Shown here: positions 1-52,471 of the stretch, piece by piece
Layout of the letters: every line of letters starts with the position of its first letter
Numbering within the stretch: position 1 is the stretch's first letter
Origin: an uncultured Porphyromonadaceae bacterium
Lineage (GTDB): Bacteria; Bacteroidota; Bacteroidia; Bacteroidales; Muribaculaceae
Direction: 5' to 3'
NCBI GenBank assembly: GCA_947643665.1
Contig: CANRWW010000019.1
Location: 1 to 52,471 of the forward strand
DNA length: 52,471 nucleotides
Notes under the pieces: generated by a model
Told to the model about the DNA's origin: nothing
Database searches by the model: none
What the model saw: the letters and a program-made list of their open reading frames with translations, nothing else
Made by a program: the position numbers and the translations under genes

Positions 1-160
1 CATCGCCAATCTTGAAAGTGGCGGTATAGGAATTGATTGTGAAAGATCCCGTAACGGTTACATCATGGGAGGGCATCGTTTCCGGCAAGCCTTCCCAACC
101 GGAGAAAGTATGACCGTCCTTTTCGGGAAAAGCCTCAGGAACAATTGATGAGCCATAGTC
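1..160. repeat. Tandem coding repeat, copy A (366-bp period)
   Basis: This stretch matches 367-526 with about 8 mismatches in 160 bases when compared by eye. The 366-bp period equals 122 codons, that is, one pair of Flg_new-type modules in the minus-strand gene. Homology decays beyond base 160 but remains recognisable to about 230. The array may continue beyond the window edge. Confidence 0.85.
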
Positions 161-1204
161 AATGCTCAATTCCTTGTAATTATTGCCATCAACGATATAG
201 GTCAGTTTATAGGAATTCACTGTATAGCTGCCGGTGATCTCTATGTCATGGGAGGGCATTGTTTCAGGAACATTATCCCAGCCGTTGAAAGTGTAACCCT
301 CTTTGACCGGGGCATCGGGAGATACTACCGGCTGGCCGAAAACTACTTCCTTGCTTTCAATAACCTCATCGCCAATCTTGAAAGTAGCGGTATAGGAATT
401 GATTGTGAAGGATCCTGTAACGGTTACATCATGGGAGGGCATCGTTTTCGGCAAACCTTCCCAACCGGAAAAAGTATGACCCTCCTTTTCGGGAAAAGCC
501 TCAGGAACAATTGACGAGCCATAGTCTACATCAAACTCTTTGTATATTTCGTTATCAACGGTATAAGTCAGGGTGTAGGTATTGACCATAAACTCGGCGG
601 CAAGAGTGATATCACTGTCAACAACTATCATTTTGGGATTGTCAGTCGTTCCATCAGACCACTGCACAAAGTGATAACCTTCGTCAGGAGTTGCAACAAT
701 ACTTAATTCAGTGCCTTCAGCCAGACGTCCACCTTCGCTACTTATAGTACCCCCGTCACCTGCCGATACAGCCACATCGAAATGACGTATTATTCTGGCT
801 ATATAAGGATCAGAAGGATAGCCCAAACTACTGTCGGATTCAAATTGAAACGACACACCTTCTACCGGTAGTGTTTCTTCTGTTTCCTTATTGTAATATC
901 TGAAAGTCATTGTTTCACCCACTGCCTGGTTACTTCTGGCACGAAGATAAAGGCATTCCTGCCCGTTTCCCAGTGGCAGATGTTCGGCAATGCCACGGCA
1001 TTCATCTCCAACGAACACACCTACATCGTAGAGCGAGTAATCCATCTCATCGGAAGCTAATGCAACCTTGAGATATAGGCTCATATCGTAGCGATAATCA
1101 CTTGGATTAACCGTCCACGGTGTCAGGGCCGAAGCCCCGACACCGCATATAACGGTCATTAAAAGAGTGATTATCGCGTTTTTGAATTTGATAATCTTAT
1201 TCAT
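1..1204 (-). CDS. Secreted protein with InlB/Flg_new-type repeats, 3' end outside window
   Basis: The gene starts at the ATG complementary to 1202-1204 and is still open at base 1, giving about 401 codons. Residues 1-26 form a signal peptide (basic start, hydrophobic core, ending GVGASA). Residues about 27-135 form a globular domain containing GVFVGDECRGIAEH, a motif that recurs near the C terminus of the neighbouring 2747-aa protein. After this comes a divergent InlB-type module (GYHFVQWSDGTTDNP), then alternating Listeria-Bacteroides (Flg_new) repeats of about 60 aa, recognisable by GHTFSGWEGLP and GYTFNGWDNVPE followed by TMPSHD. Such repeats are known from bacterial surface proteins and adhesins. 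A T9SS sorting tail is expected beyond the window but cannot be seen. It is the third gene of an operon, 11 nt after the 2747-aa gene. The exact ligand or role is unknown. Confidence 0.85.
   Translation of the reverse strand, partial: MNKIIKFKNAIITLLMTVICGVGASALTPWTVNPSDYRYDMSLYLKVALASDEMDYSLYDVGVFVGDECRGIAEHLPLGNGQECLYLRARSNQAVGETMTFRYYNKETEETLPVEGVSFQFESDSSLGYPSDPYIARIIRHFDVAVSAGDGGTISSEGGRLAEGTELSIVATPDEGYHFVQWSDGTTDNPKMIVVDSDITLAAEFMVNTYTLTYTVDNEIYKEFDVDYGSSIVPEAFPEKEGHTFSGWEGLPKTMPSHDVTVTGSFTINSYTATFKIGDEVIESKEVVFGQPVVSPDAPVKEGYTFNGWDNVPETMPSHDIEITGSYTVNSYKLTYIVDGNNYKELSIDYGSSIVPEAFPEKDGHTFSGWEGLPETMPSHDVTVTGSFTINSYTATFKIGD
367..526. repeat. Tandem coding repeat, copy B (366-bp period)
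   Basis: Second copy of the unit seen at 1-160, offset by exactly 366 bases and about 95% identical. Near identity at both silent and coding positions suggests a recent duplication or gene conversion, not old divergence. The period is a multiple of three, so gain or loss of a unit would keep the reading frame. Confidence 0.85.
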
Positions 1205-1215
1205 TTCAACAGATT

Positions 1216-4200
1216 TTAGCGTATGGCAATTTTATGATATGAGTAGTCACCGTTGCCATCAACCACGACCACATATACACCGGTAGGCAGGGTAGAAACC
1301 CTGATACCGGATTCCGTTATTGAGGTTTCATGCATCAGTTTGTGGCCATCAATATTGTAGATCTCCACAAAACCAATATGTTCGGGAGCAATGCCACTAA
1401 TGCGCAGCATATCGCCTTCGACAAAAACTTTTACATTGCCATCGAAACGAACTGCACTATTGCCACTATTTCCATCAATAACCACAACATAGGGACTGTG
1501 CACATTACCCACGGCGTTGCCGTCAAACTCAAGTGAGGCCACAGCAGTCTGATATTCAACTTCACCTTCGGCATCGGTAACACGGAGGGTTATATTGTCG
1601 CCGTTGTAGCCATAAACGCTCAACATTACCAGACCATCCACAACCCGGCCGACACCACGGCATTCGCTGCCGCAGAAAGCAGCCACCATATATTCGTTGA
1701 TGTCAAGCTGTGTGCCGGAAGCTGTACATACATTGGCTATGACCGGCATTACAGATGGATATTTATGCACATCAGCAACCAGCGGAAGCCTGGAGGCTAT
1801 GCCTGGCGCGTGGATCGCGGCGGCATTCGACACTATTGAGGTGTTATAGACCACCTGTTTGGCCGATGCACTCTGGTACATGTAGCCCATTCCGGGCGAC
1901 ATCGTTTCAAGCGTGCCTATCCATTGTTCGCCGTCGAACTGAGCGAATCCGTTCTGTCCCACAACCATGTCAAGATCCTCGGCTTCGGTGGAAGAGAGGG
2001 CTTCGGCCACAGTCATGGTCTGGCCAACAGGATAACCGAGCCAGTTCCAGCCTTCATTAAGCTCTATTGGAGTTGACGGGTTCCATGCCACATCGCTCAA
2101 GCGTAGCTTTGCAGTGGCTGCTGAAGTCTCAATCTTGTAGCTTTCGGCAGCGTTAAGCTCGGTTAGAGCGCCTACCATGCCTAGCTGCGGATCGCGGACT
2201 ACCTCCTGAGTGCTGCTCTTAATGCGGTTTACACTGGCATCAGCGGCAAAGTCGGCGGAAGCGACTGCGGTTTCCATATTGTGTGAGATCCAAGTCCACC
2301 CCTTCTCCATCTTGAAGTCCATGTCGGAATGTTTGAGAGTGTAGTTGAACTCAACGGTCTCGGAAACATCGTCATCACCGTTGCCGACAGAAGTCATGGC
2401 AAGAATCTGTGTGTCGTCATTGATAATGATGGGCACAGTGTACTTTCGGCGGGTACCGTTTTCATCACATGGGCAAGAGCCGTCGGTGGTGAAGTAGATG
2501 GTGGCATTCTTAGATTCGGTAGTCAGTTCTACCTTGGTGCCACGATAAACGGCGGTGCCGCTTGCGCGTGACGATTTCGGCGCCTCGGCGGTTATGATTT
2601 CAGTAACTACGTCAACAGCACATTCACCCGTAGCTGTCACGTCATCAATAGTGAAGGTGAGCTGAGTGCGTCCGGGGAGGTCACCCTTCACGGTTACCAC
2701 TGCCTTACCCTCATCGTCAAGAGTTGCCTCGGTTATGTCAGTCGAAGAGATGAGGTCAGAGGAGTTGGCGATGTGAAGTGTGCGGCCTACGGCAGCTTCG
2801 AAAGGTATCGCATAAACTGTAACTTCTTTCTCACCACCATAAAGTACTTTCACATCATCGGCAACTATCATCTGCACCTCTTTCTCTACATCAAGCACCT
2901 GGCTGAATGTCTCTGTCATCGGTATGCCTGCATAAGAAAGAACATTGCGGCTCACCGTAACACGGATTTCTCCCGTTGTTGCACTGAGTTTTTCTTCAGG
3001 AACAAAACGGATACGCGAAGCATAGCGGACAGCATCGGCATCATCTTCGCTTGCATATTCGTCAGCAAGAGCCGAATCTATCAGTCGGATTTCCCCGTTG
3101 AGTTTCTCGCCATTGGCGGTGACATAGATATTGGCGGTGGTCAGCGTTGACAGATCCATGAACTTGTCGAACTGCACTTCAACACCTTCCTCATAAGCAC
3201 GGGCTTCTGTAACTTCCGGCTGCTTGTTCTGCACGATGCCGATATTCACTTCAAGCTGAGGCGGAGGCACGGGCAACCATTCGCTGTAAGCGGTGACATA
3301 GCCATCCTTCTCTAATTTCACCTGCCACAGACCCTGTGGAACGTCCCAACGATACATGCCGTTCTCGTCGGTAAACAGCGGATTCTGTTGAGCATACTCT
3401 TCTGCATTCCAAAGGATGACTTCCTCATATGGGTCTCCATACATATCCTCCTTGGTCTCCTTATAATAGATTGTCGCTTGAACACCTTCTACGCGGTTTG
3501 CAGGAACGGCTTCATAGACAAAGCCTGATGGGTCAATTTGGACATTGTCTGGGATAGATCCGGATTGGTTAGCGCCACCTCCAGGCTTGTTCCCTCCACC
3601 GGGATTACCTCCATTACTACCTCCAGGATTTGGATCTGGACACGGAGGCATACCGGGCTGCCCACACTCTTTATCATTATGACATTTAAGTGTATATATT
3701 TCACTTTGTAATTCACCTATTGACCATTCAATTGAGAAATCTGCTGCAATTCCTCCTATGGTAATTACTGCTTTTGCAACAGCACCGGCTGCCGTAGCTC
3801 CTAAAGATGTTCCAGCCGTAGCAAAACTGCCTATAACACCTCCAACTATTGCGGCATCAGAAGAAAAACTACCAATAACATCCACTGTCGCAACTGCAGT
3901 CACAGCTCCCCATAAACTATAACACCAATTTCTACAAGATTGTGCATGATCCTCATCATCAGGGCAATCTTTGGGAATTGAATTATACAGAGAAAGTATT
4001 TTATCGGATTTATGATAGCAATCATTTAAAGTTGCAATATATCCGGCGAAAGGAACAGCTTTAAGCAGTCTTCGAACCAATGGTCCACAGATTCTTTTTG
4101 CAAGTTTTGCTCCAGCTAAGGCATGCGCCAATCGGTCTTCTTCAATAGCCCATTTCAACTTCTTCCCTATGTTTACCTTAGAATTGTTCTTCCAATTAGT

Positions 4201-7200
4201 AACATTCGTCAATCTGGTTTCAATTTCCAAAATTGCTTCATCAAGTTTGCTTTCAGGGAATTGCGCCAATGCTTGTAATTCAGTCCATTTTAAATTGATT
4301 ATATCCAAAATCCGTTTTATTGCTCCCATGCAAGCTGAATACTGTTGCATTGCAGTTGGTGAATCCTCGGATAACATTTTAACAAATTTAGCTTGAGACT
4401 GAGGGATATTAGACTCAATATATAAATCATTTTCAAAATCAACACAAATTACAGAACTATCTGAAACCTTACTATATACTTTAGTGCCAGAGGTGGTCGT
4501 AGTTGCTCTAAATCCATTGTTTAATAACTCATCAACGGTTACGCCGGCACAAGATTTTACAGTAAAATAGACCCCGTCAACTTCTATATTAAATTCTTTT
4601 TCGAATGTAAAAGCTGTTTCAAGATAGGACAAGGATTCTAATAGTACATTATTTTCTTCAATTATTTTCCCTAATTCATGTTCAATATACTCATCTTGAA
4701 CATCGCTTGACCACGAGTCAAAATTTTCAGGTAAAACATTCACAGACTTATCAATCGTAATTTCTATAGGGATACCCATAGAATTAGTCAAATCATAGAA
4801 TGTTTCGTAATCCAAATTATTATCTTTAAAATAATCATCTAACAATGATTGATTTGACGCGAAATCGCATGTCAATGCTTGAATCTCATCGTATGTGTCA
4901 TTTGATTCTGACAAGTCAATACATTTTGTTGATGTGTAGTCAAAATCCACAGAACAGTTGACAGGGTAATATCCATCAGATGAATTCCCCATATCAATCT
5001 CAGCATACCACATTCCTTTCTTCTCATCAAATGAAGCGTTTACAGGAACAAATTTGCCATCTGCGGTATGAACATAGAGAATGACATTTGAAATGCGCTC
5101 CGGATCATTATCCGTAAATTCAATTGTATAGGTAAATTGTTTTTGGGGATAATATACCGTCCATTGCGTTGCGGATGTCTTTGGATTCAGGAAATCAAAT
5201 ACCGATGTTTCCATGCGTCCTTTCCACCCATTTATTTCTGGATTCCAGTGGTACATCGTGACTTTTGAAACCTGAAGCGCATTCATGTCATAAGTCAGAC
5301 TTTTAGTTTCTGATGTCAGAGTATTCCCTACCGGGGTTGTGATTTCTGCATAGATAGAATGCGTTGACAGGTTATAAGGATTACTCAATGTACATTCAAC
5401 ATTCCATGAACCGGCAGCATTTGCCTTGCCACTCCCCAACAATATGCCCTCCTCATAAATATTGACTTTTGAGGAGCCTAATGCGGTACCAGAAACCTTA
5501 AACGTCGTTCCTGCTATTACACTTGGCACTGTTATCTCTATATCCTTGATTTCAGACGCTGCAGAACCGATGGGCTGAGTAATAGTGCGGCCATTGTAGT
5601 CAAAGGCAATCGAAGCGGTGGCGTTGAATGAGCCGCCGGTGGTCGGGATAACGCAGAAGCGGGTTTGGTTTTGGTAATTGTTGCCGAGCTGGACTGTCAG
5701 GCGGTTGTTGTCAAGCGTATAAGGCAAAAGGTTAGAACCTTGGATTACCGAATGCTCAACAAAGTCACAGGCTTCCGGAAGATCAACGATGAGAGTTACA
5801 TTGCTGATGTCATTCTTATACACGCCTTTGAAATCAATTGCTGAACGCAACGTCAGATAATTGCCGGTAGTAATGCTGCTCTTGTTTGAAGAGAAACTTG
5901 TCGTAGAGTTGGTGTAATAGAATAAGCTCTCATCAAAAGCGGGGACTTCCGAAATTTTGACCTCTGCGAGTTTGCCAGTCTCAACCTTGACCGCGTTCTT
6001 CACATAGTCCTTTCCCTCTGTCAGACCTATTTCAGCGAAATTTGACAGACGAAGTATAGAGTTCATCAAATCAGACTGCCCCATTGACACGAGTGTATAG
6101 TCGCCGTCTTCCAGCTCAGTGAAAGTAGCCTTTGCCTCGGAATAGGTCATCTTTTTGAGCAACTCTCCCTTGCCGGAATAGAGCATAGCTATTACTGCGG
6201 GATTTTCGGTCATTTCAAATGAAGCTGCAATACCACCTTTCCCAACGATGTCAAATGTAACTTCGGCTCGTTGGTTTTCATCAACTGTCACGGTCTCGGC
6301 AATGGGGTTGAACGCACCGGTTTTTGACGTGGCTGTAAGTTTCAGTTCATCGCCAACATTGATATTCTCGTCAAGCACAGCAAGAATCGGGTACTGGAGC
6401 GAAATCTCTTTGTGAGCGCGATTCTGTGTAACGTTAAATACGCTGACAGCCACATTCTGATAGTCGGAATAGTAATCCTGCACATCGTCAGAACCGGCGG
6501 CATGATAGGTGAATCCGTAAGTTACACGGGCACCGACAATTGATTTCAACGTCGTCTTACCGAGGTCAAGATTATTGACATCAGCAGCAAACGCTCCAAT
6601 TGTGTCGTTTACGTTGACGCACTCAGTTGCAGCGTAGGTAAGCCTGGTTTCGGGTGCATCAAGAACCGACAGATTCCACTGACCTTTGCGGTCGGTCCTT
6701 GCAGTAAATGTCTTTGAATACTTACCGTTGAGAGTCTGGTTTACTGAAACAGATGCTCCATAGAGAGACGCACCATCTCCATCAACAATCGTTCCGGTCA
6801 ACTCTATGGCACGGAAAGGTGCAAGATTAATCACGCAGGTGTTGTTGTCGGCACTGACAGTAAATCCGGCATCCTCCGGATTTGCATAAACCACACCGAG
6901 CTTATTGTCAAGAGCTACCCGGCATATCAGTTGCTGGCCGTCGGGAATCTCACCGAGCGACACCCCCCTGCGGAGATAAGTCACGGTACCGTCTGCAAGC
7001 GGTTTGAGCCATTCAACGCTTACCTGGGAGGTAACTTCCGAGCCATCAGAAGCGAATACCTTGGCAAATACAGTGTGCAAAGACTTGAGATTGTCAAATG
7101 CCACTGAAATGTCTTGGTCAGGGATAACGACGTTTTCAATACGACCAATCTCAAGACCGGCTTGCGAGAACATATATATGTTATATTGCTCGTCTTTCCG

Positions 7201-9459
7201 TAAACCGTTAAAGGTGTATAGCAGACGGTCAGAAATAACATATTTCTGTCTGACACCGGAATTGATATTTACAATCTCAAGCGAGTTGTGCTTATAGCGC
7301 CCGTCGGATGCGTCAGCCGGCAGATTAACCTGCAGTATGTGCGCATCATTGGTTATCGGTAAAATCGTGAAATCTTTCCAATATTCAGCATTGGAGTAAA
7401 GTTCAATAGCTGAAGCAGGGACATATATCGTACAATTATTCTTGTTGGTGAAACCGCTGAAAGTATAAGAATTACACGTCGGTGGCTCTTGGGCATATAC
7501 AGTCAGAGAGAGAAGATTGCTGCAATTACTGAAAGCATAATTCCCTATGCTTGTTATTGAAGCTGGAAGTGAGATGTCAGTAGCTGCCAAATCCTGAAAA
7601 GCATAGCCGGGAATATCGGTCGTACCCCCAGTCCTTGACAAGTCAATGGCATTGGCATTAGTAAGATAACCCAAACTTCCATAGTCATTAGCCGACATAC
7701 GGCCTTTTACAATCAAACTGCTTACATTGCCAAAATTGTCATTGCCAATGGTATTACCCAATGCTTGGTATAAATTCCCCATTGAGAAATCGTCAATAAT
7801 GGCCTGCCCGGTTGTAGGATTGTAATAATTCGCTCCAGGGCTGGAAGGAGAGGACGGGTCGTAGACAAACAGAGCTGTCACTTGAGCACCTTTTTCGGTC
7901 ATGATGCCGGTAAAAGTTGTTGAGGTTGTAGTCTGGGACTCTCCGTTTACAATCCATCCTTTGAAACGATAACCGGTGTTAGGCCAGGCATATACGTTGT
8001 ATTCCTGACCGAAGGTGACAGCATCGGATGATGTGCGGACGCTGCCGGCACCGGCGGGCGATACCGTGGCTGTAAGTGGATGTTTCAGCGTTGGCTGCTG
8101 TGGATCGCCAGGTCCATTTGGATTGTAGTAATAATGGGCGGTGAAAACAATGTCCTCGGCAGGCATGGTAAAGTCAATATCACGCGCCAACGGATCGAAT
8201 GTCACAACAGAACTGCTACAGCTCCAGCGTTCGAACACATAACCCGGCTGCGCGGCCAGGTAAACACTCCCCATTGCTCCGGCTGGCAACCGGGTGCTGC
8301 CTTGGTCACTGCCGGCACCCACGGGATTGCTCACAACAGTCACGTTGTAAAGGCGTGTGGTGTCGGCAGGCTGCGGGTCACCGGGCGATGACGGGTCGAA
8401 CTTCGCGTCAATTACAAACTCCACATCCTTGGCGGGCATTGCGAAAGTACAGTTATAGTAATTATACGGTTCGATTTCCAGCGGGTTTCCGTCAAGTGTT
8501 ATCGAATTGAACTTGTAGCTGTTGTTGAGACTAATATTGATATCCACCGTTTCCCCATCGGCAACCTTGAAGTTGCGGCGCCCTTCCATGGAACCATTAT
8601 AATCGCCTGTGGAGATGTAAGTATACCGGATGGCACTTTCGTTTATCTTGACTGCCAGATTATATTTGACAACATATCTGAAAGTGACTGTGCTAACATC
8701 GCTGACGCCGTTGTCGCTGACAGATATGGCTTTGACAATAACATCAGCACCAGCCGAAATGGTAATCGGGCCGGTATAGACAGTGCCGCTTGTGGCGTCG
8801 GGTGTTGAGCCGTCAAGGGTGTAACGTATTGTCGCCTCAGGGGTATTACGGTCGGCGATAGCCAGTTCGAAGTCTTCAGAGAATGTGCCTGAACTCTTCG
8901 AAAATACAGGCGCCAGCATGTGGCTCGGACTCTCTGTGAGCGTGACTGTAATGCCTGATATACGCAACTGGGTGTCATTGATCATGAACCGTGCTTCCGA
9001 CAATCGTTCACCCGTCATTGAATAGAATGGTTCCCACGTATAGGTCTGTGCTTCGGAATCATACGTTAAAATTTCACCATTCTCCGTCAACAGGGTAGTC
9101 TCTGAGTTCTTGTTAGCGTCATAGTGGAACACAATCTTTTCGAAAGTATTGTCAGTAACGCTTACAATAAATGAGTTGCCCGAGTAAAGACGGATATTTT
9201 TACCGTTGTCATAATAGGCGGGAGCTGTAATGCCACCGTCTATGGAGAAATCAATCCTTATGCCCGACGCTTCGTCGGCCATACTTTCAAGCGGCTGTAT
9301 TTTGGAACCATCGTATTCACCCTGCAGGTTGGTGTTCGGATCAGGCACCAATACCACCTCCGAAGCAGCCTGCGCGGGTATCCCTGCCGCCCATCCTGCA
9401 ATCAGCAGGACGAGCAGCATGGCATAGCGCCGCATATGTTTTAAATCTGTTATTATCAT
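1216..9459 (-). CDS. Giant multidomain T9SS surface protein (2747 aa)
   Basis: A signal peptide (MRRYAMLLVLLIAGWAAG...) begins at Met9 of the longest frame, so 9435 is a possible start. Domains by rough residue: chitobiase C-terminal-like 185-265 (RYTLDGSTPD), two divergent InlB-type modules near 405-440 and 495 (GYVFERW, GYRFKGW), a short BspA leucine-rich repeat stretch 613-710, a carboxypeptidase-regulatory-like beta domain 886-933, a low-GC unknown module about 1490-1930, a Gly/Asn/Pro linker about 1935-1965, an SbsA-like Ig domain about 2078-2170, and a second chitobiase-like domain about 2293-2376. Then come GWNWLGYP-type domains, and residues 2670-2747 look like a T9SS type A sorting tail (VEIYNIDGHKL, LPTGVYVV). 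The sorting tail implies export through T9SS and surface attachment or release. It is the middle gene of the operon. Adhesion or glycan binding is plausible but not shown. Confidence 0.88.
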   Translation of the reverse strand: MIITDLKHMRRYAMLLVLLIAGWAAGIPAQAASEVVLVPDPNTNLQGEYDGSKIQPLESMADEASGIRIDFSIDGGITAPAYYDNGKNIRLYSGNSFIVSVTDNTFEKIVFHYDANKNSETTLLTENGEILTYDSEAQTYTWEPFYSMTGERLSEARFMINDTQLRISGITVTLTESPSHMLAPVFSKSSGTFSEDFELAIADRNTPEATIRYTLDGSTPDATSGTVYTGPITISAGADVIVKAISVSDNGVSDVSTVTFRYVVKYNLAVKINESAIRYTYISTGDYNGSMEGRRNFKVADGETVDINISLNNSYKFNSITLDGNPLEIEPYNYYNCTFAMPAKDVEFVIDAKFDPSSPGDPQPADTTRLYNVTVVSNPVGAGSDQGSTRLPAGAMGSVYLAAQPGYVFERWSCSSSVVTFDPLARDIDFTMPAEDIVFTAHYYYNPNGPGDPQQPTLKHPLTATVSPAGAGSVRTSSDAVTFGQEYNVYAWPNTGYRFKGWIVNGESQTTTSTTFTGIMTEKGAQVTALFVYDPSSPSSPGANYYNPTTGQAIIDDFSMGNLYQALGNTIGNDNFGNVSSLIVKGRMSANDYGSLGYLTNANAIDLSRTGGTTDIPGYAFQDLAATDISLPASITSIGNYAFSNCSNLLSLTVYAQEPPTCNSYTFSGFTNKNNCTIYVPASAIELYSNAEYWKDFTILPITNDAHILQVNLPADASDGRYKHNSLEIVNINSGVRQKYVISDRLLYTFNGLRKDEQYNIYMFSQAGLEIGRIENVVIPDQDISVAFDNLKSLHTVFAKVFASDGSEVTSQVSVEWLKPLADGTVTYLRRGVSLGEIPDGQQLICRVALDNKLGVVYANPEDAGFTVSADNNTCVINLAPFRAIELTGTIVDGDGASLYGASVSVNQTLNGKYSKTFTARTDRKGQWNLSVLDAPETRLTYAATECVNVNDTIGAFAADVNNLDLGKTTLKSIVGARVTYGFTYHAAGSDDVQDYYSDYQNVAVSVFNVTQNRAHKEISLQYPILAVLDENINVGDELKLTATSKTGAFNPIAETVTVDENQRAEVTFDIVGKGGIAASFEMTENPAVIAMLYSGKGELLKKMTYSEAKATFTELEDGDYTLVSMGQSDLMNSILRLSNFAEIGLTEGKDYVKNAVKVETGKLAEVKISEVPAFDESLFYYTNSTTSFSSNKSSITTGNYLTLRSAIDFKGVYKNDISNVTLIVDLPEACDFVEHSVIQGSNLLPYTLDNNRLTVQLGNNYQNQTRFCVIPTTGGSFNATASIAFDYNGRTITQPIGSAASEIKDIEITVPSVIAGTTFKVSGTALGSSKVNIYEEGILLGSGKANAAGSWNVECTLSNPYNLSTHSIYAEITTPVGNTLTSETKSLTYDMNALQVSKVTMYHWNPEINGWKGRMETSVFDFLNPKTSATQWTVYYPQKQFTYTIEFTDNDPERISNVILYVHTADGKFVPVNASFDEKKGMWYAEIDMGNSSDGYYPVNCSVDFDYTSTKCIDLSESNDTYDEIQALTCDFASNQSLLDDYFKDNNLDYETFYDLTNSMGIPIEITIDKSVNVLPENFDSWSSDVQDEYIEHELGKIIEENNVLLESLSYLETAFTFEKEFNIEVDGVYFTVKSCAGVTVDELLNNGFRATTTTSGTKVYSKVSDSSVICVDFENDLYIESNIPQSQAKFVKMLSEDSPTAMQQYSACMGAIKRILDIINLKWTELQALAQFPESKLDEAILEIETRLTNVTNWKNNSKVNIGKKLKWAIEEDRLAHALAGAKLAKRICGPLVRRLLKAVPFAGYIATLNDCYHKSDKILSLYNSIPKDCPDDEDHAQSCRNWCYSLWGAVTAVATVDVIGSFSSDAAIVGGVIGSFATAGTSLGATAAGAVAKAVITIGGIAADFSIEWSIGELQSEIYTLKCHNDKECGQPGMPPCPDPNPGGSNGGNPGGGNKPGGGANQSGSIPDNVQIDPSGFVYEAVPANRVEGVQATIYYKETKEDMYGDPYEEVILWNAEEYAQQNPLFTDENGMYRWDVPQGLWQVKLEKDGYVTAYSEWLPVPPPQLEVNIGIVQNKQPEVTEARAYEEGVEVQFDKFMDLSTLTTANIYVTANGEKLNGEIRLIDSALADEYASEDDADAVRYASRIRFVPEEKLSATTGEIRVTVSRNVLSYAGIPMTETFSQVLDVEKEVQMIVADDVKVLYGGEKEVTVYAIPFEAAVGRTLHIANSSDLISSTDITEATLDDEGKAVVTVKGDLPGRTQLTFTIDDVTATGECAVDVVTEIITAEAPKSSRASGTAVYRGTKVELTTESKNATIYFTTDGSCPCDENGTRRKYTVPIIINDDTQILAMTSVGNGDDDVSETVEFNYTLKHSDMDFKMEKGWTWISHNMETAVASADFAADASVNRIKSSTQEVVRDPQLGMVGALTELNAAESYKIETSAATAKLRLSDVAWNPSTPIELNEGWNWLGYPVGQTMTVAEALSSTEAEDLDMVVGQNGFAQFDGEQWIGTLETMSPGMGYMYQSASAKQVVYNTSIVSNAAAIHAPGIASRLPLVADVHKYPSVMPVIANVCTASGTQLDINEYMVAAFCGSECRGVGRVVDGLVMLSVYGYNGDNITLRVTDAEGEVEYQTAVASLEFDGNAVGNVHSPYVVVIDGNSGNSAVRFDGNVKVFVEGDMLRISGIAPEHIGFVEIYNIDGHKLMHETSITESGIRVSTLPTGVYVVVVDGNGDYSYHKIAIR

Positions 9460-9470
9460 GATTCAGGGTG

Positions 9471-12400
9471 TTATTTGATCACTACTTTATAGGCTTTTTC
9501 AACGCCGGCAACAACGTAGACACCGGCTGCGGGTGCGTTGAAGTCGGCTATGCGGCCTTCAAACACGACGATACCGGCAGTATTGATCACTTTTACAGGC
9601 GAATCGCCCTCAGCGGCCTCTATTGCGCTGACCGATGAATGGTCAGGAGCCTTGAAAGATAGGGTGAAGCGGTTTTCACATTTCCCGGCTTTGGCGCTGA
9701 AACTATAGTCTCCGGCAGTGAGGTCGGTTGTGAGGCCTGTGATGTTATCGGTTAGCATCACTGTCCAGCCCTCGTTGCCACGGCCGCCGAGCGAGATAGT
9801 GTATTCGCCTTCAATGGCGAAACGCATGCCCAGACGGGCGGTGCCTTCTCCGAGAGGACGTTCGCAGATATCATATTTCACTGCATCGTCAACATAAACT
9901 TCCACTCCGGTGGCTGCGTCCGCAAAGAACTTGGCGGCATCACGTTCGATTTCATAAGCGGCCGAAGCCTCTTCGTTCATCACGATACGTGCCCGGTCGT
10001 CAGAACCGCAACCGGCTACATTGAAGTTGAACACGCTGCGCTGGCCGTTGGCCTGAATGCGCGCGGGAGCTTTACTTCCGGGGGTCAAATTGCTCTTTTC
10101 AGCATCGTCGAAATTCATGCGGCCTTCTACACCGAACACCATATTTTCGGCATCAAGCGGACGCTGGACGAAGAATGCTTCGTTGGGACGCAGGATGATG
10201 TCATCGTCAACTGGTGAGTAAGCCTGATAGTTGGAGCCGCGCCACAGCACGATGGGTGTGGTAAAATCCTCCATCAGAGAGTGCATGTCGTAGTAGCATG
10301 GGTAAGGATTGCCCACCAAATTCCAAGAACGGTTGTGGGCAAATTCGGCAGGATATTCCTCAAGAGGCACAATCACATTGTTCGATGTGAACAGGCGGTT
10401 CTTGGTCACGGTGTTGCGCGAGGGGAAGCAGACAACTGCCTGTTGGCTATTGCCGTTTGAATCGCTGGTGTTGTTGGCAACCTGGATTATATAGCCCTTG
10501 CCGGCTTCAAGAATGCCGTCGGCGGGAACATCTTCCCAGTTACTTGTCAAACCGTCACCGGTAGCGCGTTTTTCGCTGTTATATTTTCTGACCACGAAGT
10601 CGGTATTGTTGATACCATGTATGTCGGCCATCTGCACATCGTACTGGAACGAGATGAAATGCCATATGTTTTTCTCAAGCTCTATAGAACACAGCACACT
10701 ATCGGCACGCATGTTCTCGGCATTGTTGATCAGTGTAGTGCGGCAATCGTAGTAACCGTATTGGCGTTTGTCGAAGCGGTGGCGGATAGTGAATACTCCG
10801 GCCGAGAGTGTGCCGTCGCCTTCGGCATAAAGCTGTCCGACACCACTGTTTTTGCCTGTGTAGCTGAGAGTCATGTTGGGGTTGTCCTGCAGCACGGCAT
10901 TGTCCTCTGACAGGAGGTTGAAAACCATCGGACGATCAATATAAATGTTCTTGACTGGTTCCTGAAGCGATTTCATGATATAGAAATCCTTCCAGCCCGC
11001 AGCCTCGCGGTAAGCATCAATTGCAAAGGGAGCCACATAGAGTGTGCAATGGTTGAGGTCAACATACGACATGAATCCGGAAGCCACCGGAGGAACGATA
11101 GCTTTGCTTGTCACAGTATGCAGGCTGATGCAAGATGACAGCGCGCCAGAACCGATTGAGGCGAGTGTAGACGGCAGTGTGATGGTTTCAAGTGATTCGC
11201 AACCAGAAAACGCCGAATTATTTATGGTTGTCACCCCCTCGTTGAGTGTGATTGTTTTAAGTGCGCTGCAATTTAAGAATGCCTGCTGGCCGATTGTTTT
11301 CAGTCCGTCATTAAAAGTTATATCGCTAAGGCTGGTGCATCCCTGGAATACATAAGAACCAATCTCTTCCAATGACAGCGGCAATTTCACGCTGGTCAAG
11401 TTCGTAGATTTATAAAATGCATAGTTTTCAAGCCTGATTATACCCTCAGGGATGTCAACACTTGTAATTCCAGTTTCACTTAAGGCATAATCGCCTATAT
11501 AGGTGGGATCCTGGCTTAACGATTCTGGATTAAACGCATTGCAACCTCTGAATGCGTAGGATCCGAGATACGTTACTTTGCTTATGTCAAAATCGGTAAG
11601 TTTGTTGCAGTAGTTGAACGCACGGTCTCTGATGTAGGTTACGCCAGGGGCGTTCACGGTGGTGAGGTTGCGGCACGAATTGAATGCGCCACTTGCAATC
11701 ACTTTCAGACTTTCAGGGAACGACACTTCCATCAAAGTCTGTTTGTCTGACATGAAGTTGGCAGGAAGTTCCGGCATATCGGCTTCAGAAAGGTCAAGTT
11801 TGCGTAAAGCCGTGAGGTTTTTCATGTTCTTTAGGTCGGTTTCATTGAGCACACCTGTCACTTTCAGATACATGGCAACACCCCAGTCTGCATCGGTCAG
11901 CTCAATATAATCCTGGGCGAATTCTCCGCGTCGTTTCACGTCTAGGGTCATCCATTCGAAATCCCAACCCTGGGGCTGGATAACGGCATTATTCCAGCTG
12001 CTGTGAAGCATATAATTGTTGTAAGCGTCACGTGAACCTACATACACGATCATACTGTTGTCAAGGCTCCAGTTTGTAGAGGGAACATCGCCCTGCATGT
12101 GCAGTTCGGTGATGCTGTTTCTTGACCAGTTTACATTGATGGTGTGGTAGTGTGCGGGAACTGTTACCGATTTCAGGTTGGGAGCATTGGCAGTCAATGT
12201 GCCTGTACCTATATTGTTTTCATTACCCAAGCGATAGACGTAGTATAGACCGTCGGCATAGGGCACGTAGTCGGGCAGGGTGATTGTATCGTTCTGTGTG
12301 AAAATCTCACTGACAATAAGATTGCCGGAGTAATGTTGGATGCCGAAAAATTCATTGTCATTTTCGCCGGCGATTACATAGTCTGAGTTGGTTGTTTCGG

Positions 12401-13580
12401 GATAGAACGACTGCTCTTCACCCACGAGCACGCGTGTAAAGCCAGACCACTGGTAGTCATAACGTGACATTCCGTAGGGTATGTGCAGATAGACATCGCC
12501 GTTCTTTGTGGCTACCGAGTAGCTGAAAGATGTTTCATTGGAGATGTAGATATCGCTGATGTTTGAATCGTCAAACATCGCGCCAACATCTGTTATAGCG
12601 TTTAGATGTAGAACCTTAAGTGACTGCGCACCTTCCCAAGAAAGACTGTTGTCACCCAGCTGGATAATTGGATAGTGGGTATCTGTTATGAATACTGTCT
12701 CAGGGAGTGTGACCTCGGTTGCCGTTGTGTTTATGCCAGTAATGACAACTTCGGAACCGTTTAGACGCAGACCTAATGTGGTGGCACCGTCATCAAGTGC
12801 CACTATATAGGCGTTTTCAGGATCGTAATAACCGTTCAGCCCCAGACCTGGCAGATCGTTTTCTTCGCTCCATTTCTGGGCTGTCGGCGATGTGATGCTG
12901 TATGAGAACTCAATGTCTGCAGCTGTGACGGTTGCACCTTCGGTGCCACTTATCATGAAAGCCAGGCCAAGCGTCTTCCTATCGTTGAATTTAGCACCGA
13001 GGTTGAATGAAAGGGTATGGTTGTTTTCCTCATTCAGGTCATAAGCGCCCGAGGAATATGTTATCCAGGAGCGGCTTTCTTTATCAAGGTAAATAATGCA
13101 TGGAAAAACCAGCACGTCATCATCGCTTGTCAATGTGCCTGAAAAAGTATAATTGTAACCGGAATATCCATACCATGCGTAATAGGTTTCTCCGTCGTCT
13201 TCAAATGTACCGATTATGCTATAGACTATCTCTTCTTCACCGGCAACCATTTGCAGCGTGTTGCTGTCAACCACTGTGGGTTGTTGACTGCCGTACATGA
13301 AAGATACATTATTCCATAAATCAACCGTTGTCACGGTAGGATCTGTCACTCCAGGACTGTCTGTGCCAGAAGACACCGTGTCGGATTCTGCCGCCTTCAG
13401 TAATATTGCAGACTTGGCCACTTTGCTTTTGGCAAGCATCAGTGAGGCTGTGTCAATCGCCTGATCCGATAGGTTGACCGTCTTGCTTCCATTTCCGGAT
13501 GACAAAACCATTGCACCGCCCACTACCGTTGTGAGGGCAAACAATGCAAGTACCGTTTTTTTCATTGTGATAATTTTCAT
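9471..13580 (-). CDS. BspA-like leucine-rich repeat T9SS surface protein (1369 aa)
   Basis: First gene of the leftward surface operon; the next gene starts 11 nt after its stop. The start could be 13580 or the internal ATG at 13565 (MKKTVLALFALTTVVGG), which fits a signal peptide better. A short leucine-rich stretch lies near residues 300-345. The main BspA-type (LRR_5) array covers about 560-840, with repeats such as LEEIGSYVFQGCTSLSDI and LKTIGQQAFLNCSALKTI. A WHFISFQYDV-type domain common in Bacteroidales surface proteins follows. The last ~55 residues are a T9SS type A sorting tail (VKVINTAGIVVFEG, APAAGVYVVAG). BspA repeats are known to bind host matrix proteins or other bacteria in some oral species; here the ligand is unknown. 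No -7 box points at this gene in the present orientation of the upstream segment. Confidence 0.9.
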   Translation of the reverse strand: MKIITMKKTVLALFALTTVVGGAMVLSSGNGSKTVNLSDQAIDTASLMLAKSKVAKSAILLKAAESDTVSSGTDSPGVTDPTVTTVDLWNNVSFMYGSQQPTVVDSNTLQMVAGEEEIVYSIIGTFEDDGETYYAWYGYSGYNYTFSGTLTSDDDVLVFPCIIYLDKESRSWITYSSGAYDLNEENNHTLSFNLGAKFNDRKTLGLAFMISGTEGATVTAADIEFSYSITSPTAQKWSEENDLPGLGLNGYYDPENAYIVALDDGATTLGLRLNGSEVVITGINTTATEVTLPETVFITDTHYPIIQLGDNSLSWEGAQSLKVLHLNAITDVGAMFDDSNISDIYISNETSFSYSVATKNGDVYLHIPYGMSRYDYQWSGFTRVLVGEEQSFYPETTNSDYVIAGENDNEFFGIQHYSGNLIVSEIFTQNDTITLPDYVPYADGLYYVYRLGNENNIGTGTLTANAPNLKSVTVPAHYHTINVNWSRNSITELHMQGDVPSTNWSLDNSMIVYVGSRDAYNNYMLHSSWNNAVIQPQGWDFEWMTLDVKRRGEFAQDYIELTDADWGVAMYLKVTGVLNETDLKNMKNLTALRKLDLSEADMPELPANFMSDKQTLMEVSFPESLKVIASGAFNSCRNLTTVNAPGVTYIRDRAFNYCNKLTDFDISKVTYLGSYAFRGCNAFNPESLSQDPTYIGDYALSETGITSVDIPEGIIRLENYAFYKSTNLTSVKLPLSLEEIGSYVFQGCTSLSDITFNDGLKTIGQQAFLNCSALKTITLNEGVTTINNSAFSGCESLETITLPSTLASIGSGALSSCISLHTVTSKAIVPPVASGFMSYVDLNHCTLYVAPFAIDAYREAAGWKDFYIMKSLQEPVKNIYIDRPMVFNLLSEDNAVLQDNPNMTLSYTGKNSGVGQLYAEGDGTLSAGVFTIRHRFDKRQYGYYDCRTTLINNAENMRADSVLCSIELEKNIWHFISFQYDVQMADIHGINNTDFVVRKYNSEKRATGDGLTSNWEDVPADGILEAGKGYIIQVANNTSDSNGNSQQAVVCFPSRNTVTKNRLFTSNNVIVPLEEYPAEFAHNRSWNLVGNPYPCYYDMHSLMEDFTTPIVLWRGSNYQAYSPVDDDIILRPNEAFFVQRPLDAENMVFGVEGRMNFDDAEKSNLTPGSKAPARIQANGQRSVFNFNVAGCGSDDRARIVMNEEASAAYEIERDAAKFFADAATGVEVYVDDAVKYDICERPLGEGTARLGMRFAIEGEYTISLGGRGNEGWTVMLTDNITGLTTDLTAGDYSFSAKAGKCENRFTLSFKAPDHSSVSAIEAAEGDSPVKVINTAGIVVFEGRIADFNAPAAGVYVVAGVEKAYKVVIK

Positions 13581-13611
13581 TAGTTATTATTTATTGATAT
13601 TCATTACGTGT

Positions 13612-13644
13612 TTTTCCACTCTTGCGGTGTTTTCCCACTCTTGC
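13612..13644. repeat. Direct repeat beside left inverted repeat
   Basis: TTTTCCACTCTTGC (13612-13625) recurs as TTTTCCCACTCTTGC (13630-13644), with the shared CCACTCTTGC cores offset by 19 bases. The second copy runs into the left inverted repeat. Two near-identical sites about two helical turns apart could be accessory sites for a recombinase or regulator; that is inference. Confidence 0.6.
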
Positions 13645-13655
13645 CAAGAGATACT
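13638..13655 (+). repeat. Left 18-bp inverted repeat of candidate invertible promoter
   Basis: The sequence CTCTTGCCAAGAGATACT is the exact reverse complement of 13843-13860. It contains its own dyad (CTCTTG-C-CAAGAG), as recombinase crossover sites and operators both commonly do. It lies 58 bases upstream of the start of the leftward operon. Confidence 0.85.
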
Positions 13656-13842
13656 TGATAATATTCAAATGCACAAAAAACGTACTTTAACGCCATACAA
13701 CCACGATTTGATCAATACCCTTATGTGATATTGTTAAAACAGTGTGTTTTTCAACGGGTAATATTATATCGTTACATCTAAAATAATTTCGTGTTGATTA
13801 GTTTTATTTTGAATAGTTTACGTATCTTTGCACATAATAATC
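13656..13842. other. Candidate invertible segment (187 bp) carrying a promoter
   Basis: This segment is bounded by perfect inverted repeats and includes the -7 box TATCTTTG at 13823-13830, now pointing right at the 938-aa gene. Inversion about its centre would move the box to 13668-13675 on the minus strand, with transcription starting near 13661, about 80 nt before the leftward operon. Invertible promoters that switch surface genes are well known in Bacteroidales (for example the B. fragilis capsule loci). That this segment inverts is inference from layout. The alternative is a divergent control region with two copies of a palindromic operator. Confidence 0.6.
13823..13830 (+). promoter_or_regulatory. 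-7 promoter box of the 938-aa adhesin gene
   Basis: TATCTTTG fits the Bacteroidetes -7 consensus TAnnTTTG and is followed by CAC. Transcription should start near 13837, giving a leader of about 180 nt before the ATG at 14018. No good -33 TTTG is present at the usual 19-21 bp spacing; weak candidates are TTG at 13794 and TTTG at 13808. Confidence 0.7.
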
Positions 13843-13872
13843 AGTATCTCTTGGCAAGAGATACTGATTATT
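13836..13872. repeat. 37-bp perfect palindrome at predicted transcription start
   Basis: The 18-base arms 13836-13853 and 13855-13872 are perfect reverse complements around a single G at 13854. The palindrome begins 5 bases after the -7 box, so a transcript would open with this hairpin, or a repressor dimer could sit on the start site. The inner part is the right inverted repeat of the candidate invertible segment. Confidence 0.9.
13843..13860 (-). repeat. Right 18-bp inverted repeat of candidate invertible promoter
   Basis: Read on the plus strand this is AGTATCTCTTGGCAAGAG, the exact reverse complement of 13638-13655. Because of the internal dyad, 13848-13865 also matches the left copy as a direct repeat with only the centre base different. 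Recombination could in principle invert or delete the segment, but only the inverted match is exact over 18 bp. Confidence 0.85.
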
Positions 13873-14017
13873 GAATAATGGATTTATTCTTTTTACCACA
13901 TATCTTAATTATTGTTAAATAACTGCGTAATACGGCGTTTGTATGGAAATTTCACGATATTTGTTTTTTAGAAATTTTCACACACCCGACAATGCGGGTT
14001 AATCCGATCATTATTTT

Positions 14018-16834
14018 ATGCCTAAATTTTTTCGCACCTCGCTGCTGATTGTTGCCAGCATCTGCAACATGCACTCATGGAGCGCCGAAAGCGTGCCATA
14101 CGCATCAGAACTCGGTTCGCCGTACGGTATTGATTCCGACTGGTACAATACCCGTGGAAACGGCTTAAAACCATGGAGCAACGTCACCGGTGATTTCGGT
14201 GGACAATGGGGAAATACGGATTGTACAAATGGCATAAGATATGTCTACTCTGAGACATCGGATGCTGACGCATGGCTCATATCGCCCGACATAGCCCTAG
14301 AAGCTGCAAAAGACTATTATTTAACAATATGGGTCCGCACGGAATTTTCACCGGAAAACTTCCGGGTGACAATAGCGCAAGGTGATACCCCAGAGGAGCA
14401 ACGAAACGGCACCGTCCTCATTGACATGGAAAACGAGGCAGTGATGGGACGCTGGAAAAGGCTTCGCAAGAGTTTTCGGGTAGATGAAACCGGAAATTAC
14501 AATTTCGGTCTCAACTGCTACAGCAAAGCCAACCAATTCACTCTCTACGTCACCGGATTCTCACTCATTGAGGGTGACGGCACACATGCCGTGGAAGTAA
14601 TCCCGGCAGCCGTACCAGTAATCAAACCTCTCCCCTACAAGGCCGGATTTCCGGCTGATTGCATACACTGGTCTGCCATAAGAGGCCGCAATGCATCAGG
14701 ACAAGGCGCATGGTATTATGAACAGGGAGACAATTCATATGCATTTGTAGATCCGGATGAACAAGAAGACAACTGGCTCGTCTCTCCCGCGTTTGAATTC
14801 CCTGAAGCCGGCGACTACAAGATATCTGTTTCAGCCGAAAGTTTCGGTGTGCTTGACTGGTTTCTCGGCACCGATCCGGCTGATCCGGAAACATTCACTT
14901 CTCCCCTGGGAGGCACATCATATCCAGGAACAACCGGCGCCACGCTAGTGACAATAGACAAACCGGGCACATATTACGTCGGATTCCATGCCCATGCCGA
15001 AGAGGGAAGTACAATGGGGTATGGCGTGTATGGTCTAAATGTGCGAATGGTAAAGGAGTGGCCACAACCTGTAACCGACCTCCGCACCGCCGTAGATCCC
15101 AACGGTGGCATGACTGTAGAACTTAACTGGACCAACCCGTCGCTCACACTCAAAGGCAACCAACTGGGCACACTGAAAAAAGTGGAGATATACCGCGACG
15201 GAAAACCTATCGGCACTATATCGGATGCGGTTCCGGGCAAAAAAAGTTCTTATATTGACAATACAGTGGACAGCCCCGGACTACACACATATAAAATCTT
15301 GCCTTACAACGAACTGGGCACATCCATGGAAGATGCGTGCGAAGTGGAGACCATGTATGTGGGAACTGGAGTAGAACCATTCCCATACACCTGGACCACA
15401 GGCTCGGAACATGAGCACTACGAAGCGCTCACAAAATGGGTAACCCACAATCCGGCCGGAACGGATCGTGAATGGAACATTGACTTCGGGTGGCGTTACT
15501 GCTGGGCCTCCTGGAAATTAACAGACGCGCAAAATGACGACTACCTCGCCACCCCATATATCGCCCTGGAAAAAGGATACTATAAAGTATCTTTTGAAAC
15601 CAACGACCGGCATACCAACTATGATTTTGGCTATTTGACAGACCGGGCAGATATACCGGGCACATTCGTTGCTGTTGAAAGTTTCCGCATGTGGGATCAA
15701 TTTGGCAACCATGAGAACTCCACTATCATAAATATCCCTGCCGACGGAAATTATGCCATGGGATGGCATCATGTAGAAGGAACCGAAGACAAATGCAGAA
15801 TTGAATTGTACTCCATCAAGATGGAAAAAATCCTTCCGGTACCGGCCATTGCAGAAGAACTCCTGGCGGAAGCCTCACAGGATTTCTCTTTATCTGCTGA
15901 AATATCATGGCGAAACCCCAAAGTAGATAACGCCGGTAATCCGCTAGAAACAATAACCCGTGTTATACTTCTCCGTAATGCCGAACGAATAGCAGACCTC
16001 AAAGAGAATGTGGCACCAGGACAAAAAATGTCATTTACCGATACTGGCATTCCTGAAGCCGCTGAATACGAATACACTGTTGAAGTATTTAATGAGAACG
16101 GAAAAGCACAGACGCTTCCGGCTTCCGTGAAAGTCTATGTCGGCAAGGGGGAAGCGATACCTTACGAAGCGAAACTGCAAAGCTGGACAAGATACAATCT
16201 TGACCGTGACAATTACGAGTGGAGCAATATGGAAGGAGGCGGCATAAGGTTCTATTCTCGGTTCTCGGATTCCGACGACTGGGCTGTGTCACCGCAAATA
16301 TACCTTGAACCGGCAAAAGAGTATGAGATAGCCGTCGAAACCTCCACGATCTCGGAATATCCAGTCAACTGGGATATTTGCACATCCACAATAAAAAATC
16401 CAGCAGAAATGACAACTTTGGCAACCATTACCATACCAGCCAAAGCAGAACGCCACCCCGACAAAATACGCATTACAACTTCTACAGAAAATGCCGGCGA
16501 TATGGCCTTATTTTCCCCAGGCAACCACGTATTTGCCGCCCATGCCACAGGAATGGGAACCATCAACCTGCATAGTTTCAAAATAGAAGAAGTGGAATCT
16601 GTCGGCATAAACGTTGCAGAAACAGAACGCGATATCCAAATTATTATCAAAGGGGATACAATGATACTACCTTCCGGTACCGACATTGTCCGCATCTACG
16701 ACATCACCGGCCGCATCATCGGCTCGCTCATTGTATCCGGCACCACTCTATCCACAGAAAGCCTCCCTGCCGGCATCTCCATCATTGAGGCCACCGGCGC
16801 CTACGGCAGATCATACATTAAAATCTCACGATAA
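14018..16834 (+). CDS. T9SS adhesin-like protein with choice-of-anchor J and Fn3-type domains (938 aa)
   Basis: Residues 1-23 are a signal peptide (TSLLIVASICNMHSWSAES). Four beta-sandwich modules of the cleaved-adhesin/choice-of-anchor-J type are marked by DAWLISPDIAL (about residue 88), DNWLVSPAFEF (about 247), a third near 470-600 with DDYLATPYIAL, and DDWAVSPQIYL (about 752). Fibronectin III-like modules lie between them (VELNWTNPSLTLKGN, AEISWRNPKVDN). The last ~65 residues form a T9SS type A sorting tail (VRIYDITGRIIGS, LPAGISIIEA). The protein is therefore probably secreted by T9SS to the cell surface. It stands alone, divergent from the BspA operon, and ends at a strong bidirectional hairpin. 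Its expression probably depends on the promoter inside the candidate invertible segment. The start ATG precedes the only signal peptide; no clear Shine-Dalgarno is visible. Confidence 0.88.
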   Translation: MPKFFRTSLLIVASICNMHSWSAESVPYASELGSPYGIDSDWYNTRGNGLKPWSNVTGDFGGQWGNTDCTNGIRYVYSETSDADAWLISPDIALEAAKDYYLTIWVRTEFSPENFRVTIAQGDTPEEQRNGTVLIDMENEAVMGRWKRLRKSFRVDETGNYNFGLNCYSKANQFTLYVTGFSLIEGDGTHAVEVIPAAVPVIKPLPYKAGFPADCIHWSAIRGRNASGQGAWYYEQGDNSYAFVDPDEQEDNWLVSPAFEFPEAGDYKISVSAESFGVLDWFLGTDPADPETFTSPLGGTSYPGTTGATLVTIDKPGTYYVGFHAHAEEGSTMGYGVYGLNVRMVKEWPQPVTDLRTAVDPNGGMTVELNWTNPSLTLKGNQLGTLKKVEIYRDGKPIGTISDAVPGKKSSYIDNTVDSPGLHTYKILPYNELGTSMEDACEVETMYVGTGVEPFPYTWTTGSEHEHYEALTKWVTHNPAGTDREWNIDFGWRYCWASWKLTDAQNDDYLATPYIALEKGYYKVSFETNDRHTNYDFGYLTDRADIPGTFVAVESFRMWDQFGNHENSTIINIPADGNYAMGWHHVEGTEDKCRIELYSIKMEKILPVPAIAEELLAEASQDFSLSAEISWRNPKVDNAGNPLETITRVILLRNAERIADLKENVAPGQKMSFTDTGIPEAAEYEYTVEVFNENGKAQTLPASVKVYVGKGEAIPYEAKLQSWTRYNLDRDNYEWSNMEGGGIRFYSRFSDSDDWAVSPQIYLEPAKEYEIAVETSTISEYPVNWDICTSTIKNPAEMTTLATITIPAKAERHPDKIRITTSTENAGDMALFSPGNHVFAAHATGMGTINLHSFKIEEVESVGINVAETERDIQIIIKGDTMILPSGTDIVRIYDITGRIIGSLIVSGTTLSTESLPAGISIIEATGAYGRSYIKISR

Positions 16835-16850
16835 ATCAATTTGCATTCCA

Positions 16851-16894
16851 TACGGATAAGGGCGCTGCATAAAAATGCAGCGCCCTTATCCGTA
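16851..16894. terminator. Bidirectional terminator hairpin
   Basis: A perfect 20-bp stem (16851-16870 with 16875-16894) encloses the loop AAAA. It lies between the convergent adhesin gene and the efflux operon and can serve both. Confidence 0.9.
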
Positions 16895-16955
16895 TTATAG
16901 ACTGATCTCTGAAAATTATCAGTTTATCTTTAACTGACAAACGGGATCAGATGCC

Positions 16956-18164
16956 TTACATTGCAGGAGCCATGTAGCTGTTCAGGCGGAATGCCATAAT
17001 CGTGTAGTCGCGTACGAGAGCCAGGCAGTCAAGACGGGCACGCAAGAAGTAGTTTGTCTCCTGGAGGTAATCAAGAAGCGACAGCTCCCCTCCGTCAAGA
17101 GCCTTGCGCAAAAGGGAAAGGTTGTTAACACCCTCCACCAGCGGTGAAAAACGCTCTATCTGCCGTTTCAATGACGATGCGGAAGCATGGTCAGCGGCAA
17201 TGCGGTTTTCAAGTTCCGTCCGACGGGCTATGAGGTCAAAACGGGCAGCCATGCCAAGTTGCGTCGCAGCAGCTACAGAATGCTTACGCGAATATATCGG
17301 AAGCGACACACCCACGGAAAGCCCGTTGAAATGAGTGCCCTCCTCGAAAGCATGCACATATCCAAGACTGAAACCCGGTAATCTCTGGGCCTTTGCTACC
17401 GCCACATTTGCAGCCTCTGCCTCAGAGATAGCCGAATAATAACGCAATTCAGGAGACAGCTCTGCCGCACCGGCATATACATCAGCCGGCTCCAACCGCA
17501 TATAAGGGAAATCACTTAAGTCAAGCGCCTGGTCAATGGCATCAGACTCAGGCGCCATGGCAAGTAGGTCTGCTTTGATGGTATTTGCCTCGGCACGCGC
17601 CTCCTCCAGTTCAGCAGCCGATCGCATCTCCTCTATCTTCATCTTGTTGACATCCAATATCGTGGTCTCCCCCATCTGCCACGCCCTGTCATACTCCTCC
17701 CTGAGCCGTTTCATTGAATCGTGCATTTCTGAAAGTATATCAACCTTGCGGTTGGCTGCGATCAACTGCACGATACTTTCGGCCGCTTTTACTTGAAGCT
17801 GCCGGAAATTCTCGTCAAGTCCCAGCTTCCCTGCTGTGGCAAGAGCCAAAGCCGCACGATTGCGCGCACGGTATGCACCCGGCCAATCAAACGACTGCGA
17901 CAGTGAGCCGCTCCACTTGTTGTCTGCCTCTCCGGCACTCCACAGGCGCTCAAATTCAAGTTCCGGATTTTCAAGGACATTTTCTGCCCGCATGCTCTCC
18001 ACACTGGCTTGCAACCGCGCCTGTTCAGCACGGTATGAAGGAGTTTCTGCGGCGATGCGACGCACGATATCTGAAAATGGCTCCTGTGCCTCCGCATGCT
18101 GAAAGCCAAACGCTATCACACCAGACGCCACAATTATATATTTGAGAAAACGGATGTTCAACAT
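16956..18164 (-). CDS. TolC/CusC-family outer membrane efflux protein
   Basis: A 402-aa protein with a signal peptide ending QHAEAQ near residue 27, followed by long alpha-helical stretches rich in Ala, Glu and Arg, as in TolC-type outer membrane channels (PSYRAEQARLQASVES; PELEFERLWSAGEADN). TolC trimers form the outer membrane exit duct of tripartite pumps. The start codon overlaps the stop of the RND pump gene (TGATG), so the two are translationally coupled. It is the last gene of a three-gene metal efflux operon and carries metal out of the periplasm together with the adaptor and pump. No conserved residue looks missing; length is close to the usual CusC-like range for Bacteroidetes. Confidence 0.9.
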   Translation of the reverse strand: MLNIRFLKYIIVASGVIAFGFQHAEAQEPFSDIVRRIAAETPSYRAEQARLQASVESMRAENVLENPELEFERLWSAGEADNKWSGSLSQSFDWPGAYRARNRAALALATAGKLGLDENFRQLQVKAAESIVQLIAANRKVDILSEMHDSMKRLREEYDRAWQMGETTILDVNKMKIEEMRSAAELEEARAEANTIKADLLAMAPESDAIDQALDLSDFPYMRLEPADVYAGAAELSPELRYYSAISEAEAANVAVAKAQRLPGFSLGYVHAFEEGTHFNGLSVGVSLPIYSRKHSVAAATQLGMAARFDLIARRTELENRIAADHASASSLKRQIERFSPLVEGVNNLSLLRKALDGGELSLLDYLQETNYFLRARLDCLALVRDYTIMAFRLNSYMAPAM

Positions 18165-21100
18165 CAGATATTGGTTTTATTTACAGGAAGATCGCCCGAA
18201 TTTAATTTATGTGGATATCTTACAGAAATATACCGGTAAAGAATCGGGACAACAAATACATTGAGAATAGTTGAAGAGAACAAGCCACCAAGAATCACGA
18301 CTGCCATAGGGCTTTGTATCTCATTGCCCGGCACCGTGCTACGCAATGCAAGCGGCAGCAACGCAAGCGCCGAAGTGAGAGCGGTCATTATGATAGGAGT
18401 GAGACGGTCTGCCGAGCCCCTGGAAATCCTTTCGGCAAGCGGCATCCCCTCGGACTGCAACTGGTTGTAATGCGACAGCAACAGCATGCCGTTGCGGGTA
18501 GCGATGCCGAGAAGCGATATGAATCCTATTATGGCCGGTATATTAAGCTCACCACCTGAAAGCACCAGTATAAGCACACCGCCAATCATTGCAAGCGGCA
18601 TATTTATAAGGATGACAAGCGACTGAGGCACACTCCTGAACTCCGCATAAACAAGCATGAATATGATAAACAGAGCCAGTAGAGATGTTATCCCAAGAGT
18701 CCGTGAAGCCTCTGCCTCGCTTTCAAACTGACCGCCATAAGTCACATAATAACCTTCCGGAAGTGTGATCTCTTCTGTGACTTTCTTCTGGATCTCATTG
18801 ACTGCGCCACGCAAATCACGCCCGTCCACATTGGCAGAAATCACCAGACGGCGGTTTACATTTTCACGGTTTATCGTGTTTGGTCCGGATGAAGATACGA
18901 CATCTGCCACATACGACAGGGGTATTTTGCCTGAGTTCGAATCTATCATCAGTTCAGAGATGGTCTGGATAGAATTGCGGGCATTACTGTCAAATTTTAC
19001 GGTAATATCATAAGGCAACCCACTGTCATATACCTGTGACACAGCCTTTCCTGCCAGTGCCACATCTATGAATTCCGTAAAATCGCGCAATGTTATGCCA
19101 TATCGTGCAAGCATGTCGCGCCTCGGTTTGATATGCAGTTGCGGACGCTCCACCTGCTGCTCAATGTTTACATCGGTTATACCAGGCACTTCCGCCACGA
19201 TCTGTTTTATTTTTTTGCCATTGGCAAACAGGGTATTCAGATCCCCGCCAAACAGCTTTATGGCAATCTGCGCTTCAGTGCCAGACAACATGGCATCCAT
19301 GCGGTGCGATATAGGCTGCCCTATCTCAAGGTTTACACCCGGTATTTCCGACAAACGGCTCCTGAGATCGCGCACCATCTCATTGCGCGAACGGTCTTTC
19401 AAACGATAAGGAGCTTCTATTTCCGATGAATTGACACCTTGGGAATGCTCGTCAAGTTCGGCACGCCCGGTTTTACGCGCCACAGTCAGCACTTCGGGTG
19501 TATCCAGTATTATCTGTTCTGCCATGCGGCCTATACGGTCACTTTCATCAAGCGAGATTCCGGGCAACGTAGCCATATTTATTGTCATTGATCCCTCGTT
19601 GAACGGAGGAAGGAAACTGCGGCCAAGAGTAAAGAAAAGCGCTACTGCAGCAAAAAACATAACAGCTACAGCTATCAGCACTATTTTTGACCGGTTCATG
19701 CACCATACGAGTGCATTTGCATATACGCTTTTGAGCTTGCGTGTGGCCCACGGCTCACGGTCAAGTTTGCCTGTGGCACTACGCGACCCAAGCATGAAGG
19801 AACATAGCACAGGAGTAAGAGTAAGAGCCACAATTGTCGAGGCCGCAAGGGCAACGATGAAAGCCACACCGAGAGGTATCAGCATACGCCCTTCCATACC
19901 ATGGAGGAAGAAAAGCGGGAGGAAACTTGCCACAATTATAAGCGAGGAATTGAAAATAGGCATACGCACCTCACGGGACGCACTATACACGACCTCAACC
20001 ACAGACTGGCGGCTTTCCTTTGGTAATTTGCTGTTGTCACGCAGACGCCGGTACACATTTTCCACATCCACTATCGCATCGTCTACAAGCGAACCTATGG
20101 CAATGGCAATGCCACCAAGCGTCATTGTATTGATGCTGACATCCATAAGACGAAGTATAAGCACTGTGATAAGGATAGACATAGGCAATGCAACCAATGA
20201 AACCACCGTAGTGCGCAAATTCATCAGGAAGAAAAACAACACTATGATAACCATCAGAGCACCCTCGATCAACGATTCCTGCAGGTTGCTGACAGAATTG
20301 GATATAAACTCGCTCTGGCGGAATATGTCGGAAGAAACCCGCACATCGGCAGGAAGCGTCTTCACGAGAGTGGCAAGTTCACTGTCAATCCTTTCAGTCA
20401 GCCCGATCGTGCCGACTGAAGGCTGCTTGGTGATTGTAAGCAACACTGCAGGCTCGGTACGCACAGAGGCAAGCCCCAGACGCGGTTCCTTGGCGCCCAA
20501 CACTGTCCGCGACACATCTGCCAGCGTCACCGGAGACGATCCGGCGTCTGCCCTCACCACAGTGCGCGATATATCTGCCGTATCCGCCGTATTGACACTA
20601 CCCTTTATTATGTACTCGTTCCCATATTCATAAAGCGTGCCTCCCGCCGCATTTTCGTTTATAGCCTCAGTGGCATCAAGCACCTCCTTTAGTGAGACAT
20701 TGTGGAAACGCATTTTTCCCTGGTCAAGCAGTATCTGGTATTCAGCCACATCTCCACCGATTACGGAAACCTGCGACACTCCCCCGATAGAGAGCATGCG
20801 GGGCCGCACTTCCCTGTCTGCAATGGAACGCAGACGGCTCATTGACGTGGGTGACTCTCCAAGGCGTGAGAGGGAGTCGGCAGCTTCTTTGTCAACTGTC
20901 ATACCGATGATCATTATCTCACCAAGTATTGACGACTGCGGCCCGAGTACCGGTGCGTTCACTCCCGGAGGCAACGCCTCGGCTACAGATGCTATCTTTT
21001 CATTTACTATCTGGCGGGCCACATATACATCTGTGTCCCAGTCAAATTCAACCCAGACTACCGAAAAACCTGTGGCAGACGAGGAGCGCACACGCCTCAC

Positions 21101-21352
21101 TCCTGTGGCACCGTTTACAGCAGTCTCCACCGGGAAACTGACCAGTTTTTCAACCTCCTCGGGTGCAAGCCCAGGAGCCTCTGTCATTATCACCACAGTA
21201 GGGGCGTTCAGGTCAGGAAAAATATCAATCTCCGACCGCACCAGGGCCACAACCCCTCCAAGCAGGATAAGCCCGCTCAGAATCAATATAACAATGCGGT
21301 TATATAGCGAAAAGTGAATAATCTTGTTCAGCATTATCAGACAAATTGTCAA
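18164..21352 (-). CDS. CusA/CzcA-family heavy-metal RND efflux pump
   Basis: About 1060 aa, the usual length of heavy-metal-efflux RND pumps. The likely start is the ATG giving MLNKIIHFSLYNR, six codons inside the longest frame. Typical features are the N-terminal membrane helix followed by SEIDIFPDLNAPTVV, the acidic proton-relay helix with GSLVDDAIVDVENVYRRL, two large periplasmic loops, and two sets of membrane helices. The family exchanges protons for divalent or monovalent metal ions (Cu/Ag, or Co/Zn/Cd/Ni). The VDDAIVDVEN helix differs from E. coli CusA (VDAAIV), so the metal cannot be assigned safely. The gene lies 8 nt after the adaptor gene and overlaps the TolC gene. Confidence 0.93.
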   Translation of the reverse strand: MTICLIMLNKIIHFSLYNRIVILILSGLILLGGVVALVRSEIDIFPDLNAPTVVIMTEAPGLAPEEVEKLVSFPVETAVNGATGVRRVRSSSATGFSVVWVEFDWDTDVYVARQIVNEKIASVAEALPPGVNAPVLGPQSSILGEIMIIGMTVDKEAADSLSRLGESPTSMSRLRSIADREVRPRMLSIGGVSQVSVIGGDVAEYQILLDQGKMRFHNVSLKEVLDATEAINENAAGGTLYEYGNEYIIKGSVNTADTADISRTVVRADAGSSPVTLADVSRTVLGAKEPRLGLASVRTEPAVLLTITKQPSVGTIGLTERIDSELATLVKTLPADVRVSSDIFRQSEFISNSVSNLQESLIEGALMVIIVLFFFLMNLRTTVVSLVALPMSILITVLILRLMDVSINTMTLGGIAIAIGSLVDDAIVDVENVYRRLRDNSKLPKESRQSVVEVVYSASREVRMPIFNSSLIIVASFLPLFFLHGMEGRMLIPLGVAFIVALAASTIVALTLTPVLCSFMLGSRSATGKLDREPWATRKLKSVYANALVWCMNRSKIVLIAVAVMFFAAVALFFTLGRSFLPPFNEGSMTINMATLPGISLDESDRIGRMAEQIILDTPEVLTVARKTGRAELDEHSQGVNSSEIEAPYRLKDRSRNEMVRDLRSRLSEIPGVNLEIGQPISHRMDAMLSGTEAQIAIKLFGGDLNTLFANGKKIKQIVAEVPGITDVNIEQQVERPQLHIKPRRDMLARYGITLRDFTEFIDVALAGKAVSQVYDSGLPYDITVKFDSNARNSIQTISELMIDSNSGKIPLSYVADVVSSSGPNTINRENVNRRLVISANVDGRDLRGAVNEIQKKVTEEITLPEGYYVTYGGQFESEAEASRTLGITSLLALFIIFMLVYAEFRSVPQSLVILINMPLAMIGGVLILVLSGGELNIPAIIGFISLLGIATRNGMLLLSHYNQLQSEGMPLAERISRGSADRLTPIIMTALTSALALLPLALRSTVPGNEIQSPMAVVILGGLFSSTILNVFVVPILYRYISVRYPHKLNSGDLPVNKTNI

Positions 21353-21360
21353 ATTAATGA

Positions 21361-22584
21361 TCAGTGATTGTGGCTATGCCCTTCCGGTACGGCCCCCGAT
21401 GTTTCAGCCAGCCTCACAAAAGTGGTACCCGAAGTGACCACCTTGTCCCCATCTTTCAGTCCCGAAAGGATCTCAACCCGGTCGCCGGCATCAGCTCCAA
21501 GTTTTACCGGACGTTTGTCATACGCGTCATCGTGCACCTGCACATACACAAAATATTCCCCCTGCTGCTCGCTAAGAGCGCTCACAGGCACGGAAACAAC
21601 ACCGTCACGGCTCTCCCCTGTAAGGTAAACCTCACAGAAAGATCCGGCAGACAGTGTGCCATTGTTTGAAAGAGTGAAATATACCGGGAAATATCCCTGC
21701 TGTGCCACGGCACTCCTCCCGTCAGTGCTGCGGCGCCCGTTGAAATCCGAGATATCATAAACTTCCTCGGAATATGCGGTGCGGAATCTTGCACCGTTTA
21801 CTTTGGAAAGGAACGCGATCATCCGCTCAGGCAGGTTTGCCCGCAGCGTAAGGGTGGATGATGCGGCGATCTGCGCTATAGGAGCGCCCGCTTCCACATA
21901 TTGCCCCTGGTTTACCATCAGAGCCGTGACGACACCTGAAGTAGGGGCGGTGGCCACGCTTCCTGCCGAAACGGCGTTTCCAGCGGCCGCTTTTGCAGTC
22001 TCATAAGCCATTAATGCCGCATTGTAATCACGGGTTGAAACTATGCCGTCTTTATGAAGGGGCGTTAGGCGGTCAAGCTCCCGTTTTGCAGCAGCAAGAG
22101 CCACACGTGCGCTCTCATTGGCATCCCCCCCAGCCATACCTTCACCGGAAACAGTGGCAATGGTCTGGCCACGCGTGACAGCCGAACCGGGGAATGCGGA
22201 TGAAGAGAGGTTGACAATACCTGCCGAGCGGGCAGTAACCGTAGATTGTGCCGAAGGGGAAGAGGTAAGCCCACCGCTTACCGTGACCACCTCTGAAAAC
22301 TGTGCTGGGGATACCTCCGTTACCTCAACTCCAAGTTTTGCAGCTTTCTCAGGCGAAAGCATAATTTCGTCGGCATGCCCACCGCCGGCCTCTTTGCCAG
22401 CCTCCTCGGCGCCATGGCCATGATCACCATGGTCATGGTCGTGGGTGGCATGCTCACCGGCTTCTTCAGCCTCACTATGATGATGGTGCCCCAACTCATT
22501 CTTTTCATGACGGCATGAGCCGAAAACTACAAGGGATATAGCCGCCACAAATGGCAATATACGCTTCAATCTATTGGTATTCAT
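21361..22584 (-). CDS. CusB/CzcB-type periplasmic adaptor lipoprotein, His-rich
   Basis: A 407-aa membrane-fusion protein, first gene of the metal efflux operon. A lipoprotein signal (VVFGSC, Cys24) is followed by a His/Asp/Glu-rich stretch (GHHHHSEAE, THDHDHGDHGHG) and the C terminus is HSHNH, so both ends look able to bind metal. The middle has the barrel-sandwich and helical hairpin halves of adaptor proteins (VTARSAGIVNLSSSAFPGS; TAPTSGVVTALMVNQGQYVE). Adaptors bridge the RND pump and TolC channel and in the Cus system hand metal to the pump. The metal is not determined by sequence alone; the His-rich N terminus suits Zn, Co, Ni or Cu. Confidence 0.92.
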   Translation of the reverse strand: MNTNRLKRILPFVAAISLVVFGSCRHEKNELGHHHHSEAEEAGEHATHDHDHGDHGHGAEEAGKEAGGGHADEIMLSPEKAAKLGVEVTEVSPAQFSEVVTVSGGLTSSPSAQSTVTARSAGIVNLSSSAFPGSAVTRGQTIATVSGEGMAGGDANESARVALAAAKRELDRLTPLHKDGIVSTRDYNAALMAYETAKAAAGNAVSAGSVATAPTSGVVTALMVNQGQYVEAGAPIAQIAASSTLTLRANLPERMIAFLSKVNGARFRTAYSEEVYDISDFNGRRSTDGRSAVAQQGYFPVYFTLSNNGTLSAGSFCEVYLTGESRDGVVSVPVSALSEQQGEYFVYVQVHDDAYDKRPVKLGADAGDRVEILSGLKDGDKVVTSGTTFVRLAETSGAVPEGHSHNH

Positions 22585-22647
22585 CAGTTTGACAATTATA
22601 ACCTATTCAATATCGGGAGGGAGGATCCGATTAAGACTATTTCAGAG

Positions 22648-22655
22648 CAAATTTA
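22648..22655 (-). promoter_or_regulatory. Possible -7 box of the metal efflux operon
   Basis: On the minus strand this reads TAAATTTG, matching TAnnTTTG, 64 bases upstream of the adaptor gene start. No -33 element at ideal spacing was found, so the call is moderate. Confidence 0.45.
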
Positions 22656-22677
22656 CTCATAATTTCTGAATTATCAT

Positions 22678-22685
22678 TAACTTTG
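22678..22685 (+). promoter_or_regulatory. -7 promoter box of rmuC
   Basis: TAACTTTG followed by CA is a strong Bacteroidetes -7 box, about 98 bases upstream of the rmuC start. It overlaps the 10-bp palindrome CTTTGCAAAG. Confidence 0.6.
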
Positions 22686-22783
22686 CAAAGATAGCATTTA
22701 CAACCTAAATCATGTTTGCATCTCCAAGGGCTTTTTTTGCATAATTTCCAACTGCGACCAAATACCTGTCCAACAAGTAAGTC

Positions 22784-24013
22784 ATGAATATTATTCTTTA
22801 TATCATATCCGGAGTTACGGCATTTCTTTCACTGGCTGCTGTCTTTTATCTACTGTCACGCCTGAATGCGGCAAATACACGCTACACACAACTACAGATT
22901 GAAAACGCATCGCTGAAAGAGCGCCTGTCTGCCGCCAGACAGCGCTGCGAAACGGAACGAAAAGCGGAAGAGGAACGCTTCCGCAATCTTGCATCTGAAA
23001 TATTCCATACACACACCGCAAGGTTCAAGCAAACTTCAGAACAGCGCCTTGACGAAATCCTGGCTCCGTTGAAAGCAGATATAGAAAACTTCCGCACGGC
23101 AGTAAGCAATGCTTACGATACGGAAGCAAAAGAGCGGTTTTCACTACGCGCCGAACTGAGGCGCCTCATTGAACTCAACAATACACTCGGACAGGAAGCA
23201 CAGGAACTGGCACGCGCCCTCAAAGGCGACTCAAAAATACAGGGCGACTGGGGCGAGATGATCCTTGAACGGCTGCTGGAAATGTCTGGTCTTAAAAAAG
23301 GCATTCACTTCACCACACAGGCCACTACCAATACCGACGGTTCCCGCCTGGCAACAGACAGCGGCCGCATGCTGCGCCCTGATGTCGTGGTATTCTATCC
23401 AGACGAGCGCTGCGTGGTGATAGACTCCAAAGTATCCCTCAGCGCATATGCCGATTATGTGGCACACACCACCGGATCCACCCAAGGTGAAGATGCGGCA
23501 CGACGCCATATACTTTCCGTCCGGCGCCACATAGCGGAACTGGCAGACAAACGTTACCAGGATCTCGTAGGTGAAAAACGACTTGATTTCGTGATAATGT
23601 TCATCCCCAACGAAGGAGCATATTTCGCCATGATGCGCCTTGAACCTGGCATATGGGAGGAAGCATACCGCAAACGGGTGCTCATATCCTCCCCCACCCA
23701 CCTGATAGCGATACTCCGCATGCTTGAGCAACTATGGAAACAGGATGCCATAAACCGCAATGTGCAAGAGATTGCCCGCCTCAGCGGCACGATGCTTGAC
23801 AAATTCGCAAACTTCACCTCTGATCTTGACAACATCGAACGCCACATCACCGCAGCCGGCACTGCATACAGCCAGGCACGACGGCGACTTGCCGAAGGCC
23901 CCGGCAACCTCTGCACCACCGCCCGTAAGATAATGAATCTCGGTGCCCGCACCTCGCGTCCCGCCGATATCCGCCGCCTCTCACCCGATACCGATCCTCT
24001 CCCCGAAAAATAG
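22784..24013 (+). CDS. rmuC: RmuC-family DNA recombination protein
   Basis: A 409-aa protein with one N-terminal membrane helix (residues 2-24), a coiled coil (about 30-95), and the RmuC nuclease-like domain. The domain carries the PD-(D/E)XK-like signature LRPDVVVFYPDE...VVIDSKVSLSAY and the family motifs GDWGEMILERLLE and FVIMFIPNEGAYF. RmuC is known to limit inversions and rearrangements at short inverted repeats in E. coli, probably by cutting unusual DNA structures. The gene is single, divergent from the efflux operon, and ends before a strong hairpin. Length agrees with the family. Confidence 0.95.
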   Translation: MNIILYIISGVTAFLSLAAVFYLLSRLNAANTRYTQLQIENASLKERLSAARQRCETERKAEEERFRNLASEIFHTHTARFKQTSEQRLDEILAPLKADIENFRTAVSNAYDTEAKERFSLRAELRRLIELNNTLGQEAQELARALKGDSKIQGDWGEMILERLLEMSGLKKGIHFTTQATTNTDGSRLATDSGRMLRPDVVVFYPDERCVVIDSKVSLSAYADYVAHTTGSTQGEDAARRHILSVRRHIAELADKRYQDLVGEKRLDFVIMFIPNEGAYFAMMRLEPGIWEEAYRKRVLISSPTHLIAILRMLEQLWKQDAINRNVQEIARLSGTMLDKFANFTSDLDNIERHITAAGTAYSQARRRLAEGPGNLCTTARKIMNLGARTSRPADIRRLSPDTDPLPEK

Positions 24014-24329
24014 CCCCGGGGCACAATAACCCCATATCACCCTGCGACCAAACCACGGCAGCACATAAAGCACAAGTAGTAAAATTGCATATTTTATGAA
24101 TATTTACCGCATAAACATCCGATAAAAAAACTATTTATCGGATGTTTTAATTTAATTGTAAAAATATTTGTATTTAACAAATTTACATCGTATCTTGCAA
24201 CCGAAATCTAATACCGGAAGTTAATCTGCATACAAGCGACCTCTATTATTAAATTAGGGTATGGCAAACTAATTGTAAAACACTAACAGAAAATATAAAT
24301 AAAAGTCTAATCTTAAAAGGGGCAGCGCT
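24014..24329. other. AT-rich intergenic region after rmuC
   Basis: These 316 bases contain the rmuC terminator and then AT-rich DNA with no recognisable gene. A sequence TTTG...TATCTTGC near 24168-24200 loosely resembles a promoter for the small ORF that follows. The GC content falls here and stays low until about 28280, marking the left side of an island. Confidence 0.6.
24113..24147 (+). terminator. rmuC terminator hairpin
   Basis: The arms 24113-24126 and 24134-24147 (AAACATCCGATAAA and its complement) pair perfectly around a 7-base loop, and the right arm ends in a T-run. Confidence 0.85.
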
Positions 24330-24608
24330 ATGAACAGATATTTTTTCATGATACCGGGCCTACTGTTTGGCACGGTAAATATGGCAGCAGAAAATGACTG
24401 TGTGATTGTAAAAACAGATGGCCTTATTTTTGAGGCCATGAGTTCGCTCGCACAACCTTTTGCCTATGTGGCAGGCATCACTGATGCTAAACTGACGGAA
24501 GCATGCAGAACACACGTTCTTGAATTTCCTAATACGATAGAACACGATGCACTCGTCTGTAAAGCCATTAGTATGAATAGACCTATATCAATAATTTCAA
24601 GAAAATAA
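24330..24608 (+). CDS. Small putative secreted protein of unknown function (92 aa)
   Basis: The start at 24330 is preceded by AAAAGGGG, a fair ribosome binding site about 10 bases upstream. The first ~20 residues (MNRYFFMIPGLLFGTVNMAA) resemble a signal peptide ending before ENDC. The remainder has three cysteines (NDCVIV, EACRTH, LVCKAI). No family was recognised. It lies at the left edge of the low-GC island, about 90 bases before the methyltransferase, and could belong to that island or be a resident remnant. It may also be a fragment of a longer protein, since no close neighbour depends on it. Confidence 0.5.
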   Translation: MNRYFFMIPGLLFGTVNMAAENDCVIVKTDGLIFEAMSSLAQPFAYVAGITDAKLTEACRTHVLEFPNTIEHDALVCKAISMNRPISIISRK

Positions 24609-24659
24609 GTGAAAATCAAAACTTACGATGATTCATACAATACTTTCCGGGGTATTTTG

Positions 24660-24667
24660 TAATTTTG
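24660..24667 (+). promoter_or_regulatory. -7 promoter box of the restriction-modification genes
   Basis: TAATTTTG followed by CA fits the Bacteroidetes -7 consensus, 29 bases upstream of the methyltransferase ATG. An upstream TTTC near 24643 is a weak -33 candidate. Confidence 0.55.
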
Positions 24668-24696
24668 CAAACATGAATTAGATTTAGAAGAATCAA

Positions 24697-25662
24697 ATGA
24701 AACCAATGATAAAATACAGGGGTGGTAAATCGAAGGAAATTTCCAATATCATGTGGCATATTCCTCGTTTTACAGGACGTTACATTGAGCCTTTTTTTGG
24801 CGGTGGAGCGTTGTTCTTTTATCTTGAGCCCCGACAAGCTATTATCAATGATATAAATGCGAAGTTAATGAAGTTTTATCGCGGAGTAAGGGATGACTAC
24901 TCTAATCTGCGGAGAGAACTTGATGAAATAGAATTATTATACACTAATAATAGAAATGAGTTTGATGCATTAAAGGCATTACATCCTGACGAACGGGTTG
25001 AAGATAAAAATGAAGAGTTTTATTATCTCCTACGAGCCATGTTCAATGAAACTATGGATAAATCCTATTCGGATGCGTTGCTGTATTATTACATCAACAA
25101 AACAGCATACTCAGGAATGATACGTTATAACGCCAAAGGGGAATTCAATGTTCCTTTTGGTCGTTATACTCATCTTAATACCAAGTCTGTTACTTTATCG
25201 CATAGTAAATTATTGCAACGTGCAGAAATACTTAATACAGATTATAATGATGTATTTAATATGTGCAGGGATGACGATTTTGTTTTTCTTGACCCTCCTT
25301 ATGATTGTATTTTCTCGGATTATGGAAATGAAGAATACAAAGATGGTTTCAATGAAGACAACCATAGACGATTAGCGAATGATTTTGCCAATCTTCCCTG
25401 CAAGACATTAATGGTTATTGGGCGCACCCCTTTGACGGAAGAATTGTACAAAGGTTATATAGTAGATGAATACGAGAAGAACTATGCCGTAAATATCCGA
25501 AACCGATTCAAGGCTGCAGCAAAGCATATTGTTGTAGCTAATTATAGGAAATGCTGGGATAATATACGTGTTTGTTCATCACAATATGCAGTTTATAATG
25601 AGCCGAAAACAGCTCAATTAAGATTATTTGAAGCAAGGCAACCTTATGGCACGAATAGATAG
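24697..25662 (+). CDS. Dam-like (D12 class) DNA adenine methyltransferase
   Basis: The 321-aa protein has the alpha-class adenine methyltransferase layout: KYRGGKSKE at the N terminus, the AdoMet-binding motif YIEPFFGGGALF (residues 29-40), a helical target-recognition insert (about 60-170), and the catalytic DPPY at residues 199-202 (VFLDPPYDC). It transfers methyl from AdoMet to N6 of adenine. Members of this class often recognise GATC-type sites. It overlaps the restriction endonuclease gene by 17 bases if that gene starts at 25646, so the pair is co-translated and the methylase should protect host DNA. Base composition is lower in GC than the flanking housekeeping genes, consistent with transfer. 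Confidence 0.9.
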   Translation: MKPMIKYRGGKSKEISNIMWHIPRFTGRYIEPFFGGGALFFYLEPRQAIINDINAKLMKFYRGVRDDYSNLRRELDEIELLYTNNRNEFDALKALHPDERVEDKNEEFYYLLRAMFNETMDKSYSDALLYYYINKTAYSGMIRYNAKGEFNVPFGRYTHLNTKSVTLSHSKLLQRAEILNTDYNDVFNMCRDDDFVFLDPPYDCIFSDYGNEEYKDGFNEDNHRRLANDFANLPCKTLMVIGRTPLTEELYKGYIVDEYEKNYAVNIRNRFKAAAKHIVVANYRKCWDNIRVCSSQYAVYNEPKTAQLRLFEARQPYGTNR

Positions 25663-27322
25663 TCAATTATTATTTCTAACGACATCTCCTCGTACACCGG
25701 AGAAGATGATACCCGAAATTGGATTACTTGTCGAACATTTTGCAGGTAATCATTGGAATAACGAAACGCAATGCGCCTTTATGGACATCTTGCGTGAGGA
25801 ACAATTCTTTAATGGAAAAGGCGAGAATGACCCTGCGTTTAGCGCACGCGACAGGATAAACCGTGCGCCTAAATCTCTTGGTTTTGTAGTCCTGTCGCCC
25901 CGTATTTCCATTACTCCGGCAGGACAAGCCTTGCTGACATCTAAACGAAAGGAAGAAGTTTTTCTTCGGCAAATGCTGAAGTTTCAAATACCTTCACCAT
26001 ATCATAAACCAACAACAAAGGCTGCCTCTTTCTGGGTAAAACCATATTTGGAGCTACTTCGGTTGGTACGTACTATGGGCCCATTGAAGTTTGATGAGTT
26101 GCAGATATTCGGAATGCAACTCACAGATTGGCGTAACTTTGAGAACATTGTTCAAAAGATTGAGGCATTTCGTATTGCAAAAGTTGAACATCAAGGAAGC
26201 TATAAGGCATTCAAGGCAGAATATCTGCGTAATGAGCTTACACGTATCTTCGAAGAGAGGATTATGAATGGAGAAACGCAAACTCGCGAGAGCAGCGATG
26301 CGTCATTGGATAAATTTCTAAGAACACAATCAAGTAATATGCGCGATTATGCGGATGCTTGTTTCAGATACTTGCGTGCGACGGGACTTGTGAATGTATC
26401 ACACATCGGAAAATCGTTAAGTATCGTGCCTGAGCGCATAGAGGATGTAGATTACATTTTGCAAACAATAGACCGTAACCCTTGTTTTATTGATAACGAA
26501 AAAGACTATATTGAATATCTTGGAAATGCGGCAGTACCAGAATTACTTACAGACGACAGGCAGAAACTTGTTGCCAAACTACATGCAGAGTTTCCTAAAT
26601 TTGTGTTCAACCAAGAAGCTGAGATATCTGAGTTGAAAGATTTGTTGGCAGACCTCACGGAACAAAGGAAAACAGATACATTGAGCAGGCAAGTGGTCGA
26701 AATAAAAGACTACAAGCTCTATGATGACATCCAAAATACATTCAAGCAAATTGAAAATAAGGAATTATACGATGCTCCATTGATGCTTGAATGGAACACT
26801 TGGCGTGCCATGACAATGCTTGATGGTGGAGAAATCAAGGCGAATCTGAACTTTGATGATTTCGGAAAGCCTCTTTCTACCGCACAAGGAAATATGGCCG
26901 ACATTGTATGCGACTATGGGGATTATATGCTTATTGTTGAAGTTACGATGGCAAGCGGACAGAAACAATATGATATGGAGGGTGAACCTGTAAGCCGTCA
27001 TTTAGGAAAAATGAAAAAAGCGAGTGGTAAGCCTTGCTACTGCCTGTTCATTGCTCCTACGATAAATGAAGCCTGCATTGCTCACTTTTATACTCTACAC
27101 CGTACTAACATATCATATTACGGAGGAAAATCAACAATAATACCATTATCTTTGAATGTTTTCCAGAAAATGCTCGAAGATAGCTATAAAGTGAACTATA
27201 TACCGGATTCTCATCAGGTACGCCGTTTCTTGGAACATTCAAATGAGCTGGTGGAAAATTGTACGGATGAGAATCATTGGTTTGAGGAAATAAATAAATC
27301 GGCAGTTAATTGGTTAAGATAA
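25646..27322 (+). CDS. AlwI-family type II restriction endonuclease
   Basis: The start at 25646 (MARIDSQLLFLTTSPRTP) is preferred over 25628 because it carries the conserved N terminus and lies after AAGGCAA. The protein is about 558 aa, with the family block FSARDRINRAPKSLGFV near residue 70 and helical DNA-binding regions. A nuclease core is visible at GNMADIVCDYGDYM followed by LIVEVTMASGQKQ, where Asp419 and Glu432 (with the EVT variant of the ExK motif) are likely metal ligands. AlwI relatives recognise GGATC-like asymmetric sites and cut outside them; several nicking enzymes belong here. The exact site is inference. The gene ends 5 bases before the residual integrase reading frame on the other strand. 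Confidence 0.85.
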   Translation: MARIDSQLLFLTTSPRTPEKMIPEIGLLVEHFAGNHWNNETQCAFMDILREEQFFNGKGENDPAFSARDRINRAPKSLGFVVLSPRISITPAGQALLTSKRKEEVFLRQMLKFQIPSPYHKPTTKAASFWVKPYLELLRLVRTMGPLKFDELQIFGMQLTDWRNFENIVQKIEAFRIAKVEHQGSYKAFKAEYLRNELTRIFEERIMNGETQTRESSDASLDKFLRTQSSNMRDYADACFRYLRATGLVNVSHIGKSLSIVPERIEDVDYILQTIDRNPCFIDNEKDYIEYLGNAAVPELLTDDRQKLVAKLHAEFPKFVFNQEAEISELKDLLADLTEQRKTDTLSRQVVEIKDYKLYDDIQNTFKQIENKELYDAPLMLEWNTWRAMTMLDGGEIKANLNFDDFGKPLSTAQGNMADIVCDYGDYMLIVEVTMASGQKQYDMEGEPVSRHLGKMKKASGKPCYCLFIAPTINEACIAHFYTLHRTNISYYGGKSTIIPLSLNVFQKMLEDSYKVNYIPDSHQVRRFLEHSNELVENCTDENHWFEEINKSAVNWLR

Positions 27323-28045
27323 TATGCAAGAGAACAGAAACGCTTTCTTGACAATCTCATACCGACAGGTAGTGTTCATCACTTTTTTAACTTCCTCAAT
27401 GGTTAGAAATTCACGGTCAGCAACCAACTTCTGCGGTTTCTCTTTGGCTTCCAGCAACGTGAATGGGTTATGCTCAATAAGCCCCTCACGCACCGCCTTA
27501 GCCAGTGCAGAGCCGAAGCGGTTTACAAAGATGCGACAAGTAGTGCAGCTTAATGTTTTCTTTCCGTCATTGAAAGTACAAGTTTTCAAGAATGCGATGA
27601 AGCCTTTGCAGAACTCCTTATCCACTTCTTTTAAAAACGGGTCGGACTTCCCTATATGGGATAGGTACTGTTCCACTCGTGCCTGCACGTTTCTTTTGGA
27701 GCGTTTGGATGATTCGGAGAGTTCGGCATTGTCTTCCACATACTACCCGAACCATGCGCTGAGTGTCAGACTTGACTTTTTTACCTTTTCCCAATCCACA
27801 AGCCCCTCTTTCTGAATGTCAAGAATGCGTTGCGCCTTGATTTGTTTTGCCAATTTGCGTGTGTTGGCATTCTGCAACTTGGTGGCGGCATTGATTTCCG
27901 GCACCAAATAGAGTTTCAGACCCTCTTTCTTTCGGTTTCCCCGATAATAGATGTCAAGATACATGCTGACACTGCCATCCAGGAGGTTCTTCTCACGGAT
28001 ACGGACAGGCTCTTTCAATTTGATTTCTTTCTTCTTTCGTCCCAT
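27314..28045 (-). pseudogene. Tyrosine integrase remnant with in-frame amber stop
   Basis: The start at 28045 gives MGRKKKEIKLKEPVRIREK, the arm-binding N-terminal domain of Bacteroidetes tyrosine integrases. After SAWFG the frame meets TAG (27743-27745) and continues in the same frame with YVEDNAELSESSKRSKRN, the SAM-like core-binding domain, up to KKAFLFSC. There, just before the first catalytic arginine would be expected, the integrase similarity ends at about 27327 against the restriction gene. All catalytic residues (R, H, R, Y) are thus missing. A CAG-to-TAG change would explain the stop. It marks a degraded mobile element beside the restriction-modification genes. Confidence 0.88.
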
Positions 28046-28217
28046 TTTGTTTTCTTTATTTTCTGATGTTTATATTTGCTTTTATATTGACAATCAGCTA
28101 CTTATACATCATTACAACGGTATTGCCAAACGGGACAAAATCAGTCAAATAATCTGCAATTTTAGGAAAGTATAACGAAGCAATCCAAAATCCTCATTTC
28201 TTCCCAAGAAACTGTAA

Positions 28218-28240
28218 ATCAATATCATTTTATCAATATC
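28218..28240. repeat. Short direct repeat upstream of integrase remnant
   Basis: ATCAATATC occurs at 28218-28226 and 28232-28240, a 14-base period. It lies between the integrase remnant and the truncated surface gene, where an attachment site or integrase arm sites could have been. The AT-rich context makes chance likely. Confidence 0.35.
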
Positions 28241-28280
28241 GTTGCCTTTCATTTCCGATATTTAGACCCACTTGAAGTAA

Positions 28281-28982
28281 TTGGTGGTTACTGACGGATA
28301 TGTCAGCTTTGCTCAAGGCGACTTCAGTAATGTTGGAAATTTTTGGGACATGCCAGACCTTGTTGAAATAGATTTAGTTGACGTGAGGTCTCTTCCACCA
28401 TATATATTCAACGATCTGCCAAAACTTCAGGAATTGACTTTCAATGCATCGTTGAAAAGTATTGGCCAATATTGTTTCCGAAACATGGACAACCTTCAAA
28501 AAATCAAATTCCCCAAAAGAGATCCTCAAAGTCCTGAATTTTCATTAAGCTACTATGTATTTGAAAACACACCGAATCTGACGGATGTATATGTCGAAGA
28601 CACGGCGCCGTTTGAATTCTCTTTCATAGGGGATGAAAATGCATTTTATCCCACGCGCTACACTTTGCATGTGCCTCAGGGGAGCAAGGAACTTTATGCG
28701 GCAGCTCCCGGATGGAAGGAATTCGGAAAGATCATTGAGGATGGCGGCAGCGGTGCCGGTATAGAGGATGCTACCGCCGACACAGCGACATGGCGCTGCA
28801 CAGCGGTAAACGGAGGAGTGACAATTTGTGGCGCCGAAAGAATGGAGATCCTGATTGCCACAATGGATGGGAAGAACGTGGAACGCCTCACTGCCAAAAC
28901 AGATTGCACCACAGTGCATCTACCTGCCGGCCTCTACATCGTCTCAGCTGAGAACCACAGCGTAAAAGTTTGTGTAAAATAA
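28281..28982 (+). pseudogene. 5'-truncated BspA-like T9SS surface protein gene
   Basis: The open frame follows a TAA at 28278-28280 and has no ATG until 28350; a TTG at 28281 is the only earlier possible start. No signal peptide is present. The frame encodes BspA-type leucine-rich repeats (LKSIGQYCFRNMDNLQKI, FENTPNLTDVYVED), the usual closing segment YTLHVPQGSKELYAAAPGW, and a T9SS sorting tail (AERMEILIATMDGKNVE, LPAGLYIVSAENHSVKV). The 3' part is therefore intact and the 5' part lost. The break coincides with the right edge of the low-GC island, suggesting that its arrival removed the start. It could be silent, or a donor for recombination with other surface genes. Confidence 0.8.
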
Positions 28983-29040
28983 GCTGTTAAGATAGCTGTT
29001 TCGGCGCATATTTCCGACACATGCCATAATCCTACATAAC

Positions 29041-29090
29041 GGGTACGCTAACGATCCTTTCCATAAAGGCATATCGCCAGCGTACCCTTT
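29041..29090. terminator. Hairpin terminator between convergent genes
   Basis: GGGTACGCT (29041-29049) pairs with AGCGTACCC (29079-29087), with an inner CCTTT/AAAGG stem at 29056-29069, and TTTT follows. It lies between the truncated surface gene and mutS2, which converge. Confidence 0.8.
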
Positions 29091-29132
29091 TGTATGTAAA
29101 TCAATGCAAGATAGTTATATCCGTTGAGGGGA

Positions 29133-31610
29133 TCAGGCGAGAGCCACTACGGTGATGCCAGCTCCACCAAACTGCACATGCTCGTCGCGGTATGATGCCA
29201 CACCAGGCACAGAATCCAGGTATTGGCGCAATGCCTGACGCAGGGCGCCGGTGCCGGTGCCATGGAGGATGCGCACCTCGCCCTGGTTGAACTGTATGGC
29301 ATCGTCAATAAAATATGTGACAGCCTGTATGGCCTCGTCCACGCGCATGCCGCGCACATCTATCTCGCGCTTGAACTGCAACTGACGCTCACGCAGGCGG
29401 TCGGTAGTGGATGAGCTTACAAACGAAGCAGCCCCGGCTCCCGACGATGGCTGGCTGAGAGTGCGTTTCAGCCTTGTGAGCTTAACTTTGGTCTTGAGCA
29501 TGCCGAAAGCCACAAGAGCCTCTTTACCCTGTATTTCAAGTATCTTGCCGGGGGTGCCAGTGCCATCAAGTTTCACATTGTCACCTACTGACAGAGGAGT
29601 TTCCGAAGACACACGCGAATTTGAATCCTTTCCCACATCAGGATTCTTTTTCTGCCTGGGAGCCTTGCGCAAAAGACGGTTGTCTGACTCGCGCTGTGCC
29701 ATAAGCGCCTCCTTTTCCTGTGCCATGCGCTGACGCACCTCGCGTGTGCGCTCCTTGTCGGCCTGCGCTTGCCGGATCTCGCGTATAGTGCGCTCAATGG
29801 CGGCATTGCTCCCTTCCAATATCTTGCGGGCCTCGTCCTTGGCCTCGGCAAGAATTTCACGACGCTTGCTGCGCAATGTCTCGGCATCCTCCTCGTATCT
29901 CTCAAGCACCTGGTCAATCTTTTTCTCCTTAAGGCGTATGCTCTGGCGCTTGTTCTCCCAATAACGGCGGTCACGTGCTATGTCAAGGAGATACTTGTCC
30001 ATATTGATATAGTCGGAACCGACAATCTCCGATGCCTCATCAATTATAGATGCCGGCAGACCGGTCTTGCGCGCTATTTCAATGGCAAACGAGCTTCCGG
30101 CATTGCCTATTGACAACCGGAATAGCGGTTTCATCTGCTGTCGGTCATAAAGCATCGAACCGTTCACAAGCCCCTCTGTATCCTCGGCAAAATGTTTGAG
30201 ATTCTGATAGTGTGTCGTTACCACTCCCCACATCCCTTTCCTGTTGAACTCCTTAAGAATGGCCTGCGCTATGGCGCCACCGATCTGTGGTTCTGTGCCT
30301 CCCCCGAACTCATCGATGAGTATAAGCGAGGAGTTCCGGCCTGCAGCCAGGAACTGCTTCATATTACGCAGGTGCGAGGAGTAAGTAGACAGGTCATCTT
30401 CAATGGACTGGTCATCTCCGATATCAACAAATATATCGGAGAACATACCCATATGCGAATTTTCATAGACCGTTGGCAACATGCCGCACTGCAGCATGTA
30501 TTGCACCACCCCTACAGTCTTAAGGCACACCGATTTACCACCAGCATTGGGACCTGATATGACCAGTATGCGCTGACGCGACGAGAGTATTATGTCAAGC
30601 GGCACAATCTCTTTCCCCTGCTTATGTAGCGAAGCCAGAAGCACCGGATGGGTGGCGTGGTACCACTCCAGCTCCCTATCATCGGTAAAATGTGGCATTG
30701 TGGCTTCTGTCTCACGCGCATATTCCCCTTTAGCCATGATGAAATCAAGTTCACCCATCACGCTATAGCTCTCCAGCATCTGCGGGATATGCGGACGCAT
30801 CGTGGCTGTAAGCTCGGCAAAAATGCGTATTATTTCCCGTCGCTCCTCAAGTTCAAGTTCACGCGCACGGTTGTTTATCTCCACAATCTCGGCAGGTTCG
30901 ATAAAAAACGTCTTTCCGGTAGCCGACTCGTCGTGCACGATACCGCTGATCTTGCGCTTGTGCATAGGCGCCACAGGTAGCACCAGACGGCCGTCGCGCA
31001 CGGCAGGGGTCACATCTTTTTCAAGATAGCCCCCCTCTACAGCACGCGAAATGACACGGCGCATGACAGAGTTAACCGTAGCCGACACACGCGCCAACCC
31101 CCCCCGCACCTGTGCCAGGTACGGAGACGCATTGTCAAGCACATTGCCATAACGGTCAAGCACCCGGTCTATGGCACGGTTGATTTCCGGGAACGGGTAA
31201 ATTCCGGCGGCAAGTTCTGTCAACAAAGGATAGGGTGTGGCCACCGGCGATCCATCATCATTGAATCCCCCGGCCGCAGCAGTAAAAAAGCGGCACACCT
31301 CTTCCATGGTTCCAAGAGTGCGGCGTATATCAAGCAACTCCTCCCCGTTGAGGCTTGCACCCTCTATGCGGCACCGCTTTAAAGCCCGTGTCGCGTCATG
31401 CAGCCCCCTCAATGGAAGAGGATCAGGCCCTGAAAGTATGGCCTCCATTTCGGCTGTGCGGCCAAGCTCAAGTGAAACCACGGAAAAATCGGCAGAAAAG
31501 GACATCTCATCCACACGATTTTTTCCCAATGTAGACGCGCATAGTTCGCGCAGGCGTGCCCTCACGGCATCAAACCCGATCTTTTTCTCAAAACTGTCTG
31601 GATATATCAA
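29133..31610 (-). CDS. mutS2: MutS2 family ATPase/endonuclease
   Basis: An 825-aa protein of normal MutS2 length. Residues 1-300 form the MutS core/lever region (GIVHDESATGKTFFIEPAEI), the ATPase has Walker A GPNAGGKS at 353-360 and Walker B LILIDEFGGGTEP near 430, a coiled-coil clamp follows (about 520-630), and the C terminus is a Smr domain with EIDVRGMRVDEA and HGTGTGALR. MutS2 suppresses homologous recombination by acting on branched DNA, and in some bacteria splits collided ribosomes. It is transcribed alone, with a clear promoter box about 27 bases upstream of the start. Confidence 0.96.
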   Translation of the reverse strand: MIYPDSFEKKIGFDAVRARLRELCASTLGKNRVDEMSFSADFSVVSLELGRTAEMEAILSGPDPLPLRGLHDATRALKRCRIEGASLNGEELLDIRRTLGTMEEVCRFFTAAAGGFNDDGSPVATPYPLLTELAAGIYPFPEINRAIDRVLDRYGNVLDNASPYLAQVRGGLARVSATVNSVMRRVISRAVEGGYLEKDVTPAVRDGRLVLPVAPMHKRKISGIVHDESATGKTFFIEPAEIVEINNRARELELEERREIIRIFAELTATMRPHIPQMLESYSVMGELDFIMAKGEYARETEATMPHFTDDRELEWYHATHPVLLASLHKQGKEIVPLDIILSSRQRILVISGPNAGGKSVCLKTVGVVQYMLQCGMLPTVYENSHMGMFSDIFVDIGDDQSIEDDLSTYSSHLRNMKQFLAAGRNSSLILIDEFGGGTEPQIGGAIAQAILKEFNRKGMWGVVTTHYQNLKHFAEDTEGLVNGSMLYDRQQMKPLFRLSIGNAGSSFAIEIARKTGLPASIIDEASEIVGSDYINMDKYLLDIARDRRYWENKRQSIRLKEKKIDQVLERYEEDAETLRSKRREILAEAKDEARKILEGSNAAIERTIREIRQAQADKERTREVRQRMAQEKEALMAQRESDNRLLRKAPRQKKNPDVGKDSNSRVSSETPLSVGDNVKLDGTGTPGKILEIQGKEALVAFGMLKTKVKLTRLKRTLSQPSSGAGAASFVSSSTTDRLRERQLQFKREIDVRGMRVDEAIQAVTYFIDDAIQFNQGEVRILHGTGTGALRQALRQYLDSVPGVASYRDEHVQFGGAGITVVALA

Positions 31611-31636
31611 GGCAAATATCAGTTGGGAATTTAATG

Positions 31637-31644
31637 CAAAGTTA
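31637..31644 (-). promoter_or_regulatory. -7 promoter box of mutS2
   Basis: On the minus strand this reads TAACTTTG followed by CA, a strong TAnnTTTG match. A TTG lies 19 bases upstream (complement of 31664-31666), near the usual -33 position. The predicted leader is about 20 nt. Confidence 0.7.
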
Positions 31645-31763
31645 CTGATTTTTCAATTAACACCAACTATTTACCTAAACGCGATGTTATATTTACAACA
31701 TGAGGGACAAACAAATCCCTGCAGCAATTTCTAAAAAATAATGTTTCACAAATTTATTATATT

Positions 31764-32318
31764 ATGAAGACCTTATCAATGAATTTTTGGGGACAGACCA
31801 AATACTGGTGGCTTGTCCTTGTCGTAGGGATTTTATTAGTACTAGGTGGTTTCGCATACTGGTTCTGGCCCGCAGCCGGATTCGCTATTGCATCGCAGAT
31901 ATTCGGATGGCTGCTCATACTTACAGGAGTCGTGCAGCTATGTGTATCAGCCGGTGTAAACAGACCCCGCGGATGGGGATGGTGGCTTGCAGGAGGGGTC
32001 ATTGACATGTTTGTAGGTTTCCTGCTTGTACGCAGCATCATCCTGTCTGAGCTTGTATTCCCCTATTTCCTTGCTGTAGTTTTCATCTTCTGGGGCATAG
32101 CATGGATCATAGCTTCAGTTACATCAAGAGCCAAACGCTATTGGTGGATGTATCTGATCAACGGCATATTGCTTCTCATACTCGGATTCTTCTTCATGGA
32201 AGCCGGTTACACACAGAACATGATGATGGTCAGCTTCCTGGCAGCACTTGCATTCATCTATTGGGGATTCACCCTGGCAATGGCGTCCTACGACATGAAG
32301 CCTCTCCGTCATGAATGA
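31764..32318 (+). CDS. HdeD/DUF308-family membrane protein (184 aa)
   Basis: The protein is almost wholly membrane: about six hydrophobic helices, such as WWLVLVVGILLVLGGFAYWF, IFGWLLILTGVVQLCVSAGV, VIDMFVGFLLVRSIIL and LINGILLLILGFFFM. This pattern of paired helices and Gly/Trp content matches the HdeD family (DUF308). HdeD in E. coli is linked to acid resistance at high cell density, but the mechanism is unknown and function here is not proven. The gene stands alone and ends before a hairpin terminator. The start at 31764 has no strong Shine-Dalgarno sequence. Confidence 0.85.
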   Translation: MKTLSMNFWGQTKYWWLVLVVGILLVLGGFAYWFWPAAGFAIASQIFGWLLILTGVVQLCVSAGVNRPRGWGWWLAGGVIDMFVGFLLVRSIILSELVFPYFLAVVFIFWGIAWIIASVTSRAKRYWWMYLINGILLLILGFFFMEAGYTQNMMMVSFLAALAFIYWGFTLAMASYDMKPLRHE

Positions 32319-32388
32319 CATCTGAAAAGGGACTGCGGATAAACAGCATCCGATTTCAAACAGCTGAAAACTGACAACTAACCAACAG

Positions 32389-32446
32389 ACCGGTTCCACG
32401 GCGTATCACAGAATCATCAAGTGACGCCACAGAACCGGTTTTTTAG
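32389..32446 (+). terminator. Terminator after the HdeD-family gene
   Basis: ACCGGTT (32389-32395) pairs with AACCGGT (32433-32439), extended by GGCGT/ACGCC inside, and a run of T follows. Confidence 0.75.
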
Positions 32447-32488
32447 TTTTTTAGTATTTGCAAATAACGGAAATTGCCCGGAGTTTGT

Positions 32489-32496
32489 TATTTTTG
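32489..32496 (+). promoter_or_regulatory. -7 promoter box of the Trp/Gly-rich protein gene
   Basis: TATTTTTG fits TAnnTTTG and lies 85 bases upstream of the ATG at 32581. It shows that the longer frame beginning at 32421 starts upstream of transcription and is not the real start. Confidence 0.55.
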
Positions 32497-32580
32497 TAAA
32501 AAATAAATGGTTGCAGATTAAACCAGTGGGTCACCGCACGTGTCTAATAATCAAACAGACAAACAAAGGAGAAACAAAAA

Positions 32581-33860
32581 TGAAAACTCGAGCTATCATA
32601 GGCCGTTGGCAGGCAATCGCACTCGCATCGCTGCTGGGAGCATCGGGCGTCATGGCACAGAACTATTATGACGATGACATCTATTACGACGCCTCAAAAG
32701 CCAAAAAGGAGACAAAGAAAGTTGTCAAGCAAGCCTTGGATAACCGGGATCAATACCAGCAGGCCCGGGAGCAGCAATATTATTACGACGGAGCCGCATA
32801 TGTGCCCTGGAACAACGTAGGTGATTACCAGAGCGCAGACAGCTATGCTCCCGCCGGAACATCCACACGCGATGTGGATGAATATAACCGGCGCACACCT
32901 TCTTCATGCAAAACAGCACAGCATCCGGACTCCATCTCACTCCAGCAATTCGAGGAGATGTCAAACACACGCAACCTCGCACGATTCCATAATTCGGAAG
33001 TTGCCCAGGAGGCATACGCCGAAAACTATGCGGATGATGCAGCAGATGCGATGGACTACTCCGCAATACAACCACAAAGTACCGTGAATATCAATCTTTA
33101 CGGTGGTTTCGGCTATCCATATTACGGCACATTCTATTCCAATCCATGGGCGTGGAACAACTGGGGATATTACGATCCCTGGTGGGGTTTCGGCTACGGA
33201 CCGGCATTCAACTACTGGGGTCCGTCATGGTCATGGGCGTGGGGATGGGGCCCATCATGGTCGTGGGGAGGTCCCGGATGGGGCTATCCCGGATGGGGAC
33301 CCAGCTGGGGAGGCCCGGTATGGGGCGGTCCGGTGTGGGGCGGTGGCGGACACCACCATACCTATACCTCTTCGGGCGCATACAGGCCAAACCGTCCAGC
33401 TTCCGGAAACAACGGGAATTACCGTCCTGGCACTTCCAGCGGACGTTATACCTCTAACGGAAACCGTGGCTCAATCCATAACAGCAACGGCTTGCGTCCA
33501 TCTACCTCAGGCAACCGCGGAACAGGCGTAACCAACGGGAACACCCGTCCGGGATACAGGCAGCCTACTCCCCGTCCATCCGGAACTGTGAATGGAAACG
33601 CCACTACCGCACCTACACGCGGCCGTGGAGGTTACTACCAGAACACTAATACAAATAACAACACCAACCGTTACAACAATTCAAACTCAAACAGAAACAA
33701 CTATAACAACAACTCCACACCAAGCTACAACTCCGGCTCACGCGGACGCAGCTCCTCTTCAGGCAGCTTCGGATCAGGACGCAGCAGCAGTGGAGGCGGC
33801 TTCTCCGGGGGGGGCGCCAGCCGTAGCAGCGGCGGTGGCGGTGGCCATAGAGGCAGATAA
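32581..33860 (+). CDS. Secreted low-complexity Trp/Gly/Tyr-rich protein
   Basis: The start at 32581 is chosen because AAAGGAGAAAC lies just upstream and a signal peptide follows (AIALASLLGASGVMAQ). After an acidic Tyr/Asp segment (YYDDDIYYDASK), a region of about 90 residues is dominated by Trp, Gly, Tyr and Pro (for example WGPSWSWAWGWGPSWSWGG). Then comes an Asn/Arg/Thr-rich tract and a C terminus of Gly/Ser repeats ending GGGGGHRGR. No enzyme domain is seen. Such proteins are probably periplasmic or surface-exposed and may self-assemble; this is inference. The family was not recognised, though related Trp/Gly-rich secreted proteins are common in Bacteroidales. The gene is single. Confidence 0.85.
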
Positions 33861-33959
33861 GGAAAGAAATAAGAAATTGTGAATATTTTAGGTCTGAAAG
33901 CCAAACAGCACAAGAGATAAAGTATCAAACCGGACTGGAAAATGGTACGGAATCATATC

Positions 33960-34038
33960 TTATACTTTCCTGCCACTCCCCTTCCAAATTTCTTAACTTC
34001 TCAATTTCTCAACTTCCTATTCCTCCCCAAATTCAACT
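33960..34038. other. Pyrimidine-rich spacer before the FadL-family gene
   Basis: The plus strand here is mostly C and T, with echoes such as AACTTCTC, ATTTCTC and AACTTCC. No -7 box or hairpin is evident. It may be a leader of the downstream gene or a decayed repeat. Confidence 0.4.
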
Positions 34039-34056
34039 TGAAAAATTTATGGGATC

Positions 34057-35706
34057 ATGAAAAAGATATTACGTACAGCTCAATTATTGTTTATGGCGGC
34101 TCTTCCTATGGCCGCCATGGCGCAAAGTGCCATTGACGCATACAATCTGGCCTCCACGGAACTCCGCGGCACAGCCCGTTTCATGGCAATGGGTGGCGCT
34201 TTCACCGCTCTCGGAGGAGATATTTCAACACTCTCACAAAACCCAGCCGGCATCGGCGTGTATCGGGGAAGCGATATAGGTCTGACACTTGACCTGAGTT
34301 TCCTTACCAACAAGACTTCTGGCATACCAAGGCCGGCCTCAGCGAGCAACACCCATTTCGATGTAAACAGCTTCGGATATGTGGGTACCATGAACTTCTC
34401 CAATCCGGTGATGCAGACTTTCTCATGGGGTGTGAGTTACAACCGACTGAAATCCTTCACCCGTGAATACCGTGGCGGAGGTATGCCTCTTGAAACTTCC
34501 ATGTCAAACTACATAGGGCTTATGACTGATGGCATAAACCCAGATGACATGAAATTCTACGATGACTACGACCCATACCAGGATTCGCAAATAAACTGGC
34601 TCAGCATCCTTGGTTTCAGTGCCGGCATCATAAATCCGGTAAAAGTAACGGATCCTTCAACCAACACTCAGAATATCGTCTATAACGGCCTGTTCCAATA
34701 TGCTGTGCCCGGCAACGGAAACAACCCCGGCATACCTGCCACTACAGGCACTGCCGACTTCAGTGTGCGTGAGCGCGGATATACCGATGAATACAACATT
34801 GATTTCGGTGGAAATCTTGCCAATGTAGTGTATTGGGGTCTCGGTATCGGCATCACCGACCTCACCCAAGAGAGATGGAGCAGTTACACCGAAAACCTGC
34901 AAGGCGCCAATGTGCCAGTGCCAAATAGTGAGAACTATGAGATTGAGGAAGGGAACTGCGACTGGCAGATAGATAACTGGAAAAAAGTTTCCGGTACAGG
35001 CGTCAACCTTAAATTCGGTCTTATTTTCAAACCTGTGAATGAACTTCGCATCGGTTTTGCCGTGCATTCACCCACATGGTACTCCCTGACGACCTCTTAT
35101 CAGGGAGAATGCAGTTTCGGTGCCGACAACGGGTTTAAGGCGCAGGACCATACGAACTATGCCACATATGACTGGAACATGAAATCTCCCTGGCGCATGA
35201 TGTTCGGCCTGGCAGGAGTGATAGGAGGGCGCGGCATACTCAGCGTAGATTACGAATACACCGCGATGAACAAGATGGCCACATCAGACAGTTACGGAGA
35301 CTTCGACCTCTACAACGACGATATCAACACCTACTTCCGCAGTTCCAATACCCTGCGCATCGGCGGTGAATTCCGTGTCACACCGCAGTTCAGCATCCGC
35401 GCCGGATATGCATACACCTCATCAAGCGTAAAAGACGACGCCGCAGATGATAAGCTGGAGATATATACCGCCGGTACAGACTTAGGCTATACTTTCAATA
35501 AAACCACCAATATGGTCACAGCAGGCCTGGGTTACCGCACCGGAGGATTCTACGTGGACCTCGCATACGTTTACAGCCACCGCAACAGTACCTACAACTG
35601 TTTCACTCCGTTCACAGAGTATGACGGATATTGGACCCGCGCGCCAAAGGCATCCATTTCTGAAAATGCAAGCCAGCTGGCGCTCACACTCGGCTATAAA
35701 TTCTGA
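34057..35706 (+). CDS. OmpP1/FadL-family outer membrane transporter
   Basis: A 549-aa protein with a signal peptide (LLFMAALPMAAMAQS) and the family N terminus: ELRGTARFMAMGGAFTALGGDISTLSQNPAGIGVYRGSD, where the NPAG motif is typical. The rest alternates amphipathic beta strands and ends with an aromatic terminal strand (SQLALTLGYKF), as expected of a 14-stranded barrel. FadL proteins let long-chain fatty acids and other hydrophobic compounds cross the outer membrane; Bacteroides homologues are often loosely called hemin receptors. The substrate here is unknown. It is single and ends at a strong terminator. Confidence 0.9.
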   Translation: MKKILRTAQLLFMAALPMAAMAQSAIDAYNLASTELRGTARFMAMGGAFTALGGDISTLSQNPAGIGVYRGSDIGLTLDLSFLTNKTSGIPRPASASNTHFDVNSFGYVGTMNFSNPVMQTFSWGVSYNRLKSFTREYRGGGMPLETSMSNYIGLMTDGINPDDMKFYDDYDPYQDSQINWLSILGFSAGIINPVKVTDPSTNTQNIVYNGLFQYAVPGNGNNPGIPATTGTADFSVRERGYTDEYNIDFGGNLANVVYWGLGIGITDLTQERWSSYTENLQGANVPVPNSENYEIEEGNCDWQIDNWKKVSGTGVNLKFGLIFKPVNELRIGFAVHSPTWYSLTTSYQGECSFGADNGFKAQDHTNYATYDWNMKSPWRMMFGLAGVIGGRGILSVDYEYTAMNKMATSDSYGDFDLYNDDINTYFRSSNTLRIGGEFRVTPQFSIRAGYAYTSSSVKDDAADDKLEIYTAGTDLGYTFNKTTNMVTAGLGYRTGGFYVDLAYVYSHRNSTYNCFTPFTEYDGYWTRAPKASISENASQLALTLGYKF

Positions 35707-35740
35707 CAAGCCGCAACCCACCCGGAAAATATTAAAAAAA

Positions 35741-35779
35741 ACGCCCGGAGCGAACCCCAAAGGTGCTCCGGGCGTTTTG
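35741..35779 (+). terminator. Terminator after the FadL-family gene
   Basis: ACGCCCGGAGC (35741-35751) pairs perfectly with GCTCCGGGCGT (35765-35775), followed by TTTT. An A-run precedes it. Confidence 0.9.
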
Positions 35780-35852
35780 TGTATGAAGAGCGGATACAAC
35801 GATCTTCATACAATTGAATTATTACAAATCAAAATTAAAAAAATTATAAGTG

Positions 35853-36428
35853 ATGAAATACGACCAGCCAGACCTACCCTATGCAAACGACGCGCTTGAA
35901 CCAGCCATATCGAAGCGTACAGTAGAATTCCACTACGGAAAGCATGAAAAGACATACATTGACAATCTGAATGCCCTGATCGAAGGTACGGAATTTGAGG
36001 ATCTGCCTCTTGAAGAGATCATCAGAGACTCGAAAGGCGCTCTTTTCAACAATGCATCCCAGGCATGGAACCATATATTCTATTTTTTCTCTTTCTCACC
36101 CGACGGAGGAGGAGAGCCCGACGGCGAACTTCGTGCAGCCATTGACCGCGATTTCGGCTCTTTCGAGCAGTTCAAAAAAGAATTTGTGGATGCCGGAGTA
36201 AAGCTATTCGGCTCAGGATGGGTATGGCTTTCCCGCGACCGCGAAGGGAAGCTCTTCATCACCCAGGAATCCAATGCCGGATCACCACTGACCAAAGGTC
36301 TTACGCCTATCCTTACATTCGATGTGTGGGAACACGCCTATTACCTTGATCACCAGAACAGGCGCAAAGATGCGCTGGAAGCACTCTGGAATATTGTGGA
36401 CTGGCCCATCGTACAAGAACGCTATTGA
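35853..36428 (+). CDS. sodB: Superoxide dismutase, Fe type (or cambialistic)
   Basis: The ATG at 35853 gives MKYDQPDLPYAND, the usual start; a GTG one codon earlier is unlikely. The protein is 191 aa. Metal ligands are His27 (FHYGKH), His74 (WNHIFYF), Asp157 and His161 (FDVWEHAYY). Gln70 in FNNASQAWNH and the NAGSPLT segment are the pattern of iron enzymes, in which the active-site Gln comes from this position. It converts superoxide to oxygen and hydrogen peroxide, protecting this presumably anaerobic organism from air. Relatives in Bacteroides can use Fe or Mn. No clear promoter box was seen in the short gap upstream. Confidence 0.96.
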   Translation: MKYDQPDLPYANDALEPAISKRTVEFHYGKHEKTYIDNLNALIEGTEFEDLPLEEIIRDSKGALFNNASQAWNHIFYFFSFSPDGGGEPDGELRAAIDRDFGSFEQFKKEFVDAGVKLFGSGWVWLSRDREGKLFITQESNAGSPLTKGLTPILTFDVWEHAYYLDHQNRRKDALEALWNIVDWPIVQERY

Positions 36429-36512
36429 CGACATACTTCTCAAACTTACGTTAAAGAGCTACTTACAAGTATAAAATAGCACTTAATTGTAAGCATAATG
36501 TGATGAATGGGG

Positions 36513-36550
36513 AATCAGGTGCCTGTGAAGGTACCTGGTTTTCTTTTTTT
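36513..36550. terminator. Terminator between sodB and the sensor-regulator gene
   Basis: AATCAGGTGCC (36513-36523) pairs with GGTACCTGGTT (36530-36540) with two G-U pairs, and a T-run follows. It lies between convergent genes and is close enough to serve sodB. Confidence 0.75.
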
Positions 36551-39353
36551 ATTTCTTCAAGCCAAGTTCCTCACGCAGTTCGGTGGGAGTTTTCCCATAA
36601 GCGTCGCGGAAGCATTTTGTAAAATAAGCCGGTGTGGAGAAACCTGTGTCATAAGCGATCTCGCTTATATTCTTCTCCGTAGTCGTAAGAAGCGAGCGCG
36701 CATGCTTGAGGCGCATCTGGCGCAAAAGCTCTACCGGTGAAAAGTTTGTAAGCGCCTTTATCTTACGATAGAATTGCGATCTTCCCAGTCCCATCATACC
36801 AGCAATCTCATCCACTCCGATTTCAGGATTCCCGATCTCCCTTTCAGCGATGGCAAGGAAACGGGCATAAAAATCACTGTCAATATCTGAAACCACTACT
36901 TTACGTCCTCCTCCTGCCACATTCTCAGCCACCGATACTGTGGAAGGAGTTACACCATCCGCCTTGTAAAGATTTTTAATGCGGCGACGATTTGCAAGCA
37001 GGTTGGCACAACGCAAGCGCAACATCTCGCCATTGAACGGTTTGGTAAGATAGGCGTCAGCACCGCTCTCATATCCCTGCAACCGCTGCTCGTCAAATGA
37101 GCACGCCGTCAGCATAAGCACCGGGATATGGCTCGTGCTTACCTCCTCTTTTATGCGGCGGCAGCATTCCATGCCATCCATCACCGGCATCATCACATCG
37201 CACAGCACTATGTCGGGGACATATTTTGCCGCCATACGGAGCCCCTCCTCACCGTTCGCGGCCTGGATGACAGTGTACTGTCCGCACAAAGTCTGCTTTA
37301 TCAGCGTGCGTATATCTGCATTGTCATCAATTACCAACATCAGGGGAAGCGAATCCTCAATAACCACATCCTCACCTTCCGTCACATCGAATTCCTTTAT
37401 AATATCAATGCTGTCAAGCGAAGATGCCTGCCTGGAAGAAATACACGCCACATCCTCAATATCGGCGTGCCGTATGGGAAACTCAATCTTAAAACTGGCC
37501 CCTTTGTCCACATCGCTTTTCACTGTGACCCTACCTCCATGAAGCTCTACAAACGATTTCACAAGCCATAATCCGATACCAGATCCCTTGGGGTGCACAC
37601 TGTCCACCTGGTAAAAGCGGTCAAATATATTCTTAATCTCCGAAGAAGCGATGCCTATGCCTGTATCGGTCACAGACAGGCGCATGATCCCACAGTCACG
37701 ATGGCAACTGAGTGTGACGGTTCCATTCGGAGGAGTGAATTTCAATGCATTTGAAAGGAGGTTGAACACCACGCGCTCCATCTTCTCCACATCCACTGCC
37801 AGACGGCACTCCGCACCATCTTCAATGTCAAGTACAAGTTTTATATTTCTCTTCTTTGCCAAAGGCATGAAAGCGCCATACCAGTCATGTAAAAGCCCTG
37901 CAAAGTCAACCTCGGAAACATGAAGGGTAAGTTTTCCGTTCTCAAACTTACGGAAATCAAGTATTTCGTTGATCAGTCGCTTCAGGATACGCACATTACG
38001 ATCGGCAACCTCCACCATTGTCTGCTGGGAGCCAGTAAGATTAGACGCATGGGCAAGCTGCTCTATCGGTTCGGCTATCAATGTGAGCGGTGTGCGCAGA
38101 TCGTGTGAAACGTTTGTAAAAAACACCAACTTGGAATTTGTAGCTTCACTGAGCTGGCGGTTCAGTTCCTCCTGCTTGTCGCGCTCATCTGCCAGCTGCC
38201 TGTTTTTCAATAACAACTCTTTCTGGTAACGCTTATGTTGCCAGAAAGTGCGCAACAGAAGGAAAAGCACCCCCAACAACAGCAGGACAATGACAATGGT
38301 GGCATAAAACAAAGTGGTCTGGGCCGAATGCCTGTCCCAATATTCATCTACCTCGCTCTTAAGACGGGTCATCTTCGCTGTTTCTTCCTTAAGAGATTCA
38401 TTCTGAAGAAGAAGGATATCCGCATTTGTGCTGTCCACCGCAGAGGCCATAGGAAGCATGTTGTCTTTTTCATATTTTTCTCCGGCAAGTATGGCCAAAG
38501 CCAGACGCACCAGGCGGTGGCCTTCTGTCGGATACAGGAAAGTGGCATCTATATCCCCCTCGGCAACTGCCTTGATACCGATCTCAGGAGCGGCATCTAT
38601 GCCTATAATTTTTATATCAGGACGATTGAGCCGGCGAGCTACTTCAGAAGCCCCTATAGCCATCCGGTCGTTATGCGCATATATAAGGTTTGTATGCGGA
38701 TACAGCACTAAAAGAGAGTCAACAGCAATCATTGCATCCTCTTTATTCCAGTTCCCATATACAGAGGCTAAAACGGTGATATCCTGTCTAACGGACGCCT
38801 CTTCGGCAAATCCGGCATGGCGGTCGTCAGCCGGAGTGGATCCTTTCAACCCCTCTATCTCCAGAACGTTTATCTTTCCCGACGGCAACAGCTGCCGGGC
38901 ATACCGGGCGGCAGCACTCCCCAGCTCCTTGTTGTCGACATACATTGAGGCCGTATAAGTATCGCCGTTTATATTGCGGTCAAACAGAATGACCGGAATA
39001 CCCTTTTTATAAACTTTACTGATAACCGGAGTCAAAGCGTCCGCCTGGTTGGGAGATGCTATAATTATATCAAAGCCTTTATCCGCGAAATAACGTATAT
39101 CATCAATCTGGCGGTTGTTGTCATCATCCGCGGAACGGATCTCGACTTCCGCCTCAGGATGAAACATGATCTCCCGCTCAATCTCGCTGTTCATCTTGTT
39201 TCTCCAGTCATCGCTGCTGCATTGCGAAACACCTATGCGCAACTTCGGAGACGGCTTGCCGGAACAGCCGCCCAATACAATGGCAAACAAAAAAATCACT
39301 ACAATATGGCAGAAACGGAATATGGCTCTGATATGGTTCATGGTAACAAACAT
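36549..39353 (-). CDS. Hybrid two-component regulator with sugar-binding sensor domain
   Basis: The 934-residue frame contains, in order: an N-terminal membrane/lipobox-like segment (FLFAIVLGGC, Cys30), a periplasmic binding protein type I domain (about 36-310; ASPNQADALTPVI, FDRN, AHNDRMAIGA), a membrane helix (347-368), HisKA with His417 (NVSHDLRTPL), HATPase (N box NLLSNALKF, DTGIGI), a receiver with phospho-Asp719 (VLCDVMMPVMDG), and an AraC helix-turn-helix (about 830-934). The likely start is Met5 (39341). This is the hybrid two-component layout; the LacI-like sensor is that of B. thetaiotaomicron BT1754, which binds fructose, instead of the usual beta-propeller. It is divergent from a sugar permease and fructokinase, which it probably activates. 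Confidence 0.93.
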   Translation of the reverse strand: MFVTMNHIRAIFRFCHIVVIFLFAIVLGGCSGKPSPKLRIGVSQCSSDDWRNKMNSEIEREIMFHPEAEVEIRSADDDNNRQIDDIRYFADKGFDIIIASPNQADALTPVISKVYKKGIPVILFDRNINGDTYTASMYVDNKELGSAAARYARQLLPSGKINVLEIEGLKGSTPADDRHAGFAEEASVRQDITVLASVYGNWNKEDAMIAVDSLLVLYPHTNLIYAHNDRMAIGASEVARRLNRPDIKIIGIDAAPEIGIKAVAEGDIDATFLYPTEGHRLVRLALAILAGEKYEKDNMLPMASAVDSTNADILLLQNESLKEETAKMTRLKSEVDEYWDRHSAQTTLFYATIVIVLLLLGVLFLLLRTFWQHKRYQKELLLKNRQLADERDKQEELNRQLSEATNSKLVFFTNVSHDLRTPLTLIAEPIEQLAHASNLTGSQQTMVEVADRNVRILKRLINEILDFRKFENGKLTLHVSEVDFAGLLHDWYGAFMPLAKKRNIKLVLDIEDGAECRLAVDVEKMERVVFNLLSNALKFTPPNGTVTLSCHRDCGIMRLSVTDTGIGIASSEIKNIFDRFYQVDSVHPKGSGIGLWLVKSFVELHGGRVTVKSDVDKGASFKIEFPIRHADIEDVACISSRQASSLDSIDIIKEFDVTEGEDVVIEDSLPLMLVIDDNADIRTLIKQTLCGQYTVIQAANGEEGLRMAAKYVPDIVLCDVMMPVMDGMECCRRIKEEVSTSHIPVLMLTACSFDEQRLQGYESGADAYLTKPFNGEMLRLRCANLLANRRRIKNLYKADGVTPSTVSVAENVAGGGRKVVVSDIDSDFYARFLAIAEREIGNPEIGVDEIAGMMGLGRSQFYRKIKALTNFSPVELLRQMRLKHARSLLTTTEKNISEIAYDTGFSTPAYFTKCFRDAYGKTPTELREELGLKK

Positions 39354-39386
39354 TCCCGAGTACGCTCAATATCGGGCAAACATCTC

Positions 39387-39394
39387 CAAAGATA
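39387..39394 (-). promoter_or_regulatory. -7 promoter box of the sensor-regulator gene
   Basis: On the minus strand this reads TATCTTTG, a full TAnnTTTG match, about 34-46 bases upstream of the two possible starts. Confidence 0.55.
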
Positions 39395-39500
39395 ATACAT
39401 ATCACGCTAATCTGGTAGTATTTAATTATAAAAATTGTGCTATGCAACCAAATTGTAACTTCATGCCTCAATATTTATAGGTTTGAATAAAGATTATTCG

Positions 39501-39508
39501 TAGTTTTG
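39501..39508 (+). promoter_or_regulatory. -7 promoter box of the sugar permease-kinase operon
   Basis: TAGTTTTG followed by CAC fits the consensus, 29 bases upstream of the permease ATG. A TTTG at 39482-39485 is a possible upstream element at short spacing, which could fit an activator-dependent promoter. Confidence 0.6.
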
Positions 39509-39536
39509 CACCGTTTACGAATAACCAAACATAACC

Positions 39537-40718
39537 ATGAATACCTCAGTAGATATTACAAAAAAGAATTCCCTGTTGCAACTCATCCCCGTGATGTTAT
39601 GTTTCTTCGCAATGGGATTTGTAGACCTCGTAGGAACCGCATCAAACTTCGTGCAGAAAGATCTGGGCCTTACCGACTCACAGACCGGCATTTTCCCATC
39701 GCTGGTGTTTTTCTGGTTTCTGATTTTCGCAGTGCCCACCGGGATGCTGATGAATAGAATCGGCCGCAAGAAAACAGTGCTTGTATCCCTTGTCATAACC
39801 GCACTAAGCCTCGTGCTGCCGCTGTTCGGGGAAAATTACTGGCTTATGCTCGCGGCATTCTCGCTGCTTGGAATAGGAAACGCACTTATGCAGACATCCC
39901 TGAATCCGCTGGTAAGCAATCTGATAAGTAGCGACAAGTTGGCTTCCACACTTACATTCGGGCAATTTGTGAAAGCCATAGCTTCATTTCTCGCTCCTAT
40001 AATATGCGCATGGGGCGCCACGACACTCATGCCTACTTTCGGCATGAACTGGCGCATACTCTTCCTTATATATGCCGCCATAAGCCTGCTGAGCATTGTG
40101 ATTCTCGGTGCCACTCCTATCGAAGAAGAGCGCCCCGACAAGGCTTCCGGCATAAAAGAGTGCCTTAAACTGTTATCAAATCCGTTCGTTCTCCTATGTT
40201 TCATAGGCATCATGTGCCATGTGGGCATTGACGTAGGCACAAACCTCATCGCACCCAAAATAATTATGGAACGCCTCAGCCTCCCCCTTGAAGAGGCCGG
40301 ATTCGCCACAAGCCTGTATTTCATATTCCGCACGGCAGGCTGCCTGTCAGGCTCGCTGATCCTGCGGTATATGAAACCAAAGTTCTTCTTTGCTTGCAGC
40401 ATACTTATGATGGTTGCGTCAATGATCATATTATTCTCTGCAGAGACACTGACAACCATATATGTGGGGATCGCACTGGTAGGCTTCGGCAATTCCAACG
40501 TATTCCCCATCATATTTTCTCAGGCAATCACCGCAATGCCCGATGAGAAAAACGAAGTATCAGGCCTGATGATAATGGGACTGTTCGGAGGTACCATATT
40601 CCCGCTGGCTATGGGTTACGCTTCAGATGCAGCCGGACAGGCCGGAGCTGTCGCTGTCATGGCAGCCGGGGTGGCATACCTCCTATATTATACATTGAAA
40701 ATAAAAACCATCAAATAA
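39537..40718 (+). CDS. Sugar MFS permease (FucP/fructose-type)
   Basis: A 393-aa protein with about 12 membrane helices. The MFS signature between helices 2 and 3 is GMLMNRIGRKKTVLVS. Other marks are GFVDLVGTASNFVQKDLGL at the N terminus, common in FucP-like sugar:proton symporters of Bacteroidetes, and the second-half motif LRYMKPKF. It probably imports a monosaccharide from the periplasm. Because it is followed 11 bases later by a fructokinase and stands opposite a regulator with a fructose-type sensor, fructose is the best guess. In B. thetaiotaomicron the fructan locus has the same permease-kinase pairing. Confidence 0.9.
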   Translation: MNTSVDITKKNSLLQLIPVMLCFFAMGFVDLVGTASNFVQKDLGLTDSQTGIFPSLVFFWFLIFAVPTGMLMNRIGRKKTVLVSLVITALSLVLPLFGENYWLMLAAFSLLGIGNALMQTSLNPLVSNLISSDKLASTLTFGQFVKAIASFLAPIICAWGATTLMPTFGMNWRILFLIYAAISLLSIVILGATPIEEERPDKASGIKECLKLLSNPFVLLCFIGIMCHVGIDVGTNLIAPKIIMERLSLPLEEAGFATSLYFIFRTAGCLSGSLILRYMKPKFFFACSILMMVASMIILFSAETLTTIYVGIALVGFGNSNVFPIIFSQAITAMPDEKNEVSGLMIMGLFGGTIFPLAMGYASDAAGQAGAVAVMAAGVAYLLYYTLKIKTIK

Positions 40719-40729
40719 TATCATCAGCC

Positions 40730-41617
40730 ATGAAAATATCAGACAGCATAGTTGTAGGAATGGGAGAAGCACTATGGGATGTGCTTCCTGAAGGGAAAAA
40801 GATAGGTGGCGCTCCTGCCAACTTCGCATACCATGTAAAACAGTTCGGATTGCCGAGTTGTGTGGTCAGTGCCATCGGAGATGACGCCTTGGGAGCAGAA
40901 ATCATGGAAAATTTCAATGCCAAAGAACTTGACACGCTCATTGAGACAGTGCCCTATCCCACAGGCACCGTACAGGTAGAGATCGACCAGGCCGGAATAC
41001 CGCAATATGAAATCAAAGAAAATGTGGCTTGGGACAATATCCCTTACACAGCCCATCTAGAAAGCCTTGCCGAAAAAACCCGGGCGGTATGCTTCGGTTC
41101 GCTGGCACAGCGCAACGTGGTTTCACGCCAGACCATCAACCGGTTTCTGGACGCCATGCCACAAACCGACGACACACTGGTGGTGTTTGACGTGAACCTG
41201 CGGCAAGGGTTCTACAACAAGGATATACTATGCAACTCCATGAAGCGTTGCAACATACTTAAAATCAACGATGAGGAATTAGTCACCGTAAGCCGCATGT
41301 TCGGCTATCCCGGGATTGATCTACAGGACAAATGCTGGATACTCCTAGGCAAATATAACCTCAAGATGCTCATATTGACCTGCGGCATCAACGGCAGCTA
41401 TGTTTTCACACCCGGCAACGTATCTTTCCAGCCGACCCCCAAAGTAGAGGTGGCAGACACAGTAGGTGCCGGCGATTCTTTCACCGCCACATTCATATCA
41501 AGCATTTTGAAAGGCATTCCCGTGGAAGAAGCACACCGCCGCGCCGTAGAAGTTTCAGCTTATGTATGCACCCGGCAGGGAGCTATGCCGAAACTTCCGG
41601 AAAAATTCACAAAGTAA
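40730..41617 (+). CDS. PfkB-family carbohydrate kinase, probable fructokinase
   Basis: A 295-aa ribokinase-fold enzyme. The first strand (VVGMGEALWDVLPEGKKIGGAPANFAYH) carries the sugar-binding GGAPAN motif, and the C-terminal signature DTVGAGDSFTATF holds the catalytic Asp and the anion hole. It phosphorylates a sugar with ATP, most likely fructose to fructose 6-phosphate, feeding glycolysis. It is 11 bases downstream of the permease and shares its promoter. A long perfect hairpin terminates the pair. Ribose or another sugar is possible, but the GEALWD start and context favour fructose. Confidence 0.9.
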   Translation: MKISDSIVVGMGEALWDVLPEGKKIGGAPANFAYHVKQFGLPSCVVSAIGDDALGAEIMENFNAKELDTLIETVPYPTGTVQVEIDQAGIPQYEIKENVAWDNIPYTAHLESLAEKTRAVCFGSLAQRNVVSRQTINRFLDAMPQTDDTLVVFDVNLRQGFYNKDILCNSMKRCNILKINDEELVTVSRMFGYPGIDLQDKCWILLGKYNLKMLILTCGINGSYVFTPGNVSFQPTPKVEVADTVGAGDSFTATFISSILKGIPVEEAHRRAVEVSAYVCTRQGAMPKLPEKFTK

Positions 41618-41627
41618 ACAACAATAT

Positions 41628-41699
41628 CCATACAACAAGGCGCCCGTAATGCCATATCCGTTGAATACGGAATTGCATTGCGGGCGCCTTGTTGTATGG
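41628..41699. terminator. Long bidirectional terminator
   Basis: A perfect 19-bp stem (41628-41646 with 41681-41699) encloses a 34-base loop that itself holds TCCGT/ACGGA (41657-41671). It ends both the kinase gene and the convergent winged-helix gene. The right arm overlaps the region just after the latter's stop. Confidence 0.9.
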
Positions 41700-41710
41700 A
41701 ACAGTATCCC

Positions 41711-41929
41711 TTACTTGTCACATGCGAGGGAAAACAGAAAATCCTTTTCGTCGTCCGGATTAACCTGAATATTGACTTTTCCTTCACGTGCAAGCCATCC
41801 GATAGCGGCAAAGACCTCCTTATCTTTAAGTTTGCTGATTTTCTTAAGTTGTTTGAGACCTAATACGTCTGCTTCATTAAGGGCATTCCAAACAAGACCT
41901 GCCCAAGCTCCAATTGCTTCTGTATTCAT
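41711..41929 (-). CDS. Small winged helix-turn-helix protein (DUF2582-type)
   Basis: A 72-aa protein: AIGAWAGLVWNALNEAD, then KQLKKISKLKDKEVFAAIGWLAREGKV, then a basic beta-wing and an acidic end (NPDDEKDFLFSL). This is the compact winged-helix fold of the DUF2582 family, widespread in Bacteroidetes. DNA binding is expected from the fold, but target genes are unknown. It is expressed alone from its own promoter, with a GC-rich hairpin in the leader, and converges on the fructokinase gene. Confidence 0.85.
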   Translation of the reverse strand: MNTEAIGAWAGLVWNALNEADVLGLKQLKKISKLKDKEVFAAIGWLAREGKVNIQVNPDDEKDFLFSLACDK

Positions 41930-41950
41930 TTTTTTAAGATTTTAATTGCA

Positions 41951-41968
41951 GTGCCGCGCCGGCGGCAC
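41951..41968 (-). promoter_or_regulatory. Leader hairpin upstream of the winged-helix gene
   Basis: GTGCCGC and GCGGCAC-type arms form a compact GC-rich dyad (GTGCCGCGCCGGCGGCAC on the plus strand) in otherwise AT-rich DNA, about 20 bases before the ATG. It could shape translation or act as an operator. Confidence 0.5.
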
Positions 41969-42016
41969 CTTGATTTATTTGAATAAACTGAATTGACTGA
42001 ATGTGTTTTAACGCCA

Positions 42017-42024
42017 CAAAAATA
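42017..42024 (-). promoter_or_regulatory. -7 promoter box of the winged-helix gene
   Basis: On the minus strand this reads TATTTTTG, matching TAnnTTTG, about 88 bases upstream of the ATG. Confidence 0.5.
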
Positions 42025-42146
42025 GTTAAAATTCAGATACTTTAGACATTATCATGTCCACTTTTTATTCACGTCAATTCTTAAACAACTGCCAAAAGAC
42101 TTATGTTCAACCATTTGCAAAGTTCTAAAGTTTACATATTTTTTTG

Positions 42147-42154
42147 TATCTTTA
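42147..42154 (+). promoter_or_regulatory. -7-like promoter box of rsgA
   Basis: TATCTTTA followed by CAC differs from TAnnTTTG only at the last base. It lies 28 bases upstream of the ATG at 42183 and downstream of the longer possible start at 42144, which argues for 42183. Confidence 0.5.
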
Positions 42155-42182
42155 CACCCTCCATTTTTGTTTTATATGGATA

Positions 42183-43211
42183 ATGGCAAAGAAATCAAAT
42201 AAAAACAACAGATCGGGCGCTACTCCTGCAATAGAAGAAAGCGCAGTCGGAAGAGACGGGACAGTCATACGCAACACCGGAAGCAGCTATGTGGTGCTGA
42301 CCGATGGCGACATGCGCACAATAGATTGTCGGATCAAGGGTAATTTCCGTCTGAAAGGTATCCGCACAACCAATCCGGTGGCAGTTGGAGACCATGTGAC
42401 AATAATGGAGAACAAAGACGGGACAGCCTATATAACTGAAATAAAACCTCGCAAAAACTATATAATACGCCGCGCCAGCAATCTGTCCAAAGAAGCAAGC
42501 ATACTGGCAGCCAATGTAGATCAGGCATGCCTGGTAGCCACACTAGCGCATCCGAGCACATCTACAACATTTATTGACCGGTTTCTGGCAACAAGCGAGG
42601 CATACCGCGTTCCGGCAATCCTAGTCATAAACAAGATTGACCTTCTCTCGGCAACCGATGACAACAACAAAGGCGACGCCGACCTACTGGATGCCGTAAC
42701 ATATTTATATCGTTCCATAGGCTACAAGGTAATCCAGGTTTCCGCCCGCACCGGGGAGGGGCTTGGTGCACTGCAAGACGCACTTGCCGGAAAAATCACA
42801 CTGATATCCGGAAATTCCGGGGTAGGGAAATCAACACTTATAAACAAATTGATTCCCGGACTGGAGCTTAAAACCGGAGAAATATCAGATGTTCATGATA
42901 CAGGGATGCATACTACTACTTTCTCTGAAATGTTTCCCCTTCCCGGCGATGCAGGAGGATGGATAATAGATACCCCCGGAGTACGCGGATTCGGCACCAT
43001 AGAGTTCGACCAATATGAAGTGTCGCACTTCTTCCCGGAGATATTCAGGCTATCTTCCAATTGCCGGTACGGCAATTGCACCCATACCCACGAGCCGGCC
43101 TGTGCCGTGCGCGATGCCCTAAACGACAACCACATAGCTATGTCTCGCTATAATTCATACCTCAGCATACTTGCCGACGTAGACCCAGACAAATACAGGG
43201 CGCCACAGTAA
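42183..43211 (+). CDS. rsgA: Ribosome small subunit-dependent GTPase A
   Basis: The start at 42183 gives [12 protein letters not shown]; an upstream ATG would precede the promoter. The ~342-aa protein has an OB fold, then a circularly permuted GTPase with G4 NKID (LVINKIDLL) and G5 SART before G1 GNSGVGKST and G3 DTPG, and a C-terminal zinc knuckle ([15 protein letters not shown]). RsgA (YjeQ) checks and completes 30S subunit maturation. The stop lies 8 bases from the stop of the convergent NlpC/P60 gene, with no terminator between, so transcripts may overlap. Confidence 0.95.
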
Positions 43212-43219
43212 ACAAGGTG

Positions 43220-43927
43220 TCAATCCATAAACTGGTTGGAAAAGATCGAATCTACCTTGGCGTTGATTATCACATCAAGCAGATCTACTGAAACCTCAGC
43301 ATTCCGAACCGTATTCCCTTCACCGCGTGGCAAGCCCGGCAACAAAGACCCATTATCTTTGCCACCTTTCTTCCGCCGAGCCATTGCCCAACTATTTTGC
43401 GCGCCATCCACACGACCGGCACCTTTGAAACGGTCTGCCCAATACCCATTGTCTATATCGCTCACTACCACTCCACGGCTGGAAGAAGCATGTACCATTT
43501 CCCCTTTGCCGATATAAATGCCCACATGGGAAACAGAAGAATTGCTTTTGGAAGATCCGAAAAACACAAGATCACCGGGACGCGCCTCTTTCCGCTTCAA
43601 TCCGGTGCAATAATCCCGTTGCCCAAGAGTAGTGCGAGGCAACTTGATATCGCATACATCGCTGTATAGCCTCATCACCAGTCCGCTGCAATCCGTGCCA
43701 TTGCGACTGTCACCACCATACCTGTATCGTGTACCGAGCCATTTCAATGCCGCATCCACCAGTTCACGCCCCATCGCATCAGGGCTTTCTGTTGCCGTAT
43801 AATCCCGGTTCGTGACCGGATCGCCCTGGCTCGTGACCCTACGAGAACTGTGGCACCCCGATACTAGGAGAACCGCAAAAACCATAAGCCATATAAACAG
43901 CGACCTGACAACAGATTTTTTATACAT
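43220..43927 (-). CDS. NlpC/P60-family peptidoglycan hydrolase lipoprotein
   Basis: A 235-aa protein with a lipoprotein signal (LLVSGC, Cys25). The C40 peptidase domain spans about 53-185: catalytic Cys80 (GTDCSGLVMRLY), His134 (SVSHVGIYIG) and a third polar residue, His146 (GEMVHASS). Such enzymes cut peptide cross-bridges (usually D-Glu-diaminopimelate) in peptidoglycan, here anchored to a membrane facing the periplasm. The last ~45 residues (from KKGGKDNGSLLPG) are an extension of unknown role. It converges on rsgA. Confidence 0.92.
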   Translation of the reverse strand: MYKKSVVRSLFIWLMVFAVLLVSGCHSSRRVTSQGDPVTNRDYTATESPDAMGRELVDAALKWLGTRYRYGGDSRNGTDCSGLVMRLYSDVCDIKLPRTTLGQRDYCTGLKRKEARPGDLVFFGSSKSNSSVSHVGIYIGKGEMVHASSSRGVVVSDIDNGYWADRFKGAGRVDGAQNSWAMARRKKGGKDNGSLLPGLPRGEGNTVRNAEVSVDLLDVIINAKVDSIFSNQFMD

Positions 43928-43986
43928 AAAATCAATCCTTATGCTAAAAGCATGTCATAATCCAGACACACTTATTCTTACGATTG

Positions 43987-43994
43987 CAAAAATA
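43987..43994 (-). promoter_or_regulatory. -7 promoter box of the NlpC/P60 gene
   Basis: On the minus strand this reads TATTTTTG, matching TAnnTTTG, about 60 bases upstream of the ATG. Confidence 0.55.
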
Positions 43995-44112
43995 GCTATT
44001 TCCAACCAAGCCTTACACACCGGCAATCTTAAAAAAAGCCACTTGACAAATTTTTAACCATTTTTTTCAACCAATAAGCCAACATTCCCTTTTTTTATCA
44101 TCCGATTGCAAC

Positions 44113-44120
44113 TATTTTTG
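44113..44120 (+). promoter_or_regulatory. -7 promoter box of the ABC transporter operon
   Basis: TATTTTTG matches TAnnTTTG, 44 bases upstream of the ATG at 44165. Confidence 0.6.
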
Positions 44121-44164
44121 TAAATTCGCGTCAAAAAATAAAAGAACCTACATTTATCACAGAT

Positions 44165-45136
44165 ATGAACATAATAGAAGCACGCAACATTACAAAAAAA
44201 TATACAGGGCATACAGCCCTTGACGATGTGAGCGTGAACATACCGCAAGGATCAATCTACGGACTTCTCGGTCCTAACGGAGCCGGCAAAACCACACTCA
44301 TACGCATAATAAACCATATCACCGCCCCCGACAGCGGCGAAGTGATATTCGACGGCCACCGCCTGTGCGCAGAAGATGTGGTACACATAGGATATCTGCC
44401 GGAAGAACGCGGCCTGTATAAAAAAATGAAAGTGGGAGAGCAGGCTATGTTTTTCGCAAAACTCAAAGGCCTGAGATCCAAAGAAGCTGAAGCACAGCTC
44501 AAACAATGGTTCGAGCGTTTCGGCATAATGAATTGGTGGGGCAAGAAAGTGGAAGAGCTTTCAAAAGGGATGGCACAGAAAGTGCAATTCATTGTAACAG
44601 TATTGCACCGCCCCAAACTTCTCATATTCGACGAGCCGTTCTCAGGTTTCGATCCCATAAACGCCGACCTGCTCAAACGTGAAATACTTAAACTCCGCGA
44701 CCAGGGAGCCACAGTAATTTTTTCAACACACAACATGGAAAGTGTGGAAACCCTATGCGATAATTTCTCGCTTATCAACAGATCTCAAAACATCCTTTCA
44801 GGCAATGTGGCGGAAATACGCAACCACATGGGGGCAGACAATTACAAACTCACATTCCAAGGCTCACCAGAGAAACTTTTCACCGCCCTTGGCGACATGG
44901 TTCTCAGACACCGGATAAGCAATCCGGCAGATACACCACAAGGACTTGTATATAATGCCGAGCTGAAACTGCACCCCGGCACCCCGATACGCGAATTCAT
45001 TACCCAGGCAAACGAAGCAGTTGACATCATAACATTCGACCGGTCGCTTCCATCCATGAACGAAATATTCATAAAGACCGTGGAAGAATCCAATGCTGCC
45101 GCTGACGTCGCCAAAGCGCTAAGAGCCAATCGCTAA
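44165..45136 (+). CDS. ABC transporter ATP-binding protein (NatA-like)
   Basis: A 323-aa ATPase with Walker A GPNGAGKTT (about residue 36), a signature motif in the form LSKGMAQKVQF, Walker B LLIFDEPFSGFDP, and the switch His in STHNMES. The extra C-terminal ~100 residues are typical of DUF4162-type ATPases paired with ABC-2 permeases. It powers the permease encoded 39 bases downstream. Similar NatAB pairs export sodium in Bacillus, but the substrate here is not known. Promoter and start are clear. Confidence 0.93.
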   Translation: MNIIEARNITKKYTGHTALDDVSVNIPQGSIYGLLGPNGAGKTTLIRIINHITAPDSGEVIFDGHRLCAEDVVHIGYLPEERGLYKKMKVGEQAMFFAKLKGLRSKEAEAQLKQWFERFGIMNWWGKKVEELSKGMAQKVQFIVTVLHRPKLLIFDEPFSGFDPINADLLKREILKLRDQGATVIFSTHNMESVETLCDNFSLINRSQNILSGNVAEIRNHMGADNYKLTFQGSPEKLFTALGDMVLRHRISNPADTPQGLVYNAELKLHPGTPIREFITQANEAVDIITFDRSLPSMNEIFIKTVEESNAAADVAKALRANR

Positions 45137-45175
45137 AATACAAACAACACTGACAACAATTAATTGACAAACGAC

Positions 45176-46495
45176 ATGCGTAATAATATAGGCATTATCA
45201 TCCATAGGGAATTCGCAGAGCGTGTGGCAAAGAAAAGTTTCATAATCACCACATTGCTCATGCCGGTGCTTATGCTCCTGATGATGGCCGCCCCGGCACT
45301 TATAATGTCCGTCTCCACCCCTTCAGACAAACACCTTGCTGTAATTGATGAAAGCGGCGTAATGTTCGATCCCATAAAAGAGGGGGTGAAAAATATGGAA
45401 TACCTCACTTTAAGCCGCCAGACAGGGGCGCTGGACTCAATAATAGCAGACCGCAGCTACGACGGCGTGCTGTATATAGGGGCAGACGTGGTTGAAAATC
45501 CACGCAACACGTTCCTCTACTTCCATGACGCAGGTGGCATGGAGGTGGAAAACACTATCAACAGCATATTGAAACAGGAAATAGAAGACACACGCCTGCA
45601 GGCTTACAGCATAGAAAACCTGCCACAAATACTGGCTGAGATAGAAGCGGACGTGCATGTGTCCACCATCCGCATCAATGACAGCGGTGAGGAAGAGAAC
45701 ACCTCATCCACCATCTCCATGTTTATTGGAATGGCGATGACTTTCATCCTTTACATGTTCCTGCTCATGTACGGGCAGATGGTTATGACCTCCATTATAG
45801 AAGAAAAAAACAACCGCGTGCTCGAACTGGTGGTATCTTCCGTGAAACCCATACAACTTATGCTAGGGAAAATCCTAGGCGTAGGGCTGGTAGCCGTCCT
45901 GCAGGTTTTCATCTGGGGTGTGCTCATATGCCTGATGTCAGCTTTCGTAGCGCCCCTGCTGATGCCGGAGAGCATCACATCGCAAGTTGAGATGATGAAC
46001 TCAGGCGCGCTTGACGCAGCCTCAGACATAGATCCGGAGATGCTCCAGGCAATCGGCATGTTCACTTCGGTAAGCTATCTCGCCACTCTTTTCGGCTACA
46101 TACTGCTTTTCCTCATCGGAGGGTTCCTGTTCTACGCTTCGATATTCGCGGCAATAGGTTCGGCCGTTGACAACATACAGGATGCATCCCAGCTCCAGTC
46201 ATTCGCCATAATACCGATAATAATCGCACTGGTATTTTCCATGAGCGTTGCCACCGACCCCAATACCACAGCGGCATTCTGGTTCTCAATGATACCTTTC
46301 ACATCACCTATGGTGATGCTGGCACGCATCCCGTTCGGTATCCCCCACTGGGAAATATGGGTATCTGCGGCCGTATTATACATATCCTTCATAATAATGG
46401 CTTGGATATCCGCTAAAATTTATAGGGTGGGAATATTCATGTATGGAAAAAAACCGACTGTCCGCGATCTCATAAGGTGGGCACGTTATAAATAA
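45176..46495 (+). CDS. ABC-2 type permease (NatB-like)
   Basis: The ATG at 45176 (MRNNIGIIIHREFAERV) is preferred over a TTG at 45164. The ~439-aa protein has a first membrane helix (FIITTLLMPVLMLLMMAAPAL), a large extracytoplasmic loop (about 50-185), and about five C-terminal helices including MFIGMAMTFILYMFLLMYG and the EEKNNRVLELVVSSVKP coupling helix typical of this family. It forms the membrane part of the exporter with the upstream ATPase. The substrate is unknown. Confidence 0.92.
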   Translation: MRNNIGIIIHREFAERVAKKSFIITTLLMPVLMLLMMAAPALIMSVSTPSDKHLAVIDESGVMFDPIKEGVKNMEYLTLSRQTGALDSIIADRSYDGVLYIGADVVENPRNTFLYFHDAGGMEVENTINSILKQEIEDTRLQAYSIENLPQILAEIEADVHVSTIRINDSGEEENTSSTISMFIGMAMTFILYMFLLMYGQMVMTSIIEEKNNRVLELVVSSVKPIQLMLGKILGVGLVAVLQVFIWGVLICLMSAFVAPLLMPESITSQVEMMNSGALDAASDIDPEMLQAIGMFTSVSYLATLFGYILLFLIGGFLFYASIFAAIGSAVDNIQDASQLQSFAIIPIIIALVFSMSVATDPNTTAAFWFSMIPFTSPMVMLARIPFGIPHWEIWVSAAVLYISFIIMAWISAKIYRVGIFMYGKKPTVRDLIRWARYK

Positions 46496-46527
46496 CACGC
46501 TGTTTATCGCTGTTCCGATTTTACAGA

Positions 46528-46596
46528 CAAACTGCCACCGCATGGTATGCTTTCGGGCTTTTTTGAGCGAAAGGGATGCCGAACGGTGGCAGTTTG
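46528..46596. terminator. Long hairpin after the ABC transporter operon
   Basis: CAAACTGCCACCG (46528-46540) pairs perfectly with 46584-46596, and the inside holds a near-perfect second stem (GGTATGCTTTCG with CGAAAGGGATGCC) around a T-rich loop. No T-run follows, so it may be a terminator of unusual form or an RNA-protecting structure. Confidence 0.7.
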
Positions 46597-46675
46597 GCGT
46601 ATAAGCGCTGACAATATGTTGTAGAACATAAAAAATTTCCTTACAATTTTTGATTGAAATCTCTTTTTAATTTTC

Positions 46676-46683
46676 TATCTTTG
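46676..46683 (+). promoter_or_regulatory. Promoter of gdhA
   Basis: TATCTTTG followed by C is a full -7 match. TTG at 46654-46656, 19 bases upstream, fits the -33 element. Transcription should start near 46690, leaving a leader of about 35 nt. Confidence 0.7.
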
Positions 46684-46724
46684 CCTCAAAGGAAACTGAC
46701 TACATAATTCATACAATCAAAGCT

Positions 46725-48062
46725 ATGGATGTAAATAATATCATGAACGCCCTTGAGGCAAAACACCCGGGCGAAAAAGAGTACCTGCAGGCAGTGCGCG
46801 AGGTGCTTCTCTCAGTTGGTGACGTATATAACCGCCACCCTGAATTTGAACGCAACAAAATAATCGAGCGTATGGTAGAGCCAGACCGCATCTTCACATT
46901 CCGCGTGACATGGCTTGACGACAAAGGTGAGGTACAGAACAACATCGGCTACCGCGTGCAGTTCAACAACGCCATCGGCCCGTACAAGGGAGGTATCCGC
47001 TTCCATGCATCCGTGAACCTGAGCATCCTCAAGTTCCTCGGCTTCGAACAGACATTCAAAAACGCTCTCACTACCCTCCCGATGGGTGGCGCCAAAGGCG
47101 GCTCGGACTTCTCCCCCCGCGGCAAGAGCGACCGCGAAATAATGCGTTTCTGCCAGGCGTTCATCCTTGAACTCTGGAAAAACCTCGGTCCTGACCGTGA
47201 TGTGCCCGCCGGCGATATCGGTGTAGGCGGTCGTGAGGTCGGCTACATGTTCGGCATGTACAAGAAACTTATGAATGAGCATACCGGCACATTCACCGGC
47301 AAGGGATTTGATTTCGGCGGCAGCCGCCTTCGTCCCGAAGCCACAGGTTTCGGCGCCCTCTACTTTGTAGAAAACATGCTCGCACGCATAAACGACAGCA
47401 TAAAAGGCAAGACAGTGGCCATCTCAGGCTTCGGAAACGTGGCATGGGGAGCAACTATCAAAGCCAACGAACTTGGCGCAAAGGTCGTAACGATCTCCGG
47501 CCCTGACGGCTATATCTATGATCCGGACGGTGTAAGCGGCGAGAAAATCAACTACATGCTTGAATTGCGTGCTTCCGGCGACGATATCGTGGCTCCTTAT
47601 GCCAAGAAATATCCCGGCTCCACATTCTTCCCCGGCAAGAAACCTTGGGAACAGAAGGTTGACATCGCACTACCATGCGCCACACAGAATGAGGTAAACG
47701 GTGAAGACGCACGCCAACTTGTAGCAAACGGCGTGAAACTCGTGGCGGAAGTATCCAACATGGGATGCACGCCTGAAGCCATTGACACCTTCATTGAGAA
47801 CAAGATCAATTATGCTCCTGGCAAAGCTGTAAACGCCGGCGGTGTGGCATGCTCAGGCCTTGAAATGACGCAAGACGCCGAGCATCTCCAGTGGAGTGCC
47901 GAAGAGGTGGATGCCAAACTGCATCAGATCATGGCTTCCATCCATGAGCAGTGCGTTGCCTACGGAGTTGAACCAGACGGATATCTCAACTACATGAAAG
48001 GCGCAAACATCGCCGGCTTCATGAAAGTTGCAACCGCAATGATGGAACAGGGTGTAATATAA
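46725..48062 (+). CDS. gdhA: NADP-type glutamate dehydrogenase
   Basis: A 445-aa enzyme, the usual length of hexameric bacterial glutamate dehydrogenases. Signatures include YKGGIRFHASVNLS and LPMGGAKGGSDF with the catalytic lysines, PAGDIGVGGREVGYMFG, and the Rossmann start AISGFGNVAWGA. It joins ammonia to 2-oxoglutarate to make glutamate, the main ammonia-assimilating step in Bacteroides at high ammonia. NADP preference is inferred from similarity to the GdhA class. It has its own promoter and terminator. Confidence 0.97.
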   Translation: MDVNNIMNALEAKHPGEKEYLQAVREVLLSVGDVYNRHPEFERNKIIERMVEPDRIFTFRVTWLDDKGEVQNNIGYRVQFNNAIGPYKGGIRFHASVNLSILKFLGFEQTFKNALTTLPMGGAKGGSDFSPRGKSDREIMRFCQAFILELWKNLGPDRDVPAGDIGVGGREVGYMFGMYKKLMNEHTGTFTGKGFDFGGSRLRPEATGFGALYFVENMLARINDSIKGKTVAISGFGNVAWGATIKANELGAKVVTISGPDGYIYDPDGVSGEKINYMLELRASGDDIVAPYAKKYPGSTFFPGKKPWEQKVDIALPCATQNEVNGEDARQLVANGVKLVAEVSNMGCTPEAIDTFIENKINYAPGKAVNAGGVACSGLEMTQDAEHLQWSAEEVDAKLHQIMASIHEQCVAYGVEPDGYLNYMKGANIAGFMKVATAMMEQGVI

Positions 48063-48127
48063 TCCTACAGAACTTTCATCAAACAACCATACACGATGGT
48101 GTGTCATAATGGCCCATCTAGGTCGTC

Positions 48128-48183
48128 GCCTGAGGGATTCGGGTTCGGTCATTGACCGCAGTCAACTCCCGTCACCCTCAGGC
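48128..48183. ncRNA. Nested structured element downstream of gdhA
   Basis: GCCTGAGGG (48128-48136) pairs with CCCTCAGGC (48175-48183). Inside, CGGG (48140-48143) pairs with CCCG (48168-48171), and CGGTC (48146-48150) with GACCG (48154-48158). Three nested stems over 56 bases in a non-coding gap suggest a folded RNA in the gdhA 3' region, or a small RNA on either strand. No known family was recognised and no promoter of its own was found. Confidence 0.45.
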
Positions 48184-48238
48184 TCCTACCATCCGGAACC
48201 ATTCTGACAGCACCCTCGCCATCAGGACAGAAACAAGT

Positions 48239-48280
48239 CGGCGTGTCAAATTTATGAATTTTGACACGCCGTCTTTTTAT
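48239..48280 (+). terminator. gdhA terminator
   Basis: CGGCGTGTCAAA (48239-48250) pairs with TTTGACACGCCG (48260-48271), followed by TCTTTTTAT. It sits just upstream of the promoter of the Fur-family gene. Confidence 0.9.
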
Positions 48281-48311
48281 CAGCTTGCTTGGCAATTGAT
48301 GCGGAAATGCG

Positions 48312-48319
48312 TATCTTTG
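48312..48319 (+). promoter_or_regulatory. Promoter of the Fur-family regulator
   Basis: TATCTTTG followed by C is a full -7 box, and TTG at 48289-48291 lies 20 bases upstream, the expected -33 spacing. Transcription should start near 48326, only about 8 bases before the ATG at 48334. Confidence 0.7.
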
Positions 48320-48333
48320 CCGAAGCAACGGCT

Positions 48334-48813
48334 ATGAAGGACGACAAAGTGCTAAATCCAGCCCGCACGGCGCTTTCGCAATATCTCAAAGAAAAAAAGA
48401 TGAGGCGGACCCCCGAGCGATTTGCCATTCTGGAAAAAGTATTTTCCACGGATGCGCATTTTTATGTAGACGCACTTCACGAAGCTCTTGACATGGAGGG
48501 ATACCATGTAAGCCTTTCGACAGTCTATTCAACCGTGCAACTCTTCCTGGAAGCCGGATTAGTGCGGCGCCACCAGTTCGGAAACCAGCCGGCACAATAC
48601 GAACGTGTGCTGCAGGGCATGACCGAGAACCACCACCATCTGGTGTGTACCGCATGCGGCAGGGTACGTCCGGTAAAAGATCCTGACCTTGCCGAGCGCA
48701 TAAGCGGCCTGCGCTATCCCACATTCCGCACCGAATTCTTCTCACTCTACGTGTATGGCCTCTGCTCACGCTGCCAAAAACGGATGAGGAGAAACAAAGA
48801 GAACAAGAAATAA
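48334..48813 (+). CDS. Fur-family metal-responsive regulator
   Basis: The start at 48334 (MKDDKVLNPARTALSQYL) is chosen because a full promoter lies inside the longer frame that begins at 48289. The 159-aa protein has the Fur winged helix (RRTPERFAILEKVF, HVSLSTVYSTVQLFLEAGLV), the metal-site motif ENHHHLVCTACG, and a second CxxC (LCSRCQKR) for structural zinc. It could sense iron, zinc or peroxide; the subtype cannot be fixed by eye. It is encoded upstream of purA, perhaps co-transcribed (146-base gap). Confidence 0.92.
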   Translation: MKDDKVLNPARTALSQYLKEKKMRRTPERFAILEKVFSTDAHFYVDALHEALDMEGYHVSLSTVYSTVQLFLEAGLVRRHQFGNQPAQYERVLQGMTENHHHLVCTACGRVRPVKDPDLAERISGLRYPTFRTEFFSLYVYGLCSRCQKRMRRNKENKK

Positions 48814-48958
48814 AGACATCAAAGGATAGAAACCAGAGTATTAGAAAACCAAGCAGCCTCCCCCCAGCATCGGGCACCTGCTTAATAGTATCGATTCTTC
48901 CGATATCCCTAACACCTCCGGTTCTACCTGCCAAAACAAAGATACAAACTGAGAAGAA

Positions 48959-50230
48959 ATGAAAGTTGACGTTTTGCTCGGCCTCCAGTGGGGCGACGAG
49001 GGTAAAGGAAAAGTTGTGGATGTGCTCACACCGCGATACGACGTTGTGGCCCGCTTTCAGGGAGGTCCCAATGCCGGCCACACTCTGGAGTTCGACGGCA
49101 AAAAGTATGTGCTCCGATCCATCCCCTCAGGAGTATTCCAGAACGAAAAGACCAATCTTATCGGCAATGGAGTTGTGCTTGATCCGGTTCTCTTCATGGA
49201 AGAAGCGGAAGCACTATGCAATGGCGGAATAGACCTTAAACGCACGTTGAAACTCTCAAAAAAAACCCACCTTATACTTCCCACCCACCGACTGCTTGAC
49301 GCAGCCAACGAGCGCGCAAAAGGAGATGCAAAAATAGGCACCACCGGGAAAGGTATCGGCCCGACATATACCGACAAAATTGCCCGCAACGGCGTGCGCC
49401 TGGGAGACATATACGATAATTTCCCTGAAAAATACGGTATGGCACGCCAGCGCCATCTAGACCGCCTTGCACAACTGGGAGCGACCCCCGACGCCGACGA
49501 TCTTAAAAACCTTGAGGAAAAATGGATGAAAGCAGTCGAATACCTCAAGGAATACGAAATAGTAGACGGGGAATTTCTGGTAAACGACGCCCTTGCCGCC
49601 GGACAAAGCGTGCTCTGCGAAGGAGCGCAAGGCACTATGCTTGACGTGGACTTCGGCTCATACCCGTTTGTCACCTCTTCCAATACAGTAACAGCCGGAG
49701 CATGCACAGGCCTGGGAATCGCCCCGAACAAAATAGGCGATGTATTCGGCATTTTCAAAGCATACTGCACACGTGTGGGCAGCGGCCCGTTCCCTACAGA
49801 GCTTTTTGACGAGACCGGAAAACGCATACGCGACCTCGGCCACGAATACGGCGCTGTCACAGGCCGCGAACGCCGTTGCGGCTGGATAGACCTTGTCGCG
49901 CTGCGATATGCCATAATGATCAACGGGGTGACCAAACTCATAATGATGAAAAGCGATGTGCTTGATGACTTCCCTGTAATAAAGGCTTGTACGGCATACC
50001 GTGTCAACGGCGAACTCACCGACCGCTTCCCATTCAGCATTGACAGCGACAAGGTAGAACCTGTGTATGTGGAACTTCCAGGCTGGCAGACTCCTATGTC
50101 GGGCATGACAAGCGAGAAAGAGTTTCCCAAGGAATTCAATGACTATATCGCTTTCCTTGAAAAAGAGCTTGCCACACCGATAGCGATCGTATCCGTAGGC
50201 CCGGACCGCACACAGACCATCGAACGGTAA
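48959..50230 (+). CDS. purA: Adenylosuccinate synthetase
   Basis: A 423-aa enzyme of standard length. The start carries VDVLLGLQWGDEGKGKVVD, where the GDEGKGK loop binds GTP, followed by GGPNAGHT. Further signatures are GTTGKGIGPTYTDKIARNG and GAQGTMLDVDFGSYPFVTSS. It joins IMP and aspartate using GTP, the first committed step to AMP. It follows the Fur-family gene and ends at a strong terminator. Confidence 0.97.
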   Translation: MKVDVLLGLQWGDEGKGKVVDVLTPRYDVVARFQGGPNAGHTLEFDGKKYVLRSIPSGVFQNEKTNLIGNGVVLDPVLFMEEAEALCNGGIDLKRTLKLSKKTHLILPTHRLLDAANERAKGDAKIGTTGKGIGPTYTDKIARNGVRLGDIYDNFPEKYGMARQRHLDRLAQLGATPDADDLKNLEEKWMKAVEYLKEYEIVDGEFLVNDALAAGQSVLCEGAQGTMLDVDFGSYPFVTSSNTVTAGACTGLGIAPNKIGDVFGIFKAYCTRVGSGPFPTELFDETGKRIRDLGHEYGAVTGRERRCGWIDLVALRYAIMINGVTKLIMMKSDVLDDFPVIKACTAYRVNGELTDRFPFSIDSDKVEPVYVELPGWQTPMSGMTSEKEFPKEFNDYIAFLEKELATPIAIVSVGPDRTQTIER

Positions 50231-50250
50231 AAACCACTCTGAAAAAACAT

Positions 50251-50294
50251 ACACGGACACCTCCTGGGCAGCTGCCGGAGGTGTCCGTGTTTTA
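50251..50294 (+). terminator. purA terminator
   Basis: ACACGGACACCTCC (50251-50264) pairs perfectly with GGAGGTGTCCGTGT (50277-50290), followed by TTT. Confidence 0.9.
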
Positions 50295-50389
50295 CATAGG
50301 ATTCCTTAAATAGGTTCGCCGCATATGGTTTATTAGGTTACATTGTGTTAAAAGCGCCTTTAAATAGCTCCTTATAACAAAAAAATTAG

Positions 50390-50397
50390 TAATTTTG
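50390..50397 (+). promoter_or_regulatory. Possible -7 box of the oxidoreductase-tatA operon
   Basis: TAATTTTG matches TAnnTTTG, about 110 bases upstream of the first gene. No good -33 element was found. Confidence 0.45.
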
Positions 50398-50506
50398 GAA
50401 ATTGAGAGGATATGCATTTGACTGCACTCTTATATTAACATTCTTTTTATCTAATAACCATTATTTTCAATACCACGGCATCAAATAATGCTGTGCAAAG
50501 ATTAGG

Positions 50507-51586
50507 ATGAACGTTATAAAGGTTGGCATCATCGGATTAGGCCGCATGGGAGGCTTCTATCTCAATGAATTCCTGAAGAACAAAAGATGGGAAGTCACCA
50601 CCATATGCGAACTTGACACCGACCGGCATGAAAGCATAGCCAAACGTGTGCCGGATGCACGCATCGTCACCGACGAAGACATCATTTTCAACGATCCAGA
50701 AATTCAGGTAGTAGTACTGGCCGCCCTTGCGGATTCACGTCCAGCCCAGATTCAAAAAGCTGTAGCTGCCCGTAAGCATATAATAGCAGAAAAACCGATT
50801 GCCGACACACCCGCCAATGAATGGCGCGCCGTTGAAGCGGTAGAGTCTGCGCCCATAATCTCTGCGGTAAATCTATATATCCGCAATTCCTGGTACCTCA
50901 AGACCATTGACGATTGCATATCTTCGGGCGAATTGGGTGAGCTTGCCATCATACGCATATGCCATATGACACCAGGCCTCTCTCCCGGAGAGGGACATGA
51001 AGCGGAAGGCCCGGCGTTCCACGACTGCGGCATGCACTATGTGGATGTGGCCCGCTGGCTTGCCCATTCGGAATACAAGACATGCCGTGCACAGGCAGTG
51101 CGCATGTGGGCATATAAAGATCCCTGGTGGCTCCAGTGCCAGGGAACCTTCCACAACGGTGTGGTATACGACATAACCCAAGGCCATGTCTACGGACAGT
51201 TGTCCGATATACAGACCCACAATTCATATATTGACATCATCGGCTCCAAAGGTATCATGCGCATGACCCATGATTTCAAGACCGCAGTGGTGGAAATACA
51301 TGGAGTGACAAGGACAGAGCGTATCGAAAAGCCCTACGGGGGCAAAAATATCGGATCCCTTATTGAAATAATGGCAGACTCCATAGAGAGCGGGATAGCA
51401 GACAAACGTTTGCCCTCGTTCAGGGATTCAGCCATTGCGTCGGAGTTCGCATGGCACTGCCTTAAAGATGCCGCCACCCACGACATGCCAGTAAAAGGCA
51501 CAACGGAAGAACTTGAGCAGATACATATCCGCCGCCGTACAATGACAGACGGATACGGGCTATTGAACAAACAGACATACCGTTGA
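50507..51586 (+). CDS. Gfo/Idh/MocA-family oxidoreductase, cytoplasmic
   Basis: A 359-aa protein with the NAD(P)-binding start VGIIGLGRMGGFYL, the AEKPIAD motif of the family (about residue 94), and HDCGMHYVDVARW in the catalytic region. There is no signal peptide, so it works in the cytoplasm. The family oxidises or reduces sugars, inositols and related compounds; the substrate is unknown. It opens a cluster with tatA (60 bases on) and a second, Tat-exported member of the same family, which suggests a linked two-compartment pathway. Confidence 0.9.
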   Translation: MNVIKVGIIGLGRMGGFYLNEFLKNKRWEVTTICELDTDRHESIAKRVPDARIVTDEDIIFNDPEIQVVVLAALADSRPAQIQKAVAARKHIIAEKPIADTPANEWRAVEAVESAPIISAVNLYIRNSWYLKTIDDCISSGELGELAIIRICHMTPGLSPGEGHEAEGPAFHDCGMHYVDVARWLAHSEYKTCRAQAVRMWAYKDPWWLQCQGTFHNGVVYDITQGHVYGQLSDIQTHNSYIDIIGSKGIMRMTHDFKTAVVEIHGVTRTERIEKPYGGKNIGSLIEIMADSIESGIADKRLPSFRDSAIASEFAWHCLKDAATHDMPVKGTTEELEQIHIRRRTMTDGYGLLNKQTYR

Positions 51587-51646
51587 CCTTTAACTTCCCA
51601 CTTGAAATAAATCAATTTGTAACTCAAACAATATACAATTATAATT

Positions 51647-51853
51647 ATGACAAATCCGCTTCTGTTTCTCGGCAACTTCGGTGCCGGCGAACTTGTAGTT
51701 ATATGCCTGATAGTGCTTCTCCTTTTCGGTGGCAAAAAGATACCCGAACTGATGAGAGGCATCGGCAAGGGTGTGCGCTCATTCAAGGAGGGCATAAACA
51801 ACATTGAAAAAGACATAGAAGGCGCAGGCAATCCGGAAGACAACAATAAATAA
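51647..51853 (+). CDS. tatA: Twin-arginine translocase subunit TatA/TatE
   Basis: A 68-aa protein with a short N-terminal membrane helix (GAGELVVICLIVLLLFGG), the conserved hinge FGGKKIPEL, and an amphipathic helix (MRGIGKGVRSFKEGI) before an acidic tail, the standard TatA layout. TatA forms the pore through which folded proteins with twin-arginine signals cross the inner membrane. The next gene, 47 bases downstream, encodes such a substrate. TatC is not in this window. Confidence 0.95.
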   Translation: MTNPLLFLGNFGAGELVVICLIVLLLFGGKKIPELMRGIGKGVRSFKEGINNIEKDIEGAGNPEDNNK

Positions 51854-51900
51854 AACAAACTATAATAAACTATCATTTTCACCTTAAAGAACTAAACCAT

Positions 51901-52471
51901 ATGTCAGGAGATATCTCAAGAAGACAGTTCCTCAAGTCCGGCGCCACTGCCGCGATCGGTCTTGCAGTGGTTCCTAACACAGTGCTAGGCAAGAGCTTCG
52001 GTCACACTGCACCAAGCGACAAACTAAATATTGCCGTTGTCGGCATAGGCGGCATCGGGCACTCAAACATCAACGCCGTAAAGGAGACCGAAAACATCGT
52101 CGCCCTTTGTGATGTAAACTGGGATTATGCCAAAGACGTATTTGATGAATTCCCGAAAGCAAAACGCTACTGGGACTATCGCAAGATGCTGGAAGAAATG
52201 GGCAAAGACATCGATGCGGTTATCGTTGCCACCCCCGACCATACACATGCCATCATCGCCGCCGACGCAATGACAAATGGCAAGCACGTGTATGTGCAGA
52301 AACCGCTTACCCACTCCGTTTACGAGTCACGCCTGCTCACTAAACTAGCAAAAACCACCGGAGTTGCAACCCAGATGGGCAACCAGGGTGCATCATGGGA
52401 AGGCACAAACCTTGTATGCGATTGGATCTGGAACGGCGAGATCGGTGATGTGACAAAAGTTGAATGTGCCA
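51901..52471 (+). CDS. Tat-exported Gfo/Idh/MocA-family oxidoreductase, 3' end outside window
   Basis: The frame opens at 51901 and runs off the window after about 190 codons. The N terminus SRRQFLKSGATAAIGLAVV is a clear twin-arginine signal, so the protein should be folded with cofactor in the cytoplasm and exported through Tat. The mature part starts with the nucleotide-binding motif LNIAVVGIGGIGHSNI and has the family motifs VIVATPDHTHA and VQKPLTHS. Exported MocA-type enzymes with Tat signals are common in Bacteroidetes and often act on sugars. It is adjacent to tatA and a cytoplasmic relative. Confidence 0.92.
   Translation, partial: MSGDISRRQFLKSGATAAIGLAVVPNTVLGKSFGHTAPSDKLNIAVVGIGGIGHSNINAVKETENIVALCDVNWDYAKDVFDEFPKAKRYWDYRKMLEEMGKDIDAVIVATPDHTHAIIAADAMTNGKHVYVQKPLTHSVYESRLLTKLAKTTGVATQMGNQGASWEGTNLVCDWIWNGEIGDVTKVECA

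Follow-up and report, generated by a model that had tools for sequence, protein, structure and literature searches.

Judging from its own sequence and from that of related loci, the 223-bp segment at positions 13638-13860 of the window (the whole stretch of 52,471 nucleotides analyzed here) very probably belongs to the invertible promoters, a general kind that is already known. It very probably represents a two-way variant of that kind with a clear site rule. With high confidence, the segment is read as an invertible promoter that would act as a two-way selector through a tyrosine recombinase of the L021:1756-2988 family. The preliminary description of this DNA had proposed an invertible promoter, and that proposal was strongly supported by matched paired sites, by one promoter per segment, by a linked tyrosine recombinase, and by inversion in two of 16 comparisons between related loci. 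The features concerned are as follows.

13638..13860, no strand: putative invertible segment with both sites, 223 bp, of which 197 bp separate the 13-bp cores
13638..13655, plus strand: left inverted repeat, with the core CTCTT-GCC-AAGAG at 13638-13650
13843..13860, minus strand: right inverted repeat, with the core at 13848-13860 and the same spacer as the left site in inverted orientation
13836..13872, plus strand: perfect 18+1+18 palindrome enclosing the right site, a predicted 17-bp hairpin in the early transcript of the present orientation
13608..13644, no strand: 19-bp direct repeat with extra CTCTTGC half-sites, immediately outside the left site
13823..13830, plus strand: Bacteroidota -7 box TATCTTTG, facing the 938-aa gene and separated from the right core by 17 nt
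14018..16834, plus strand: 938-aa protein with a choice-of-anchor J domain and a signal peptide recognized by eye, currently faced by the putative promoter
9471..13580, minus strand: BspA-type protein of 1369 aa with leucine-rich repeats, encoded by the gene that opens the opposite set
1216..9459, minus strand: 2747-aa protein that carries a T9SS type A sorting domain; its gene follows that for BspA after 11 bp
2..1204, minus strand: InlB-type repeat protein, cut off by the contig edge, with which the visible part of the opposite set ends

Repeats, promoter box, and flanking genes

The exact 18-bp inverted repeats were confirmed: CTCTTGCCAAGAGATACT at 13638-13655 is the reverse complement of 13843-13860, and no other exact inverted repeat in the whole window reaches 18 bp with its arms 50-500 bp apart. 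When up to three mismatches were allowed, the 18-mer had three matches in the window against 0.04 expected, the third of which overlapped the right copy. A genome search for the 18-mer, suggested in the preliminary description, was run on the 2.6 Mb of sequence in 68 contigs and returned one further match, with two mismatches and on another contig, while the control returned two. The dyad reported inside each repeat is real (CTCTTG-C/G-CAAGAG), and each repeat contains a recombination-type site, CTCTT-NNN-AAGAG. Four such cores were found in the genome, including the two of this pair; the other two may be chance occurrences, as the reversed control also gave two per strand. The spacers of the pair, GCC and GGC, are identical and inverted at the two sites, as is characteristic of the CTCTTNNNAAGAG family, and the short inverted repeats surround an intergenic segment, as in Bacteroidales invertible promoters. 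No match was found for a 24-base piece of the segment in viral contigs, and a search of the whole gap for DNA relatives in 60 related genomes returned short matches only, in three of them. The half-sites in the 13608-13644 repeat are perhaps leftovers of duplicated sites.

As had been claimed, the divergent gap (13581-14017) contains no TAnnTTTG other than TATCTTTG, whichever strand is read, and the coordinates given for its inverted position were correct: inverting the segment would move it to 13668-13675 on the minus strand. With this TAnnTTTG inside it and close to one repeat, the segment again resembles Bacteroidales invertible promoters. No -33 element was evident by eye at the usual distance from the box. 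When folded, the stretch 13836-13900 gave a 17-bp hairpin (z -7.65), which would open the transcript in the present orientation. Flipping would shorten this leader hairpin, since the outer half of the left site reads differently. In B. fragilis, according to the available portion of PMC4747536, expression is inversely correlated with how many repeats separate the promoter from its genes. Taken with the leader hairpin, this suggests that the two orientations at 13638-13860 may differ in strength.

The flanking products had been described as T9SS surface proteins, a label that held for one of the three complete proteins scored. The 2747-aa protein passed the Por_Secre_tail cut-off of 23 bits (27.3 bits for the whole protein and 36.1 for its tail alone) and can be assigned to the T9SS type A class. 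The other two did not reach the cut-off: the whole 938-aa protein was not listed and its tail alone scored 17.4 bits against the cut-off of 23 (E 0.0033), and the 1369-aa BspA protein had no Por_Secre_tail match. The fourth flanking protein, of the InlB type, is incomplete at the contig edge, and the tally refers to the three complete proteins.

The paired-site family across genomes

Pairs of the CTCTTNNNAAGAG site 141-201 bp apart were found in 110 of 397 Muribaculaceae genomes, and the reversed pattern, used as a paired control in the same genomes, gave none among the matches listed. A palindrome search of 61 genomes found pairs in other genera, and an order-wide sample had them in four of 149 genomes, namely two Muribaculaceae and two of the 146 others. 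The latter two genomes contained eight pairs among the matches listed, seven of which were matched and inverted and one direct. The 2.1-Mb genome G423, from another family of the order, had seven paired sites (one of them direct), the most among the matches listed. In genome contigs, a search with the GSC spacer returned 48 stretches, 42 of which were titled Bacteroidales or subgroups thereof, including 13 Muribaculaceae. The stretches L073, L088, and L101 (JAMPAQ010000001.1) and L080 (JAMPBQ010000003.1) are titled Pseudoflavonifractor or Clostridium and are identical to stretches of the Muribaculaceae genomes G023 and G232; these titles look wrong.

For comparison of the loci, 79 stretches were fetched, of which 74 covered the 75 pairs listed from a larger total, three came from G023, and G001 and G022 contributed one apiece; the G022 pair has a 402-bp gap and was admitted by hand. 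Together with the window these formed a set of 81 pairs, which 17 loci from a second listing extended to 98. The spacers were matched and inverted in 79 of the 81 pairs, with two direct, and in 96 of the 98 pairs, again with two direct, against a mean of 4.8 and a maximum of 15 when partners were permuted. All 30 pairs of the second listing (17 genomes), 17 of which are also in the 98-pair set, had spacers that match inverted. An earlier, overlapping set of 84 combinations 100-450 bp apart included 78 inverted, two direct, and four unmatched, the two direct combinations being from records titled Patescibacteria and Akkermansiaceae. The two direct pairs of the larger set, L149 and L151, each have a third site that is inverted and carries the same spacer. 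At both loci the three one-spacer sites, two direct and one inverted, lie between divergent SusC-type genes and resemble a three-site version of the switch.

Tyrosine recombinases generally require matching bases between the two recombinase arms for strand exchange. The matched spacers therefore point to recombination sites rather than operators, as operators would not need matching. A role of the spacer as a private address, selected to differ between the loci of one genome, was also considered but not supported: five same-spacer pairs within genomes were found against 3.4 expected in the 21 genomes with at least two pairs.

The position of the promoter box was similarly regular. A TAnnTTTG lay within 8-30 nt of exactly one end in 95 of the 98 segments and of neither end in three, compared with about four having a box at exactly one end in the shuffled control of 97 segments (one with N was dropped). 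The 81-pair set has 80 box positions, 73 of which lie 14-17 nt from the site; the distance is 17 nt at 13823-13830. Among 49 loci with one neighbour reading away from the segment, the box faced away from that neighbour in 27 and toward it in 19, with three unclassed. Such mixed facing suggests switches caught in either state by assembly, as fixed promoters are not expected to mix. L176 (G067:C11) has a single recombinase gene with two switch segments beside it; these are separated by about 500 bp and are 96% alike, but their spacers differ (ATT and ACT).

Recombinase and orientation of related loci

The tyrosine recombinase gene at L021:1756-2988 in genome G023 encodes arm-binding, SAM-like, and catalytic domains. 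Its homologues were found within 2 kb of 23 of the 98 pairs, a lower bound given that at some loci the flank extends for no more than 1.5 kb or is cut by the edge of the contig, and in 22 cases the 3' end of the gene was toward the pair. Across 77 genomes of at least 99% completeness, tallied by eye, a homologue at E 1e-60 occurred in 30 of the 31 that have pairs and in 26 of the other 46 (Fisher p 5.7e-5). G168, which has pairs, had no homologue at E 1e-60, and the 30 include G018 and G026, whose recombinase hits contain a stop codon. Matches to the recombinase were also found in 85 plasmid records, and the 12 of these that were listed are 47-48% identical and belong to Bacteroides, Parabacteroides, and Phocaeicola.

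Natural inversion was observed between related loci. For example, L111 (G079) and L123 (G130) are orthologous, with colinear flanks of 2 kb each that are 93.4% and 99.5% identical, and the 163-bp segments between their sites are 93.9% identical on opposite strands. The box points toward a 552-aa gene in L123 and away from that gene in L111. Similarly, L068 and L102 share a left flank of 71 bp (97%) and a right flank of 83% identity over 2.4 kb, and their segments are 91.4% identical over 186 bp in inverted orientation. Orientation was counted over 130 segment entries, among which related-locus segments aligned over at least 70% provided 28 comparisons. Ten of these were identical copies, nine from duplicates of one assembly and one from a site counted twice. 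The remaining 18 included 15 with the same orientation and three inverted, or 14 and two after repeats through duplicate records were subtracted, and 10 of the 14 came from one cluster of five loci. As judged from these alignments, related loci do show inversion, in a minority of two of the 16 distinct comparisons. The duplicated locus of G268 (L163 and L164) was rejected as evidence of inversion, as its copies share their orientation relative to the flanks.

In the window, no homologue of L021:1756-2988 was found at E 1e-15. The search of the genome for invertases that the preliminary description had called for did find a tyrosine recombinase homologue, but one split over contig ends beside repeated sequence. 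Residues 1-221 of this closest homologue are at C36:39-668 and residues 213-409 at C48:14182-14772, and both pieces stop at contig ends, where they break the protein at one common point. Some 55 bases are common to the ends of C48 and C59 and some 54 to the start of C36 and the end of C35, and related motifs face each other (contigs C36, C48, C35, and C59 of G000 correspond to L221, L218, L220, and L219). This pattern suggests a mobile element in two copies, one in the recombinase gene (C36/C48) and one between C35 and C59, with its interior missing from the assembly. The closest recombinase of the window genome may be inactive as a result of the interruption. Across the genome, seven integrase-family matches were listed, C48 among them. 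A serine invertase was also considered as the actor and set aside; the genome has one resolvase-family match, on C5.

The earlier term toggling was only partly supported, because the closest recombinase homologue of this genome appears interrupted. Owing to that interruption, the present copy of the segment may be locked facing the 938-aa gene. A relic of this kind, which evolved as an invertible promoter and is now locked by a mobile element in the recombinase, is compatible with the invertible-promoter reading, and we consider it slightly less likely than not. It would account for the two gene pieces (C36:39-668 and C48:14182-14772) ending at one place in the protein and at contig ends, and for the sequence at both broken ends being repeated at C35 and C59. 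However, the repeats are still exact across 18 bp, other tyrosine recombinases in the genome could act on them, the assembly is a fragmented draft, and intact and broken copies may be mixed in a population.

Two-way layout and comparison with known systems

Neighbouring genes were surveyed by a mechanical reading-frame call of at least 100 aa, taking the first neighbours within 700 bp; both neighbours were in view for 86 pairs, and 12 contig-edge pairs were set aside. Of the 86 pairs, 36 (window included) have both neighbours reading outward, 49 have one such neighbour, and one has none. A Pfam scan covered 126 of the 129 away-reading neighbour entries, with the omission of two of L164, which are near-copies of those of L163, and one duplicate. 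It identified the TonB plug domain in 18 neighbours and the NusG domain in 22, such as that at L110:3260-3820. We take NusG to be the domain of UpxY-type capsule regulators, and given the 22 of 126 matches many switches may control capsule loci. SusC-type receptors were found on both sides of L126, L149, L152, and L188, and L151 is a relative of L149. As read from these gene arrangements, one invertible promoter amid divergent surface operons is a recurring layout, to which the window conforms with the 938-aa anchor-J protein to one side and the BspA / 2747-aa / InlB-repeat proteins to the other.

In the proposed mechanism, a tyrosine recombinase of the L021:1756-2988 family (G023) would recognize CTCTT-NNN-AAGAG at both ends and exchange strands within or beside NNN, which would have to match. 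The segment would flip because the sites are inverted. A single outward promoter about 15 nt inside one site would drive the 938-aa protein in the assembled orientation and the BspA / 2747-aa / InlB-repeat genes in the flipped one, and the outcome would be a two-way selector rather than an on/off switch. The two-way switch had been put forward in the preliminary description, and the layout fits it, given the sole consensus box in the gap and the divergent layouts common in the family. The mutual exclusion of the two sides is something that we infer, as are the cutting of CTCTT-NNN-AAGAG sites by this recombinase family and the following of the box by transcription. On a broader scale, the odds appear even that the Muribaculaceae possess a family of see-saw promoters (SusC versus SusC, or adhesin versus BspA set) in which one alternative is always expressed and never neither, with matched spacers confining exchange to like sites and with the window as a selector possibly frozen by recombinase loss.

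Invertible promoters are usually described as on/off, whereas a single promoter between divergent surface operons would impose an either/or choice with no silent state. Such a choice, if true, alters what is predicted for binding, for recognition by the immune system, and for escape from phages. Switches would become findable from sequence alone, without reads, by the site rule of CTCTT and AAGAG around three matched bases, with a promoter about 15 nt inside. The rule reaches across an abundant gut family, and the either/or prediction becomes directly testable.

A one-way version, in which the segment inverts but the 938-aa gene alone depends on it as an on/off switch and the BspA operon is served by a weak fixed promoter elsewhere, is unlikely. 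It would be consistent with the left-facing near-consensus boxes that the segment contains (TACGTTTT and TGCATTTG, the latter at 15 nt from the left site), as well as with the single away-reading neighbour in 49 of 86 pairs. However, the gap has no TAnnTTTG toward the BspA gene, no more than 57 bp of the BspA leader lie beyond the segment, and a left-facing promoter within the segment would flip too. Much less probable still is the reading of the palindromes as operators of a repressor or activator common to two fixed divergent promoters. Palindromic sites near the likely transcription start and the long perfect palindrome at the right agree with it. However, operators would have no use for spacers that are matched and specific to the locus, and such matching was found in 96 of 98 pairs; given also that 95 of 98 segments carry the consensus box at one end only and that two related loci show inversion, this reading was rejected. 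A miniature inverted-repeat transposable element, which the short length and inverted ends recall, was likewise rejected as the least probable reading, since most segments do not align to each other among the matches listed, their ends have locus-specific spacers, and the L111/L123 element has kept its position while its orientation differs.

The two-way selector reading was compared with systems in print. In the system of PMC3090145, as far as the available text describes it, a tyrosine recombinase inverts a local and a distant promoter through inverted repeats, the products are surface components, and the repeats are duplicated at the segment ends, all of which resemble the present case. Unlike 13638-13860, whose neighbours both read away, it is described as an on/off switch for one operon, and its IVp-II is without effect on the upstream groES/EL genes. 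The Bacteroidota invertons of PMC11892184 are alike in the available text in having inverted repeats around a Bacteroidota promoter, tyrosine-type invertases nearby, and TonB-receptor and RagB/SusD targets. The words divergent and bidirectional are absent from the main text of that paper. The CTCTTNNNAAGAG motif may be one of the motif groups of PMC11892184 or Jiang et al. 2019. In the accessible part of PMC8748976, on Bacteroidales mobile elements, the segment similarly adjoins an invertase gene, the promoter has the -7 element TANNTTTGY, and capsule genes (upxY) are among the targets. There, all identified cases adjoin an invertase gene, in contrast to 23 of 98 pairs here and to the window, where no such adjacency was seen. 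The Mpi-type capsule promoters of B. fragilis, as portrayed in the excerpted PMC4747536, are also invertible and precede capsule operons; in the present survey, 22 of 126 neighbours match NusG. Mpi belongs to the serine recombinases, unlike the tyrosine recombinase gene linked to CTCTTNNNAAGAG pairs.

Neither the CTCTTNNNAAGAG site family nor the two-way layout was described in the available text of the literature found, including PMC4747536, PMC3090145, PMC8748976, PMC11892184, and PMC10994844, supplement motif tables aside. The motif may already be in print, for example in such tables. A search for the site as text in six spacer versions gave literature matches that were off topic by title (canine stem-cell screening and microRNA in osteoarthritis), and the literature search found no paper combining an invertible promoter with Muribaculaceae.

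Flagellar phase variation through Hin in Salmonella is a further parallel, in which inversion decides which of two surface proteins is expressed. In that system the recombinase, Hin, is of the serine type, and exclusion uses a repressor. The segment at 13638-13860 differs in that its single promoter would point at either side.
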